Part shown: piece after piece, positions 1 through 54,892 of the stretch
How positions within the stretch are numbered: the stretch's first letter is position 1
Layout: every line of letters starts with the position of its first letter
From: a bacterium
GTDB taxonomy: Bacteria > Actinomycetota > Acidimicrobiia > Spongiisociales > Spongiisociaceae
Length of the DNA stretch: 54,892 bases
Assembly: GCA_028821265.1 (NCBI GenBank)
Contig: JAPPGU010000013.1
Coordinates: 1 to 54,892, forward strand
Reading direction: 5' to 3'
Position numbers and translations under genes: made by a program
Notes under the pieces: generated by a model
Told to the model about the DNA's origin: nothing
The model's input: only the letters and a program-made list of their open reading frames with translations
Database searches by the model: none

Positions 1-54
1 AGAGAAGGCGGACGCACCGTAGGAGCAGGCACCGTCACCAAAATCATCGAATAA
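1..54 (+). CDS. tuf: Elongation factor Tu, C-terminal end (partial)
   Basis: The first 17 codons followed by TAA read as the last residues of EF-Tu, with the typical ending GRTVGAGTVTKIIE. EF-Tu carries aminoacyl-tRNA to the ribosome as its GTP complex. Only the tail of domain 3 is in the window. It lies 60 bp upstream of rpsJ, the usual str-to-S10 order (rpsL-rpsG-fusA-tuf-rpsJ). The rest of the gene is outside the window. Confidence 0.9.
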   Translation, partial: REGGRTVGAGTVTKIIE

Positions 55-114
55 CGGGAACGCAGGAAGAACTACAGGCCGACGAATCGGAATGGGAACC
101 GGCAGGAAGACAGC

Positions 115-423
115 ATGAAAGAACAGAGAATCCGCATCAAGCTGAAGGCTTACGACCACCAGGTGGTCGATGAGTCGGCGCGCAAGATAGCGGAGACAGT
201 CATCCGCACCCATGCCATCGTTCATGGGCCGGTCCCGCTCCCTACCAAAGTCCACCGGTACTGCGTGATCCGGTCGCCGCATGTGTACAAGGACTCGCGT
301 GAACACTTCGAGATCCGCACCCACAAGCGCCTGATCGACATCCTCCGGCCGACCCACAACACGATCGAATCCCTCATGAGGCTGGACCTTCCGGCCGGAG
401 TGGAAGTTGAGATCGAGACATGA
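115..423 (+). CDS. rpsJ: 30S ribosomal protein S10
   Basis: The 102-residue protein is of normal S10 length and contains the family signature around residues 27-50 ([19 protein letters not shown]) and the HKRLIDI segment. S10 sits in the 30S head and in other bacteria also binds NusB/NusE antitermination complexes. The start ATG follows a GGAAG ribosome binding site. The stop overlaps the rplC start as ATGA, implying translational coupling. It is the first gene of the S10 operon. Confidence 0.97.
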
Positions 424-1061
424 GCCTGTCGGCAATTCTCGGAGAGAAGATCGGCATGACCCGGATCTTCGACGATCACGCCCGCGCCATCCCGGTGACG
501 GTGATCAAGGCCGGGCCCTGTCACGTCACCCAGATCTGCACCGAGGAGAACGAAGGCTACTCGGCGGTGCAGATCTCCTACGGCGAGATGCCCGCCAGGA
601 AGGTCAACAAGCCGCAGGCCGGCCACTTCGCCAATGCCGGCGTCGCCCCGGCCCGCCACCTCGTGGAGGTGCGGGTCGATGACGGCTCGGAGTTCCAGCT
701 GGGCCAGGTGCTGCGGGTCGAGGACGTGTTCGAGCCCGGAACCAAGGCCGACGTGACCGGAGTCTCCAAGGGGAAGGGCTTCCAGGGCGTTATGAAGCGC
801 CACAACTTCCACGGACAGGGCGCCAGCCACGGTGTTCACAAGGTGCACCGCTCGCCGGGCGCCATCGGCGCCTGCGCCACCCCGGCCCGGGTGATGAAGG
901 GCACCAAGCTACCCGGACGGATGGGTGGTAAGCAGACCACGGTTCTCAACCTGGCCGTGGTCGGCGTGGACCCCGAGCGCAACCTGCTGGTGCTGCAGGG
1001 CGCGGTCCCAGGTCCCAGAGGCGGGCTGGTCTTCGTCCGCGAAGCGGTCAAGAACGGTTGA
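420..1061 (+). CDS. rplC: 50S ribosomal protein L3
   Basis: The 213-residue protein begins with [14 protein letters not shown], the conserved N-terminus of L3, and carries the central loop ([22 protein letters not shown]) that reaches towards the peptidyl-transferase centre. It ends [13 protein letters not shown]3 is an early assembly protein binding 23S rRNA near the 3' end. The ATG overlaps the rpsJ stop by four bases, and rplD starts six bases after its own stop. Confidence 0.97.
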
Positions 1062-1067
1062 TGGGCG

Positions 1068-1787
1068 ATGGCTGATCTGGTTGCTCCCAGGTACGACTCC
1101 GCCGGCGTCCAGCAGGGCGAGGTGTTGCTCGACCCGGCAGTCTTCGGCATCACGCCCAACCGTGACGTGATGCATCAGGTGGTGGTGGCCCATCTGGCGG
1201 CCCGGCGTTCCGGCACGGCTCGCACCAAGACCAGGGCCGAAGTGCGAGGCGGCGGGCGCAAGCCATGGCGCCAGAAGGGCCTGGGGCGGGCCCGCCACGG
1301 GTCGATCCGCTCTCCCATCTGGGTGGGCGGCGGCAAGGCGCACGGCCCTCGCGACCGCAACTACGTCCAGCGGGCCCCCAAGAAGATGAAGGCGCTGGCC
1401 CTCAGGAGCGCCCTGTCGGCCCGGGCGTCGGAAGGTGCCATCAAGATCATCGGGGGGTTCGACTGGGAGGTGCCCAGCACCAGGCTGGCCGTCTCCCTGC
1501 TCAGCGAGATCGGGGCCACCGGTAAGGCATTGGTGGTGGTCGACCGCTCGGAGGAGGTCGCGCTCCGGTCGTTCCGGAACCTGCCCCAGGTCATCCTCGG
1601 GCGACCCGGGATGCTGAACACGTACGACGTCCTCTGGGCCGGCACCGTCATCTTCTCCGGACTGGCCCTCGGGCAGTCTTCCACCGGTCCGGCCGGATCC
1701 CAATCGGGTCGCTTCGACGTTTCGGACGAGGACTTCGTCATGGAGAACGGCGCGGCGCCGGCCGGGCTGGGACAGGACGTACGATGA
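1068..1787 (+). CDS. rplD: 50S ribosomal protein L4
   Basis: The 239-residue protein has the L4 signature in the exit-tunnel loop (residues about 43-90: [21 protein letters not shown] then [11 protein letters not shown]) and the C-terminal Rossmann-like half with TYDVLWAG. It is longer than enterobacterial L4 (about 201 residues) because of an acidic, glycine-rich C-terminal tail from roughly residue 205. L4 lines the nascent-peptide tunnel; in enterobacteria it also represses its own operon, which cannot be judged here. The stop overlaps the rplW start. Confidence 0.96.
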
Positions 1788-2071
1788 AGGACCCGCGTGA
1801 CGTGATCATCCAGCCCGTGGTCTCGGAGAAGTCATACGACCTCATCGAGCGTGCCAACACGTACACCTTCGTGGTGGATCGGCGGGCCCGCAAGGAGGAG
1901 ATCCGCCGGGCGGTCGAGGTCCTGTTCGGCGTCCGGGTGTTGAGCGTCAACACGCTGAACCGCAAGGGCAAGCGGAAGCGGACCAGGTTCACGGTCGGTA
2001 GGCGTGCCGACACCAAGCGCGCCATGGTCACGCTGCCCATCGGGCAGACCGTGGACATCTTCGGAATTTGA
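1784..2071 (+). CDS. rplW: 50S ribosomal protein L23
   Basis: The protein has 95 residues, the usual L23 length. It starts [19 protein letters not shown] and has the RNA-binding segment [17 protein letters not shown]23 sits at the tunnel exit and is the docking site for trigger factor and SRP. The ATG overlaps the rplD stop (ATGA). No anomalies were seen. Confidence 0.96.
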
Positions 2072-2087
2072 GGCAGGTGAGTTCGAG

Positions 2088-2921
2088 ATGGCAGTAAAGA
2101 AGAGAAAACCCACCTCACCGGGACGCCGGTTCCAGACCGTGTCGGACTTCGCGTCGATCACCAAGTCAAAGCCCGAGAAGTCCCTGCTGGCCAAGAAGAA
2201 GCGCTCCTCGGGGCGCAACAACCATGGCCGGATCACGTCGCGCCATCGGGGTGGCGGTCACAAGCGTAGGTACCGCATCGTGGACTTCCGCCGGACCAAG
2301 GACGGGGTGCCTGCTCGGGTGGCGGCCGTGGAGTACGACCCCAACCGCAATGCCCGGCTGGCCCTGCTGCACTATGTGGACGGCGAGAAGCGTTACATCC
2401 TGCACCCGGTGGGAGTATCGGTGGGGGACATGCTGGAGTCGGGCCCCAAGGCCGAGATCCGGCCCGGAAACGCCCTTCCGCTGCGGAACATTCCGGCGGG
2501 AACGGTGGTTCATGCCATCGAGCTGAAGCCGGGTGGCGGAGCCAGGATGGCCAGGGCAGCCGGAACGGGCGTCCAGTTGATGTCCAAGGAGGGGAACAGG
2601 GCGCTGCTGCGACTGCCCTCGGGCGAGGTCCGCTACGTGCTCCTGGACTGCCGGGCCACCATCGGGCAGGTCGGCAATACCGAGGCCGAGCTCACCAAGC
2701 TCGGCAAGGCGGGCAGGAACCGCTGGAAGGGGGTCCGTCCCCAGACCCGCGGCGTTGCGATGAACCCGGTGGATCACCCGCTGGGCGGTGGCGAGGGACG
2801 CTCGTCGGGAGGCCGCCATCCGGTGTCCCCGTGGGGCAAGCCGGAGGGCCGGACCCGGAATCGCAACAAGGCGAGCAACCGGGATATCGTGCGCCGCCGC
2901 AACAAGAAAGGCCGGAGGTAG
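2088..2921 (+). CDS. rplB: 50S ribosomal protein L2
   Basis: From ATG 2088 the protein has 277 residues, the normal L2 length, and starts [15 protein letters not shown]. An in-frame extension upstream to 2004 overlaps rplW and is not L2-like, so I reject it. Visible signatures are [19 protein letters not shown] near residue 45 and the C-terminal [17 protein letters not shown], whose histidine lies near the peptidyl-transferase centre. L2 is needed for subunit association and peptidyl transfer. Confidence 0.97.
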
Positions 2922-2924
2922 CAG

Positions 2925-3209
2925 ATGGCTCGGAGCCGTAAGAAGGGCCCGTTCGTGGACGAGCACCTCCTGAGGAAGGTGGAAGTCGCCAACAGCGCCG
3001 GCCACAAGCGGATGATCCGCACCTGGAGCCGCCGGAGCACCATCATCCCCGAGATGGTGGGCCTGACCATCGCTGTCCATGATGGCCGCCGCCACGTTCC
3101 CATCTACATCACCGAGCAGATGGTCGATCACAAGCTGGGCGAGTTCGCTCCTACCAGGACCTTCAGGGGACACGCCGGCACCAAGCGGGAAAAGGCTACG
3201 AGGCGGTAG
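2925..3209 (+). CDS. rpsS: 30S ribosomal protein S19
   Basis: The 94-residue protein has the S19 hallmarks: [13 protein letters not shown] at the start, [14 protein letters not shown] in the middle, and the C-terminal signature [17 protein letters not shown]19 forms a complex with S13 in the 30S head, near the A and P sites. It starts three bases after the rplB stop. Confidence 0.97.
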
Positions 3210-3215
3210 GTCGAG

Positions 3216-3581
3216 ATGAGAGCAGTCGCCCGCGCCCGCCATATCCGCCAGTCCCCCTACAAGGTGCGGGTGGTGCTGGACCAGGTCCGGGGCATGTCGG
3301 TCGCCGATGCTGAGGTGACCCTCCGGTTCTCCAACCGGAGAGCCGCGGAGCCGATCCTCAAGTGCATCCGCTCGGCAGTCGCCAACATGAATTCGAAGTT
3401 CGAGCTCGGCGAGGACCTCGACACGCTGGCCGGCGAGGTCCGCGTGGTCGAGGCCTATGCCGACGAGGGCGTGACCATCAAGCGCTTCCGGCCTCGGGCC
3501 CGGGGTCGCGCCACCAGGATCCGCAAGCGCACCTGCCACATCACCATCGTGGTTTCCGACGGCCGCGAGGAGGTCGACTGA
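3216..3581 (+). CDS. rplV: 50S ribosomal protein L22
   Basis: The 121-residue protein starts [18 protein letters not shown] and ends with the tunnel-loop hairpin ([21 protein letters not shown]), the site of macrolide-resistance changes in other bacteria. L22 contacts all six 23S domains. The stop TGA shares its A with the ATG of rpsC (TGATG), indicating coupling. Confidence 0.96.
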
Positions 3582-4522
3582 TGGGCCAGAAGACGCATCC
3601 CTATGGTTTCCGCCTCGGAATCGTCACCGACTGGAAGTCACGTTGGTACTCGGATAAGGACTACACGTTCCTGGCCAACGAGGACCACCGGATACGCGAC
3701 TACTTGAAGCGCGAACTCAAGCGGGGGGCGGTGTCGCGGGTCGACATCGAACGCACCCGCGAACGCCTCCAGGTGGACGTCCACACGGCCCGTCCCGGCG
3801 CCGTGATCGGCCGCAAGGGCGCCGAGGCGGAGCGGATCCGGTCAGGTATGGAGAAGATGACCGGGCGCCGGGTGAAGCTCAATGTGATCGAGGTCAAGGA
3901 CCCCGAGACCGACGCCCAGTTGCTGGCCCGCGGCGTGGCCGACCAGTTGGAGAACCGGGTGGCCTTCCGGCGCGCCATGCGACGGACGGTGCAGACCGCC
4001 CTCAAAGCAGGCGCGGAAGGAGTGAGGGTGGAGTGCGCCGGCCGCCTGGGCGGCGCCGACATGAGCCGCCGCGAGTGGTACCGGGAGGGCCGGGTGCCCC
4101 TGCACACCCTCCGGGCGGACATCGACTACGGCCAGGCCACGGCCGCCACCAGCGTGGGGAGTATCGGGGTCAAGGTCTGGGTCTACAAGGGCGATGTGGT
4201 CGCCTCGCTCAAGACCACGCGCGAGCAGATGGCGCGCGAGGCCGCGCTGGCGGCCGGACGGCCGTCGGGCCGGATGACGCCGGCCAAGAGCCGGGCCGAG
4301 CAGCGAGCCGGTGGACGCGCCGCGCCGCGGGTGATCGAAGCCGGAGGGGGCAAGAGGATCATCGAGGCCGGCGGTGGCCGCAAGGTCAGCAAGGCCGAGG
4401 CCAAGTCGGCCTACGACAGCGCCCGGGCCGAGACCGGTGCGCCGTCCGGGCAGGCCGGTGACGAGGGCGGGTCCGCCGCCAAGCCCGAGGACGACTCCGG
4501 CGCCGATGAGGCCGGGAAGTAG
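3581..4522 (+). CDS. rpsC: 30S ribosomal protein S3 with long C-terminal tail
   Basis: From ATG 3581 the protein has 313 residues; the start [14 protein letters not shown] is invariant in S3. Residues about 39-107 are the KH domain with GxxG loop ([13 protein letters not shown]), and the S3 C-terminal domain runs to about residue 207 ([10 protein letters not shown]). The remaining hundred residues are a low-complexity tail, first basic then acidic, with an imperfect duplication of IEAGGG around residues 250-265. S3 is part of the mRNA entry helicase with S4 and S5. Long S3 tails are common in actinobacteria; the duplicated motif is the odd part. Confidence 0.96.
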
Positions 4523-4528
4523 TAGATC

Positions 4529-4945
4529 ATGTTGATGCCCAAGCGAACCAAGTACCGCAAGGTCCATAGGGGGCGGATGAAGGGTTACGCCAAGGGCGGC
4601 ACGGCGGTGTCGTTCGGCGACTACGGCATCCAAGCGCTGGAGCCGGGCCAGATAACCGCTCGCCAGATCGAGTCCGCCCGTGTCGCCATCACCCGTACGG
4701 TTCGGCGGGGAGGGAAGGTCTGGATCAACATCTTCCCCGACAAGCCGATCACGGCCAAGCCGGCCGAGACCCGGATGGGTTCGGGGAAGGGGAACCCCGA
4801 GTTCTGGGTGGCCGTCGTCAAGCCGGGGCGGGTGATGATGGAACTGTCGGGCGTGGACGAGCAAATGGCGCGCGAGGCGATGCGCAGGGCCGGCCACAAG
4901 CTGCCGATCAAGACCCGGTTCGTATCCAGGGAACTGCTGGGGTAG
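4529..4945 (+). CDS. rplP: 50S ribosomal protein L16
   Basis: The 138-residue protein begins [19 protein letters not shown], the standard L16 N-terminus, and has the conserved [14 protein letters not shown] and [14 protein letters not shown] segments. L16 shapes the A-site tRNA pocket of the 50S subunit. A second in-frame ATG lies two codons in, but the MLMPKR form is the usual start. No anomalies. Confidence 0.97.
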
Positions 4946-4968
4946 AGAATGACGATGGAGGTAGCGGT

Positions 4969-5169
4969 ATGAAGGCCTTGGAGCTGAGGGAACTCACCCC
5001 GGCCGAGCTGGACGAGAAGCTGGACGAGACTAAGGAGGAGCTGTTCAACCTCCGGTTCCAGCTGGCGGTCAGCCAGTCGGAGGACACGGCGTCTCTGGGC
5101 CGCCTGAGGCAGTTGATCGCGCGGATCAAGACCGTGATGCACGAGAACGAGGAGGTCGGTCATGCCTGA
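4969..5169 (+). CDS. rpmC: 50S ribosomal protein L29
   Basis: The 66-residue protein is entirely two predicted helices, with [15 protein letters not shown] at the start and the L29 signature [12 protein letters not shown] in the middle. L29 flanks L23 at the tunnel exit. Its ATG follows GGAGGTAGCGGT, and its stop lies inside the start of rpsQ (8-base overlap). Confidence 0.95.
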
Positions 5170-5419
5170 TCGGCGGCGGCGCAAGACGCGTGTGGGCATG
5201 GTGGTGTCCGATGCCCGGGCCCGCACCATCACGGTGGAGCTCGAGCGGCGGACGCGCCATCCGCGCTACGGCAAGATCGTGCGCAGCGTCACCAAGGTTC
5301 ATGCGCACGACGAGGAGAACACCGCCCGCAACGGCGACCGGGTGATGATCATGGAGACCCGGCCCCTGTCCAAGACCAAGCGGTGGCGGCTGGTAGAGGT
5401 GTTGGGACGGGCGAGATGA
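5162..5419 (+). CDS. rpsQ: 30S ribosomal protein S17
   Basis: The 85-residue protein has the OB-fold signature of S17: [20 protein letters not shown] and the C-terminal [20 protein letters not shown]17 is a primary 16S rRNA binder. It overlaps rpmC by eight bases and rplN by four, so the three genes are probably translated in a coupled way. Confidence 0.96.
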
Positions 5420-5784
5420 TCCAGCAGGAGTCCCGGCTCAAGGTGGCCGACAACAGCGGCGCCCGCGAGGTGCTGTGCATCCGCGTGCTGGGAGGGTCGC
5501 GCCGCCGGTATGCCCGGATCGGCGACATCATCGTGGCCACTGTCAAGCACGCCGCTCCCGGAGCGGCGCTCAAGAAGGGCGAGGTGGTCAGGGCGGTGGT
5601 GGTGCGGACTGCCAAGGAGCAGCGCCGCCGGGACGGCACCTACATCCGCTTCGACGACAACGCATGCGTGGTCATCAACGACAACCGGCTCCCTCGGGGC
5701 ACCCGCATATTCGGGCCGGTGGCCCGCGAGCTGCGGGACCGGAAGTTCATGCGGATCGTCTCACTGGCGCCGGAGGTGATCTGA
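5416..5784 (+). CDS. rplN: 50S ribosomal protein L14
   Basis: From ATG 5416 the protein has exactly 122 residues, the canonical L14 length, starting [18 protein letters not shown] longer frame from 5383 overlaps rpsQ and is not conserved. The L14 signature appears as [17 protein letters not shown] and it ends SLAPEVI. L14 forms an intersubunit bridge and is the docking site of silencing factor RsfS. Confidence 0.97.
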
Positions 5785-6089
5785 TGGCCATCCGCGAAGG
5801 CGACCGGGTCGTGGTGATCTCCGGCAAGGACGTGGGCCGCGAGTCGAGAGTGGCGCGGGTCCTGCCCCGCCAGGGCCGCGTGATCGTGGAAGGTGTCAAC
5901 ACCGCCAAGCGGCACCAGAAGGCCCGGGGCCGCGAGCTGCAAGCGGGCATCGTCGACAAGGACATGCCCATCGACATCTCCAACGTGATGCTGGTGTGCG
6001 GCGACTGCGGGCCGGTCAGGACCGGAGTCGGCAGGAGCGACACGGGCCGCAAGTTCCGCCGCTGCGTCAAGTGCGACGGGGAGGTGTAG
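5784..6089 (+). CDS. rplX: 50S ribosomal protein L24
   Basis: From ATG 5784 the protein has 101 residues. The N-terminal KOW motif reads EGDRVVVISGKDVGRESRV, followed by VEGVNTAKRHQK. The C-terminus carries two Cys pairs (CGDC near residue 72 and CVKC near residue 94), a zinc-ribbon-like arrangement seen in many L24 proteins. L24 initiates 50S assembly. The ATG overlaps the rplN stop by one base (TGATG). Confidence 0.96.
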   Translation: MAIREGDRVVVISGKDVGRESRVARVLPRQGRVIVEGVNTAKRHQKARGRELQAGIVDKDMPIDISNVMLVCGDCGPVRTGVGRSDTGRKFRRCVKCDGEV

Positions 6090-6095
6090 GCGATC

Positions 6096-6689
6096 ATGGC
6101 CGCCGAGACGAAGTCCGCTCCTGGGGGTGACGTGCCCCGCCTGAAGCGCCAGTACGAGGAGACCGTTCGGTCCCGGATCATGGAGGATCTGGGTCTGGTC
6201 AACCCGATGCTGATCCCCAACCTCGACAAGATCGTGGTGAACATGGGCATCGGCGAGGCGGTGGGCGATCGCAAGCAGACCGCCTCGGCGATGGACGACC
6301 TGGCCACCATCACCGGCCAGAAGCCCCGCCTGAATCGGGCTCGCCGGTCCATCGCCGGGTTCAAGCTGCGGACCGGGATGCCGGTGGGCTGTTCGGTGAC
6401 GATCCGCGGGCATCGGGCCTGGGAGTTTCTCGATCGGCTGATTACCATCGCCATCCCGCGCATCCGGGACTTCCGGGGTCTGAGCCCGTCGTCATTCGAC
6501 GGGCGTGGCAACTACAGCTTCGGGGTGAGCGAGCAGCTCATCTTTCCCGAGATCGACTACGACAAGGTGACGGCGGTCCGCGGTATGGACATAACCATCT
6601 GCACGACCTCCGCCGACGACGGGGGCGCCAGGGCATTGCTGGAGGCCTTCGGCTTCCCCTTCCGGCGTCGGGCTGCCGCAACCAACTGA
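6096..6689 (+). CDS. rplE: 50S ribosomal protein L5
   Basis: The 197-residue protein has the L5 signatures [40 protein letters not shown] and the closing [21 protein letters not shown]5 binds 5S rRNA and contacts S13 across the subunit interface. An N-terminal stretch of about 15 residues precedes the conserved core. It follows rplX by six bases. Confidence 0.96.
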
Positions 6690-6705
6690 GATGTGAGGAA
6701 ACGAT

Positions 6706-7011
6706 ATGGCCAAGAAGTCGATGATCGCCAAGAACAAGCGCCGGGCCGAGATGGTCGAGCGCTACCGGGAGCGCCGGGCCGAGCTCATCAGCGTCATCAA
6801 GGACCCCGACGCCACGTATGACGCCAAGCGGGACGCCTACGCGAGCCTGGCGAAGATGCCTCGCGACGCCAGCCCGACCCGGTACCGCAACCGGTGCGGC
6901 ATCACCGGACGGCCCCGCGGCTACCTGCGCAAGTTCGGGATGTCGCGGATTGCGGTCCGGGAGCTCGCGCACCGTGGCGAGCTGCCAGGCGTTCAGAAGT
7001 CCTCCTGGTAA
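6706..7011 (+). CDS. rpsN: 30S ribosomal protein S14, zinc-free long form
   Basis: The 101-residue protein is the long S14 type, lacking the two CxxC pairs of the short 61-residue zinc form; only one Cys is seen ([18 protein letters not shown]). Actinobacteria often have both types, with the zinc-free one induced under zinc shortage, but here the long form occupies the spc operon position, as in E. coli. It starts after a GAGGAAACGAT ribosome binding site. Confidence 0.95.
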
Positions 7012-7026
7012 GGGAGCGAGACCGCA

Positions 7027-7428
7027 ATGATGACCGACCCCATTGCCGACATGCTGACCCGGATCCGCAACGCCAACATCGCCTTGCATGCCAGGGTGAG
7101 CATGCCCTCCTCGAAGCTGAAGGAGCAGGTCGCCAGGGTGCTGGCGTCGGAGGGTTATGTGGAGGGCTACGACGTGAGTCCGGCGGCCCAGGGGAACACC
7201 CTGACCATCCGCTTGAAGTTCGCCGGTAAGGCCAATCAGGAGCGCATCATCCAGGGGTTGCGTCGTGTCTCCCGGCCGGGCCGGCGCGTGTACAAGGGCG
7301 CCGACGACCTGCCGCGTTCCCAGGGCGGCCTGGGCACGGTGATCGTGTCCACCTCCCAGGGCCTGCTTCCCGATCGGGAGGCCCGGCGGCGGCGTCTGGG
7401 CGGTGAACTCATGTGTGAGGTCTGGTAG
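7027..7428 (+). CDS. rpsH: 30S ribosomal protein S8
   Basis: The 133-residue protein starts with [19 protein letters not shown] and ends GELMCEVW, both diagnostic of S8, with [11 protein letters not shown] in the middle. Two adjacent ATG codons (7027 and 7030) could start it; AGGGAG at 7011-7016 suits 7027 better. S8 is a primary binder of the 16S central domain. Confidence 0.96.
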
Positions 7429-7430
7429 TC

Positions 7431-7976
7431 ATGAGTCGGGTTGGCAAGGTTCCGATTCCGGTGCCCGGAGGGGTGGAGGTCACCGTCTCCGGCCAGAAGG
7501 TGACCGTCAAGGGCCCGCGGGGTTCCCTGGAGCGGACCTTCGAGGACCGGGTGGGCGTCAAGGTGGCTGACGGCCGGTGCGTGGTCACCAGGATCAACGA
7601 CGAACGCCGCAGCCGAGCGCTCCACGGGCTGACCCGGGCCCTGGTCAACAACATGGTGATCGGGGTCACCGATGGATACCGCAAGACCCTCAAGATCGTC
7701 GGGGTCGGTTACCGGGCCCTGAGCCGGGGCGACGGCTTGGAGCTACAGGTCGGCTACAGCCACAACGTGGCGGTTCCGCCCACCGAAGGCATCTCCTTCA
7801 CCGTTCCGGACGCCACCACCATCGTGGTGGAGGGCATCGACAAGGAGAAGGTAGGCCAGGTAGCGGCCGAGATACGCCGCGTCCGGCCGCCCGAGCCCTA
7901 CAAGGGCAAGGGCATCCGCTACGAGGACGAGCACGTGGTTCGTAAGAGCGGCAAGACCGGAGTGACAGTGCGATGA
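7431..7976 (+). CDS. rplF: 50S ribosomal protein L6
   Basis: The 181-residue protein begins [18 protein letters not shown] and carries the L6 signature [17 protein letters not shown] near the C-terminus. Its two related alpha/beta repeats are typical of the family. L6 lies near the GTPase-associated centre. The stop overlaps the rplR start as ATGA. Confidence 0.96.
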
Positions 7977-8326
7977 GCGGGGCACGATCACGGGCTCGGC
8001 TCCGCCGTCACCGGCGGGTACGGAAGCGGTTGGCCGGCACGGCGGCCCGCCCTCGCCTGGCGGTGTTCCGGAGCAACCGGTACATCTATGCACAGGTCAT
8101 TGATGACGGCCCCGGCCGGACGCTGGCCGCGGCTTCCTCGCAGGAGCCGGGGCTCAGGTCGAAGCCCTTGACCACCGGGACCGCCACCGAGGTGGGCCGT
8201 CTGGTCGCTTCCCGGGCTGCGGGCGCCGGCGTTACCAAGGTGGTTTTCGATCGGGGCGGGCATCCGTTCCATGGACGTGTGAAGGCTCTGGCCGACGCGG
8301 CGAGGGAGGCTGGACTTGACTTCTAG
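7973..8326 (+). CDS. rplR: 50S ribosomal protein L18
   Basis: The 117-residue protein has a very basic N-terminus ([17 protein letters not shown]) followed by [20 protein letters not shown] and ends [18 protein letters not shown], all standard for L18. L18 binds 5S rRNA with L5. It overlaps both rplF (4 bases) and rpsE (11 bases). Confidence 0.96.
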
Positions 8327-8906
8327 AAGAAGACGGCGCGACGGGGGCTTGGACTCCACCCCCCAATTCGATGAGCGGGTCATAGAGATCAACCGGGTCT
8401 CCAAGGTGAGCAAGGGGGGACGCCGGTTCTCCTTCACCGCCCTCGTGGCGTTGGGCGACGGGGCCGGCCGGGTCGGGATCGGCTACGGGAAGGCCAAGGA
8501 GGTTCCGACCGCCATCCAGAAGGCGATCGAGTCGGCTCGCAAGTCGATGTTCACCGTTCCGATGGCGGGCACCACGCTGATCCACCGGGTCATCGGCCAG
8601 CAGGGCGCCTCGAAGGTGCTCCTCCAGCCGGCCGCGCCGGGCACGGGTGTGATCGCCGGTGGCGCCGTCCGCCAGATCCTGGAGGCGGCCGGGATCCGCG
8701 ACGCGCTGGCCAAGTCCCTGGGAGCGCCCACCCACCTCAACGTCGCCAAGGCCACCATCGACGGCTTGAAGGGACAGCGGCGTCCCGAGGACGTGGCGAG
8801 GGCAAGGGGCAAGACCGCCGAGGAGATCACACCTCCGGGACTGCTGGCCGCCTACCGCTCCACCGAGATGATGCGGGCGGCGGGCGGAGGAAGTAGCCGG
8901 CCATGA
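8316..8906 (+). CDS. rpsE: 30S ribosomal protein S5
   Basis: The 196-residue protein starts from TTG 8316, inside the end of rplR, giving [11 protein letters not shown]. The double-stranded RNA-binding S5 domain is seen as [19 protein letters not shown], then [20 protein letters not shown]; the C-terminal half has the [19 protein letters not shown] signature. S5 helps form the mRNA entry helicase and proofreading domain. The TTG choice is supported by the absence of an ATG upstream of the conserved region. Confidence 0.95.
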
Positions 8907-9106
8907 GCGGCGAGATGCTCCGGATCACGCTGCGCCGGAGCCTGATCGGCGAGAAGCACAAGGCCCGGGCTACCGTCCGGAGCCTGGGTCTGAAGAAGTT
9001 GAACGCCTCGGTGGAGCGTCCGGACAGTCCGGAGCTGCGGGGTATGTTGCATCGGGTGCGCCATCTGGTGGAAGTCCGGGAGGCGCGACCGCAGGGAACG
9101 AAGTAA
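8903..9106 (+). CDS. rpmD: 50S ribosomal protein L30
   Basis: The 67-residue protein has the L30 pattern [20 protein letters not shown], then [24 protein letters not shown]30 is a small, late-assembling 50S protein. Its ATG overlaps the rpsE stop (ATGA). The 118 bases after its stop up to rplO hold no further gene. Confidence 0.93.
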
Positions 9107-9224
9107 GAACGAGGGCTCACCGACGGGTCAGGGTCGGGCATGGGGTTCGCCGGCTGAGGCAGGCTGGGGCGAACCGCAGTCCGGGGTCCGGAGGATGAGC
9201 CGGTTATCCGGGAGGGTGGCGTCC

Positions 9225-9683
9225 GTGGCTACCAAGACAAACCAACTGAAACTCCACCACCTCAAGCCGGCGGAAGGTTCGAAGCGGAAGAAGATCCGGG
9301 TCGGGCGCGGCGAGGCGGGAAGGCGCGGCAAGACGGCCGGTAGGGGAACGAAGGGTCTCAAGGCCCGCCGTAGCCTGCGACCCGGCTTCGAGGGTGGCCA
9401 GACCCCCTTGCAGGCCCGGCTCCCGAAGCTGCGGGGCTTCAAGCCCCACAACAGGCAGGAGTTCACGGTGGTCAACGTGGATGCCCTGGACGGGTTCCGG
9501 GACGGCACCACCGTCTCGCCGGACCACCTTCGCGACCAGGGACTGGCGCGCAAGCGGGGCAGGATCAAGGTGCTGGGCAGGGGCGAGATCAGCAAGGCCC
9601 TGACCGTTGAGGCGCATGCCTTCAGCCGCACGGCCCGCACCAAGATAGAAGCCGCCGGTGGATCGTGCGTGATCGTCAGTTGA
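9225..9683 (+). CDS. rplO: 50S ribosomal protein L15
   Basis: I place the start at GTG 9225 (MATKTNQLKLHHLKPAEGSK), because GGAGGG at 9211-9216 is well spaced from it; an in-frame ATG at 9195 has GAGG directly against it, too close to work. The 152-residue protein shows the glycine-rich L15 N-terminus (VGRGEAGRRGKTAGRGTKG) and the FEGGQTPLQARLPKLRGF core. L15 is a late 50S assembly protein and normally precedes secY, as here. Confidence 0.93.
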   Translation: MATKTNQLKLHHLKPAEGSKRKKIRVGRGEAGRRGKTAGRGTKGLKARRSLRPGFEGGQTPLQARLPKLRGFKPHNRQEFTVVNVDALDGFRDGTTVSPDHLRDQGLARKRGRIKVLGRGEISKALTVEAHAFSRTARTKIEAAGGSCVIVS

Positions 9684-9780
9684 CGACGGCGCCCGCGGTG
9701 TCGCGCTCCCCGGGCTATGGCCCGGGATCGGCCTGCCGGGCTGACCGCGCCGGCAATCGGCTCGGAGGGAGCATCGGCCG

Positions 9781-11103
9781 ATGCTGAACGTCTACCGCTA
9801 CATGTTCAAGATCCCGGACCTCCGGGGCAAGATCCTGTTCACGCTGGGCGTCTTCGCCCTGTACCGGTTGGGGGCCACCATTCCGGTGCCGGGCATCGAA
9901 CTGGACCGGTTGGACGCGATGGCCGGCCAGCAACCCGGTGGCGCCTTCGGTCTGCTGAACCTCTTCTCGGGCAACGCCCTCGAGAACCTGTCCGTATTCA
10001 GCCTGGGAATCCTTCCGTACATCACGGCCAGCATCATCATGCAGCTTCTGTCGGTGGTCATACCGCGCCTGCAGAAGTTGCAGGACGAGGGAGAGTCGGG
10101 CCGGGCCGTCATCACCAAGTGGACCCGGTACCTGACCGTGATTCTGGCGCTGCTCCAGTCGACCGGCATCACCTACCTCTTCAGCCGGGGGAGCAGCTTC
10201 ACCGGCGGGATCGTCCTGATCGAGGACTACACGCCCACCCGGGTGGTGCTGATGGTGGTAACCATGACAGCGGGCACGGCCTTCGTGATGTGGCTGGGCG
10301 AGTTGATCACCCAGCGCGGGGTCGGCAACGGGATGTCGCTGCTGATCTTCATCAGCATCGTGGCCGCCCTGCCCAGCCAGTTCACCCTGATCTGGCAGTA
10401 CACGATTCCCACCGGCCGGGCGCCCATCTTCGTGTTGATCATCGGCCTGTTCATCCTGATGGTGGTGGGCATCCTCTTCGTGGAGCAGGGCCAGCGGCGG
10501 ATCCCCATCCAGTTCGCCAAGCGGATCCGGGGCCGCCGGGTGATGGGCGGCCAGAGCACCTACATACCGCTGAAGATCAACATGGCCGGGGTGATCCCGG
10601 TGATCTTCGCCACCTCGATCCTGTTCTTCCCGGTGCTGATCTCCACCTCCATACCCAGCACTGAAGGGTTCTTCTCGGCTGTGAGGGACTTCATCAACGT
10701 CCACCTGGCGCCGTCCGGCTACGCGAGCGGCGCCACCAGCTGGTTCTACATCGGGGTGCTGTTCTTCCTGATCGTGTTCTTCACCTACTTCTATACGGCC
10801 ATCCAGTTCGACCCGGCGCGCCAGTCGGAGATGATCCAGCGCCAGGGTGGTTTCATCCCCGGCCAGCGGCCCGGCCAGCAGACCTCTCGCTACCTGGGGC
10901 GGATTCTCAACCGGATCACCCTGCCCGGCTCGGTCTTCCTCGGGCTCATCGCCATCCTGCCGGCGATCGCTTCGGCCATATGGGCGATCCCGGTCGGGTT
11001 CTCGGGCGTGTCGATCCTCATCGTGGTCGGTGTGGCCCTGGAGACGATGAAGCAGATCGAGAGCCAGCTCACCATGAGAAACTACGAGGGATTCTTGACG
11101 TGA
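9781..11103 (+). CDS. secY: Protein translocase subunit SecY
   Basis: The 440-residue membrane protein forms the channel of the Sec translocase with SecE and SecG. About ten hydrophobic segments are visible, beginning with KILFTLGVFALYRLG. Family signatures include NLFSGNALENLSVFSLGILP (TM2 region), the plug-adjacent IMQLL, GNGMSLLIF, and the cytoplasmic loop VEQGQRRIPIQFAKR that contacts the ribosome. GGAGGGAG lies about ten bases upstream of the ATG. Its stop overlaps the adk start, so the two are coupled. Confidence 0.97.
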   Translation: MLNVYRYMFKIPDLRGKILFTLGVFALYRLGATIPVPGIELDRLDAMAGQQPGGAFGLLNLFSGNALENLSVFSLGILPYITASIIMQLLSVVIPRLQKLQDEGESGRAVITKWTRYLTVILALLQSTGITYLFSRGSSFTGGIVLIEDYTPTRVVLMVVTMTAGTAFVMWLGELITQRGVGNGMSLLIFISIVAALPSQFTLIWQYTIPTGRAPIFVLIIGLFILMVVGILFVEQGQRRIPIQFAKRIRGRRVMGGQSTYIPLKINMAGVIPVIFATSILFFPVLISTSIPSTEGFFSAVRDFINVHLAPSGYASGATSWFYIGVLFFLIVFFTYFYTAIQFDPARQSEMIQRQGGFIPGQRPGQQTSRYLGRILNRITLPGSVFLGLIAILPAIASAIWAIPVGFSGVSILIVVGVALETMKQIESQLTMRNYEGFLT

Positions 11104-11648
11104 GAATCCTCTTCCTGGGAGCCCCCGGCGTCGGCAAGGGCACCCACGCGGAGCGGGTCGGTGAGGCCTTGGGCATCCCGCATATCTCCACGGGCGAGAT
11201 GTTCCGCCGCCACGTGGGGTCGAGGACGTCGCTGGGCCTGCGGGTCGAGGAGATCCTGTCCCGCGGCGATCTGGTCCCGGACGTTCTCACGGTGGAGATG
11301 ATGCTGGAACGCCTCCGTGATCCGGACACGGTGGACGGCTACATCCTGGACGGGTTCCCCCGCAACCTCGCCCAGGTCCACGCGCTCGACGGGGCCATAG
11401 GGGACTATGCGCTCGACGCGGTAGTGGTCCTGGAGGCCTCGGACGAGGTGCTGACGGAACGGATACTGGCCCGTGGCAGGACGGATGACACCGGGGCGTC
11501 CGTGAGCAACCGGTTGGAGGTGTACGAGCGGGAGACGGCGCCCTTGATCCACGTGTACCGGGAGCGGGGCCTCGTCCTGAGCGTGGACGGAGTCGGCGAG
11601 ATCGAGGCGATCACCGCCAAGATCCTGACGGCCCTGGCCGCGCTCTAG
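11100..11648 (+). CDS. adk: Adenylate kinase, short-LID form
   Basis: The protein starts at GTG 11100, overlapping the secY stop (GTGA), and has 182 residues. The P-loop reads GAPGVGKGT (residues 7-15); the NMP-binding region is STGEMFRRH; the conserved DGFPRNLAQ lies at about residue 84. The LID domain is reduced to a short loop (RGRTDDTG) without the zinc-binding cysteines or long insert, the form typical of actinobacterial Adk. It interconverts ATP + AMP and 2 ADP. A longer in-frame extension inside secY is rejected. Confidence 0.96.
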   Translation: MRILFLGAPGVGKGTHAERVGEALGIPHISTGEMFRRHVGSRTSLGLRVEEILSRGDLVPDVLTVEMMLERLRDPDTVDGYILDGFPRNLAQVHALDGAIGDYALDAVVVLEASDEVLTERILARGRTDDTGASVSNRLEVYERETAPLIHVYRERGLVLSVDGVGEIEAITAKILTALAAL

Positions 11649-11715
11649 GCCGGTCTACCGCGTTGCCGGAAGTGTCTTCCCCGTCACGGATCGCGGCGAG
11701 CACCCGGTACGGCCG

Positions 11716-12489
11716 ATGATCACGATCAAGAACAAGCGCCAGTTCGCCAAGATGGCCGAGGCCGGAAGGTGCGTGGCCGCCGTTCACGAGGCCGTCGTCG
11801 AGGCGGCCGAGGTGGGCGTGACCCTGAGGCACCTGGACCAGATCGCGGCCGAGGTAATACGCGGTTGGGGATGCAAGCCCTCGTTCCTCGGCTACCAGGG
11901 GTTTCCGGCCCACATATGCGCATCGCCCAACGAAGTGATCGTGCATGGAATCCCGGGGGACGATCGCCTCGCCGAGGGTGACATCCTCTCGATCGACGCC
12001 GGTGCGATCTACGAGGGGTACCACGCCGATGCCGCCCTCACCATCCCGATCGGCGAGGTGGACGAGGAGTCCGCCCGGCTGATCGAGGTCACGCGCCGCG
12101 CCCTCTGGGCGGGTATCGATCAGGTCCACCCCGGCAAGAAGGTGGGCGACATAGGCCATGCGGTGGAGACGGCGGCGGTCCCGTACGGATACGGTGTGGT
12201 CTCCCAGTACGTGGGGCATGGCATCGGGCGCTCCATGCACGAGGGCCCGCAGATACCGAACCTCGGGCCTCCCGGAAAGGGATACCGGTTGAAGACGGGC
12301 ATGGCCGTCTGCGTGGAGCCCATGTTCAACCTGGGGACGCCGGACACAGTGACCGCCGAGGACGGGTGGACCGTGCTCACGGCCGACGGCCGGCGGTCCG
12401 CACACTTCGAGCACACGGTGGCGCTGACCGCCGCCGGCCCCGTCGTTCTCACCGTCAATGACTTGCTCACAGCCCGTCCGGTCGGGTAG
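11716..12489 (+). CDS. map: Methionine aminopeptidase, type I
   Basis: The 257-residue enzyme removes the initiator methionine from nascent proteins. Metal ligands of the pita-bread fold are visible: D in ILSIDAGAIYEGYHADAA (two Asp), H in GHGIGRSMHEGPQIPN, E in CVEPMFNLG, and E in HFEHTVALT. The substrate histidine of the QGFPAHICASPNEVIVHGIP segment is also present. It has no N-terminal zinc-finger extension. It lies 67 bases after adk, the standard order, but is not followed by infA. Confidence 0.96.
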   Translation: MITIKNKRQFAKMAEAGRCVAAVHEAVVEAAEVGVTLRHLDQIAAEVIRGWGCKPSFLGYQGFPAHICASPNEVIVHGIPGDDRLAEGDILSIDAGAIYEGYHADAALTIPIGEVDEESARLIEVTRRALWAGIDQVHPGKKVGDIGHAVETAAVPYGYGVVSQYVGHGIGRSMHEGPQIPNLGPPGKGYRLKTGMAVCVEPMFNLGTPDTVTAEDGWTVLTADGRRSAHFEHTVALTAAGPVVLTVNDLLTARPVG

Positions 12490-12638
12490 AATCGCCTGTC
12501 GGTCATGCGTCGCCGACCGGTCTGGCGCGGACATCCAACTTTGGCGGGTGAACGGTTACGCATGCGGTCCAGCTCTTTGTCTGAGCCGGCGCCGAACGAT
12601 CACAGTGAATCGACGGGGTTGACCCCAAAGGGCGAACG
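12490..12638. other. Gap between map and rpmJ with no infA
   Basis: This 149-base stretch is too short for infA (about 72 codons), which normally stands here, and none of the six frames gives an IF-1-like S1/OB-fold sequence. I see no other gene. It probably holds a promoter or leader for the rpmJ-rpsM-rpsK-rpsD-rpoA-rplQ group, but I could not identify clear -35/-10 boxes. Confidence 0.6.
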
Positions 12639-12752
12639 GTGAAGGTACGGCCCTCCACTAAGAAGATGTGCGACAACTGTCGCCTGATAAAGCGCCGCCG
12701 GCGGGTGTGGGTGGTGTGCTCCAACCCGCGCCACAAGCAGCGGCAGGGTTGA
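12639..12752 (+). CDS. rpmJ: 50S ribosomal protein L36
   Basis: This 37-codon gene starts with GTG 12639 and reads [20 protein letters not shown] and on to a stop at 12750-12752. The zinc ligands of the C+ form are complete: CDNC, then [13 protein letters not shown] (C-x2-C-x12-C-x4-H). L36 is the smallest 50S protein. The context, sixteen bases before rpsM, is standard. Confidence 0.95.
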
Positions 12753-12767
12753 GGAGGTAATGGCCTC

Positions 12768-13145
12768 ATGGCGCGCATAGCCGGAGTCGACCTGCCGCGG
12801 CAGAAGCGACTCGAGATCGGCCTGACCTACATATACGGCATCGGCATCAACACCGCTCGGGACATGTGTCACCGGCTGCGGATCGATCCCGACACCAAGG
12901 TGCACGAGCTCAACGACGACGAGGTGAGCCGGATCCGCACCTACATCCAGTCCAACCTACGCGTCGAGGGCGATCTGCGCCGGGTGGTCGCCCAGAACAT
13001 CAAGCGCAAGATGGAAATCGGTTGCTACCAGGGCCTTCGGCATCGGCGAGGCCTCCCGGTGCGCGGCCAGCGGACCCATACCAACGGGCGGACCCGCAAG
13101 GGTCGGCGCATGGCGGTCGCCGGTAAGAAGAAGGTGAAGAAGTGA
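12768..13145 (+). CDS. rpsM: 30S ribosomal protein S13
   Basis: The 125-residue protein starts [20 protein letters not shown] and ends with the basic tail ([14 protein letters not shown]) that contacts P-site tRNA. The helix-two-turn-helix signature [20 protein letters not shown] is complete. GAGGAGGTAATGGCCTC precedes the ATG. S13 partners with S19 in the 30S head. Confidence 0.97.
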
Positions 13146-13187
13146 CTTCGGGCAGGGCTGGTCGTGAATTGAGTTGCGGAGGTCGCG

Positions 13188-13580
13188 TTGGCTAGAAGGC
13201 AAGGGAAGCGGGTAAGGCGGCGCGAGCGCAAGAACATAGCGTTCGGCCAGGCGCACATCAGGGCCAGCTTCAACAACACCATCATCAACATCACCGACGT
13301 GAACGGCAACACGATCGTTTGGACGTCCGGTGGGTCGGTCGGGTTCAAGGGCTCCCGCAAGTCGACGCCGTACGCGGCCCAGGTGGCTGCCGAGGAAGCA
13401 TCCCGGCGGGCCGGGGAGCACGGCATCAGGAAGCTGGAAGTGATCGTCAGCGGGAACGGATCGGGTCGGGATACCGCGGTCCGCACGCTCACGAACATGG
13501 GCCTCGAAGTGTCGAGCGTCCGGGATGTCACACCGTTGCCTCACAACGGATGCCGTCCCAAGAAGCGCCGGAGGGGATGA
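13188..13580 (+). CDS. rpsK: 30S ribosomal protein S11
   Basis: The protein starts at TTG 13188, with GGAGG about six bases upstream, giving [16 protein letters not shown] and 130 residues. Signatures are [16 protein letters not shown], the [11 protein letters not shown] segment, and the C-terminal [17 protein letters not shown]11 lines the 30S platform, near the mRNA exit. No anomalies. Confidence 0.96.
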
Positions 13581-13583
13581 ATC

Positions 13584-14201
13584 GTGGCGCGTTACCTCGG
13601 TCCCCGCACTCGCAAGAGCCGCCGTCTCGGCCAGTTGCTCGACGACAACAAGTCGAAGTACTTCGACCGGCGCCCCTACCCGCCGGGCGAGCACGGCCGG
13701 CGCCGGGGCAGGCGGAGCAACGACTCCGACTACCTGCATCAGCTCCGGGAAAAGCAGAAGATGCGCCAGATCTACGGCATCCTCGAGCGGCAGTTCCGCC
13801 GCTACTACCAGGAGGCGGCCCGGCTGAAGGGGATCACCGGGGACAACCTTCTCCAGATCCTGGAGTGCCGCCTCGACAACGTGGTGTACCGGTCTGGCCT
13901 GGCCAGGACACGTCCCCAGGCCCGCCAGCTCGTCAACCACGGCCATTTCCAGGTCAACGGCCACAAGGTGGACATTCCCTCCTACCGGGTGCGGGCCGGA
14001 GACATGGTGACGGTGAAGCCCAAGTCCAGGGAGATAATCGTGATCCGCCATGCCGCGGATACGGCCGGCGACCGCCGGGTTCCGGAGTGGCTGGAGGTCA
14101 GCCTCGACGAGCGGCGCGTCCAGGTGATCGACGTCCCGAGCCGAACCCAGATCGACACGGCGGTGCGGGAGCAGCTGGTTGTCGAGCTGTACTCCAGGTG
14201 A
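13584..14201 (+). CDS. rpsD: 30S ribosomal protein S4, zinc-free form
   Basis: The protein starts at GTG 13584 and has 205 residues. The N-terminal region (RYLGPRTRKSRRLGQLL) lacks the CxxCx12Cx3C zinc site, so it is the C- form. The S4 RNA-binding domain is clear: ILECRLDNVVYRSGLARTRP, then RQLVNHGHFQVNGHKVDIPS. S4 initiates 16S assembly and is part of the mRNA helicase; in E. coli it is also the repressor of this operon. Confidence 0.96.
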   Translation: MARYLGPRTRKSRRLGQLLDDNKSKYFDRRPYPPGEHGRRRGRRSNDSDYLHQLREKQKMRQIYGILERQFRRYYQEAARLKGITGDNLLQILECRLDNVVYRSGLARTRPQARQLVNHGHFQVNGHKVDIPSYRVRAGDMVTVKPKSREIIVIRHAADTAGDRRVPEWLEVSLDERRVQVIDVPSRTQIDTAVREQLVVELYSR

Positions 14202-14296
14202 GGCTCGTCCGGTAGCCGTGCCCTTCGCCATCTCATTGCCTGCCCGATACGCATTCTCTGACTAGAAGTGACCCTCGAGACTTAGGGGAAGAAACC

Positions 14297-15244
14297 TTGC
14301 AAGCGTTGGTTGTTCAGCGTCCACAGATCGAGATGATGCCGCTCAACGAGACCCGTGCCCGGTTCGTGATCGAGCCTTTGGAGCCGGGTTTCGGCTACAC
14401 GCTCGGCAACACCCTCAGGCGGACGCTGCTCTCTCGGATACCCGGTGCCGCGGTGTCCTCGATAAGGATGGACGACATCTACCACGAGTTCACCACCGTC
14501 AAGGGCGTCAAGGAGGATGTGGTCGACATCATCCTGAACATCAAGCGCCTGGTGGTGCGAATGACCGACCCCGAGCCGCTCACGCTCCGGCTGTCGGCCA
14601 CGGGTCCGGGTGCGGTGACGGCGGCCGATCTCGAAGCCCCGACCGGGGTGGAGATCGTCAGCCGGGACCTGCACCTCGCCACTCTGGAGGAGGGTGTCCA
14701 CTTCGAGGCGGAGATGGTCGTGGAGCAGGGAGTGGGTTATCGCACCGCGGTCTCGGACCGGAACGATGCCATCGGCATGATCCCGATCGATGCCATTTTC
14801 TCCCCGGTCCGCAACGTCTCCTACCGGGTCGACAACACGCAGGTCGGCCAGATGACCAACTTCGATCGCCTGGAGATCGACATCGAGACCGACGGCTCGC
14901 TGGAGCCGAGCGAGGCGCTCTCGTCCGCCGGCAAGACCCTGCGCGAGCTCCTCAGCCTGTTCGCCGATGTGGGCGAGGGCATCGGTCTGGAGCTGGGTGA
15001 CGTGGCCGTGGTCGAGACCGTCTCGCAGGACCTTGACCTGCCGGTCGAGGCCCTAGATCTCTCGGAGCGTCCCCGCAACTGCCTGAGGCGCGCCCAGATC
15101 AACACCGTGGGCGAGCTCACCAAGCAGACCCGCGAAGACCTTCTTGACATGACCAACTTCGGGCAGAAGAGCCTCGAGGAAGTGATCGCCAAGCTCGACG
15201 AGCTAGGGCTCGGTATCGCTGCCTCACGGGACAGGAACAGTTAG
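14297..15244 (+). CDS. rpoA: DNA-directed RNA polymerase alpha subunit
   Basis: The protein starts from TTG 14297, with AGGGGA at about 14283, and has 315 residues. The N-terminal dimerisation domain has ARFVIEPLEPGFGYTLGNTLRR, and the C-terminal domain (from about residue 245) has the ELDLSERPRNCLRRAQINT-like segment and SLEEVIAKLDELGL, which contact UP elements and activators. The length and linker are normal. It precedes rplQ by three bases, the usual end of the alpha operon. Confidence 0.97.
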   Translation: MQALVVQRPQIEMMPLNETRARFVIEPLEPGFGYTLGNTLRRTLLSRIPGAAVSSIRMDDIYHEFTTVKGVKEDVVDIILNIKRLVVRMTDPEPLTLRLSATGPGAVTAADLEAPTGVEIVSRDLHLATLEEGVHFEAEMVVEQGVGYRTAVSDRNDAIGMIPIDAIFSPVRNVSYRVDNTQVGQMTNFDRLEIDIETDGSLEPSEALSSAGKTLRELLSLFADVGEGIGLELGDVAVVETVSQDLDLPVEALDLSERPRNCLRRAQINTVGELTKQTREDLLDMTNFGQKSLEEVIAKLDELGLGIAASRDRNS

Positions 15245-15247
15245 CCG

Positions 15248-15598
15248 ATGCCCAGACCGAGGAAGGGCAAGCGCCTGGGCGGTGACCCCGCCCACCAGAA
15301 GGCCATGCTGGCGAACCTCGCCCAGTCCCTGATCTGGGACGAGCAGATCACCACCACCCTGACCAGGGCCAAGGTGCTCCGCCCCTATGTCGAGAAGATC
15401 ATCACCAAGGCCCGCCGCGGCGACCTCCATTCCCGCCGGCTGGTGCTCAAGGACCTGTCGGATCTAGAGGTGGTCACCAAGCTGTTCGACGAGGTCGCTC
15501 CAAGGTACCGGGAACGGCCCGGCGGCTACACGCGGATAGTCAAGATCGGCCCCCGCCGCGGCGACAACGCAGAGATGGCGGTCATAGAACTCGTCTAG
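15248..15598 (+). CDS. rplQ: 50S ribosomal protein L17
   Basis: The 116-residue protein starts [20 protein letters not shown] and has [19 protein letters not shown] and the closing [20 protein letters not shown], typical of L17. It is the last gene of the ribosomal cluster. The structured repeat element A begins just after its stop, so that element may form the 3' end of the operon transcript. Confidence 0.96.
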
Positions 15599-15612
15599 GC
15601 CGCGAGCCACCG

Positions 15613-15876
15613 GAAGAACGCGAAAATCGCGCCGCCAAACCGGTGCTCCGCACCGGGCCCTCCCCCACCACCACCACCACCTTTCCTGGTTCGGAGCGTG
15701 TTCGGCCATACCCGGCCGGCTGCCGGATTGCTCTGCCCCCGCTCCATGAGCCCTCGTATGTTCCCGTCGTCCGGCCGAACCGATCGGCAGGTGCCCTCGG
15801 CCGGTGTAGGTGCTTGGTGATAGACAACATATAGAAAGCCTGTGACACGTTTCAACCTTCCCGTCCGGGCAGCCGG
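15613..15876. repeat. Structured intergenic element, copy A
   Basis: This fills the 300-base gap between rplQ and the next gene. Order of parts: head GAACGCGAAAATCGC; hairpin 1 at 15640-15656 (CCGGTGC-TCC-GCACCGG); a C-rich CCACCACC tract; an outer stem GGAGCG (15693-15698) with CGCTCC (15740-15745) enclosing hairpin CCGGC-CGGCT-GCCGG (15712-15726); a long stem CCGGCCGA (15771-15778) with TCGGCCGG (15797-15804) enclosing palindrome CCGATCGG; GGTGCTTGG; then GTGACACGTTTCAACC near 15842-15857 and TCCGGGCAGCCGG. Copies B and C keep this plan with different bases in the stems. The strand of action is unknown. Confidence 0.75.
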
Positions 15877-15898
15877 GGTCGGCTGTTAGCTTGGCCGT

Positions 15899-16813
15899 AT
15901 GTCGACCGCGCTAGCAGGGCGATCCCGTACCCGGGTGCTACCCCTCAGCCGGGCGCTGGATCTCCGCGGAACCCTGGTGGTGAAGGGGCTGAAGGGTCCG
16001 TCGCTGCGGGCCGGGGCGGATGGCTTGTGGAGGGCCACCCGTACCGCTTCGGGGCCGGCCACGGTCCGGCTGCGGATCGAGGACCGGAGGCTGGTCGCCG
16101 ATGCGTGGGGGGAGGGGGCCGAACTCGCCCTGGAGCAGGTACCGGACTGGGTCGGCGAGGACGACGATCCTGCGGCGCTCGTCCCTGTGCATCCAGCCGT
16201 GGCGCGCGCGGCGAGGCGTGGACAAGGAGTGCGCATGCCGGCCGTCGGGGGGCTGGTCGAGGTCCTGATCCCGACCATCCTGGCGCAGAAGGTGACCGGG
16301 ATCGAGGCCGGGCGCAGCTACCGGCGGATGGCGGGACGCTACGGTGAGCCGGCGCCGGGGCCTACCACCTTGCTCCTGCCTCCGGACCCGGGCCGCCTGG
16401 CCGGGCTCCGGTACTACGACTTCCACCCGCTCGGGGTGGAGCGCCGCCGGGCCGAGATCATCCTCCGGGTGTGCCGGGACGCCGACCGTATCACCGCCAT
16501 CAGCGAGGGCAGCCTGGCCGGCGTGTACGAGTACCTCCACCGGATCCCGGGCATCGGTCCGTGGACCAGCGCCTCGGCGCTCGGAGTGGTGCGGGGCGAT
16601 CCGGATGCGGTTCCCGTGGGGGATTTCCATCTGCCCAATACCGTCGCCTGGGCATTGGCGGGAGAGCCGCGCGGGACGGATGAGAGGATGCTGGAGCTCC
16701 TGGCCCCCTACGAAGGCCAGCGGGGCCGGGTGGTGCGGCTGCTGGAACGCTACGCCGGTCGTGCCCCCGCCTACGGACCCCGGCTGCCGCCCCGGGACAT
16801 CCGCCGCCACTAG
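15899..16813 (+). CDS. DNA-3-methyladenine glycosylase II-like HhH-GPD protein
   Basis: The 304-residue protein resembles the AlkA branch of the HhH-GPD DNA glycosylases, which excise alkylated bases. The conserved helix-hairpin-helix reads YLHRIPGIGPWTSASALG (about residues 212-230), followed by the GPD loop GDPDAVPVGDFHLPN, whose last Asp is the expected catalytic residue. VEVLIPTILAQKVTGIEAG is the family's first core helix. The N-terminal 100 residues match the AlkA N-domain position only loosely. It faces a second AlkA-type gene on the other strand, 48 bases away. The exact lesion range cannot be told from sequence. Confidence 0.85.
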   Translation: MSTALAGRSRTRVLPLSRALDLRGTLVVKGLKGPSLRAGADGLWRATRTASGPATVRLRIEDRRLVADAWGEGAELALEQVPDWVGEDDDPAALVPVHPAVARAARRGQGVRMPAVGGLVEVLIPTILAQKVTGIEAGRSYRRMAGRYGEPAPGPTTLLLPPDPGRLAGLRYYDFHPLGVERRRAEIILRVCRDADRITAISEGSLAGVYEYLHRIPGIGPWTSASALGVVRGDPDAVPVGDFHLPNTVAWALAGEPRGTDERMLELLAPYEGQRGRVVRLLERYAGRAPAYGPRLPPRDIRRH

Positions 16814-16861
16814 CCCCGGTTCTTCAGGGACCGAGAAGGCCGGCCGGGTGGGGCATCGGGG

Positions 16862-17746
16862 CTACCTCGCGTGCTCCTCCGCCCAGCGCTCGAGCAGCAG
16901 GTGGACCGCCCAGTTGGCCCCGTCGCCCCAGGACTCGACTGCCGCCCGCACGTCCGCTTCGGGCAGTACCTCGCCCTTCTCGGCGCCCATCACGTAGCGG
17001 GAGACCACCTTGCGGACGCCCAGATCACCCGCGGGGACCACATCGGGCCGGGCCAGGCAGCGGGCCAGGAACCACTCCGCCGTCCACCTACCCACGCCAC
17101 GCAGCGCCACTAAACGCCGGATCACCGTCTCGTTGCCGTCCTCCTCGAGTCCGCTCAGGTGGTCCGCCGCGACAGCCCCCGCCACCCCCACGATGTATCC
17201 GGACTTCCGGGTGGTGAACTGCATGGCCCGGATGTCTGCCGGGTCGGCCACGGCCAGCTTCTCGGCGCCGGGGAAGCGCCACCATCGAACCCCGTCCATC
17301 TCCACCTCGGTGCCGTAGCGCCGGATCAGGCGGCTCATGGTTGTGTTGGCCCAGCGCATGTTCACCTGCTGGGCGCTGATCGAGGAGACCAGGACCTCGA
17401 GGCCCGCGGGGTTGAGGGGGATGCGGTAGCCGGGCATGCGCCCGAGTTGGTCGGCCACGGCCGGAACCCGGGCCGCCACCTCCTCCAGAGGTGCCCGCGG
17501 CAGCGTCTCGCCCAGCCGGAACCGCGACTCCTCCACCGCTGCGTCCAGGTCCCGGCCGGCGCCGGTCTCCACCTCGATGCTTCCGTCGTCCCCCTGCCGG
17601 ATGCGGTAGGGAAGGCCGTCGGCGGTGGTCCGGTACAGGTAGCCGTTCGAGACGGCGCCCAGCAGATCCGCTCCGTACCGGACGAAGCGGGCGATCGAAG
17701 CCTCCAGGTCGATCGGGTTCCGGGGCGTCCAGCGGGCGACGCTCAC
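16862..17746 (-). CDS. DNA-3-methyladenine glycosylase II (AlkA-type)
   Basis: From GTG 17746 the protein has 294 residues. The HhH motif reads LVALRGVGRWTAEWFLARCL and the loop ARPDVVPAGDLGVRKVV carries the catalytic Asp; LEVLVSSISAQQVNMRWAN is the core helix. The start overlaps the stop of the upstream 6-phosphogluconolactonase gene as GTGA, so the two are probably one transcript. A longer in-frame reading to 18289 would run antisense-like through that gene and is rejected. The product is a base-excision repair enzyme; how it divides work with its neighbour is unknown. Confidence 0.87.
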   Translation of the reverse strand: MSVARWTPRNPIDLEASIARFVRYGADLLGAVSNGYLYRTTADGLPYRIRQGDDGSIEVETGAGRDLDAAVEESRFRLGETLPRAPLEEVAARVPAVADQLGRMPGYRIPLNPAGLEVLVSSISAQQVNMRWANTTMSRLIRRYGTEVEMDGVRWWRFPGAEKLAVADPADIRAMQFTTRKSGYIVGVAGAVAADHLSGLEEDGNETVIRRLVALRGVGRWTAEWFLARCLARPDVVPAGDLGVRKVVSRYVMGAEKGEVLPEADVRAAVESWGDGANWAVHLLLERWAEEHAR

Positions 17747-18525
17747 GGCAGGTCGAGCCCGGCCGCGGCGGCCCGATCGACCAACCAGGAGACGGGCGCC
17801 CCGCCCTCCATGAGCCGGCGGGCCGGAAGCGGGCGGTCGCCGGTGGGCTGGAGCACCTCCGCCAGGGCAGGGGCCTTGGATTCGCCCGACACCAGCACGT
17901 AGACGGCGGCGGCCCGGTGCGCCAGCGGGTAGGTAGCGGTCAGGCGCCATGGCTGCGCGGCGGACACCTCCGTGGCGATATACCAACGATCGGTGATGTC
18001 CAGCGCATCGCTGCCGGGGAAGAGGGACAGGGTGTGGCCGTCCCCTCCCATGCCGGCCAGGATCAGGTCGGGGCGGGGCCCGCGGGCGTCCCCTCCCATC
18101 GAGGCGAGAAGCTCGGCTTCGTAGAGCGCGGCGGCGTCGGGGGCGGACCGGTCGTCGGCCCATGGCACCTGGAGGAACCGGGCCCCGGTACCGTCCAGCA
18201 GCGACCGGCCGATCATGGCGCCGTTGCTGTCCTCGTGGTCGAGCGGTACGTAGCGCTCGTCGCCCACCCACGCGCAGACACCCGACCATGGGATGTCCAT
18301 CGTGGCAAGATGCCGGTAAGTGGCCACGGGGGTCGATCCACCCGCCATGGCCACCGACACCAGGCGTCCGCCCGCCGCCCTGGCCTTGGTAACTTCCCGC
18401 CTGATGAATGAGGCGATCATGGAAGCGGCCCCGGCGGCAAGGGTGGCCCCGTCCTCGAACACCCGCACATCCGCCCGGCCGATCCTCACGCGATGTTGTG
18501 TTATCTGTTGTTGTGTTCCGTCCAT
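17743..18525 (-). CDS. pgl: 6-phosphogluconolactonase
   Basis: The 260-residue protein hydrolyses 6-phosphogluconolactone in the oxidative pentose phosphate pathway. Motifs are VSVAMAGGSTPVATYRHLA (phosphate loop), WVGDERYVPLDHEDSNGAM, and LAGMGGDGHTLSLFPGS with the catalytic His, all typical of the DevB/Pgl family. The start could be ATG 18525 or GTG 18489; neither has a clear ribosome binding site, and the shorter form (248 residues) still holds the whole domain. It is divergent to the alpha/beta hydrolase gene. Confidence 0.9.
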   Translation of the reverse strand: MDGTQQQITQHRVRIGRADVRVFEDGATLAAGAASMIASFIRREVTKARAAGGRLVSVAMAGGSTPVATYRHLATMDIPWSGVCAWVGDERYVPLDHEDSNGAMIGRSLLDGTGARFLQVPWADDRSAPDAAALYEAELLASMGGDARGPRPDLILAGMGGDGHTLSLFPGSDALDITDRWYIATEVSAAQPWRLTATYPLAHRAAAVYVLVSGESKAPALAEVLQPTGDRPLPARRLMEGGAPVSWLVDRAAAAGLDLP

Positions 18526-18570
18526 GACCGGAACCCTAACGGCGGGTTGCGACACGAAGGAGATCCTGAG

Positions 18571-19224
18571 TTGACGCGGCAGGTCACCATTGAAGTGGGC
18601 GAAGGCTCTGTGACCGGGCGCTGGCGGACTCCCGAGGGATCGGCGCGCACCGCGGTGCTGCTCGCCCACGGCGCCGGGGCCGGGCAGGACCATCCGGGGA
18701 TCACGACCATCGCTGAAGGGCTGGTCGACCACGGCCATCCGGTGCTGACGTTCAACTATCCCTACGTGGAGGCGGGACGCAGGTTCCCCGACCGGCTTGA
18801 CACGTTGCTGCGATGCCACCGGGCGGCGGCGGCCTGGCTGGGGCAGCGATGCGGCCGGTTCGTGATGGCGGGCCGCTCGATGGGCGGTCGCATGGCCTCG
18901 TACCTGGCGGTCGAGGGTCAGCCGTGCGCCGGCCTGGTGCTGTACGCGTACCCCTTGCATCCGGCGGGCAAACCCGACCGGCTACGGGCCGACCACCTAC
19001 CCCGGGTGCCGGTTCCGATGCTGTTCTTCACCGGTAGCAAGGACAGGCTGGCCCTCCCGCATCTGGTGGAGGAGCATCTGATGGGGCTGGAGCGGTCGGT
19101 CGTGGAGATCATCCCGGATGCCGATCACAGCTTCCGGGTTCCGAAGCGGACCGGCACCACCCAGCGGGAGGTACTGCGGACCATGGCGGAGCGCACCGCC
19201 CGGTGGATAGAGGCCCTGGGGTGA
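18571..19224 (+). CDS. Alpha/beta hydrolase, TEX30/KANL3-like (dienelactone-hydrolase superfamily)
   Basis: The start at TTG 18571 is supported by GAAGGAGA seven bases upstream, giving 217 residues. The nucleophile elbow is AGRSMGGRM (Ser at about residue 100), the acid is probably Asp in TGSKDRLALP, and the His is in PDADHSF. VLLAHGAGAGQDHPGI is the oxyanion-hole strand. Proteins of this small family have no well-defined bacterial substrate, so I assign none. It is flanked by pgl and rpiB but on the opposite strand to both. Confidence 0.8.
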   Translation: MTRQVTIEVGEGSVTGRWRTPEGSARTAVLLAHGAGAGQDHPGITTIAEGLVDHGHPVLTFNYPYVEAGRRFPDRLDTLLRCHRAAAAWLGQRCGRFVMAGRSMGGRMASYLAVEGQPCAGLVLYAYPLHPAGKPDRLRADHLPRVPVPMLFFTGSKDRLALPHLVEEHLMGLERSVVEIIPDADHSFRVPKRTGTTQREVLRTMAERTARWIEALG

Positions 19225-19246
19225 GGAAGGCAGGCCTCGGGACGGG

Positions 19247-19690
19247 CTAGCGGCCTTGCTCCAACCGGGCGATCTTGTCCAGCCGGCGGCGGTGGCGCTC
19301 CTCCCCCGAGAAGGTGGCGCCCAGGAAAGCCTCGACCAGCTCCTCCGCCACGTTCGATCCGACCACCCGGCCGCCCAGGCACAGGACGTTGGCGTCGTCG
19401 TGCTCGACCCCTTGGTGGGCCGAGTAGTGATCGTGGGCGAGCGCAGCCCGTACGCCGGCCACCTTGTTGGCGGCGATGGCGGCGCCGACCCCCGACCCGC
19501 ACACGATTATGCCCCGGTCGGCTTCCCCGCGCCTCACCGCCTCCGCCACCGCGATCGCCAGGTCGGGGTAGTCGACAGGGGCGGTGGAGTGGGTGCCCAG
19601 GTCGATCACGTCGTGGTCGCCTCGCAGGATCGAAGCGAGGTGCTCCTTAAGTGGGTAGCCGGCGTGGTCTGCGCCGATCGCGACTCTCAA
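19247..19690 (-). CDS. rpiB: Ribose 5-phosphate isomerase B
   Basis: From TTG 19690 (AGGAG five bases upstream) the protein has 147 residues, the normal RpiB length. It starts MRVAIGADHAGYPLKEHL; the catalytic Cys64 lies in GIIVCGSGVGAAIAANKV; the basic substrate loop HDHYSAHQGVEHDDANVL is complete. It converts ribose 5-phosphate and ribulose 5-phosphate. With pgl nearby this makes a second pentose-phosphate gene in the region. A longer frame to 19834 lacks family similarity. Confidence 0.92.
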   Translation of the reverse strand: MRVAIGADHAGYPLKEHLASILRGDHDVIDLGTHSTAPVDYPDLAIAVAEAVRRGEADRGIIVCGSGVGAAIAANKVAGVRAALAHDHYSAHQGVEHDDANVLCLGGRVVGSNVAEELVEAFLGATFSGEERHRRRLDKIARLEQGR

Positions 19691-19862
19691 CTCACTCCTA
19701 GAACGCCAGGATCGCAGGATACCGGCTCCCCGTCCTTCCGGCGGTTCCGACGGGGTAGGGAGAAGGTTGGCGCCCTTCGGTAGGGGGTTGTCCGGCAAGC
19801 CTTGAGTAGGCGGGTTTCGACCGTGAGCGCACATTATATGCTTACTTTGGTATGCTGACTAT

Positions 19863-20141
19863 ATGCGTAAGCGACGTGTCACGGTCACGGTGGACGAAGA
19901 CCTTCTCGAAGAGGCCAATGCGGCTGTGGATGACGGCCGGGCCCGATCGGTGAGTGAGTGGGTGGCGGGTGCTATGGCACAGCGGCGCATCAGGGAGCGG
20001 CGCCTTACGGTGCTCGGCGAGTTGATCCGCGACTACGAGGCAACCCACGGGGTCATCACCGAGGACGAGATGGCCGAACAGGCGCAGCGGGATAGGGATG
20101 CCGCCGCGGTAGCACGGATGGCGGTCCGCCAAGCCGGATGA
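19863..20141 (+). CDS. Ribbon-helix-helix-type antitoxin (VapB-like)
   Basis: The 92-residue protein has a short beta-strand (RRVTVTVDEDLLEEANAAV) followed by helices, the pattern of ribbon-helix-helix DNA-binding antitoxins, and an acidic C-terminal half that could cap a toxin. Its stop overlaps the start of a PIN-domain gene by four bases, the classic antitoxin-first VapBC layout. The promoter region just upstream is AT-rich (TATATGC repeated at about 19832 and 19861), unlike the surrounding DNA. It probably represses its own operon, which is inferred from the family. Confidence 0.8.
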   Translation: MRKRRVTVTVDEDLLEEANAAVDDGRARSVSEWVAGAMAQRRIRERRLTVLGELIRDYEATHGVITEDEMAEQAQRDRDAAAVARMAVRQAG

Positions 20142-20521
20142 GCATCATCTTGGATGCGGGCGCGTTTGTGGCGCTTGAGCGTGGCGATCGTGCGACGTGG
20201 CGCCGCCTCAAAGCTGCCCTGCTGTCAGGGGGTCCGCCGATGACCCACGGTGGTGTGATCGCCCAGGTATGGCGGGGCGGAACCGGTCACCAGACTCGCC
20301 TCGCCCGCGCTCTACAGGCTGTCGAGACCGTGCCCCTCGACGAAGAGTTGGGTCGCCGTGCCGGTGTACTGCTCGCTCGTTCTGGACTGAGCGACGCGAT
20401 CGACGCGGCACTGGTAGCCATGGCCGCTCACGGTGATCGCATCATCACATCCGATCCCCATGACCTCGCCGCGCTCGTCGCCGTTACCAGCCGCCGCGTC
20501 GATGTCGTTCCGGTTTCATAG
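20138..20521 (+). CDS. PIN-domain ribonuclease toxin (VapC-like)
   Basis: The 127-residue PIN-domain protein has the expected acidic residues: Asp6 in IILDAGAF, Glu14, Asp86 and Asp89 in SGLSDAIDAALVAMA, and Asp106 in IITSDPHDLAAL. The helix that often carries a Glu reads IAQVWRGG, a variant common in this VapC branch. VapC toxins cleave RNA, mostly tRNA or rRNA, when freed from the antitoxin; the target here is not predictable. ATGA overlap with the antitoxin gene implies coupled translation. Confidence 0.85.
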   Translation: MSIILDAGAFVALERGDRATWRRLKAALLSGGPPMTHGGVIAQVWRGGTGHQTRLARALQAVETVPLDEELGRRAGVLLARSGLSDAIDAALVAMAAHGDRIITSDPHDLAALVAVTSRRVDVVPVS

Positions 20522-20597
20522 CCGGACTGTGCCCGGCGCGACCCGGCATCCTTGAGAGCTCGCAGGCTGGTTGATTCCGATTCCAGCACGAGCCGCG

Positions 20598-20667
20598 GTG
20601 AGCCTTAGGTTGCGGGCGTGCTGGGGCGCGTTGTGAGCCTTAGGTTCGGAGGTGTGGTGGGGTCGCG
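20598..20667. repeat. Degenerate pair of 35-bp repeat units
   Basis: GTGAGCCTTAGGTT occurs at 20598 and again at 20633, exactly 35 bp apart. Read on the minus strand the core is AACCTAAGGCTCA, identical to the start of the first unit of the array at 54687, where the period is also 35 bp. The rest of the unit differs, so this looks like an old or diverged member of that family lying in the gap between vapC and the following membrane-protein gene. Confidence 0.45.
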
Positions 20668-20725
20668 TGGTAGCACTACCCGGTCGCCGGGTTTCCGCGT
20701 GGTCGCCCACTCCTAGAATCGGCGC

Positions 20726-21514
20726 ATGGCAGAGTTCCAACTCCGGCCGCTGGACACGGGCGGGGTGTTCAAACAGTCCATTGCCGCCTACCGCCACCGC
20801 TTCGGCACGCTGATGGCTACGGCCGCGGTGCTCGACCTTCCCTACGCAGTGCTCTACTACGTGCTGGCGGACGATCCTCCTCCGCTCTCTGCCATACCCA
20901 CCAACGAGGAACTTTCGACGTTCGTCGGAGCCCTGGGACCCTGGCTGGCGATACGCCTGCTGATCACGAGCATCCTGTTCGCGGCGGTCATCCGGACGGT
21001 CGGCGAGACCTACGCCGGTGTCGAGTCGTCGTGGCGCGACACCACCGCGGCCGCCATCAGCCGGATGGTGTCCCTGGCCGTGGTGACCGTCCTGTTCTGG
21101 TCGGGGGTCACGCTCGGTTCGGCCATGTTCGTGTTCCCTGGGTTGTTCCTCGTCGTGGCCTGGAGCGCCACGCTGAGCGCCGTCATCATCGAAGGGGCCG
21201 GACCGCTCACCGCCTTCGCCCGCTCCTGGGTGATCACCGCCGGGCGCCGGATGGCCATCTTCGGCATCCTGGCCACCACCTCGGCGCTTGTCGTGGTGGC
21301 CAACCTGATCCTCGTGGTGATCCTGGTGGAGGTGTTCGGCTTCCTGCTGGGATCGTCCGGCTCGTTGCTGGCATCGGAGATCGTCTGGGTCCTCACCCAG
21401 CCCTTCATCGCCGTGGTGCTGGCGGTTCTCTATCTCGAACTGCGGGTCCGCAAGGAGGAACTGGACACCGACTGGCTCTCACTGCAGATCTCTGCGACCT
21501 CCTTCGACAGCTGA
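20726..21514 (+). CDS. Multi-pass membrane protein of unknown function
   Basis: The 262-residue protein has an N-terminal cytoplasmic stretch (FQLRPLDTGGVFKQSIAAYR) followed by about six hydrophobic segments, near residues 30-50, 75-95, 110-150, 170-200 and 225-245. The layout resembles the DUF975/YciC-like or glycerophosphodiesterase-membrane-domain proteins that begin with a FxxSFxxYRxxF-like motif. No catalytic motif is seen. It is a single gene, with no operon partner. Confidence 0.6.
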   Translation: MAEFQLRPLDTGGVFKQSIAAYRHRFGTLMATAAVLDLPYAVLYYVLADDPPPLSAIPTNEELSTFVGALGPWLAIRLLITSILFAAVIRTVGETYAGVESSWRDTTAAAISRMVSLAVVTVLFWSGVTLGSAMFVFPGLFLVVAWSATLSAVIIEGAGPLTAFARSWVITAGRRMAIFGILATTSALVVVANLILVVILVEVFGFLLGSSGSLLASEIVWVLTQPFIAVVLAVLYLELRVRKEELDTDWLSLQISATSFDS

Positions 21515-21581
21515 GGGCGGCCTGCTGACTCTGGTCAGGCGATTCGTTGCGAGCCGGCGGGCCGAAAAGGACGTTTCCCCG

Positions 21582-21599
21582 TACCCCCCCGGCGGGGTA
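21582..21599. promoter_or_regulatory. TACCCC-N6-GGGGTA inverted repeat
   Basis: The palindrome TACCCC (21582-21587) and GGGGTA (21594-21599), separated by CCCGGC, lies 87 bases upstream of the NifU-domain gene. The pattern matches the kind of operator bound by CsoR/RcnR/CstR metal- or sulfide-responsive repressors. It could equally be a transcription terminator of the preceding gene, though no T-run follows. No CsoR-type gene is in the window. Confidence 0.35.
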
Positions 21600-21685
21600 T
21601 CCTGACGGGTGGGCCGGTTCCACTCCGTTCCGCAAGCCCGCTTCGTTCGCAAGCCCGCAACCCTCCGCAAGGATGCATCCGACCC

Positions 21686-21970
21686 ATGAGCGCTACCGAG
21701 ACCGCGGTAACCCTCCGCCCGCCCGTACGTGAAGAACGGGCCGACGTCGACCCTGACCTGCTCGATTCCACCCTGGAGTACATCCGTCCGGCCCTCCAGT
21801 ACGACGGCGGCGACCTGATCCTCGATGGAGTGGACGAGGACGGGACCGTGAACCTGAACCTGGTCGGGGCTTGCAGTGGCTGTCCGATGTCGATGATGAC
21901 GCTTACGGCGGGTATCGAACGGATCCTCAAGGATCGGGTCCCCGGCGTTACCGCCGTCAACGCCATCTGA
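21686..21970 (+). CDS. NifU-like iron-sulfur scaffold domain protein
   Basis: The 94-residue protein is a stand-alone NifU C-terminal domain. The cluster-binding CxxC is at Cys63 and Cys66 (GACSGCPMSMMTL), preceded by IRPALQYDGGDLILDGV, the family signature. Such proteins carry or transfer Fe-S clusters. The N-terminal 20 residues are not conserved. It lies 41 bases before meaB, but a functional link is not obvious. Confidence 0.9.
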   Translation: MSATETAVTLRPPVREERADVDPDLLDSTLEYIRPALQYDGGDLILDGVDEDGTVNLNLVGACSGCPMSMMTLTAGIERILKDRVPGVTAVNAI

Positions 21971-22011
21971 GCCCGAGCCTGCCTTCCGGTGCCGCATCGG
22001 GGCGTGTAGCG

Positions 22012-22797
22012 ATGCCGACCGGGGTCAGCCGCACCACCCCCGAGCCCCTGGTGGTGGGCGAATGGGTGGATCGGGTTCGTAACGGCGACCGGCGGGCCCT
22101 CGCCCAGGCCATTACCGCCGTGGAGGAGGACCCAGCAGCGGCGGGCGATCTCCTGGAGGCATTCGCAGCGCTCGCCGGCGGCGCGATGAGGATCGGCATC
22201 ACCGGCGCGCCCGGAGTCGGCAAGAGCACCCTCATCTCTACCCTGATTTCCACCATCAGGACCGAGGAGCGGACGGTGGGCGTGGTCGCCGTCGATCCCT
22301 CCAGCCCGCTCACCTCCGGGGCTCTCCTGGGCGACCGGATCCGCCTGCAGGACCATGTGGACGATCCGGGCGTGTACGTGCGGTCGGTGGCCGGACGGGG
22401 CCACTTGGGCGGCCTGTCGGCGGCGGTTCCTCTCATCGTTACGGTGCTGGAAGGGGCCGGCTTCGACATCCTGCTGGTCGAGACGATCGGCGTGGGCCAG
22501 TCCGAGGTCGAGGTGATGCACCATGTGGACACCACGGTGGTGGTGGTGACGCCGGGGTGGGGCGACAGCGTCCAGACCGCCAAGGCCGGCGTGCTCGAGA
22601 TCGGGGACGTATACGTGGTCAACAAGGCCGACCTGGCGGGCAGCGCGTCGGCGCTCCGGGACCTCGAGGTGATGCTCGCCATGGGCCCGGCGCGGTCCTG
22701 GAAGCCCCCGGTCTTGGAAACGGTGGCCACCAAGGGTGTCGGCATAGGCGAGCTATGGCGAGCTGTCGAGGCACACCAGGCCCACCTCCGGGGATGA
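22012..22797 (+). CDS. meaB: Methylmalonyl-CoA mutase-associated GTPase MeaB
   Basis: From ATG 22012 the protein has 261 residues. The P-loop is GAPGVGKSTLI, then VGVVAVDPSSPLTSGALLGDR and the ETIGVGQSEVEV switch region, all typical of MeaB/ArgK. VVNKADLAG supplies the guanine-specificity NKxD. MeaB protects and reloads cobalamin-dependent methylmalonyl-CoA mutase. It lacks the long C-terminal dimerisation arm seen in some MeaB proteins. The mutase genes are not in the window, but the epimerase is at 41085. Confidence 0.92.
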   Translation: MPTGVSRTTPEPLVVGEWVDRVRNGDRRALAQAITAVEEDPAAAGDLLEAFAALAGGAMRIGITGAPGVGKSTLISTLISTIRTEERTVGVVAVDPSSPLTSGALLGDRIRLQDHVDDPGVYVRSVAGRGHLGGLSAAVPLIVTVLEGAGFDILLVETIGVGQSEVEVMHHVDTTVVVVTPGWGDSVQTAKAGVLEIGDVYVVNKADLAGSASALRDLEVMLAMGPARSWKPPVLETVATKGVGIGELWRAVEAHQAHLRG

Positions 22798-22944
22798 GGT
22801 TGCCTTTTCGCTGGCACGGACGTTCCGGTCCGGAGCGCCAGATGAGATGCGGTGAGCCGGGACTGGTCGGCGCGGACATACCGGGCCCGCCTGCCTGGCG
22901 AGTCCGCCCATCTAACCTGTCGGAACCCACAGCGAGGAGCGGTC

Positions 22945-23718
22945 TTGGAATACACGTCGTTCACCACCCATGATGCGGTAGGGCTCATCGAGCTGACCCG
23001 CCCTCCGGTCAACGCCATCTCCGCCGACGTCGTCCGCGATCTGGACGACGCGCTCGATCAGGCGTCCGATCCCGGCATCCGGGCTGTGGTGATCACCGGG
23101 CGGCCCCACTTTGCGGCGGGTGCCGATATCAACAGGTTCAAGGAGGCGCACGAGGAAGGCGCCGACGCCCGGTCTCTGGAGGCAGACCGGCTGGGAGCCT
23201 TGGTCCGTCGCATGGAGTTGATGACCAAACCGATCATCGCGGCCGTGTTCGGCTACGCGCTGGGCGGAGGGCTGGAGCTGGCGATGGGGGCCGACTTCCG
23301 CTACCTGGCCGAGGACGCCCGGGTCGGCCAGCCCGAGATACTGCTGGGGATCATCCCCGGTGCGGGGGGAACCCAGCGCCTCACCCGCCTGGTGGGGTCC
23401 AACCGGGGCCGGGAGATCATCTACTCGGGCCGCCACCTGGATGCCGAGGAAGCGCTCGCCATCGGGCTGGCCGACAGGGTGTTCCCGTCCGAGGTCCTGC
23501 TGGAATCGGCGTTGGAGTATGCGGCCACCCTGGCCGCCGGTCCGGCTGTGGCGCTGGGAATGGCGAAGCGTGCCATCAACGAAGGTTGGGGGCGCCCGAT
23601 GGATGAGGCCCTCGCGGTGGAGGCGGAAGCCTTCGACGCGACCTTTGCCAGCGATGACGCCCGGGAAGGGGTGCTGGCCTTCCTGGAGAAGCGAACGGCG
23701 GAGTTCAGGGGCACGTGA
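22945..23718 (+). CDS. Enoyl-CoA hydratase/isomerase family protein
   Basis: From TTG 22945 (GAGGAG about six bases upstream) the protein has 257 residues. The oxyanion hole is in HFAAGADINRFKE; GYALGGGLELAMGADF and GQPEILLGIIPGAGGTQRL carry both catalytic Glu residues of true enoyl-CoA hydratases, so hydratase activity on 2-enoyl-CoA in beta-oxidation is likely. The stop overlaps the start of the small lipoprotein gene. Confidence 0.9.
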   Translation: MEYTSFTTHDAVGLIELTRPPVNAISADVVRDLDDALDQASDPGIRAVVITGRPHFAAGADINRFKEAHEEGADARSLEADRLGALVRRMELMTKPIIAAVFGYALGGGLELAMGADFRYLAEDARVGQPEILLGIIPGAGGTQRLTRLVGSNRGREIIYSGRHLDAEEALAIGLADRVFPSEVLLESALEYAATLAAGPAVALGMAKRAINEGWGRPMDEALAVEAEAFDATFASDDAREGVLAFLEKRTAEFRGT

Positions 23719-24089
23719 ACCGGGCGTTTCGGGCCGCCGGAGGGCCGGCGGTGGCGCTCGCGGTGCTGGCGTGCATCGTGATGCCGGCCTGCGGCGGGGA
23801 GGAGGACCCCGACGGCTACGACGGGGCGATCGACTGCGGGTCTCCGGCTTGGTCGTGGGAGACCGAGTACGACCGCACCCACGAGGCGGAGCCGACCCCC
23901 TACGACGCCATGGTGGGCTTCGCGTCCGCCTATGACGACCGGTCCCCCTACGTGCACGTGGAGAGCGCCCGCACCGCCACCGTGGTGATCGACGGCGCCG
24001 AGGTCGTGTTCGTGCGAGTGCTGGAACTGGCCACCGAGACCTTCGCCGCGGTGGAAGCCCACGGATGCGCCGGCTTCGAACCTTCCTAG
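23715..24089 (+). CDS. Small putative lipoprotein
   Basis: The 124-residue protein starts at GTG 23715, overlapping the previous stop. A hydrophobic signal segment (about residues 8-22) ends in VMPAC, a plausible lipobox, so the mature protein would be lipid-anchored at Cys26. The rest is acidic with no recognised domain. Two further Cys (near residues 41 and 118) could form a disulfide outside the cell. The function is unknown. Confidence 0.65.
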   Translation: MNRAFRAAGGPAVALAVLACIVMPACGGEEDPDGYDGAIDCGSPAWSWETEYDRTHEAEPTPYDAMVGFASAYDDRSPYVHVESARTATVVIDGAEVVFVRVLELATETFAAVEAHGCAGFEPS

Positions 24090-24225
24090 TTGTAGTGGCC
24101 GGTGGCCCGTGGCCGGTGGCCAGTTTGCGACCTAGAGGCCGTCAAGTCCTTGTGCCCTTGGAGTCTGTTGGATGCCCGCGTTGCTCCCTGCGTTAGAGCA
24201 TTCACTGACTACTGACCACTGACTA

Positions 24226-24711
24226 TCAGGTCTCGATTCTTCGTTTCAGGGTGGCCAGGTTCTTGGCCCACACCCGCCTTAGCACCAACCGGCCCACCAG
24301 GGCTGCGCCCGGGCCGCCGAAGAGCCACGGGAACCGGATCCGCTCGCGCCACACCAGACGGGTCCGTTCGGGGCTGGGCGAGGAGAGTTCGAAGCGGCCC
24401 TCGCCCCGGAAAAGGCCCGTGTGCCGGCCGGCTACCGTGCTCATGGGCTCGATCTCGGTGATCTCGAAGCGGTCCATGGTGCGGAGCGGACCGACCCGGG
24501 TGTCGATCAGCAACACCGTGCCGGGTCCTTCCCTCTGGTCGGTCCCGAAGCGGATGGCGTGGGCGTCCTCCATCCATTCGGTGTGGGCGGCGAAGTCGGT
24601 CACCTCTGCCCAGACCTGATCCACCGGCGCGTCGATCTCCACCGAGACGCCGGTGCGGACCTCCGGCAACTCGGCTATCCATCCACACAGGCGGCAGGAC
24701 CTGTCCGTCAA
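24226..24711 (-). CDS. SRPBCC (polyketide cyclase/START-like) family protein
   Basis: I choose TTG 24711, which overlaps the TGA of the upstream M23 peptidase gene (TTGA), giving 161 residues. The core VSVEIDAPVDQVWAEVTDFA is the first strand and helix of the SRPBCC fold, and the C-terminal helix ends LVLRRVWAKNLATLKRRIE. These proteins bind hydrophobic ligands in a cavity; the ligand is unknown. An alternative start at 24777 would overlap the peptidase by 70 bases. Confidence 0.75.
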   Translation of the reverse strand: MTDRSCRLCGWIAELPEVRTGVSVEIDAPVDQVWAEVTDFAAHTEWMEDAHAIRFGTDQREGPGTVLLIDTRVGPLRTMDRFEITEIEPMSTVAGRHTGLFRGEGRFELSSPSPERTRLVWRERIRFPWLFGGPGAALVGRLVLRRVWAKNLATLKRRIET

Positions 24712-26045
24712 CCGCACAGCTCCCGGGCCAGCGGCGTCGGGTTGACGGGTCCCCCGCGGTCGGGGTGGTACTCCCAATGCAGGTGGGGGATGTGGGCAGG
24801 GGCGTTGCCGGTGGTTCCGACGGTCCCGAGGGTTTCCCCGCGGGAGACCATCTGGCCGACCGCCAATCCGGGGGCCCAGGCGTCGAGATGGGCGTAGTAG
24901 TAGCGGTCTCCCCCGATGCCATCCAGCCAGACGGCGATGCCGCCCCGACTGGTATTGGACATCCGGTGGATCGTCCCGTCCTCCACCGCCACCACCGGGG
25001 TGCCCCGGTCGGCCAGCATGTCCACGCCCTGGTGCCTCCGACCGCCCGAACGGGGTGCCCCCCAGGTGTCGGTGAAGCTGTGGAACCCGTCCACCGGGCA
25101 GGCCATGGCGCCGGAGGGAGGGTCGCCCGTCACCGGGCCGTCGGCAGGAACGGTGGTGGGCGGTGCGAGGGTCGTGTCGGTGACGGAGATCGAAGTGGTG
25201 GTCGTGGCCTCGGTGGTGGGAGCGGTGGTCACGGCGACCGTGGTGGTAGTGGACGAGGTGGTACTGGTGGCCTGGCGCTCCGCCTCCGCCTCAGCCTCCG
25301 CCTGGGCTCGGGCCTCCGCTTCGGCCTGGGCTCGGGCCTCCGCCTCGGCCTGGGCTCGGGCCTCCGCCTGGGCTCGGGCCTCCGCTTCCGCCTGGGCTCG
25401 GGCCTCCGCTTCGGCCTGGGCTCGGGCTTCGGCCTCTGCCTGGGCGATCTCCTGCGCCCTGCGTTCCTCGAGGCGGAGATGGGCCTCCTGGCCGGCGGCG
25501 AGGCGCTCGCTCAGACCGACCGACACTTCCTCCAGGCGATCCAGCAGCTCTTGCTGCTCCTGGCGGTCGCGGCGCAGCGTGTCGGCGGCCTCGTTCAGCT
25601 GGCGGGTCAGCACCTCCAACGCGTTGAATAGCACCTGGTCCTGCTCCCGGGCATCGTCGAGGTACTCGGTCCTGATTTCGAAGTCGGAGAGCGAGGCGGC
25701 GATCATCAGGGCCGCCAGGTCGTTCCCGGCCGCGCCGCTCATGTAGAGGTCCACGGCTCGCTCCCGGATCTGGTCCTGGAGCCGTCTCTGCTCCACCCCG
25801 TAGCCGGCAATCGATGACTCCAGGCCGCCGATACGGAACGCGAGATCGGCTTCCGCCGCCCAGGCCGCCTGGTACTCGTCGGTCAGCTGCTGGACGTCGG
25901 CCCGGATGCGGGCCAGCTCCGCCTCGACCCGGGCCATTTCCTCCTCGGTGGTCTGTGCCGGCGCCGGTATCGCCGCGGCGGACACGGCCAGCACGAGCGC
26001 CATGAGCGGCAGGAGCGACCTTCGCCGGGGGTTGGCCCTGGTCAC
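24708..26045 (-). CDS. EnvC-like murein hydrolase activator, M23 peptidase domain
   Basis: The 445-residue protein has a signal peptide (residues about 10-31, LLPLMALVLAVSAAAIPAPAQ), then a coiled coil (about 33-210) like those of EnvC/NlpD-type FtsEX partners, then an Ala-Gln-Glu-Arg-rich repeat stretch (about 200-255, copies of AQAEAEAR), a Thr/Ser linker, and an M23 lysostaphin-like domain with metal-ligand patterns RHQGVDM and HLHWEYHP. It acts in the cell envelope in septal or wall remodelling. The repeat stretch is a tandem DNA repeat and may vary between strains. Confidence 0.88.
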   Translation of the reverse strand: MTRANPRRRSLLPLMALVLAVSAAAIPAPAQTTEEEMARVEAELARIRADVQQLTDEYQAAWAAEADLAFRIGGLESSIAGYGVEQRRLQDQIRERAVDLYMSGAAGNDLAALMIAASLSDFEIRTEYLDDAREQDQVLFNALEVLTRQLNEAADTLRRDRQEQQELLDRLEEVSVGLSERLAAGQEAHLRLEERRAQEIAQAEAEARAQAEAEARAQAEAEARAQAEARAQAEAEARAQAEAEARAQAEAEAEAERQATSTTSSTTTTVAVTTAPTTEATTTTSISVTDTTLAPPTTVPADGPVTGDPPSGAMACPVDGFHSFTDTWGAPRSGGRRHQGVDMLADRGTPVVAVEDGTIHRMSNTSRGGIAVWLDGIGGDRYYYAHLDAWAPGLAVGQMVSRGETLGTVGTTGNAPAHIPHLHWEYHPDRGGPVNPTPLARELCG

Positions 26046-26833
26046 GAGACAACCGCCTCCCCGACGGCCACGATCTCCCCGGTTGCCTCCCCGTACTCGA
26101 GAGAGATCGTTCCCCTGTCGGCCAGGTGTCGGAGGTGGGCGAGCGCGGAGCCGGCTGCGGCGAAGCGCAGCCGAGGATCGACCTCGCCGTATACCGCCTG
26201 GGCCACCGCTCGGACCGTGCGGGCGCCATCGCGGACCGCCCGGAGGATCTGGGCTTCCCGCTCCCGGCGGTGGGCGATGTAGGCGGCGATGCTGTCCGCG
26301 GCGTTGTCGATCGGGTCGCCGTGGCCGGGGAGGAGGCGTTCGGGCCGGAGTGCCCGGATCCGGTCCAGCGACCGGAAGTAGTCGCCCATTTCCTGGACCA
26401 GCACGGTCGATCCGCCGATGATGTGGTCGCCTGTGAAGACCGTGGAACCCATCCGGAAGCAGAGGTGGTCGGCCGTGTGGCCGGGTGTGTGGACGGCGGT
26501 CAGGACGGCCTCACCGAAGCGGAGCCGGTCGCCATCCCGGAGGCGGCGGCTCGGGCTGAACCCCGGTCCGGGCGCGTAGCCATAGGTGTGGACGCCGAAC
26601 CCGGCGGCCAGCGGGCCGGCCAGGGGAGCATGGTCGGGATGGGTGTGGGTCACCACCACCGCCCGGAGGCGGAGATCTCCGATGGCGCCGACGATGGCGC
26701 GGCGGTGGGACTCCTCCTCCGGTCCGGGGTCGAGGACCACGCAATCGGCGCCCGACACGATCAGGTATGTGTTGGTTCCCGGTCCGGTCATCGGCCCGGG
26801 GTTGGGGGCGAGCAGCCGGTGGACTCCGGTCAC
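26042..26833 (-). CDS. Metallo-beta-lactamase-fold hydrolase
   Basis: From GTG 26833 (GTGA overlap with fxsA) the protein has 263 residues. The zinc motif THTHPDHAPLAG (HxHxDH) is at about residue 74, and further ligands are in VHTPGHTADHL, FTGDHIIGG and LLPGHGDPI. A C-terminal winged-helix-like region (VYGEVDPRLRFAAAGSALAHL) makes it resemble the LACTB2/glyoxalase II-like branch, some of which are nucleases. The substrate is not known. A longer reading to 27304 would overlap fxsA and is rejected. Confidence 0.85.
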   Translation of the reverse strand: MTGVHRLLAPNPGPMTGPGTNTYLIVSGADCVVLDPGPEEESHRRAIVGAIGDLRLRAVVVTHTHPDHAPLAGPLAAGFGVHTYGYAPGPGFSPSRRLRDGDRLRFGEAVLTAVHTPGHTADHLCFRMGSTVFTGDHIIGGSTVLVQEMGDYFRSLDRIRALRPERLLPGHGDPIDNAADSIAAYIAHRREREAQILRAVRDGARTVRAVAQAVYGEVDPRLRFAAAGSALAHLRHLADRGTISLEYGEATGEIVAVGEAVVS

Positions 26834-27204
26834 TCGATGATGACCACGCGCGGCTGCAGTAACCGAACCCCCAGACGGCGGAGCCCCTCGCGGACGAAGG
26901 GAACCATCAGGGCGAAGCCCACCGCGTCGGTCAGGAAGCCGGGCGTGAGCAGTAGCGCTCCACCCACCAGCACCAGGGCGCCATGGACCAGCTGCCGACC
27001 CGGGAGAGCGCCCGATGCCAGGTCGGTCTGGAGTCGGCGCCAGACCGAGAAGCCCTGCTGCCGCACCAGGAAGGCGCCGGCAATCGCCGTGATGATGATT
27101 CCCAGCACCAGCCAGCCCAGCCCGACCCGCCGCTCCACGTAGACGAACAGCACCAGCTCGAGGATCGGTACCACGATGAAGGCGGTACCCAGAATGAGTC
27201 CCAT
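26830..27204 (-). CDS. FxsA family membrane protein
   Basis: The 124-residue protein has three or four membrane segments and the FxsA family pattern: ILELVLFVYVERRVGLGWL, then GALVLVGGALLLTPGFLTDAVG. E. coli FxsA relieves F-exclusion of phage T7; its ordinary cellular role is not known. It is the first gene of the set reading fxsA, MBL hydrolase, M23 peptidase, SRPBCC, all overlapping by four bases, so a four-gene operon is likely. Confidence 0.85.
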   Translation of the reverse strand: MGLILGTAFIVVPILELVLFVYVERRVGLGWLVLGIIITAIAGAFLVRQQGFSVWRRLQTDLASGALPGRQLVHGALVLVGGALLLTPGFLTDAVGFALMVPFVREGLRRLGVRLLQPRVVIIE

Positions 27205-27342
27205 GGGGCCAGCTTATTCCCCGGACCCCATTATTCGATGTCCAATCCGGGATGCCCGGAAGCGCAGCGCCTACGGCACCACCCTTACCCGGTTTTTTGG
27301 GCACCCTCCGGCCTCGGGTCGGGCCACCGGTATCATTGTTCG

Positions 27343-28695
27343 ATGCCTGACCTGCGCCGCCTTCCCTCGGTTGGTGCGCTGGTGCATGATCTGCTCGCCG
27401 GGGTCGAGGACGGCCTGCCGGTGGCGCTGGCCACCGAGATCGCCCGGCGCAGCATCGACGAAGCCCGCGCCGGCGCCTTGGAAGGCCGCTCCGTGGACCC
27501 GGCCGCGACCGCCCGTCGTGAGGCCGCGCGCCTGTCCAGGACCCGTTTGCGACGGGTCGTCAACGCCACCGGTGTGATCCTCCATACCAACCTGGGTCGA
27601 GCACCCCTCCATCCGTCCGCCGCCGAGGAGGCCCGCCGGGCGGCCACGGGCCACGGCAACCTGGAGTTCGACCTCGACGCGGGGCGCCGCGGTTCGCGCG
27701 GCGCCTACCTGTCCCGGCTCATGGCGCACCTGACCGGCGCCGAGGCTGCCCTCGTGGTGAACAACAACGCCGCAGCCCTCTTCCTGGTTCTCAACACGCT
27801 GGCCGCCGGCCGCCCGGTGCCGGTCTCCCGGGGCGAGCTGATCGAGATCGGAGGCTCCTACCGGTTGCCCCGGCTGATGGCGGCCTCTGGAGCGCAGCTG
27901 GTGGAGGTCGGTGCCACCAACCGGACCCGTATATCCGACTACGAGGAGACGATCGACGGCGCCGCCATGCTGCTCAAGGTCCATCCGTCCAACTACCGGG
28001 TGGTGGGGTTCGCGGAGCAGGCCACCGTCGGGCAGCTGGTCGGCCTGGGTGGGCGCCTCGGCCTGCCGGTGGTCTACGACGTGGGGAGCGGGCTCCTGGA
28101 CACCGAGGTCCCATGGCTGGAGGGGCCGCCCCCCTCCTGGATCGGAGACGAGCCGGGAGTGCGGCAGGTCCTGGACGAGGGCGTGGACCTGGTGACCTTC
28201 TCGGGCGACAAGTTGTTCGGGGGATGCCAGGCCGGGATCATCGTGGGGCGGGCGGAGCTGGTGGCCGGACTCAAGGCCAACCCGGTGGCCAGGGCGGTCC
28301 GGGTGGACGGCTCCACCATCGCCGCGCTGACCCGCACCGCCGAGCTCTACGCCGAGGGGAGGGGCAGCGAGGTCCCGTTCTGGGAGATGGCCGGCCGTTC
28401 CGTCGCCACCCTGACCGATCGGCTCGAGCGGCTAGCCGCCCTCGCGGGGGTAGTTCCCGACGTGCGGATGTCGGAGGCCGTGCCGGGCGCCGGGTCGGTT
28501 CCCGGCATGGCCGTTCCCTCGCCGGTGCTGGTGCTGGAAGACCGCGGCGAGGATCTGTGGCCGGCCCTGGTCGGGTCGGATCCGCCCGTGGTGGCCCGCC
28601 GGGCGGCCGGTGACCTCCTCATCGACCTGAGGGCCGTCGACGCAGACGACGACGCCGTGCTGGCCGCCGCCTTGCGGGCTCTATGCCGGTCGTAG
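27343..28695 (+). CDS. selA: L-seryl-tRNA(Sec) selenium transferase
   Basis: From ATG 27343 the protein has 450 residues. It converts seryl-tRNA(Sec) to selenocysteinyl-tRNA using selenophosphate and PLP. The PLP lysine is in TFSGDKLFGGCQAG; RRVVNATGVILHTNLGRAPL and LVVNNNAAALFLVLNTLA are family signatures. The length is normal. The stop lies inside selB (13-base overlap), so SelA and SelB are made together. A longer in-frame extension into fxsA antisense DNA is rejected. Confidence 0.95.
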   Translation: MPDLRRLPSVGALVHDLLAGVEDGLPVALATEIARRSIDEARAGALEGRSVDPAATARREAARLSRTRLRRVVNATGVILHTNLGRAPLHPSAAEEARRAATGHGNLEFDLDAGRRGSRGAYLSRLMAHLTGAEAALVVNNNAAALFLVLNTLAAGRPVPVSRGELIEIGGSYRLPRLMAASGAQLVEVGATNRTRISDYEETIDGAAMLLKVHPSNYRVVGFAEQATVGQLVGLGGRLGLPVVYDVGSGLLDTEVPWLEGPPPSWIGDEPGVRQVLDEGVDLVTFSGDKLFGGCQAGIIVGRAELVAGLKANPVARAVRVDGSTIAALTRTAELYAEGRGSEVPFWEMAGRSVATLTDRLERLAALAGVVPDVRMSEAVPGAGSVPGMAVPSPVLVLEDRGEDLWPALVGSDPPVVARRAAGDLLIDLRAVDADDDAVLAAALRALCRS

Positions 28696-30467
28696 GTACC
28701 GGCGGTCACGTCGATCACGGCAAGTCCACCCTCGTCCAGGCCCTGACCGGGCGCGACCCGGATCGCTGGCGCGAGGAGAAGGAGCGGGGGCTCACCATCG
28801 ACCTGGGGTTCGCCTGGGCGAGGATCGGCGGCCAGGAGGTCTCCTTCGTGGACGTTCCCGGCCACGAGCGGTTCATGAAGAACATGCTGGCGGGCAGCGG
28901 GGGATTCGACGTGGCGCTGCTGGTGGTGGCCGCCGATGAGGGATGGATGCCCCAGTCGGAGGAGCACCTGGCTGTCCTCGACCTGCTCGACATCCGCCAC
29001 GGGCTGGTGGCGCTGACCAAGACCGACCGGGCGGACGCCGATCTGATCGAGCTGGCCACGCTGGAGGTCGAGGAGCGGCTGTCGGGCACCTCCCTCGAGG
29101 GGTGCCCCATCGTCGGCGTGTCGGCGGTGACCGGGGATGGCCTGGACGCTCTCCGGGCGGCGCTGGCGGAGGCGATCGCCGGGATGCCCGCCGAGCGCAG
29201 CGACCGCACCCGGCTGTGGATCGATCGGGTATTCCCGATGGCAGGCGCCGGCACGGTGGTGACCGGCACTCTCGTCGGCGGATCCATCGCGGTGGGCGAC
29301 GAGGTGGAGGTCCTCCCCGGCGCCGTCCCCGGACGGGTGCGCTCGTTGCAGGCTCACGAGGCGGAGCGCGACCGGATCGGAGCCGGAACCCGGACCGCGG
29401 CCGGAGTGGCCGGGCTCGACCGGAGGAGGGTGGCCAGGGGGTGGATGCTGGGGCGGCCCGGCGAGTGGGTGCCGAGCGATCGGTTCCTGGTGACGCTCCG
29501 CACCGCCCGATACGTGGACCATCCGCTGTCGAGGCGAGGGGCCTACCAGATGCACCTGGGTAGCGGGGCCTGGCCGGTGCGCCTCTTCTCGGTCGGCGAG
29601 ATCGACGACCGGACCGTGGGCGTCCTCCGAACCGAGCAGCCGGTACCGGTCCGGATGGGTGACCGGTTCGTGCTGCGCGACGTGGGGAGGCGCCTGATCG
29701 TGGCCGGAGGGCAGGTCGTGGAGCCGGTGGCGCCGCGCAAGGGACGCGACGCCCGTAGGGCTGCCGCCGCGCTCCAGCCCGTTCTCGGGATGGACCCCGA
29801 CCGGCGCGCCGGCGCGTTGCTCGGATGGCGCGGCGCCGAGAGCCCGGCGGTGCTGGCCGCCCACTCGGGAGGAGGCAGGCCCGACCGGGGGGTGGTGGCG
29901 GGCCGGTCCCTGCTGAGCGAGGACCATGCCGGCCGGCTGGCCCGGCGAGCCGGGACCATCGTGGCCCGGTTCCACGAGGACAACCCCCTGCGTCCGGGGA
30001 TGCCCAAGGCGAGCCTGGCCAGCGCGCTAGGGGTCGACATCGACACTCTCGCCGCCGTGCTGCCGTTCGACGATCGGCTCGTCCAGCGGGAATCCGTGGT
30101 GGCGCTGGCGGGATTCTCTCCCGAGCTTGATCGGTCCGAGGAGGAGGAGTGGGATCGGATACGGACCGACCTCGAATCAGCGGGCCCGACGGTGCCCAGG
30201 CTGAAGGAGATGGCGGTCGATCCCGAGCTCCTGCACGCGCTCCTCAGGGAAGGGCGCCTCGTCAGGATCTCCGAGGAGCTGGTCTACCTGCCCGGCCAAG
30301 TGGAGGGGCTGGTCGCCCGGCTGGCTGACCTCCCCGACCGCTTCACGGTGGCGGAGTTCCGTGACGCCACCGGGCTGACCCGCAAGTACGCGGTGCCGTT
30401 CCTTGAGTGGGCCGACCGGCGCGACATAACCACCCGCTACGGCAACGAGCGTTCCGTCAACCGCTAG
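28683..30467 (+). CDS. selB: Selenocysteine-specific elongation factor SelB
   Basis: The 594-residue protein has an EF-Tu-like GTPase domain: G1 GTGGHVDHGKSTL, G3 DVPGHERFMKNML, G4 TKTDRADADL. Domains 2-3 follow (RVFPMAGAGTVVTGTLVGG), and the C-terminal 200 residues look like the winged-helix repeats that bind the SECIS hairpin. SelB delivers Sec-tRNA to UGA codons. The stop codon overlaps the first bases of the miniature inverted-repeat element at 30466. Confidence 0.95.
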   Translation: MPVVGTGGHVDHGKSTLVQALTGRDPDRWREEKERGLTIDLGFAWARIGGQEVSFVDVPGHERFMKNMLAGSGGFDVALLVVAADEGWMPQSEEHLAVLDLLDIRHGLVALTKTDRADADLIELATLEVEERLSGTSLEGCPIVGVSAVTGDGLDALRAALAEAIAGMPAERSDRTRLWIDRVFPMAGAGTVVTGTLVGGSIAVGDEVEVLPGAVPGRVRSLQAHEAERDRIGAGTRTAAGVAGLDRRRVARGWMLGRPGEWVPSDRFLVTLRTARYVDHPLSRRGAYQMHLGSGAWPVRLFSVGEIDDRTVGVLRTEQPVPVRMGDRFVLRDVGRRLIVAGGQVVEPVAPRKGRDARRAAAALQPVLGMDPDRRAGALLGWRGAESPAVLAAHSGGGRPDRGVVAGRSLLSEDHAGRLARRAGTIVARFHEDNPLRPGMPKASLASALGVDIDTLAAVLPFDDRLVQRESVVALAGFSPELDRSEEEEWDRIRTDLESAGPTVPRLKEMAVDPELLHALLREGRLVRISEELVYLPGQVEGLVARLADLPDRFTVAEFRDATGLTRKYAVPFLEWADRRDITTRYGNERSVNR

Positions 30468-30631
30468 TGGTCTGTCTGTGGAGCGGCGGTGTGGTATGGC
30501 GTCGGCAGCGGTGTTTCTCGCAGGGCCCGCTGACGAAGGCGTACCCGCAGCGGTACGTTGAGGAGGCGGAACGCAGCGACGGGACGCCGATGGCCGCCAG
30601 AGCACACTGGTAGCTTCGCAGACAGACCACT
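30466..30631. mobile_element. Miniature element with 13-bp terminal inverted repeats, copy 1
   Basis: The 166-bp element is bounded by AGTGGTCTGTCTG (30466-30478) and its exact reverse complement CAGACAGACCACT (30619-30631). It contains no gene and fills the gap between the converging selB and whiB genes, touching the selB stop. A 96-bp copy at 53554 shares both ends and lacks about 70 internal bases. The layout is that of a MITE or a large hairpin. No target-site duplication is evident. Confidence 0.7.
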
Positions 30632-30638
30632 GGCCGGA

Positions 30639-30884
30639 TCAGACCGTGAGCAGCTCCCGCCGCTCCGCCTCGGTGTATCCGCCCCAGATCCCGTACGGTT
30701 CTCGGATGCTGAGGGCGTAGTCGAGGCACTCCTGCTTTACCGAGCATGCGTTGCACACTGCCCGGGCTCTGACTTCTCTCCGCTCCCGGTCGTCCTTCCT
30801 CTCGAAGGTGCTGGGGGGGAAGAAGAGGTGTGAGTAGTTGTTGCGACATCGCGCGTGGAGATGCCATGAGTCGTCGTAGTCCAT
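30639..30884 (-). CDS. WhiB-family iron-sulfur transcriptional regulator
   Basis: The 81-residue protein has the four cluster-binding cysteines (Cys13, Cys44, Cys47, Cys53; the last three as CxxCx5C) and the GIWGG turn (residues 65-69) followed by the basic TEAERR helix. WhiB proteins are confined to actinobacteria and some of their phages; they bind a 4Fe-4S cluster and act with sigma-A. AGGAGG lies about eleven bases upstream of the ATG. Which WhiB subgroup this belongs to cannot be fixed here. Confidence 0.93.
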   Translation of the reverse strand: MDYDDSWHLHARCRNNYSHLFFPPSTFERKDDRERREVRARAVCNACSVKQECLDYALSIREPYGIWGGYTEAERRELLTV

Positions 30885-31036
30885 ACTGTGGACCGCCTCC
30901 TACTCCGCCTGAGTTGTACCTGGAAAGTACCAGTGGAATCACCCGCCTGGAAGGGGTGTTTTTCGCGCTCTCCACCTAGACGGGTCGTTTCGAGGGACGG
31001 AACCCAGGGGTCCCTTATCGGTATTTTGCGATATGA

Positions 31037-31075
31037 AGTAGCAACTAGCAATGAGTCACTAGCAACTAGTAACTA
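31037..31075. repeat. Simple degenerate ACTAG/CAACTAG repeat
   Basis: A run of near-identical 6-8 base words (CAACTAG, CACTAG, TAACTAG) stands at the 3' end of the NfeD gene. A similar low-complexity word run (ACTGACTACTGACCACTGACTA) stands at 24205-24226, at the 3' end of the SRPBCC gene. Both overlap or touch the stop of a minus-strand gene. They may be slippage products; no function is claimed. Confidence 0.5.
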
Positions 31076-32317
31076 GATCGGATCGACTTCCAGTACCGCG
31101 CCGTCAACCGCTCGCACCACCACCCGATCACCCGGATCGAGGCCCGCCTCTCGATGGGCGGTGGCCTGCCACCGGGCGCCCTCCACCTCCACGACCCCAT
31201 CGGGGTCGAAGCGGGTGATGGCCACGCCCGCCCGGCCGATCAGGTGGCGGCGGCCCATGGTCGGGGTCGAGAAGCGAGCCCGGGCTACGGTCCTGATCCC
31301 TATCACGTAGAACGCGGTCACCGATACCGTGATCACGGTCACGACCCACCACGACGGTCGGATCTGCGGAGCGGCGTCGGTGAAGTAGAGGCCACCCACC
31401 AGCATCGCTACGGCGCCCAGGGCGGTCAGCGGCCCGGCCCGGCCGCGCTGGAAGTCGGCTGTCATGAACCAGATCCCGGCCAGGGCCAACCCGACCGCCC
31501 ACCCCCGGAGCGGGAGGACAGCCAGGCCGTAGCCGCTGATCAGCAGCATGAGGGCCGCCACGCCGGCGGCGATGCCGGGCCCCAGGGCGTAGAACTCGAA
31601 CACCACGACCGCCAGCCCGGCCACCAGGAAGAAGAAAGCAGCCTCCGCCCCGGTGGCCAGCTGCAGCAGCCTCACCCCGATGGAGGGTTCGTAGAAGACC
31701 GTCTCGATGGCGGCGGCGCCGTCGGCGGTGGAGCGCAGCGTTCGGAGGGTGACGAACTCGCCGCGGACCTCCACGGCGCGGCCCTCCAGTTCCACCAGCA
31801 GGTTGCTGATCGATGGCGCCACGATGTCCACGAGGCCCGCGGTGGGCTCGGCGACCGTGAAGGCCGACCCGGCGAGCCCGTCGAGCGGTCCGGACCCGAC
31901 CGGACGGCTCACGGCATCGCCGGCCACGACAGGCTGCGCGTACCCGATCCGCACTCCGGGAGCAGCCGCCTTGATCGGGGCGGAGGCCAGCAGGTGAGCT
32001 GCGCCGCCGAACGCCGAGGCGGGCGCCGGCCCCACCCAGACCACCAGCGGGAGCGGCGGGTCGGCGATCCGGGCCGCCAGCTGGAGCAGGCCGCCGGAGA
32101 GGGTGGCGCGGGAGTCGAGCTGGATGACGGCGGCGGTGGCGCCTCCCCGGGCGGCGGCCTCCACCCGGTCCGAGACGAAGTCGAGGGCAGGCCGGTCCAG
32201 GTTGCCGCCGACCTCGATGATCTCTATGTAACCGCCCGGCTCGTCCGCGACGGCCGGATTACCGAGGACCAGGAGGAACGCGATGATGAGAAGGAGGGGG
32301 ATGATGCGGGAGACCAC
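31073..32317 (-). CDS. NfeD family membrane protein (ClpP-like serine protease domain)
   Basis: From GTG 32317 the protein has 414 residues. A signal/anchor segment (residues 2-20, RIIPLLLIIAFLLVL) is followed by a ClpP-crotonase-like domain (GYIEIIEVGGNLDRPALDFV, then VVWVGPAPASAFGGAAHLLA), four to five membrane helices (about 225-335), and a C-terminal OB-fold (GRAGVAITRFDPDGVVEVEG). This is the long NfeD form, linked to membrane protein quality control with SPFH proteins; no SPFH gene is adjacent. The protease dyad looks imperfect, so activity is uncertain. Confidence 0.85.
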   Translation of the reverse strand: MVSRIIPLLLIIAFLLVLGNPAVADEPGGYIEIIEVGGNLDRPALDFVSDRVEAAARGGATAAVIQLDSRATLSGGLLQLAARIADPPLPLVVWVGPAPASAFGGAAHLLASAPIKAAAPGVRIGYAQPVVAGDAVSRPVGSGPLDGLAGSAFTVAEPTAGLVDIVAPSISNLLVELEGRAVEVRGEFVTLRTLRSTADGAAAIETVFYEPSIGVRLLQLATGAEAAFFFLVAGLAVVVFEFYALGPGIAAGVAALMLLISGYGLAVLPLRGWAVGLALAGIWFMTADFQRGRAGPLTALGAVAMLVGGLYFTDAAPQIRPSWWVVTVITVSVTAFYVIGIRTVARARFSTPTMGRRHLIGRAGVAITRFDPDGVVEVEGARWQATAHREAGLDPGDRVVVRAVDGAVLEVDPI

Positions 32318-32494
32318 GGGCCGCGATGTTAGAGGGTGCTCGGGTTGCCCTCGCCGGATGCCGCCGTCGGTGGTGGGGCCTCCGGAGAGCGATGCGCGGA
32401 ATCTGAACCTGGTGATGCGATCCGCGCCAGGGCAGACGGCCCGGTCGGGGCTCAGCCCGTATCGGTCCAAGCACGGACTCGCTACAGTGATGAT

Positions 32495-32848
32495 GTGAGA
32501 GTTCTACTGGTGTCCGACGCCTCCTGGGTGCGGAATCAGGTGCGCGCCGCCCTGAGCGGATCGGCCGAGATCGTGGAGGTCACCGACCCCTACCAGGTCG
32601 AGACCACCGCGGCGGGCACTGATCTGTCCATCGTGGACATGCAGGTCGGCTCCATGGGGGGGATGGCGATCACCCGCGCTCTCAAGGCCATCACGCCCGC
32701 CACCGGGCCGATCGTGTTGCTCCTCGACCGTCAGGCAGATGCCTTCATCGCCAAGCGGTCCGGCGCCGACGGATGGCTGGCCAAGCCCTTCAGCGCCCAG
32801 GATCTGCGGAGGACGCTGGCGGAAGTGGCTCCTGTGGGAGCACATTGA
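32495..32848 (+). CDS. Single-domain response regulator (receiver)
   Basis: From GTG 32495 the protein has 117 residues and is only a receiver domain. The phospho-acceptor is Asp48 (LSIVDMQVG), Asp8 represents the acidic pocket, and Lys in GWLAKPFSAQDL is the conserved lysine. It has no output domain and no histidine kinase nearby, so its partner is unknown. A longer frame upstream to 32336 is not domain-like. Confidence 0.8.
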   Translation: MRVLLVSDASWVRNQVRAALSGSAEIVEVTDPYQVETTAAGTDLSIVDMQVGSMGGMAITRALKAITPATGPIVLLLDRQADAFIAKRSGADGWLAKPFSAQDLRRTLAEVAPVGAH

Positions 32849-32981
32849 AAGCAGACCCGGTGGCCCGTAACGGGCGCCAGAACCCCAGGCCGAGGCGTGG
32901 CGGGCCGACCCATCCCCGTCCTTTTCAGCATGCTCCTAGGGACGACCGACCTGCCGGACGGCCGCCGCTCCCGGTGACCGG

Positions 32982-34256
32982 ATGACCGACACCTACCAGC
33001 TGATCCTGTGGGCCATATTCTCCCTGTGTCTCCTGGCGTCCGGGTTCCTGTCGGGCAGCGAGACGGCGCTGACAGCCGTGGCGCGGGAGCGCGTCCAGCA
33101 GCTGGCGGCCACGGGCAGGCGGGGGAGGCGGCTGGAAGGACTGGTCGACGACCTGGAAGGCTCGATCGGCACCATCCTCGTGGCCAACAACTTCGTCAAT
33201 ATCCTGGCGACGTCGGTGGCGACCGCGCTGGCATTCCAGCTGGTAGGCGAGACGTGGGGGACGATCCTGTCGACCGTGGTGGTGACCATCCTGGTGCTGG
33301 TGATCGGGGAGGTGACTCCCAAGACGCTGGCGGCCCGCTATCCGGAGCGGTACGGGATGACCGTGGCGGTGGCCGTGTGGGCCCTGGCGGTTGCGATCAG
33401 GCCCATCGCCGGGGTGTTCATCGGCCTCGGGCAGGGAATCCTGCGGCTGCTCCGCCTTCCTGCTCGGAACGATACGGGCGTCACGCCGGCCGACGTGCGG
33501 GCGCTGGCCGTGCTCGGGGAACGGGGCGGCGAGATCGAGCCGGGCGAACGGGAGATCATCGAGCGCCTCTTCCAGAAGGCCGACCAGCCGGTCCGCGATG
33601 TGATGACGCCGAGGGTCGACATCGTGGCCCTGGCCCTGCCCGTCACCTCTTCCGACGTCCGGGTAGAGGTAGCGAGAACGGCCCACTCCCGCTTCCCGGT
33701 GGTCGGCGAGGAGGGGAATCCGGACTCGATCCTGGGGATCCTCTACGCCAAGGACGTGCTCAGCCACACCGAGGAGCTGGATAGTCAACGGATCTCGGGC
33801 CTGCTCAGGACCCCCTACTACGCGCCGGAGAGCGCCTCGGTGATGCGGGTGCTGGAAGACCTGCGTGTCCGGCGGATCGGCTTCGCCATCGTCACCGATG
33901 AGCATGGGGGAGTGGACGGGCTGGTGACGATCAAGGATCTCGTCGGAGAACTGGTGGGCGAGCTCCAGGACGAGTACGACCCCCGCGTGCCCACGATCCT
34001 GCCGATCGGGCGGCAGGTGTGGCTGGCGGATGGCCGGACCCCGATAGACGAGCTGGAAGAGGCAACAGGTGCCGAGGTCGAGGACGGACCCTATTCCACC
34101 GTGGCCGGGCTGTTCCTGAGCCTGTCCGGGAACATCCCGGCGGAGGGCGACCACGTCAGCTACGAGGGACTCCGGCTCACGGTGCTGACCATGGACCGGC
34201 GCCGCGTCTCCAGAATCAGGGTGGACGCGACCGGGAGGGCACAACCTCCCGCGTAG
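32982..34256 (+). CDS. CNNM/CorC-HlyC family transporter-like protein
   Basis: The 424-residue protein has an N-terminal DUF21 membrane domain ([20 protein letters not shown], then [20 protein letters not shown]), a CBS pair (from about residue 205: [14 protein letters not shown], and [20 protein letters not shown]) and a C-terminal CorC_HlyC domain. These proteins are implicated in Mg2+/Co2+ export; haemolysin naming is historical. It lies 55 bases upstream of tRNA-Pro. Confidence 0.92.
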
Positions 34257-34310
34257 GCGCCGGGCGGGGTGTCCGCCGGGCGGGGGAGCGGGTATGCTTG
34301 TTGCCCCACA

Positions 34311-34387
<77 letters not shown>

Positions 34388-34522
34388 GCACTCTGTTGGT
34401 GCTTGACTCTCGCGGCCCGGCGGGCCTTGATCGGAAGGTGTCCGCCCACGAAGACGGTTCCGAACACGCCTTTCGCCGTCCCGCTTAGTAAAGGCGGACG
34501 GGGTTTCCTTAACTTACGCCCG

Positions 34523-34537
34523 CCTCTTGTTAAGAGG
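34523..34537 (+). terminator. Possible terminator downstream of tRNA-Pro
   Basis: CCTCTT-GTT-AAGAGG forms a 6-bp stem followed by TCTTTAG. It lies in the 234-base gap between tRNA-Pro and the class II aldolase gene. A wider nested pairing (AGGCGG near 34492 with CCGCCT near 34520) surrounds it. The U-run is weak, so this is tentative. Confidence 0.4.
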
Positions 34538-34621
34538 TCTTTAGTCCACCCTCCGACGGAAGCTTGTACCGGATTGCGCTACTGAGAATGAGTGGGGTAG
34601 GCCGCCTGCAGGAGGGACTTG

Positions 34622-35404
34622 CTACCCGGCGGCTCCGGGCTCCAGCTTGGACGCCACCGCGTACTCGAATGCGGCGAGCGCGCTCGACACGTGGCCGATC
34701 TCCCGCGCCGCGATCGCGGCTGCCTCGGCGCTGATCGGCCGGGCATCGGGGGCCTTGACGTGGACCTCCGCCACCCGCTCGAGCAGCAGGAACCAGCCGA
34801 TCGCCTCCTCGACCGAGCCGCCCACGGTGACCGGTCCGTGATTGCGCAACAGCACCGCTTTGGCCTCGCCCAGCGTGGCGGCGATCTTCTTGCCGGTGTC
34901 GAAGTCCGAGACCTGGACCTCCTCGCCCTCGTACACCTCGTGGTCGTCCAGGAAGGCGGTGGCCTCCTGGCAGATCATGCGGAAGCCCTCCACGTTGGCC
35001 GCCCAGGGCGTGGCGTACGGGGTGTGGGTGTGGGCCACCGCCACTGCGTCGGGACGGGCCTCGTGGATGGGAGCGTGGATGTGGTAGGCGGTCATGTTGA
35101 TCGAGCCGCCGCCCTCCACTCGCCCATCCGGACCGACCAGCACCAGGTCGTCGGTGGTGGTGCGGTGGAACGGCACCCCGTAGCGGATCAGCCACATGGC
35201 GTCGGTGCGTTCCGGGTCCCGAGCCGTGATGTGCCCGTCTCCCAGCGATCCCCATCCGAACGCGCCGAACAGGCGGTAGGAGGTGACGAGCATCCGTTTC
35301 CGGTGGGCGCGTAGTTCCTCGACCGAGGCGGATCCGGTTTCGGCGCGGGCGGCCGCTCCCTCGGATGCGATGCCAGATCGCCAAACGGGGTAGGAATCGG
35401 CCAT
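34622..35404 (-). CDS. Class II aldolase/adducin family protein
   Basis: The 260-residue protein starts at ATG 35404 (a TTG two codons upstream is possible). It has the fuculose-phosphate-aldolase fold signatures GWGSLGDGHITARDPE, HIHAPIHEARPDAVAVAHTH (zinc histidines) and LLRNHGPVTVGGSVEEAIGW. Members act on sugar phosphates or decarboxylate small acids; the long C-terminal part is like the eukaryotic-adducin-related bacterial group. The substrate is unknown. It is a single gene. Confidence 0.88.
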   Translation of the reverse strand: MADSYPVWRSGIASEGAAARAETGSASVEELRAHRKRMLVTSYRLFGAFGWGSLGDGHITARDPERTDAMWLIRYGVPFHRTTTDDLVLVGPDGRVEGGGSINMTAYHIHAPIHEARPDAVAVAHTHTPYATPWAANVEGFRMICQEATAFLDDHEVYEGEEVQVSDFDTGKKIAATLGEAKAVLLRNHGPVTVGGSVEEAIGWFLLLERVAEVHVKAPDARPISAEAAAIAAREIGHVSSALAAFEYAVASKLEPGAAG

Positions 35405-35437
35405 CGCCAACAGATTACCCGAGGATCACGACCTAGC

Positions 35438-36454
35438 TCAGATCAGCAGCTCGGCGATCTCCACCGCGTTGAGCGCCGCCCCCTTGCGCAGGTTGTCGCC
35501 CACCACCCACAGGCTGATGCCCCCGGGCACGCCGATGGTGGGACGGATGCGACACGCCAGCACCGGGTCCTGGCCCGCCGAGTCCAGCGGGGTGGCCACC
35601 CGCTCATCGCTCCACAGTTCGACACCGGGTGCGTCCGTGAGCACCCGCCGGGCGGTTTCGGGGTCGACCGCCGAGTCGAACCACATCGAGGCGGAGATAC
35701 CGTGGCCCACCATGACCGGCACCCGCACGCAGGTCGGCTCCACCTCGATGCTGTCCCGCTCGAGGATCTTGCGGCTCTCGTTCACCAGCTTCCACTCTTC
35801 ATCGGTGTGGCCTGCATCGGTGAGCGTCCCGGCCATGGGCAGGACATTGAAGGCGATGGGCCGCTGGAACGGGTCGGTCTCGCCCTCCTCCCATCCTCCC
35901 TGCACCAGTGCCTCACGGCGGTTGCCGAGCTCGACCGTCTGTTGCCAGAGGGTGTCCATGCCGGTCATCCCGGCCCCCGAGACCGACTGGTAGGACATGG
36001 CCACCATGCGGGCCAGCCCGGCGTGGTGGTGGAGCGGTCCGGCGGCCATCATGAGCGTCATGGTGGTGCAGTTCGGGTTGGCGATGATGCCGTCGTTGTC
36101 GGCTGCCGCGTGGTCGTTGACGCCCGCCACCACCAGCGGAACCTCGGGCGCCATGCGGAAGGCGGAGGAGTTGTCGATGACGATCGCTCCCCGGTCCACG
36201 AAGGACTGGGCGAACTCCCTGCTCCTTCCCGCACCGGCGGAGAAGAGGGCGATGTCGATCCCCGAGGGATCGGCCGAGGACAGATCCTCCACCGCGACGT
36301 CGCCCCAGCGGGTGGCGACCACCCGGCCGGCCGACCGAGCCGACGCCATGAGACGCAGCTCCGAGAGCGGGAAGTCCCGTTCCTCGAGGATCTCGATCAT
36401 GGTGCGGCCCACCGCTCCGGTGGCGCCGACCACGGCCACGCGCGGATCAGGCAT
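35438..36454 (-). CDS. asd: Aspartate-semialdehyde dehydrogenase
   Basis: The 338-residue enzyme reduces aspartyl phosphate to aspartate semialdehyde, leading to lysine, diaminopimelate, threonine and methionine. The NADP-binding loop is VVGATGAVGRTMIEIL; the nucleophile is Cys in NPNCTTMTLMMA; SYQSVSGAGMTGMD and the conserved HTDEEWKLVNESRKIL are present. It overlaps lysC by eight bases (ATGCCTGA), so the two first steps of the pathway are co-translated. Confidence 0.96.
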   Translation of the reverse strand: MPDPRVAVVGATGAVGRTMIEILEERDFPLSELRLMASARSAGRVVATRWGDVAVEDLSSADPSGIDIALFSAGAGRSREFAQSFVDRGAIVIDNSSAFRMAPEVPLVVAGVNDHAAADNDGIIANPNCTTMTLMMAAGPLHHHAGLARMVAMSYQSVSGAGMTGMDTLWQQTVELGNRREALVQGGWEEGETDPFQRPIAFNVLPMAGTLTDAGHTDEEWKLVNESRKILERDSIEVEPTCVRVPVMVGHGISASMWFDSAVDPETARRVLTDAPGVELWSDERVATPLDSAGQDPVLACRIRPTIGVPGGISLWVVGDNLRKGAALNAVEIAELLI

Positions 36455-37685
36455 CGGCGCCGACCTCCGCCGTGATCACGGGCGGGTCGAACTCGGCGTG
36501 CAAGGCCCGCACCGCGTCCTCCACCGAGTCTCGGTTCACCACGCACGAGATCCGGATCGGGGAGGTGGAGATCATCTCGATGTTGATGTCGGCGTCGCCA
36601 AGGGCGCGGAACACCCGGGCCGCCACCCCGTGCGTTGATCTCATTCCCGCTCCCACCAGCGACACCTTGCCCACGTTGGCATCCACGGAGGAGCCCGTGG
36701 CCTCCAGCTCCACGACCAGCTCGGCGGTGGCCTGGCGGGCGATCTCGATATGGGCTTCGGGGACGGTGAAGCTGAGGTCGGTGCATCCATCCGCGCCCAC
36801 GTTCTGGACGATCATGTCGACGTTCACCCGCGCGCTTGCCAGCTTCTCGAAGATGGCCGCCGCGACGCCGGGCCGGTCGGGTACTCCCCAGAGAGTCACC
36901 TTCGCCTCCGAAGTGTCATGAGCGATTCCGCTGATAATTGCTTCTTCCATCACATTCTCCTTGACCCAGGTCCCCTCGTCCTGCACGAACGATGACCGCA
37001 CGTGGATCGGGATCTTGAACTTTCTCCCCACTTCCACCGAGCGTGCCATCAGCACCCCGGCGCCCCCGGCGGCCAGCTCGAGCATCTCGTCGAAGGAGAC
37101 CTCGGCGAGCTTGCGAGCGTCGGGCACCACCCGGGGATCGGCCGTGTACACCCCGTCCACATCGGTGTAGATCTCGCACACCGCCGCGGAGTGGGCCGAG
37201 GCCAGCGCCACCGCGGTGGCGTCGGAACCGCCCCGCCCCAGGGTGGTCACCTCCCTGGAATCGGGATTCACCCCCTGGAAGCCGGCCACGATCACCACTT
37301 GCCCTGCGGCGAGACCGTCCCCCACCCGGTTCCCTCGTATCGCCGTGATCTTCGCCTCACCGTGTTCCGAGTCGGTGAGTATCCCGGCTTGGGCACCGGT
37401 GAGGCTCAGCGCGGGGATGTCCTTGTCGTGGAGAGCCATGGCGAGCAACGCCATGGAGATGCGCTCGCCCGCCGTCAGGAGCATGTCCATCTCCCGGGCC
37501 GGCGGCCTGGCGCTCACCTGACGGGCGAGGGCGATCAGGTCGTCGGTTTGGCGGCCCATCGCCGAGACCACCACAACCACGTCGTTACCGGAGCGCTTGG
37601 TACGAGCCACCCGGTGGGCGACGCGCTCGATGCGCTCGGAGTCGGCTAATGACGTGCCGCCGTACTTTTGGACGACCAGAGACAT
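36447..37685 (-). CDS. lysC: Aspartate kinase
   Basis: The 412-residue enzyme phosphorylates aspartate. The N-terminal kinase domain has [15 protein letters not shown] and [13 protein letters not shown], and two ACT regulatory domains follow from about residue 260 ([20 protein letters not shown]-like, then [19 protein letters not shown]), which usually sense lysine and/or threonine. Many actinobacterial lysC genes contain an internal start for a separate beta chain; I did not find a decisive one. No lysine riboswitch is visible in the short leader. Confidence 0.95.
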
Positions 37686-37784
37686 GGCAAGCAGTTCCAG
37701 GGAGGGGCGCGGGTGGGTCGCATTCTATTGCTCCGATCCGCGTTGGCGTGCTGTGGCGCGTCGGAGACTCTTACAATAGCCCCC

Positions 37785-38024
37785 ATGGGGAGCGAGAAGA
37801 GAGCCCGGCAGAAGCAGAACCGCCAGGCGCGCCTCGAGGAGGAGCGCCGTGCTGCTCAGCGGGCCAAATGGCGGCGCCGGATCACCACGGGGCTGGTACT
37901 GGTTGCGATACTTGTGGTGGTCTTCGTGGTCGGGAACCTGCTCACCGGCGACAGCGGCGCCGGCGTAGCGTCCACCACCGTCCCGGCCGTCACCGACACC
38001 ACCGCCGCACCGGGCGGCCCATAG
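37785..38024 (+). CDS. Short basic single-pass membrane protein, possibly truncated
   Basis: From ATG 37785 the protein has 79 residues: a charged coil (RARQKQNRQARLEEERRAAQ), one membrane helix (about residues 34-52, TTGLVLVAILVVVFVVGNLL) and a Thr/Ala/Pro linker that ends abruptly. This is the layout of the membrane anchor of actinobacterial cyclophilin-type peptidyl-prolyl isomerases, but the catalytic domain is missing. The structured repeat copy B starts 55 bases after the stop. It may be a decayed gene or a small protein in its own right. Confidence 0.6.
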   Translation: MGSEKRARQKQNRQARLEEERRAAQRAKWRRRITTGLVLVAILVVVFVVGNLLTGDSGAGVASTTVPAVTDTTAAPGGP

Positions 38025-38078
38025 GGACCGGGTTCCGGGTGGCCTAGTAGCCGAACACATGAGGGACCCCGAGACGTC

Positions 38079-38305
38079 GAGAACGCGAAAATCGCCGAAA
38101 CCCGCCGTCCCCGGCGGGCCCATCCCCCAGCCACCACCTCCTTCGGTCCGAGCGCGTTCCGCTATCCCCCGACGGGTCCGCTCCCAATCGATCCCAGTTC
38201 CGGTTCCCTCGACGTCGATTAGGTGAGAACCGGCGGTGCTTGTGACTGCCGTCCAGTATGCAAGTGGTGTGTGACAGTTTCAACCCCCTTGTCCGGGCGG
38301 CGGGA
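38079..38305. repeat. Structured intergenic element, copy B
   Basis: It lies in the 434-base gap before the PHP gene. Head GAGAACGCGAAAATCGCC at 38079; hairpin 1 CCCGCCG-TCCC-CGGCGGG at 38101-38118; C-rich CCACCACC tract; long stem CCGGTTC (38200-38206) with GAACCGG (38227-38233) enclosing palindrome TCGACGTCGA (38209-38218); GGTGCTTG; GTGACAGTTTCAACCC at 38271 and TCCGGGCGGCGGG. Hairpin 1 and the long stem use different bases from copies A and C but still pair fully. The middle hairpin is weaker here. The remaining 150 bases before the PHP gene hold only a small hairpin at 38423-38441. Confidence 0.72.
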
Positions 38306-38458
38306 CCATGCCACCACGACAGTCGGGTAATGGACGTAGCAAACAGAGGACTCGGGACCGGTTCTCGGCAGCGGACATCACCGGGACCTGCATGCCACGA
38401 CCAGCCCGACTCCTTACCGGCGCCCGATCCGAGGAATCGGGGTTAGCCTCATCTCCGG

Positions 38459-39304
38459 ATGGCCGTCGATCTTCACACCCACTCCACCGCCTCCGACGGC
38501 AGCGAGAGCCCGGCCGCGGTCGTGGCGCTGGCCGTCCGGGCCGGTCTTTCCGCGGTGGCCCTGACCGACCACGACACCCTCGAAGGGATCGAGGAGGCCC
38601 GAGCCGAGGCGGGCCGGGCCGGTATCGAGCTCATCCCGGGTGCGGAGGTGGCCTGCGAATGGAAGGGCGGCGGGCTCCACATGGTGGCGCTGTTCCTGGA
38701 ACCGGGACCCGGCCCGCTCCAGGATCGCCTGGCGGAGTTCCGGGCCGGCCGGGACCGCCGCAACCGGGCCATCGCCCGGCGTCTTGACGAGATCGGTGTG
38801 GACATCGACTACGAGGAGGTCCTCGTCCAGGCCCGGGGCGGGAGCGTGGGCCGGCCCCACTTCGCGGCCCTCCTGGTCGCCAAGGGATACGTTCCCGACA
38901 TCCCCACCGCCTTCCGGGAGTACCTCGGGTCGCGGGGCGTGGCCTACGCCACCCGCCCGCTGCTCCCGCCCGAGGAGGCCATCGGGTTGGCGCGCCGCTC
39001 GGGCGGAGTGCCGGTGGTGGCGCATCCCCACACGTTGGGATTGAACACGGCCGAGGAGTATGCGGACGCCTTCCGGCGCCTGGCCGGTTACGGTCTGGTG
39101 GGCGTGGAGTGCTACTACGGCGAGTACCCGGCCGAGACCCGCCGCCGACTCGAGGCGACCGTCCGGTCGTTCGGCCTCCTTCCGTCAGGCGGGTCGGACT
39201 TCCACGGCTCCTACAAGCCCGGCCAGCGGGTGGGGGTCGGACGGGGCGATCTGGTCGTCCCCGACCGGATCCTGGAGGACCTGCAGGCCGCCCGGGACGG
39301 CTGA
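38459..39304 (+). CDS. PHP-domain phosphoesterase (RNase AM/NrnA-like)
   Basis: The 281-residue protein has the PHP metal-site motifs DLHTHSTASDGSESP, LTDHDTLEGI, PGAEVACEW, VVAHPHTLG and GGSDFHGSYKPG. It matches the group of 3',5'-nucleotide bisphosphate phosphatases and 5'-3' exoribonuclease RNase AM. It probably degrades short oligonucleotides or pAp; the exact substrate is not certain. It lies five bases upstream of murJ. Confidence 0.88.
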   Translation: MAVDLHTHSTASDGSESPAAVVALAVRAGLSAVALTDHDTLEGIEEARAEAGRAGIELIPGAEVACEWKGGGLHMVALFLEPGPGPLQDRLAEFRAGRDRRNRAIARRLDEIGVDIDYEEVLVQARGGSVGRPHFAALLVAKGYVPDIPTAFREYLGSRGVAYATRPLLPPEEAIGLARRSGGVPVVAHPHTLGLNTAEEYADAFRRLAGYGLVGVECYYGEYPAETRRRLEATVRSFGLLPSGGSDFHGSYKPGQRVGVGRGDLVVPDRILEDLQAARDG

Positions 39305-39308
39305 AGCC

Positions 39309-40868
39309 ATGCGCCGGACGACAGAAGGGATAGCTCGGGCCGCCTCGGTGGTGGCGGTCGGGATCCTGGTATCCCGCATCCTGGGGTTCGCCCGCAACGT
39401 GGTGCTGGCCAACCGGTTGGGCGATAGCCCGGCCGCCGACGCCTACGAGGCCGCCTTCATCATCCCCGACTTCCTCAACTACCTGCTGGCCGGGGGCTTC
39501 CTGGCGATCACGTTCATCCCCATCCTCAGCAGGTACCGGGCCAGAGGCGACAGCGCGGGCGCCCGGGCCGCGTTCAACGCGGTGCTCGGGCCGGTGGCGG
39601 TGCTCATCATCGCCCTGACCGTCGCGGCGACGCTGGCCGCCGACCTGGTGGTGGGGTGGCTGTTCGGTTCGGGCGACCGTCTCGACGCCGTGCAGCTGGC
39701 CGAGGTGGCCCGCCTCACCAGGCTGGTGCTGCCGGCGCAGGTCTTCTTCGTGGTGGGCGGTCTGTTCACGGCGGTCCAGTACGCCCACGGGCGGTTCCTG
39801 GTCCCGACCCTGGCCCCGATCATCTACAACCTCGGGATCATCGTGGGCGGCTTGCTGGGAACCTCGTCCGGCGAGGCTTCGGCCACCGGCTTCATCGTCG
39901 GCGCGGTGGCGGGGGCCTCGATCGGTAACTTCGCCCTCCAATGGTGGGGCGCCGCTCGGGCGGGCTTCCGGGTGCGCGTGAGGGTTCCCGACTTCCGGCA
40001 TCCGGCCTTCCGCGAGTACCTGCTACTGGCATTCCCCCTGATGGTGGGCCAGTCGATCGTGGTGCTCGACGAGTCCATCGGCAAGATCGTGGCGGCGGCG
40101 GCATCGGACGGGTCGATCTTCAGCCTGAACCTGGCCCGGCGGGTCAACATGTTGCCGGTGGGCGTGATCGCCCAGGCCGCCGGGGTGGCCGCCTTCCCGT
40201 TCCTCGCCCGGCTGGTGGCGGAGGGTCGCGGCGCCGAGATGCGGGAGTCGATGGGCCGCACCATCCGTACGGTCCTGTTCGCGTCGGGCGGGGCGGTGGC
40301 GGCCGCGGTGGCGGTCGGCCTGCCCGCCGTCCGGGTCGCCTTCCAGCACGGAGCGTTCAGCGAGGACGGCACGGTGCTGGTGGCGGCGGCCCTGGTGGGG
40401 TACTCGCTCGGTATTCCGGCGTGGGGCATCCACCAGCTGTTCGCCCGCAGCTTCTACGCCCACCGCCAGATGTGGGCCCCGGTCATCGCCGGCACCGCCT
40501 GGGTCCTGCCCGCCGTACCCATGTACTTCCTCGGGTACCGGGTCGGAGGCGTCCCCGGCATCGCGGTGGCCGCCTCGATCACCGTCACCGGCCATGCGCT
40601 GACCCTCTGGCTGCTGTGGCGTCGCCTCCACGGCGGCGAGGGATTGGAGGGGATGGTGCGCGCGGTCGGGCAGGCGGCGCTGGGTGCGCTGGTCGCCGGA
40701 GGAGCCGGCTGGCTGGTCGCCACGGCGATAACCGGGGGGCGGGTGCCGGGCATGTCGACCGGCGTGCTGGCGACGCTGGCCGGAGGAGCGGTGGTGGCTG
40801 TCGTCTACCTGGTGACTACGTACGCGGCCGGCTCCGCCGAGGCGCGCTCGGTCGTGCGGCGCCGTTGA
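39309..40868 (+). CDS. murJ: Lipid II flippase MurJ
   Basis: From ATG 39309 the protein has 519 residues with about fourteen membrane helices. The MVF/MurJ signatures are clear: ILVSRILGFARNVVLANRLG, AADAYEAAFIIPDFLNYLL and GGFLAITFIPILSRY, with the essential Arg of the SRxLGFxR segment. MurJ flips lipid II across the membrane for peptidoglycan synthesis. It lacks the long cytoplasmic pseudokinase extension of mycobacterial MviN. Its end overlaps the opposing small gene by 53 bases. Confidence 0.93.
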   Translation: MRRTTEGIARAASVVAVGILVSRILGFARNVVLANRLGDSPAADAYEAAFIIPDFLNYLLAGGFLAITFIPILSRYRARGDSAGARAAFNAVLGPVAVLIIALTVAATLAADLVVGWLFGSGDRLDAVQLAEVARLTRLVLPAQVFFVVGGLFTAVQYAHGRFLVPTLAPIIYNLGIIVGGLLGTSSGEASATGFIVGAVAGASIGNFALQWWGAARAGFRVRVRVPDFRHPAFREYLLLAFPLMVGQSIVVLDESIGKIVAAAASDGSIFSLNLARRVNMLPVGVIAQAAGVAAFPFLARLVAEGRGAEMRESMGRTIRTVLFASGGAVAAAVAVGLPAVRVAFQHGAFSEDGTVLVAAALVGYSLGIPAWGIHQLFARSFYAHRQMWAPVIAGTAWVLPAVPMYFLGYRVGGVPGIAVAASITVTGHALTLWLLWRRLHGGEGLEGMVRAVGQAALGALVAGGAGWLVATAITGGRVPGMSTGVLATLAGGAVVAVVYLVTTYAAGSAEARSVVRRR

Positions 40869-41088
40869 TCCGGGTCCCGGTGGCGGGCCTGGGCCGGTGA
40901 TAACGGTGGTTCCATCCGGCCACGGTCCAGTTGGTGAAGCGCCGCGCCGGGGCGGGCTTGCCGTTGCGGCGTTCCTCGGCCAGGGCGTGCTGGAGCACGG
41001 CGGCGATCACCGCCGCCTCGTACGGTCCGGCGGCGCCGTCGATGCGGAAATCCACCCCGGCATGATCGGACGATCCGTTTTCGGTCAT
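40816..41088 (-). CDS. Small protein, acyl-CoA carboxylase epsilon-like
   Basis: From ATG 41088 the protein has 90 residues. It follows the epimerase gene with an ATGA overlap. The helix YEAAVIAAVLQHALAEERR followed by a Trp-containing segment (NWTVAGWNHRY) recalls the small epsilon subunits of actinobacterial acyl-CoA carboxylases, which are hard to recognise because they are so short. If so it would help carboxylate propionyl-CoA just before the epimerase step. The assignment is tentative; the gene overlaps the murJ end. Confidence 0.55.
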   Translation of the reverse strand: MTENGSSDHAGVDFRIDGAAGPYEAAVIAAVLQHALAEERRNGKPAPARRFTNWTVAGWNHRYHRPRPATGTRINGAARPSAPRRSRPRT

Positions 41089-41492
41089 GTAGGGAGTTCG
41101 ACTAGCTCGACGAGGGTTTGGTTTCCACCTTTCGGATGCACGAAGGCGATCCGGGTGCCGCGCCCCCCGTTTCTGGGGGTCTCGTCCACCAGGCGGGCGC
41201 CCTCCGCCTTCAGGTGGGCCAGGGCCGCCTCGATGTCCACCACCGCGAACGCCACGTGATGCATTCCCTCGCCCCGGCGCTCCAGGAAGCGGCCCACCGG
41301 GGTGTCGGCGTCCAGGGGTTGCAGCAGCTGGACGAAGGACCCGCCCACCGCCAGCATGGCTTCCTCGACCCCCTGGTCCTCCACCACCTCCCGGTACAGG
41401 GGCTCTATCCCGTAACGGCACCGGTACTCGTCCAGCGCCCGGTCGAGGTCGCGAACGGCGATCGCCACATGGTCGAGGTTGAGGAGCTTCAC
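41085..41492 (-). CDS. mce: Methylmalonyl-CoA epimerase
   Basis: The 135-residue glyoxalase/VOC-fold protein starts at GTG 41492. Predicted metal ligands match the epimerase: His8 (LDHVAIAV), Gln55 (FVQLLQPL), His79 (MHHVAFAV), and Glu in LVELVELPT; GEGMHHVAFAV is the family hallmark. It interconverts the (S) and (R) forms of methylmalonyl-CoA, feeding the B12-dependent mutase that MeaB serves. Confidence 0.92.
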   Translation of the reverse strand: MKLLNLDHVAIAVRDLDRALDEYRCRYGIEPLYREVVEDQGVEEAMLAVGGSFVQLLQPLDADTPVGRFLERRGEGMHHVAFAVVDIEAALAHLKAEGARLVDETPRNGGRGTRIAFVHPKGGNQTLVELVELPT

Positions 41493-41621
41493 GGCGGGGA
41501 GCGTAACCCGATGGCCGGTCCGATCTGCATTCGGTTACCGTGGCCGGGATAATGCAGCATGCGGATCGGCGTCCCGCCACGGGGATGGGACGCCATCCGG
41601 AGCCGCCGACCTGGAGGCAGA

Positions 41622-42767
41622 ATGCGTATCGGAATCCTGACCGGCGGGGGTGACGTCCCGGGACTCAATCCGGCCATCAAGTCCTTCACCAACCGGATGG
41701 ACGAGGCCGGCCATTCCGTCCTGGGGCTGCGCCGCGGCTGGGGAGCGATGATCTGCATCGATCCTGACGATCCCCGGTCGATCTCGGCCCACACCATGCC
41801 CCTCGATCCCCTGGCCGTGCGCACCATCGACCGGACCGGCGGGACCATCCTGCACTCCAGCCGCACCAACCCGGGCCGGGTAGCGGAGGAGGGCCTGCCC
41901 CCGTTCGTCACTCCCTCCGAATCCGAGGCCCCCTACGACCTGACCGGCCACGCCGTACGGGTGATCGAGCGCCTGGGCCTTGACGCGCTGGTGGCTATCG
42001 GCGGTGACGACACCCTCTCCTACGCCCTCCGGATGCACCACGAGGGTATCCCGGTGGTGGCCATTCCCAAGACGATGGACAACGACGTGCCGGGAACCGA
42101 CTACTGCATAGGGTTCTCCACCGCCGTCACCCGCTCGGTCGGGTTCATCAACGACCTGCGGAGCGCGGTGGGAAGCCACGAGCGGGTGGCCGTGGTCGAG
42201 CTGTTCGGCCGCTACTCGGGGGAGACCAGCCTGGTGTCGGGCTATCTGGCCTCCGCCGATCGGACCCTTATCGCCGAAGTGCCCTTCGATATGGATCGGC
42301 TGGCCGCCATGGTGGTGGCCGACCGGGCGGCCAACCCGAGCAGCTACGCCGTGGTGGTGGTGTCCGAAGGCGCCACGATGCTGGGCGGCGAGCGGGTGGA
42401 GAGCGGCGCCGCCGACGCCTACGGCCATCGCAAGCTGGGCGGGATCGGGGAGACCACCGGGAACCTCATCAAGCGGATGACCGGTATCGGCGTCATGAAC
42501 CAGCGGGTCGGATACCTGATGCGCAGCGGTCCCCCTGACGTGCTGGACCTGATGGTGGGCACCAACTTCGGCACCATGGCGGCGGAGATGCTGCTGGCCG
42601 GGACCAGCGGGGACATGGTGGCGATCCGCCGGGGCGTCTACACCACGGCCGGCCTCGAGGTGCTGGCGGAAGGGGCCCGGCGGGTGGACGTGGAGACCTT
42701 CTATGACGCCGAGGCCTACCGGCCCAGGGTCCGGTCCCTGGTCGGCAAGCCCATGTTCCTCTCCTGA
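41622..42767 (+). CDS. 6-phosphofructokinase, probably PPi-dependent
   Basis: From ATG 41622 (GGAGG at 41613-41617) the protein has 381 residues. It starts MRIGILTGGGDVPGLNPAIK. Residues 127-130 are GGDD and residues 149-155 are PKTMDND. ATP-using enzymes have GGDG and PGTIDND at these places; Asp130 and Lys150 are the established markers of pyrophosphate use. The substrate loop MNQRVGYLMRSGPPD is complete. It would make a reversible glycolytic step. It is a single gene, followed by an oxidoreductase. Confidence 0.88.
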   Translation: MRIGILTGGGDVPGLNPAIKSFTNRMDEAGHSVLGLRRGWGAMICIDPDDPRSISAHTMPLDPLAVRTIDRTGGTILHSSRTNPGRVAEEGLPPFVTPSESEAPYDLTGHAVRVIERLGLDALVAIGGDDTLSYALRMHHEGIPVVAIPKTMDNDVPGTDYCIGFSTAVTRSVGFINDLRSAVGSHERVAVVELFGRYSGETSLVSGYLASADRTLIAEVPFDMDRLAAMVVADRAANPSSYAVVVVSEGATMLGGERVESGAADAYGHRKLGGIGETTGNLIKRMTGIGVMNQRVGYLMRSGPPDVLDLMVGTNFGTMAAEMLLAGTSGDMVAIRRGVYTTAGLEVLAEGARRVDVETFYDAEAYRPRVRSLVGKPMFLS

Positions 42768-42796
42768 TCCGGCCTGACGGTCCAGGGAGGTAGGTA

Positions 42797-43777
42797 GTGA
42801 AGGCCCAGGTAGTCCACGAGTTCGGCGATTACCGCAACCTCAGCTACGAAGAGGTGGACGACCCGGCGCCGGGACCGGGGGAGGTCCTGATCGGAGTCGA
42901 GGCGGTGGGGCTCAACTTCCCCGACATCCTGATGATCGCCGGCATGTACCAGGACCGGCCCGAGCTGCCGTTCGTGGCCGGGGCGGAGGCGGCCGGGAGG
43001 GTGCTGGCCGTAGGGGACGGGGTCACCCGGGTATCGGTGGGGGACCGAGCCTTCGGGTACAAGCTCCTCGTCGGGGCCATGGCGGAGCGGTTCGTGGCGC
43101 CTGCCGACCACGTGTTCCGCCTTCCGGACGAGGTGACGATGGAGCAGGGCGCCTGCCTGTCGCTCACCTACGGCACCGGCTACCACGCGTTGGTGGATCG
43201 GGCCCGCCTCGAGCCCGGCGAGACGGTGCTGATCACCGGCGCCACCGGCGGGGTGGGCTCGGCGGGCATCCAGATCGCCAAGGCGCTGGGCGCCCGGGTC
43301 ATCGCGGCGGTCGGTACGGACGCCAAGGCGGAGACGGCCCGCTCGTTGGGCGCCGATGATGTGATCATCTACACGACCGAGTCCCTCAAGGAGCGCACCA
43401 GGGAGCTGACCGGCGGTAGCGGCGCCGACGTCATCTACGACCCGGTGGGCGGGGACACCTTCCTGGAGTGCCTGCGCTGCATCAACTGGGAGGGACGGAT
43501 CCTGGTGGCGGGCTTCACGTCCGGCCGGATCCCCAAGGCCCCGATGAACCTGCCCCTGCTCAAGGGATGCTCGATCGTAGGAGTGTTCTGGGGCGCCTTC
43601 TCCGAGCGGGATCCGCAGGCCAACCGAGCCAACTTCGCCCGCCTTCTCGACTGGACCGCCGAGGGGATCATCGGCCCCCGGATCAGTGCCCGTTTCCCGC
43701 TGGAGTCGGCGGTGGATGCGCTGGCCACCATCGCCAACCGGCAGGCAACCGGCAAGGTGGTGCTGAGTACGGGCTGA
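42797..43777 (+). CDS. NADPH:quinone oxidoreductase family zinc-independent MDR protein
   Basis: The 326-residue protein starts at GTG 42797 after GGGAGGTAGGTA. It has the MDR GroES-like fold (VEAVGLNFPDILMIAGMYQD, GAEAAGRVLAVGDGV) and the NADP loop GATGGVGSAGIQIAKALGA; AEYIYD-type cofactor strand VIYDPVGGDTF follows. It lacks catalytic zinc cysteines, as in quinone oxidoreductases and enoyl reductases. The substrate is unknown. Confidence 0.88.
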   Translation: MKAQVVHEFGDYRNLSYEEVDDPAPGPGEVLIGVEAVGLNFPDILMIAGMYQDRPELPFVAGAEAAGRVLAVGDGVTRVSVGDRAFGYKLLVGAMAERFVAPADHVFRLPDEVTMEQGACLSLTYGTGYHALVDRARLEPGETVLITGATGGVGSAGIQIAKALGARVIAAVGTDAKAETARSLGADDVIIYTTESLKERTRELTGGSGADVIYDPVGGDTFLECLRCINWEGRILVAGFTSGRIPKAPMNLPLLKGCSIVGVFWGAFSERDPQANRANFARLLDWTAEGIIGPRISARFPLESAVDALATIANRQATGKVVLSTG

Positions 43778-43886
43778 GGCACGTCCGGGGATTGCCCACG
43801 GAGGAGCCCGGTTCCCATCGGCTCCATCGATGGGTTCCCGAGCCTCAAGAACCCGAGAGACCGGCCGCGGCAACCGGTGCCCTGTT

Positions 43887-44100
43887 CCTCAGGCTCAGGG
43901 CGTCACCCATGGTGCCCTGTGCCTCAAGTTCCCGGCCCGAGGCCTTCTTGATGCACAGGGCGTCACCCATGGTGCCTCGTTCCTCAGGCTCAGGGCGTCA
44001 CTCATGGTGCCTCGTTCCTCAGGCTCAGGACGTCACCCATGGTGCCCTAAACCTGAGGATCAGGGCGTCATATATGACGCCCTCTACCTCAAGAATCGCC
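43887..44100. repeat. Tandem array of 35-bp and 60-bp hairpin units
   Basis: Units start at 43887, 43922 (60 bp), 43982, 44017, 44052 and 44087 (cut short). The 35-bp unit begins CCTCAGGCTCAGGGCGTCA; the 60-bp unit has a 25-bp insert after its first ten bases. Each contains GGGCGTCA-CCCA-TGGTGCCC, an 8-bp RNA stem with two G-U pairs; in the unit at 44052 it is the perfect palindrome GGGCGTCATATATGACGCCC. 35 is not a multiple of three, so this is not a coding repeat. It runs straight into structured element C. Confidence 0.8.
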
Positions 44101-44103
44101 AGG

Positions 44104-44335
44104 CGCCGAAAGTCGCGAAAAACCGATGCTCCGCATCGGGCCCCGCCCCCGCCACCACCCATCCTGTTGGAGCGTGGTCGGCCATGCCCGGCTGGATGCC
44201 GGGCCTCGGCTGTTCGCTCCATGAAGCCTTGTGTTCCCTCGGACCGGCCGTCCGATCGGTCTCACCTCATCGGCCGGTGTTGGTGCTTGGCGATAGGCAA
44301 CATATGGTGGGGATGTGACGGTTTCAACCCCTTGT
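44104..44335. repeat. Structured intergenic element, copy C
   Basis: Hairpin 1 CCGATGC-TCC-GCATCGG (44123-44139); CCACCACC tract; outer stem GGAGCG (44169-44174) with CGCTCC (44215-44220) enclosing hairpin CCCGGC-TGGAT-GCCGGG (44187-44203); long stem ACCGGCCG (44243-44250) with CGGCCGGT (44271-44278) enclosing palindrome CCGATCGG; GGTGCTTGG, CAACATAT; GTGACGGTTTCAACCC at 44315. It is most like copy A. A further head piece GAGAACGCGAAAAT at 44339 suggests a fourth, truncated copy. The last 100 bases before the tcuB end contain no gene I can support. Confidence 0.75.
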
Positions 44336-44520
44336 TACGAGAACGCGAAAATATTCTTCCGCACCAGGGTCACGACAAGGCCATGCCCTCCGCGACGAGC
44401 CGGATCGCGCAGCTGCCACGAACAAGGGAATTCGTGGAGGAGGCAACGACCTGATCGCCTAGTGGTCAATCCCGGATGACGCGGCTCCGGGACGATCGGT
44501 GACGCGCCACGCGGCGTGGA

Positions 44521-45687
44521 CTAGGAGGCCCGCTCCGCCCGGTCTTCCAGCGAGTCCTGGACCAGCGCGCTCGTCCGGTAGGTGGCATGGACGAACTTGC
44601 CGTACGGCAGGCTCACGAAAAAGGCCGCCACCAGCGCCAGGTGCACCAGCAGCAGCACCCCCATGGCCGTCGTCGACCGCAATGCGAGCAGCGCCAGTCC
44701 TGACCCGTTGACCAGGACGAGGAGGATGATGAAGTCCAGGTCCAGGCGCCGCGCCCCGGCCGCTTCGAGTTCCTCCCGGCTCCCGGCTCTCAACACGAGC
44801 AGCCCGGCGCAACCTGCGATGGTCGCGATCCCGCCGACCGTCCCGATTATCACCGGTGCGCTCAGCAGCGGATAGGGAGGCATCCGTCCCAGCAGCTCCT
44901 GCCAGATGGCGGCGAGGACGGTGGCGAGGAAGGTCAGGAGGAACCCGTTGAACACCAGGGAGTGCATGACCAGCCGGCTCTTGGCGGGCGTCTCCTCGGG
45001 ATACGTACACCCCGGCCCTCCGCCGTGCATGTTCCTGAGGCTGAAGGCGGCGAAGACGGCGTCCTTCACAGAGCCCACATCCGGCCTGCCCCCGGTGGTG
45101 TCCCGCCAGAAGGCGGCCAGGCCGGCGCCGAGGAACGCCACGGCGAGGCCCGCGATCACCGAAGCCGGGATCGTCATCACCAGGAACGGGACCACCTCGT
45201 AGAAGGCTTCTTCCGCGGCGGGCGGGGCCACGAGCCGGTCCCATCCCAGGATGAGCAGTCCGATCACCACGGTCACCGCCACCACGACCGTCGCCAGCCA
45301 GGCCCTTCCCCGGGTCGGCCCCAGCAGGGCGGGCCCGAGAGCCCTGGGACGGGCATAGCTCTTGTAGGTCTCCTCCCGGATGGCGCTCATCAAGGGAGGG
45401 ATGTCCACCGCGAACTCGTGAGGCGTGGCGTAGGGGCAGACGTCGTAGCAGCTCCGGCAGTCGTGGCACAGGTTGGCCAGGAAGAGGACGTCGCCCTCGC
45501 TGAAAGTAGGGCGCCGCTCGAGGGCCGGGAACACCGCGCACAGGCCCTCGCAGTACCGGCAGGCGTTGCAGATGTCGAATTGCCGTTGGGCCTCGGCGAG
45601 AAGGCCGCGCTCCAGGATTCGCGGCGGGTCCGTCTCGATGGCGACGCTTGCGGTCGGAGCGCTCATGCTCGTGATGGGCTGGCTCAC
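44521..45687 (-). CDS. tcuB: Tricarballylate utilisation protein TcuB
   Basis: The 388-residue membrane protein starts at GTG 45687 (ATG 45666 is an alternative). It has two 4Fe-4S motifs near the N-terminus (CNACRYCEGLC and CHDCRSCYDVCPYATPHEF) and then about six membrane helices. TcuB reoxidises the FAD of TcuA by passing electrons to the membrane quinone pool. It is divergent from tcuA across 110 bases, rather than in one operon as in Salmonella. Confidence 0.92.
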   Translation of the reverse strand: MSQPITSMSAPTASVAIETDPPRILERGLLAEAQRQFDICNACRYCEGLCAVFPALERRPTFSEGDVLFLANLCHDCRSCYDVCPYATPHEFAVDIPPLMSAIREETYKSYARPRALGPALLGPTRGRAWLATVVVAVTVVIGLLILGWDRLVAPPAAEEAFYEVVPFLVMTIPASVIAGLAVAFLGAGLAAFWRDTTGGRPDVGSVKDAVFAAFSLRNMHGGGPGCTYPEETPAKSRLVMHSLVFNGFLLTFLATVLAAIWQELLGRMPPYPLLSAPVIIGTVGGIATIAGCAGLLVLRAGSREELEAAGARRLDLDFIILLVLVNGSGLALLALRSTTAMGVLLLVHLALVAAFFVSLPYGKFVHATYRTSALVQDSLEDRAERAS

Positions 45688-45797
45688 GAAACGTACAATA
45701 CAGCCATGTCCAGTAATCCGGTCGCCCGGAGTCCGCGGCGCATGCGGCCGGGACCGGCGGAACCCGGAGGCCCCGTGACGGCAGGTGAGGGCCCGCC

Positions 45798-47192
45798 ATG
45801 AAGGCAGCGGCCGATGTGATCGTGGTGGGCGGAGGCAACGCGGGGCTCTGCGCCGCCCTCACCGCCCGCCGGTTCGTAGACAGGGTCCTCGTCCTGGAGT
45901 CGGCTCCCATCGACATGCGGGGCGGGAACACGCGCCACACCCGCAACATACGACACATCCACGCGGGCGGCGACGAGGTCCTGACCGGCGCCTACACCGA
46001 GGACGAGCTCTGGGAGGACCTCGTCAAGGTGAGCGACGAGGACATCGACGAGCACATCGCCCGGATGGTGATCAGAGAGTCCGATTCGGTTCCCGGCTTC
46101 ATGGAACAGCACGGCGTCCACTGGCAGGCGTCCCTGAAGGGCACGCTTCATCTGTCCCGCACCAACCGGTTCTTCCTTGGGGGAGGCAAGGCGATGCTCA
46201 ACGCCCTGTACGCGTCCGCCGGGAGGCAGGGGATCGACGTGCGTTACGAGACACCGGTGACGGACATCCTGGTGGACGGGCGCCGCGCCTCCGGCGTGGT
46301 CGCCCTCATCGCAGGCGAGCCCACCGAGCTGGCGGCCCGCTCCGTAGTGGTCGCGTCCGGCGGCTTCGAGGCCAACAAGGCCTGGCTCCGCGACCTGTGG
46401 GGCGAACCGGCGGACCGGTTCGTGATCCGCGGGTCGCCCTTCAACATGGGTGGCCCTCTCAAGGCCCTGCTCGATCGGGGCGCGCTATCGGTCGGCAATC
46501 CGAAGGGGGCGCACGCCATCAGCGTCGACGCCCGCGCCCCGGACTTCGACGGGGGGATCGTCACCCGGATCGACTCGGTGCCGCTGTCGATCATGGTGAA
46601 CAAGGCGGGCCGGCGCTTCGCGGACGAGGGCGAGGATCTCTGGCCGAGGAGATACGCCAGCTGGGGTCACCTGATCGCGGCCCAACCGGACCAGATCGCC
46701 TACTCGATCTTCGATTCGCAGGTCAACGACCTGTTCATACCGGGCCTCTACCCGCCGTACAAGGCGGAGACGCTCGACGGTCTGGCGGAGCTGGCCGGGC
46801 TCCCGCCGGATGCCCTCGAGCGGACGATCCGGCAGTACAACGCGTCGGTCCCGGACGATCCTCCCTTCGACCACGGCGGCCTCGACGGGCGGAGCACCAC
46901 CGGCCTCGACATACCGAAGTCGAACTGGGCACTGCGCATCGACACGCCGCCCTTCTACGCCTACCCGCTGCGGTGCGGGATCACCTTCACCTACCTCGGC
47001 CTCAAGGTCGACGCCGAGGCCCACCTCCAGACCGGCGGAGGCCGGGTCGACAACCTCTTCGCCGCCGGCGAGATCATGTCGGGCAACGTGCTGACCGCCG
47101 GCTACCTGGCAGGGTTCGGTCTCACCATCGGCGCGGTCTTCGGCCGGATCGCCGGGTCGGGAGCAGGCAGGTTCGCCTCGTCCGGGAGCTAG
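45798..47192 (+). CDS. tcuA: FAD-dependent tricarballylate dehydrogenase TcuA
   Basis: The 464-residue flavoprotein has the FAD loop VIVVGGGNAGLCAALTARRF and the substrate/FAD segments SAPIDMRGGNTRHTRNIRHI and LFAAGEIMSGNVLTAGYLAG of the fumarate reductase/succinate dehydrogenase superfamily. TcuA oxidises tricarballylate to cis-aconitate, which enters the TCA cycle. Neither a TcuC transporter nor a TcuR regulator is in the window. Confidence 0.92.
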   Translation: MKAAADVIVVGGGNAGLCAALTARRFVDRVLVLESAPIDMRGGNTRHTRNIRHIHAGGDEVLTGAYTEDELWEDLVKVSDEDIDEHIARMVIRESDSVPGFMEQHGVHWQASLKGTLHLSRTNRFFLGGGKAMLNALYASAGRQGIDVRYETPVTDILVDGRRASGVVALIAGEPTELAARSVVVASGGFEANKAWLRDLWGEPADRFVIRGSPFNMGGPLKALLDRGALSVGNPKGAHAISVDARAPDFDGGIVTRIDSVPLSIMVNKAGRRFADEGEDLWPRRYASWGHLIAAQPDQIAYSIFDSQVNDLFIPGLYPPYKAETLDGLAELAGLPPDALERTIRQYNASVPDDPPFDHGGLDGRSTTGLDIPKSNWALRIDTPPFYAYPLRCGITFTYLGLKVDAEAHLQTGGGRVDNLFAAGEIMSGNVLTAGYLAGFGLTIGAVFGRIAGSGAGRFASSGS

Positions 47193-47211
47193 CCGACGTC
47201 TCTCCCGGCAT

Positions 47212-47249
47212 CCCATATGGACATTCCGTCAGTCTGATGTCTATATGGG
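47212..47249. terminator. Inverted repeat between convergent tcuA and korB
   Basis: CCCATATGGACAT (47212-47224) and ATGTCTATATGGG (47237-47249) form a 13-bp stem with one G-U pair and a 12-base loop. It sits between the stops of two converging genes, as a bidirectional terminator would. A second pairing (TTCC with GGAA, 47265-47285) follows. There is no long T-run on either side. It is unusually AT-rich for this DNA. Confidence 0.5.
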
Positions 47250-47307
47250 CACGGCTTGTGGGCATTTCCGGGCCGGAACGCCCGCAAGGGCGAGGATCTG
47301 TCCGGCC

Positions 47308-48309
47308 CTACTCGACCGTCCAGGTGCCGAGGCTGGTGACCAGCTTGCCCAGGTCACCGCTGCCGCGGGCCGCCGTGGAGCGCGTGACGGCCTCCTGGAG
47401 CGCGTCGTCGTAGACCGGGCGGTAGACGTCGCGGAAGATGCCCAGGGGGGTCGGGCCGTAGGGTCCGTGGGCCAGGCGGGAGAGGGCGAAAGCCGCGGAC
47501 GCGTCCTCGGCGTGCGCGTCGTGGACGATGATCTGCGACGGGTGGACCGAGTTCCGGTCGGCGATCGTCGCCCGGCCGCCGTCCCAGACCACGGCTTTCT
47601 CCTTGTCGGCGCCGAACACGACCGGCTGGCCGTGGACCAGGTCGATCCGGTTGGCGTAGCGCTCCGCCTTGCCGGTGAGTTGGATGAACGCCTTGTCGTT
47701 GAACACGTTGCAGTTCTGGTAGATCTCGATGAGGGCCGAGCCGCGGTGGGCGTGGGCGGCCTTCAGCATGGCGGTGGTGTGGTTCCGGTCCATGTCCAGC
47801 GTCCGGGCCACGAAGGTGGCCTCGGCGCCCAGCGCCAGGCTGACCGGGTTGAACGGGTAGTCGATCGATCCGCCCGGTGACGACTTCGTGGTCTTGCCGG
47901 GTTCGGAGGTGGGCGAGTACTGGCCCTTCGTCAGCCCGTAGATCTGGTTGTTGAACAGCAGGAGGGTCATGTCGATGTTGCGGCGCAGGGCGTGGATCAG
48001 ATGGTTGCCGCCGATCGACAGGAAGTCCCCGTCCCCTCCGACCACCCACACCGACAGCGCCGGGTTGGCCACGGCCACGCCGGTGGCGATCGCCGGCGCC
48101 CGGCCGTGGATGGCGTGCATGCCGTAGGTGTTCATGTAGTAGGGGAAGCGGGCCGCGCACCCGATGCCGGAGACGAAGACCACGTTCTCGCGCTTGATGT
48201 CGAGCCCGGCGAAGAAGTTCTGGACCGCGGCGAGGATCGTGTAGTCGCCGCAGCCCGGGCACCAGCGAACCTCCTGGTCGGTCTGGAAGTCGACCCGTGT
48301 GTAGCTCAT
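47308..48309 (-). CDS. korB: 2-oxoacid:ferredoxin oxidoreductase beta subunit
   Basis: The 333-residue protein binds thiamine diphosphate: WVVGGDGDFLSIGGNHLIHA is the TPP motif and VRWCPGCGDYTIL holds the N-terminal Cys pair. It matches KorB of 2-oxoglutarate:ferredoxin oxidoreductase, which makes succinyl-CoA. The ATG overlaps the korA stop by four bases. Confidence 0.93.
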   Translation of the reverse strand: MSYTRVDFQTDQEVRWCPGCGDYTILAAVQNFFAGLDIKRENVVFVSGIGCAARFPYYMNTYGMHAIHGRAPAIATGVAVANPALSVWVVGGDGDFLSIGGNHLIHALRRNIDMTLLLFNNQIYGLTKGQYSPTSEPGKTTKSSPGGSIDYPFNPVSLALGAEATFVARTLDMDRNHTTAMLKAAHAHRGSALIEIYQNCNVFNDKAFIQLTGKAERYANRIDLVHGQPVVFGADKEKAVVWDGGRATIADRNSVHPSQIIVHDAHAEDASAAFALSRLAHGPYGPTPLGIFRDVYRPVYDDALQEAVTRSTAARGSGDLGKLVTSLGTWTVE

Positions 48310-50210
48310 CGGCCTGCAATCTCCATGATCTTGGCGCTTATCTCGCCGAATTTGAACGGGACCCCCTCCACCTTGCTGAAGGAGATGACGGGCCGGACGA
48401 ATTCGGCCTTCACCATCCGCGACAGCTGGCCGTTGTTCATCTCGGGGATCAGCACCTGGTCGTAGCTGCTCAGCACGGTGGGCATGTTGGGAGGGAACGG
48501 GCTCAGGTACCGGATCCGGGCGTAGGCGACCTTGGCGCCCTTCCGCCGGGCGTTGCCCACCCCCGCCTTGACCGCCGAGTACGTCGAGCCCCAGCTCAGC
48601 ACCAGCAGGTCCGCCCCGTCGGGGTCGTCGACCTCCACCTCCGGGATGTCGTTGGCGATGTTCGCCACCTTCCAGGCCCTGATGTCGGTCATGAGCTGGT
48701 GGTTGTCGGGGTCGTAGGAGACGTTCCCCGTCCCCTCCTCCTTCTCGAGGCCGCCGATGCGGTGCTCGAGGCCGGGCATGCCGGGGATCGCCCAGCGGCG
48801 GGACATGGTCTGGAGGTCACGCAGGTAGGGCAGGAACTTGTCGCCGGCGTTCGGCCCGGTCGCGAACGGAACGCCGAGGCGCGGTAGGGATGCGATGTCG
48901 GGCAGCCTCCACGGCTCGGAACCGGTGGCGATGTAGCCGTCGGAGAGGAGGATGACCGGGGTCATGTACTTCACGGCGATCCGGGCGGCCTCGATGGCCA
49001 CCTCGAAGGCGTCCGACGGGGAGGAGGCGGCGATCACCGGCAGGGGGGACTCGCCGTGGCGACCCCACACCGCCAGGAACAGGTCCGACTGCTCGGGCTT
49101 GGTCGGGAGCCCGGTCGAGGGGCCGCCCCGCTGCACGTCGACGATGATCATCGGCATCTCGGTGATCATCGCCAGGCTGATCGTCTCGCCCTTGAGGGAC
49201 AGGCCCGGCCCGCTCGTGCCGGTGACGGCCAGCGACCCGGCGAAGGCCGCGCCGAGCGCGGCGCCCGCCGCGGCGATCTCGTCCTCGGCCTGGAAGGTCT
49301 TGACTCCGAAGTTCCGGTGGCGCACCAGCTCGTGGAGGATCTCGGAGGCCGGGGTGATCGGGTAGGAGGCGTAGAACAGCGGCAGGCCCGACAGCACCGA
49401 GGCGGCGACCAGCCCCCACGACAGGGCGGCGTTGCCGTTGACGTTGGTGTAGGTACCGGGCGGGAGCGTGGCAGGCCGCACCTCGATCTGGCGGGCGAAG
49501 CTCTCGGTGGTGATCCCGTAGTTGTACCCCGCCTTGAGGGCTGCCAGGTTGGCGTTCATCACCGGCTCGATCCGGCCGAACTTCTTCCTAACCCAGTCGG
49601 CGGTCACCTTGGTGTCGCGTCCGAACATCCACAGGAGCAGCCCCAGGGCGAGGAAGTTCTTCGAGCGGAGCACCGCCCGGCCGCTCACCCCCGAGCCCTT
49701 GACGGCTTCCTTCGTGAGCGTCTCCATCGGCACGCGGTGGACATCGAAGCCGGTGAGCGTGCCGTCTTCGAGGGGGTTGGTCTCGAAACCTGCCTTGTGG
49801 AGGTTTCTCTCGTCGAAGGCCTCCTCGTTGATGAGCAGGATCCCGTCCTCGCGCAGATCCCGGAGGTGGACCTTGAGGGCGGCCGGATTCATGGCCACCA
49901 GCACCCCGGGCCGGTCACCGGGGGTCAGGATGTCCCAGTCGGCTATCTGGAGCTGGAAGGACGAGACGCCGGGAAGCGTGCCGGCGGGAGCGCGGATCTC
50001 GGCCGGGAAGGTGGGCAGGGTGGCCAGGTCGTTCCCGAAGATGGCCGCGGCGTCCGTGAACCGGTTGCCGGCCAGCTGCATGCCGTCACCCGAGTCGCCC
50101 GCGAAGCGGATGACCATCCGGTCCGTCCGGTCGACGCTCACCCCACCGTTGGTGCCCGTGACGCCGGGCGCCTCGGGCAAGGGGTTGACCGGGTTGTGGT
50201 CGCTGTCCAC
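48306..50210 (-). CDS. korA: 2-oxoacid:ferredoxin oxidoreductase alpha subunit (gamma-alpha fusion)
   Basis: From GTG 50210 the protein has 634 residues. The N-terminal 190 residues are the gamma domain (MVIRFAGDSGDGMQLAGNRF), and the alpha domain follows (NAALSWGLVAASVLSGLPLF, YPITPASEILHELV, QAEDEIAAAGAALGAAFAG). This gamma-alpha fusion is the two-gene KorAB type of actinobacteria. It oxidises 2-oxoglutarate, reducing ferredoxin. An upstream extension to 50282 has no family similarity. Confidence 0.94.
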   Translation of the reverse strand: MDSDHNPVNPLPEAPGVTGTNGGVSVDRTDRMVIRFAGDSGDGMQLAGNRFTDAAAIFGNDLATLPTFPAEIRAPAGTLPGVSSFQLQIADWDILTPGDRPGVLVAMNPAALKVHLRDLREDGILLINEEAFDERNLHKAGFETNPLEDGTLTGFDVHRVPMETLTKEAVKGSGVSGRAVLRSKNFLALGLLLWMFGRDTKVTADWVRKKFGRIEPVMNANLAALKAGYNYGITTESFARQIEVRPATLPPGTYTNVNGNAALSWGLVAASVLSGLPLFYASYPITPASEILHELVRHRNFGVKTFQAEDEIAAAGAALGAAFAGSLAVTGTSGPGLSLKGETISLAMITEMPMIIVDVQRGGPSTGLPTKPEQSDLFLAVWGRHGESPLPVIAASSPSDAFEVAIEAARIAVKYMTPVILLSDGYIATGSEPWRLPDIASLPRLGVPFATGPNAGDKFLPYLRDLQTMSRRWAIPGMPGLEHRIGGLEKEEGTGNVSYDPDNHQLMTDIRAWKVANIANDIPEVEVDDPDGADLLVLSWGSTYSAVKAGVGNARRKGAKVAYARIRYLSPFPPNMPTVLSSYDQVLIPEMNNGQLSRMVKAEFVRPVISFSKVEGVPFKFGEISAKIMEIAGR

Positions 50211-50422
50211 CGTCTTTCTCTTTCCAGCCGATCCTGAGGCGCGAATCCGGACGCGCGCCTGGCTTTTTCGGCACGCGCACACTCCGCAAGAACCGGACGG
50301 TCAATCCGGGTGCGGATGCTCTGGAGTCTACCCCCTCCGTGCGGGCATGTGAGGCGGATCGGCCGTGGTGTGCCGGTGCCGGCATCACTCGACAAGGGTA
50401 TTGTCATCACACCCGACTATAC

Positions 50423-50432
50423 GTAACGTTAC
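50423..50432. promoter_or_regulatory. GTAACGTTAC palindrome in an AT-rich divergent promoter region
   Basis: The 10-bp palindrome lies in an AT-rich stretch (50416-50460) between korA and the small membrane protein gene. It is the only low-GC spot nearby and is placed for control of either gene. It could be an operator; the regulator is unknown. Confidence 0.35.
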
Positions 50433-50538
50433 CTAGATCTGATATTCACGATATATGGCCACATATTCAAACAGCATGGCGCTGTCGGGACATCGCTCCC
50501 TGATCGGCGTTACACTGGCGGCAGAAAGGATGCGCAGC

Positions 50539-50772
50539 ATGCCCGCTCTCGACTGGATCGGAATAGTCAGCCTCTTCGGAGTCGCCGTGAGCATCAACTG
50601 GTGGTTGGTGAGGAGCTACTTCGACCGGATGGAAAAGCGCTTCGATGGGCAGGACAAGCGCTTCGAAAGGCTGGAGGCGATCATGCTGGGTCTCGTGGCC
50701 GATGTCAGCCTGATGAAGGGTGCGATGGGGATCTACCCCACCGCCAGGGCGAAGGCCGGCTCCGGCGAGTAG
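50539..50772 (+). CDS. Small membrane-anchored coiled-coil protein
   Basis: I choose ATG 50539, since AAAGGA at 50525-50530 is well spaced; ATG 50530 has it too close. The 77-residue product starts MPALDWIGIVSLFGVAVSIN with one membrane helix (residues 6-24), then a charged helix (FDRMEKRFDGQDKRFERLEA) with a heptad-like pattern. It resembles small phage- or plasmid-type membrane proteins of unknown role. No named domain is claimed. Confidence 0.6.
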   Translation: MPALDWIGIVSLFGVAVSINWWLVRSYFDRMEKRFDGQDKRFERLEAIMLGLVADVSLMKGAMGIYPTARAKAGSGE

Positions 50773-50791
50773 GTCCGCGCCGGGGACATCC

Positions 50792-52180
50792 TCACCCGGA
50801 TGACGGGTCGGCGAGGCCGGTGCGGATCAGGCCGGCCCGCTCCAGCGCCTCCCCGATACCCAGCAGCACGTTCTCTCCCCACCACGGCGCCAGGAACTGG
50901 ACAGAGGGGGGAGGGGCGCCGGGATCGGTTGTCGGCAGGACGATGGCCGGGCATCCGGTCAGGTTCACGAGCGAGCTGTAGCCGTTCAGTACGTCCCGGT
51001 AGAAGTGGGGCTCACCGTCTATCGCCATGGTGTCGTTGCCGATGGTCTTGCGGGAATGGCCGACCGCCGGGGTGAGTATCAGGTCATGGTGACGGAAGGC
51101 TTCGCGGGCGGCCTGCTGGAGGGCCGCTCTCCGGCCCATCGACTCGGTGTATTGGTCTATTGTCACCTCCATAGCCGCCCCCAGGCGCACCTCGAGGTCG
51201 GGACCGTACGGCTTGTCAGGGTCGCTGAGCCACTCCCGATGCACGGCCGCCACCTCTCCGGCCACCACCGCCATGTATGTCGGATCGGGCACCAGGCCGG
51301 GGGCCTCCACCGGCTCGACATGGGCGCCCACGCTGCGGAGCCGGTCGCAGAAACCATCGAACGAGCGGTGCATGGCGGCGGAGGTGGGCGCCGCGGACAG
51401 CCAGCCGGCCGGCACTCCGACGCGCAGGTTCTCAAGCCGAGGAGCCCGATCCGGGGAATCGGGCGCCCGGGCCGACCGGGGATCCGCCGGGTCGAACCCC
51501 TTCATCGCGTCATACAGCAGGCGGGCGTCGCCCACCGTGGCGGTTATCGGTCCGACCGTGTCGAGGGAGCCCGCCACGGGGAACACGCCGGTCAGGGGGA
51601 CGGCGCCGTGGGTGACCTTCAGGCCGACCACACCGCAGAGGGCGGCGGGCACCCGCACGGATCCTCCCGTGTCGGTGCCGATCGCTCCCGCCGACATGCC
51701 GGCCGCCACGGCCGCCGCCGACCCGCCCGAGGACCCTCCCGGCGACAGGTCGCGATCCCACGGGTTGCGAACCGGCCCGAACCAGGGATTCTCCGACGAG
51801 AACCCGAACGCGAACTCGTGCAGTCCGGTCCTGCCGATGATGATGGCGCCGGCCGCCTCCAGACGGCGCACCACCGTGGCGGACGCCGTTGCCCTATGCC
51901 GGTAGAAGGCCGATCCGGCCGTGCTCACGTGCCCGGCGTGGTCGATCAGGTCCTTGAGAGCGATGGGTACGCCGCACAGCGTCCCGGCGGGCGATCCCTC
52001 CCGGAGCCCGGCATCGACCGAATCCGCCCGCTCCAAGGCCCCCGCCCGGTCGATCTCCACGAAGGCGTTGAGTTCCGGGTTGAGCCGCTCCGCCACCTCC
52101 AGGTATTGCTCCACCACCTGGCGGGCGGACCGGGTGCCGCTCCGGACGGCCTCGGCGATGCTGGCGCCGGTCCCGGGCAT
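50792..52180 (-). CDS. Amidase signature family protein
   Basis: From ATG 52180 (GTG 52183 just before it is possible) the protein has 462 residues. The Ser-cisSer-Lys triad is complete: Lys76 in IALKDLIDHAG, Ser151 in SPGGSSGGSAAAV, Ser174 in GTDTGGSVRVPAAL. It hydrolyses an unknown amide; a GatA role is less likely, since GatB/GatC genes are absent. It starts a few bases after the DUF3048 stop, so the two may be co-transcribed. Confidence 0.9.
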   Translation of the reverse strand: MPGTGASIAEAVRSGTRSARQVVEQYLEVAERLNPELNAFVEIDRAGALERADSVDAGLREGSPAGTLCGVPIALKDLIDHAGHVSTAGSAFYRHRATASATVVRRLEAAGAIIIGRTGLHEFAFGFSSENPWFGPVRNPWDRDLSPGGSSGGSAAAVAAGMSAGAIGTDTGGSVRVPAALCGVVGLKVTHGAVPLTGVFPVAGSLDTVGPITATVGDARLLYDAMKGFDPADPRSARAPDSPDRAPRLENLRVGVPAGWLSAAPTSAAMHRSFDGFCDRLRSVGAHVEPVEAPGLVPDPTYMAVVAGEVAAVHREWLSDPDKPYGPDLEVRLGAAMEVTIDQYTESMGRRAALQQAAREAFRHHDLILTPAVGHSRKTIGNDTMAIDGEPHFYRDVLNGYSSLVNLTGCPAIVLPTTDPGAPPPSVQFLAPWWGENVLLGIGEALERAGLIRTGLADPSSG

Positions 52181-52185
52181 CACCG

Positions 52186-53475
52186 CTACCAGACCAACCC
52201 GGCGGTCTCCGGGTAGATCATGATCCACGTCCGGCCGGCCGGCATGGTCACCGGCTCGCCCTGGGGCCCGGTGAGGGTGAACCAGTCGCCGACATCGGCG
52301 CGGCTCCACCGCCCTTCCTGCGCCAGGCCCTCGGCGAACACGACGGCGCGGTTCTCCCCTGTGGTGTGCCAGGCCGGAACGCACGAACCGTCACCCGAAG
52401 GGCAGGCCGTGTAACGCTCGGCCATCAGCACCACCAGCACGTCGGCCGCGATCTGGCCGGTGGTGCCGTCCTGGGCGATCCACTGGTGGGACACCCCCTC
52501 CACCGAACGCAGGTACTGGCTCCCGTCCCAGTGCCACACCACATCGGTGGTGTCCGTCCAGTCGAGGAAGATGTAGGTGGCCACGTCCATCGGCGAGGCG
52601 GTGGAGGGGCCCCGGTTGAACAGGGTCGGGGGAGGGCTCTGGTCGAGGCCCCGGTCCTCCGCGATCCGGCGGGCCTCGGCGGTGTCGGCATAGAGGTTAT
52701 GGGGCGCCTTGCGCTCATTCCAGCGGTCGGTCAGGGGCGGTCCCATGTCTCCGATCAACGGTACGAGTGACTTGCCGACTATCCACGACTGGCCTCCACT
52801 GATGGTCAGCGCCCCGTTGAGCGGCTTGATCAGGGTCGAGTCGGTGGGACGGAGCGACCGCACCGGGCCCACCCACGGCGAGTCGCTGTGATGGAAGAGG
52901 GCGATGAACCTGGTGATCCCCGCCTCCACCACCAGCTCGAACACCGCGTCGGCATGCTCGAGTCCCGACTGGGGCCGGGAGTTCCAGTGGTTGTCGACCT
53001 TGACCGCGATCAGCTTGCGATCCACCAGGGAGGAAGACGCGACGGGCAGACCGCTGACCGGCGACACCGGGCCGGAGTAGACGGTGGTCGAGGGGGAGGT
53101 GTCGTCGGGCTCCGGGGTATCGGTGGGCTCCGAGGTCCCCGCGGTAGTCGTGGCGCCCGTTCCGTCCGGCTCGGTACCCCCATCGGTGGCGGCTCCCGCG
53201 GTGGTGCCCGTGGTGGCGCCGCTGGTGGTGCCGGCGTCCTGGCCAACCTCCCCGGTCGTGGTGGCGGCGGTCCCCGCCTCCGTCCCCGCCTCCGTCCCCG
53301 CCTCCCCGGCCGGCTCGCTACCGGATCCCGGGTCGGATGTGGGGGCGACGGTGTCCTCGCTGACCTGGGTGGACGTATCGGAGGGGGTGGTCGAGGGAAC
53401 GGCGTCGTCCCCGCTGCCACAGGCGACGGAGAGCACCAGCCAGACAGCCACGAGCAAGAGGTTCTTTCGGGGCAT
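52186..53475 (-). CDS. DUF3048 domain lipoprotein (YerB-like)
   Basis: The 429-residue protein has a lipoprotein signal (LLLVAVWLVLSVAC; lipid on Cys19), a long Thr/Gly/Glu-rich linker (about 20-130), then the DUF3048 domain (VSGLPVASSSLVDRKLIAVK, NHWNSRPQSGLEHADAVFEL) and its C-terminal part ending in TWIMIYPE. YerB-type proteins are extracellular, of unknown function. The linker is full of short duplicated words (GTEAGTEAGTA). Confidence 0.87.
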   Translation of the reverse strand: MPRKNLLLVAVWLVLSVACGSGDDAVPSTTPSDTSTQVSEDTVAPTSDPGSGSEPAGEAGTEAGTEAGTAATTTGEVGQDAGTTSGATTGTTAGAATDGGTEPDGTGATTTAGTSEPTDTPEPDDTSPSTTVYSGPVSPVSGLPVASSSLVDRKLIAVKVDNHWNSRPQSGLEHADAVFELVVEAGITRFIALFHHSDSPWVGPVRSLRPTDSTLIKPLNGALTISGGQSWIVGKSLVPLIGDMGPPLTDRWNERKAPHNLYADTAEARRIAEDRGLDQSPPPTLFNRGPSTASPMDVATYIFLDWTDTTDVVWHWDGSQYLRSVEGVSHQWIAQDGTTGQIAADVLVVLMAERYTACPSGDGSCVPAWHTTGENRAVVFAEGLAQEGRWSRADVGDWFTLTGPQGEPVTMPAGRTWIMIYPETAGLVW

Positions 53476-53553
53476 AGGTCGTCTCAGTTTCTCAGACTCG
53501 GAGGCCTATTCCAAGGATCGACCTGGCGTGGGGACGGCGCGTCACGCCTCCTA

Positions 53554-53649
53554 AGTGGTCTGTCTGTGTAATGGCGGTGTGGTATGGCGAGGCAGCGACG
53601 GGGCGCCGATGGCCGCCAGAGCACCCGGTTGTTGCGCAGACAGACCACT
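53554..53649. mobile_element. Miniature element with 13-bp terminal inverted repeats, copy 2
   Basis: The 96-bp element is bounded by AGTGGTCTGTCTG (53554-53566) and CAGACAGACCACT (53637-53649). It shares GGCGGTGTGGTATGGCG and CGCCGATGGCCGCCAGAGCA with the copy at 30466, but lacks the middle 70 bases. It lies eight bases after the sodX stop. A second GACCACTAG word follows at 53652. Confidence 0.7.
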
Positions 53650-53656
53650 AGGACCA

Positions 53657-54148
53657 CTAGACGCGCCCGGCTCGGCGCCAAGGCCAGTACCGGCCCACCA
53701 CTCTCGAGTGGACGCTCGGGCGCCGGATCGGCCCGAGCGTCCGGCTGTCGGCCGAAGAGTCGGCCCGGTTGTCGCCCAGGACGAACCAGGAGTCGGCTGG
53801 CACGATCCACTCGCCTTCGGGACGGGTAGCGGCATGCCACCACGGATCAACGGCCGGCCGGCCCCCGATCATCAGCACGCCACCCTCGATGCCGACCGTC
53901 TCGCCTGGCAGGCCTACCACCCGCTTGATCATGTAGCGTCCGTCAGCCCGGAAGATCATGACGTCCCCCCGGGCGATCCCCCGCCGTTCCCAAGCCCGAT
54001 CCGTCATCAGGTGGTCACCCGGCTCGATGGCGGGCAGCATGGAATGGTCCACTACCCGGAAGCGGCGGTAGCGGGACGCGAGCACGGTCCCGGCCAGTCC
54101 GACCAGGGCGACGGCGCTCCGGCGGGCATGCCGCCTCCAGGGACTCAA
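53657..54148 (-). CDS. sodX: Nickel-type superoxide dismutase maturation protease
   Basis: The 163-residue S26 signal-peptidase-like enzyme has the Ser/Lys dyad Ser36 (VVDHSMLPAIEPGD) and Lys75 (YMIKRVVGLPGE), plus DSWFVLGDNRADSSADS. A hydrophobic N-terminal segment (residues 12-24) may anchor it. SodX removes the N-terminal leader of nickel SOD so that His1 and Cys2 can bind nickel; its divergent position next to sodN supports this. Confidence 0.93.
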   Translation of the reverse strand: MSPWRRHARRSAVALVGLAGTVLASRYRRFRVVDHSMLPAIEPGDHLMTDRAWERRGIARGDVMIFRADGRYMIKRVVGLPGETVGIEGGVLMIGGRPAVDPWWHAATRPEGEWIVPADSWFVLGDNRADSSADSRTLGPIRRPSVHSRVVGRYWPWRRAGRV

Positions 54149-54240
54149 GGCGCGAGGGCGGGTAGAGGCTGCATTAACGGGACGCCGACAAGTGTATTGT
54201 CTCCCTCATCCGGTAAACCACCAGACCCGAGGAGATGTTC

Positions 54241-54657
54241 ATGGGGATTCTCGCACCATCCAGGCAGGCCCACGCCCACTGCGACCTGTTCTGCGGCGTC
54301 TACGACCCGGCCCAGGCCAGGATCGAGGCCGAGTCGGTTCTCCAGGCCGCCAACAAGTACCACGGGAGCGATGACGAGGTGTTCCGCAGCCGTTGTATCG
54401 CGGTCAAGGAGTCGCAGGCCGAGCTGGTGAAGCACCACCTGTCGGTGCTGTGGACCGACTTCTTCAAGCCGCACCATCTGGAGCAGTTCCCGGAGCTGCA
54501 CAATCTGTTCTGGAACGCCATCAAGGCGGCCGGCGACGCCAAGAAGTCGACCGACCCGGCCGTGGCCGAGGACCTGGTGGCCCAGATCGAGGGCATCGCC
54601 GAGGTCTTCTGGCAGACCGCCGAATCGGCCAACGTGGGGCTGTACCCACCCTCCTGA
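54241..54657 (+). CDS. sodN: Nickel superoxide dismutase with altered nickel hook
   Basis: I choose ATG 54241, since GAGGAG (54229-54234) is well spaced; an ATG at 54235 touches it. The 138-residue protein has a 12-residue leader (ending RQAHA) before the mature start HCDLFCGVYDPAQARIEAES. The usual nickel hook is HCxxPCGxY; here the fifth mature residue is Phe instead of Pro (codon TTC). The nickel ligands His1, Cys2 and Cys6 are kept, and the four-helix core is normal. It disproportionates superoxide. Nickel-dependent control by Nur is known in Streptomyces but no site is claimed here. Confidence 0.95.
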   Translation: MGILAPSRQAHAHCDLFCGVYDPAQARIEAESVLQAANKYHGSDDEVFRSRCIAVKESQAELVKHHLSVLWTDFFKPHHLEQFPELHNLFWNAIKAAGDAKKSTDPAVAEDLVAQIEGIAEVFWQTAESANVGLYPPS

Positions 54658-54686
54658 CCCGCCTCAGCGCCCACCCCTCCCACGAA

Positions 54687-54892
54687 CCTAAGGCTCAGAG
54701 CGTCATCCGTGGTGCGGTGTTCCTCAGGTTCAGGGCGTCATGGGTGGTGCCCTGTGCCTCAGGTTCGGGAACCGCAGCGTTCTTGAGGCGTAGGGCGTCA
54801 TGGGTGGTGCGGTGTTCCTGAGGTTCGGGGGTGGCGTCGTTCTTGAGGCGTAGGGCGTCATGGGTGGTGCGGTGTTCCTGAGGTTCGGGGGT
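54687..54892. repeat. Tandem array of 35-bp and 60-bp hairpin units (continues past the window)
   Basis: Units start at 54687 and 54722 (35 bp), 54757 and 54817 (60 bp), and 54877 (cut by the window end). They belong to the family seen at 43887: the same ten-base start CCTCAGGTTC, the same optional 25-base insert, and GGGCGTCATGGGTGGTGCCC in place of GGGCGTCACCCATGGTGCCC. The two last full units are nearly identical, so the array may be growing. It begins 30 bases after the sodN stop. Confidence 0.8.

Follow-up and report, generated by a model that had tools for sequence, protein, structure and literature searches.

What kind of element recurs in this DNA, and from which strand is it read? 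In the window (the whole analysed stretch of 54,892 nucleotides), a sequence-only reading had reported three copies, A, B and C, of a structured element with one ordered plan, and the motifs and stems of all three could be located as it described them. Our answer is that the element is a new structured RNA family, and that its copies, judged by their sequence signals, would most likely be autonomous small-RNA genes, dozens per genome, on the minus strand.

The three copies are all real, but the scale is dozens per genome rather than three. A BLAST search with copy A against the 2.6-Mb genome of the window gave at least 40 matching places, A included, at E <= 2e-7; 40 of the 118 first-look candidates were scored and 40 of 40 matched, which makes 40 copies a minimum. 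When A, B and C served as local BLAST queries against the collected loci and the window, the matches merged into 42 stretches; 41 were kept (a 52-nt fragment in L035 was dropped). For the 11-mer GAACGCGAAAA, 55 occurrences were counted and none for the reversed control; its sites yielded more copies of the subtype of B. Because these sites, when read, show further copies of this kind, at least three subtypes are distinguished: type 1 (A and C), type 2 and type 3 (B). In the window, the 11-mer is found on the plus strand at the head of A (15616..15626; TTTTCGCGTTC on the RNA strand), at the head of B (38081..38091) and at the tail of C (44341..44351), where on the RNA strand it lies upstream of the -35 box. 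At five loci (L055, L058, L062, L071 and L072) GAACGCGAAAA is present with no full element seen alongside, so the 11-mer may be a remnant, or a DNA signal in its own right.

None of the 41 copies lies inside a gene as called by a simple codon-usage gene finder, an edge overlap of up to 60 nt being tolerated. The 49 type-1 bodies carry no coding signal, and their lengths spread over the three frames; their longest complete open reading frame is 20 aa on the RNA strand (median 0) and 42 aa on the other (median 16). A coding element is rejected for these 49 type-1 bodies, the RNA-strand frames being at most 20 aa.

The earlier proposal of a fold that persists through sequence change is borne out. 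The stems of the plan are present, although it had missed the closing helix: the CCACCACC tract pairs with GGTGCTTG and closes the fold, which on the RNA strand is closed by CCAAGCACC and GGTGGTGG. The covariance model R1, built on 49 type-1 copies (alignment A5), consists of this closing helix, the long-stem arm and the nested arm. In A5, four of five measures exceed all 500 shuffles; the number of further pair types, 16 against 14.7 in the shuffles (92/500), is not above chance. R1 also picks up type-2 and type-3 copies in the expected position and strand, some of them only at E > 0.05, the E-values of the model being rough (short calibration). In the window it places the structured body of A at 15671..15817 (minus strand, model positions 1-145, 131.5 bits by cmsearch), that of C at 44149..44290 (minus, 151.9 bits) and that of B, a distant subtype, at 38128..38243 (minus, 20.1 bits, E 0.018 and 0.037).

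Alignment A7 holds 53 copies; relative to A6 it omits L065 and a row that was probably false (window 51297-51384, E 0.041), with little effect on the results. In A7, which leans toward the structure since it was fitted to that of the model, 91.3% of pair cells are standard, two-sided changes number 142 against 46.1 (sd 5.1) in shuffles, and the covariation score is 0.284 against 0.094 (sd 0.008), falling to at most 0.053 when the partners are slid by 1-3 columns. The partners of the long stem change together, as had been noticed from three copies: two-sided changes occur at 7 of its 7 pairs. RNAalifold, run on unguided alignments of the three subtypes, returned structures that were incomplete and disagreed with one another, with no strand signal; the helices were therefore fixed by hand. 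The RNA structure is conserved with compensatory changes.

The sequence-only reading knew of no named family with this plan, and the searches agree. At the curated gathering threshold of Rfam, only a tRNA matched in the window; at E <= 1, 9 + 7 loci gave two weak matches, both outside the element, which matches none of the 4227 families of Rfam 15 at the thresholds used. A known Rfam family is rejected on these results for the window and the 16 loci. In the open-licence PMC literature, none of the titles and abstract openings listed describes the element.

The covariance-model search of the genome and its relatives, proposed together with the three-copy plan, shows how far the family extends. 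By a neighbouring gene, the closest genomes that bear a name are MAGs of uncultured Acidimicrobiia. At E <= 0.001, R1 has matches in 12 of 59 genomes: all 10 of the genus, each with at least 27-47 copies, and two of a second genus, G010 (5 copies) and G013 (1), the one strong match of the latter being one that may reflect transfer or contamination (8%). At E <= 0.05, the counts are 37 in G009, 10 in G010, 2 in G013 and 0 in G011. A second model, R2, at E <= 1e-4 with stricter filters, has matches in 17 of the 138 genomes searched from the order, namely the 12 of R1 and five of a genus in another family (the distant set); these five have 8-21 copies per genome at E <= 0.02, with 1 in G011 and 0 in G012. 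The sets of the second genus and of the other family are divergent.

As to the strand, the earlier reader was probably wrong. Because promoter-like signals, and in C also a terminator-like one, lie on the minus strand, we read the copies as small-RNA genes on that strand. A promoter scan of A, B and C found exactly one site per copy, always on minus, with 0.0-0.2 expected from dinucleotide-keeping shuffles: TTGAAA, 18 nt, TATGTT in A (15826..15855, the sole such site on both strands of 15560-15910; 0.1 expected), TTGAAA, 17 nt, CATACT in B (38255..38283, sole in 38000-38350; 0.0 expected) and TTGAAA, 17 nt, TATGTT in C (44299..44327, sole in 44050-44400; 0.2 expected). The head and the end of the plan accordingly change their meaning: what had been called the "GTTTCAACC end" is probably the -35 box, and hairpin 1 with the "GAAAA head" would be the terminator side.

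Promoter-like sites are found in most of the subtypes and lineages scanned, rarely in type 2 and not in G009; single-base shuffles served as controls, and the subtype scan left out one anchorless type-1 row, duplicates and truncated upstream stretches. A score of at least 8 of 12 is reached on minus by 45% of type-1 copies (n=58; plus 9%, shuffles 10%), so that 55% fail, and by 83% of type-3 copies (n=18; plus 0%, shuffles 4%), where three mis-anchorings by the script (B, L197 and L074) were counted as misses. Type 2 passes in 2/18 (11%; plus 6%, shuffles 8%). The pass rate is 7/10 in G010/G013 (shuffles 4%), 15/29 in the distant set (shuffles 10%) and 0/16 in G009 (shuffles 18%), with 0 on the opposite strand in each case; by eye, the -10 box of G009 is TACGTA. 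The spacer carries a GTC[ACG]C block in 8/10 copies of G010/G013, 27/29 of the distant set and 11/16 of G009. On the RNA strand, AGGGA[AT]CA is present in 71 of 82 copies and GGTGG[TCA]GG in 69 of 82; neither occurs on the complement.

The other end of the element is clearly terminator-like only in C, where hairpin 1 followed by TTTTT (44118..44139, minus) resembles an intrinsic terminator and is the sole such site (0.2 expected from shuffles). In A (CCGGTGC TCC GCACCGG on plus; 15640..15656, minus) hairpin 1 has a terminator-like position, and in B (CCCGCCG/CGGCGGG; 38101..38118, minus) it is read from the sequence; the terminator scan found none in these two copies, where the T run is not beside the hairpin. 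The pairs first quoted for hairpin 1 do exist in A, B and C, but by eye it is poorly kept among other copies of the subtype of B. Two copies of G010 (L322 and L330) show, by eye, long G+C hairpins ahead of TTTT; the L299 row was left out of this reading, the same copy being present in L087. Next to copy C lies an array of tandemly repeated 35-bp units (unit GGTGCCCTGTTCCTCAGGCTCAGGGCGTCACCCAT, with an internal palindrome; 43876..44070, no strand assigned). Similar 35-bp units adjoin at least 8 of 31 type-1 copies and diverged ones adjoin copies of G009, on the 3' side of the RNA wherever seen.

The loop of the long stem is self-complementary and switches its palindrome between copies. It is mostly CCGATCGG in type 1 and in G009; CGACGTCG, GGCGCC, GCGCGC and CGGTACCG are among the others. 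The long stem was located by script in 117 of 119 distinct sequences, and of these 117 loops, 105 hold a perfect palindrome of at least 6 nt, where shuffling gives 33.7, and 85 have one of at least 8 nt, where it gives 9.1; other windows of the same RNAs hold such palindromes in 12% and 6%, respectively. A loop that changes its palindrome and stays self-complementary suggests RNA dimers, and we consider homodimerisation through it probable.

We presume, with reasonable though not full confidence, that every intact copy forms a complete small-RNA gene of its own on minus, and that a dimerising, trans-acting RNA is produced from many loci. The promoter would be TTGAA[A/C], 17-18 nt and TATGTT, TACGTT or CATACT, with GTCAC in the spacer, and would start an RNA of ~170-190 nt. 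This RNA would begin near CCAAGCACC, whose pairing with GGTGGTGG would close a two-arm junction; one predicted arm is the long stem with the self-complementary loop, the other a nested double hairpin, and AGGGA[A/U]CA would sit unpaired between them. A G-rich linker would follow, and after it hairpin 1 with a U run (TTTTCGCG), the probable terminator. The most likely mode of action is that the RNA dimerises via the palindromic loop, with AGGGA[A/U]CA left accessible to a partner. The genes themselves seem to have multiplied into intergenic space, mostly to stay put between close relatives, and to be homogenised or re-amplified within lineages.

The mode of spread can be judged from sites compared between genomes. 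For 55 copies of G000 set against 1.25 Mb of G003, both flanks were matched at 16, and at 14 of these 16 the element is present in G000 and G003 alike (profile matches in the gaps; four also aligned); at the other two, the element is missing from one genome with no clean empty site (L027) or the site is rearranged (L010). In G009, 18 of 18 sampled copies fall into one clade (support 0.98), with a mean identity of 90% among themselves and 67% to type 1 of G000. Both flanks of G009 loci were matched in the G000 and G003 stretches in 3 of 18 cases: two share the intergenic region with a G000 copy in the opposite orientation, and the third has a gap of ~70 bp at the G003 site. The shared sites of G000 and G003 and the single clade of G009 together indicate that copies are mostly inherited within the close group and were amplified or homogenised separately in G009. 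The site of copy A holds the element in six other loci and a truncated one in a seventh; around copy B, by eye, the element seems better conserved than the intergenic DNA about it.

Some single loci deserve mention. In one relative (L100 / L186), the copy A site keeps only the terminator-side part, ~155 nt being missing. In L182 (the same site in G006), the middle is C-like and the ends are A-like; gene conversion is the likely origin of this middle. L103 has a second, type-3-like copy (2974-3064) just downstream of the gene beside copy A. The gene after copy A (15899-16813, plus) gives a match to the HhH-GPD DNA glycosylase domain that stays below the Pfam cut-off (21.8 vs 26.2 bits).

These observations bear on the reading of the element as a MITE-like mobile element, in which the DNA ends matter and not the RNA, and the promoter-like and hairpin sequences are features of a transposon. 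We regard it as unlikely. It would fit short, intergenic copies in dozens with no visible reading frame, the head 11-mer and the 11-mer-like tail of 15 of 31 type-1 copies, as well as the homogeneous set that G009 has of its own, with few shared sites seen. However, no inverted repeat at both ends is common to A, B and C; each has one inverted pair at a differing place, and that of C spans 44095-44294, which are not the element ends. The sites compared show no clean empty site and no target duplication, the occupancy of 14 of the 16 informative sites in both G000 and G003 speaks against it, and the helices carry strong compensatory changes across genera. A Y1 transposase is found in 0 of 25 genomes, which likewise argues against mobilisation of this type. 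On the same count, a REP/RAYT or IS200/IS605 derivative, i.e., an element of the Y1 transposase, is rejected.

Next comes a structured RNA of the plus strand, for instance at mRNA 3' ends (a REP-like stabiliser or terminator), to which we give still less weight. Single-sequence folding is compatible with it: the two strands of copy C give similar folding scores (z -2.75 and -2.26), the minus strand of B folds no better than shuffles (z -0.18), and the lowest-energy folds of B and C differ from the consensus structure. The neighbouring genes of 38 copies also include 12 convergent and 3 divergent pairs (3 of the 41 copies miss a neighbour on one side and are outside this count). The remainder, with 13 pairs in the same orientation as the element and 10 in the opposite one, shows no bias, so the element leads no gene in a fixed direction; a 3'-end element would be hard to reconcile with this, or with promoter-like sites on minus in all three copies of the window and most subtypes. 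Loops that are palindromic only when G-U is allowed on the RNA strand (GGCGTC) number 8 in the distant set, against 0 that need A-C, as expected for a minus-strand RNA; in type 1 the ratio is 1 to 2. The strand evidence from G-U counts in the helices is weak: the fixed helices favour minus by 30 to 12, with 16 of the 30 from one pair and 14 to 11 without it; the helices fixed by hand earlier gave 43 (minus) against 15 (plus), a single outer pair contributing 16 of the 43; and unguided type-1 pairs common to both strands gave 7 against 8.

The lack of a fixed relation to genes decides against a cis-regulatory, riboswitch-like leader, which we hold to be very improbable: copy A does end just upstream of a gene start, but the placement of the RNA strand relative to the next gene varies, and Rfam gives no match to the element. 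The leader is rejected for want of a constant position upstream of a co-directional gene. That the element is a guide RNA for a TnpB-like nuclease, or the product of a retroelement, can practically be dismissed, although many dispersed copies of a structured RNA might recall either: the TnpB domain is absent from 9 of 10 genomes of the genus and reverse transcriptase from 7 of 10, the genome of the window among them in both cases, and the 3' part is shared among copies instead of being a variable guide. The TnpB guide RNA (TnpB in 1 of 10 genus genomes) and the retroelement (reverse transcriptase in 3 of 10) are rejected, neither protein being found in the genome of the window. Six TnpB-domain matches occur in G002 (loci L378 and L379), and none in the other 16 genomes searched.

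We therefore return to the minus-strand small-RNA gene. If transcribed, the family would be made from ~30 or more loci per genome; to our knowledge, such a gene dosage is unusual for a small RNA. Amplification of a small RNA together with its persistence, in the manner of mobile elements, would then become testable, and a compact natural RNA of less than 200 nt would be available with evolutionary evidence for homodimerisation. It is tempting to go further and propose a bacterial analogue of SINEs, comparable in its copy number and its autonomous expression: a gene for a dimer-forming RNA that multiplies as a complete transcription unit, its RNA under selection. Such a gene would have reached two or more families within a single order, and the search for Y1 transposase, TnpB and reverse transcriptase identified no enzyme that would mobilise it. 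We offer this only tentatively, as an idea that is more likely wrong than right.

Among known systems, sibling small RNAs usually have two to about ten copies, not dozens. The likeness to them (for example PMC9973317) lies in several near-identical small-RNA genes per genome. The structured RNA motifs from comparative genomics (PMC2864571) likewise have comparative support for a fold and often a function that is unknown; the element reported here lies outside all 4227 families of Rfam 15 at the thresholds used. OLE, ROOL and GOLLD resemble it in their symmetric kissing loops, which would correspond to the self-complementary loop here, and for L9.3 of OLE and L21a of GOLLD a switching self-complementary stretch was taken as evidence for intermolecular pairing; those are, however, large ornate RNAs, whereas the present one is below 200 nt, has dozens of copies and no Rfam match (PMC12286853). 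In the literature examined, the closest are the QMITE1 and QMITE2 sRNAs of Coxiella burnetii (PMC5896051), with dozens of dispersed copies of 150-400 bp. According to that paper, QMITE1 has sigma-70 promoters and some of its copies are transcribed as sRNAs; QMITEs carry terminal inverted repeats and direct repeats, and QMITE1 frequently overlaps genes and is reported to be apparently restricted to that species. Compared with QMITEs as described there, our element is without shared inverted ends, is intergenic, and has a fold that covaries across genera.
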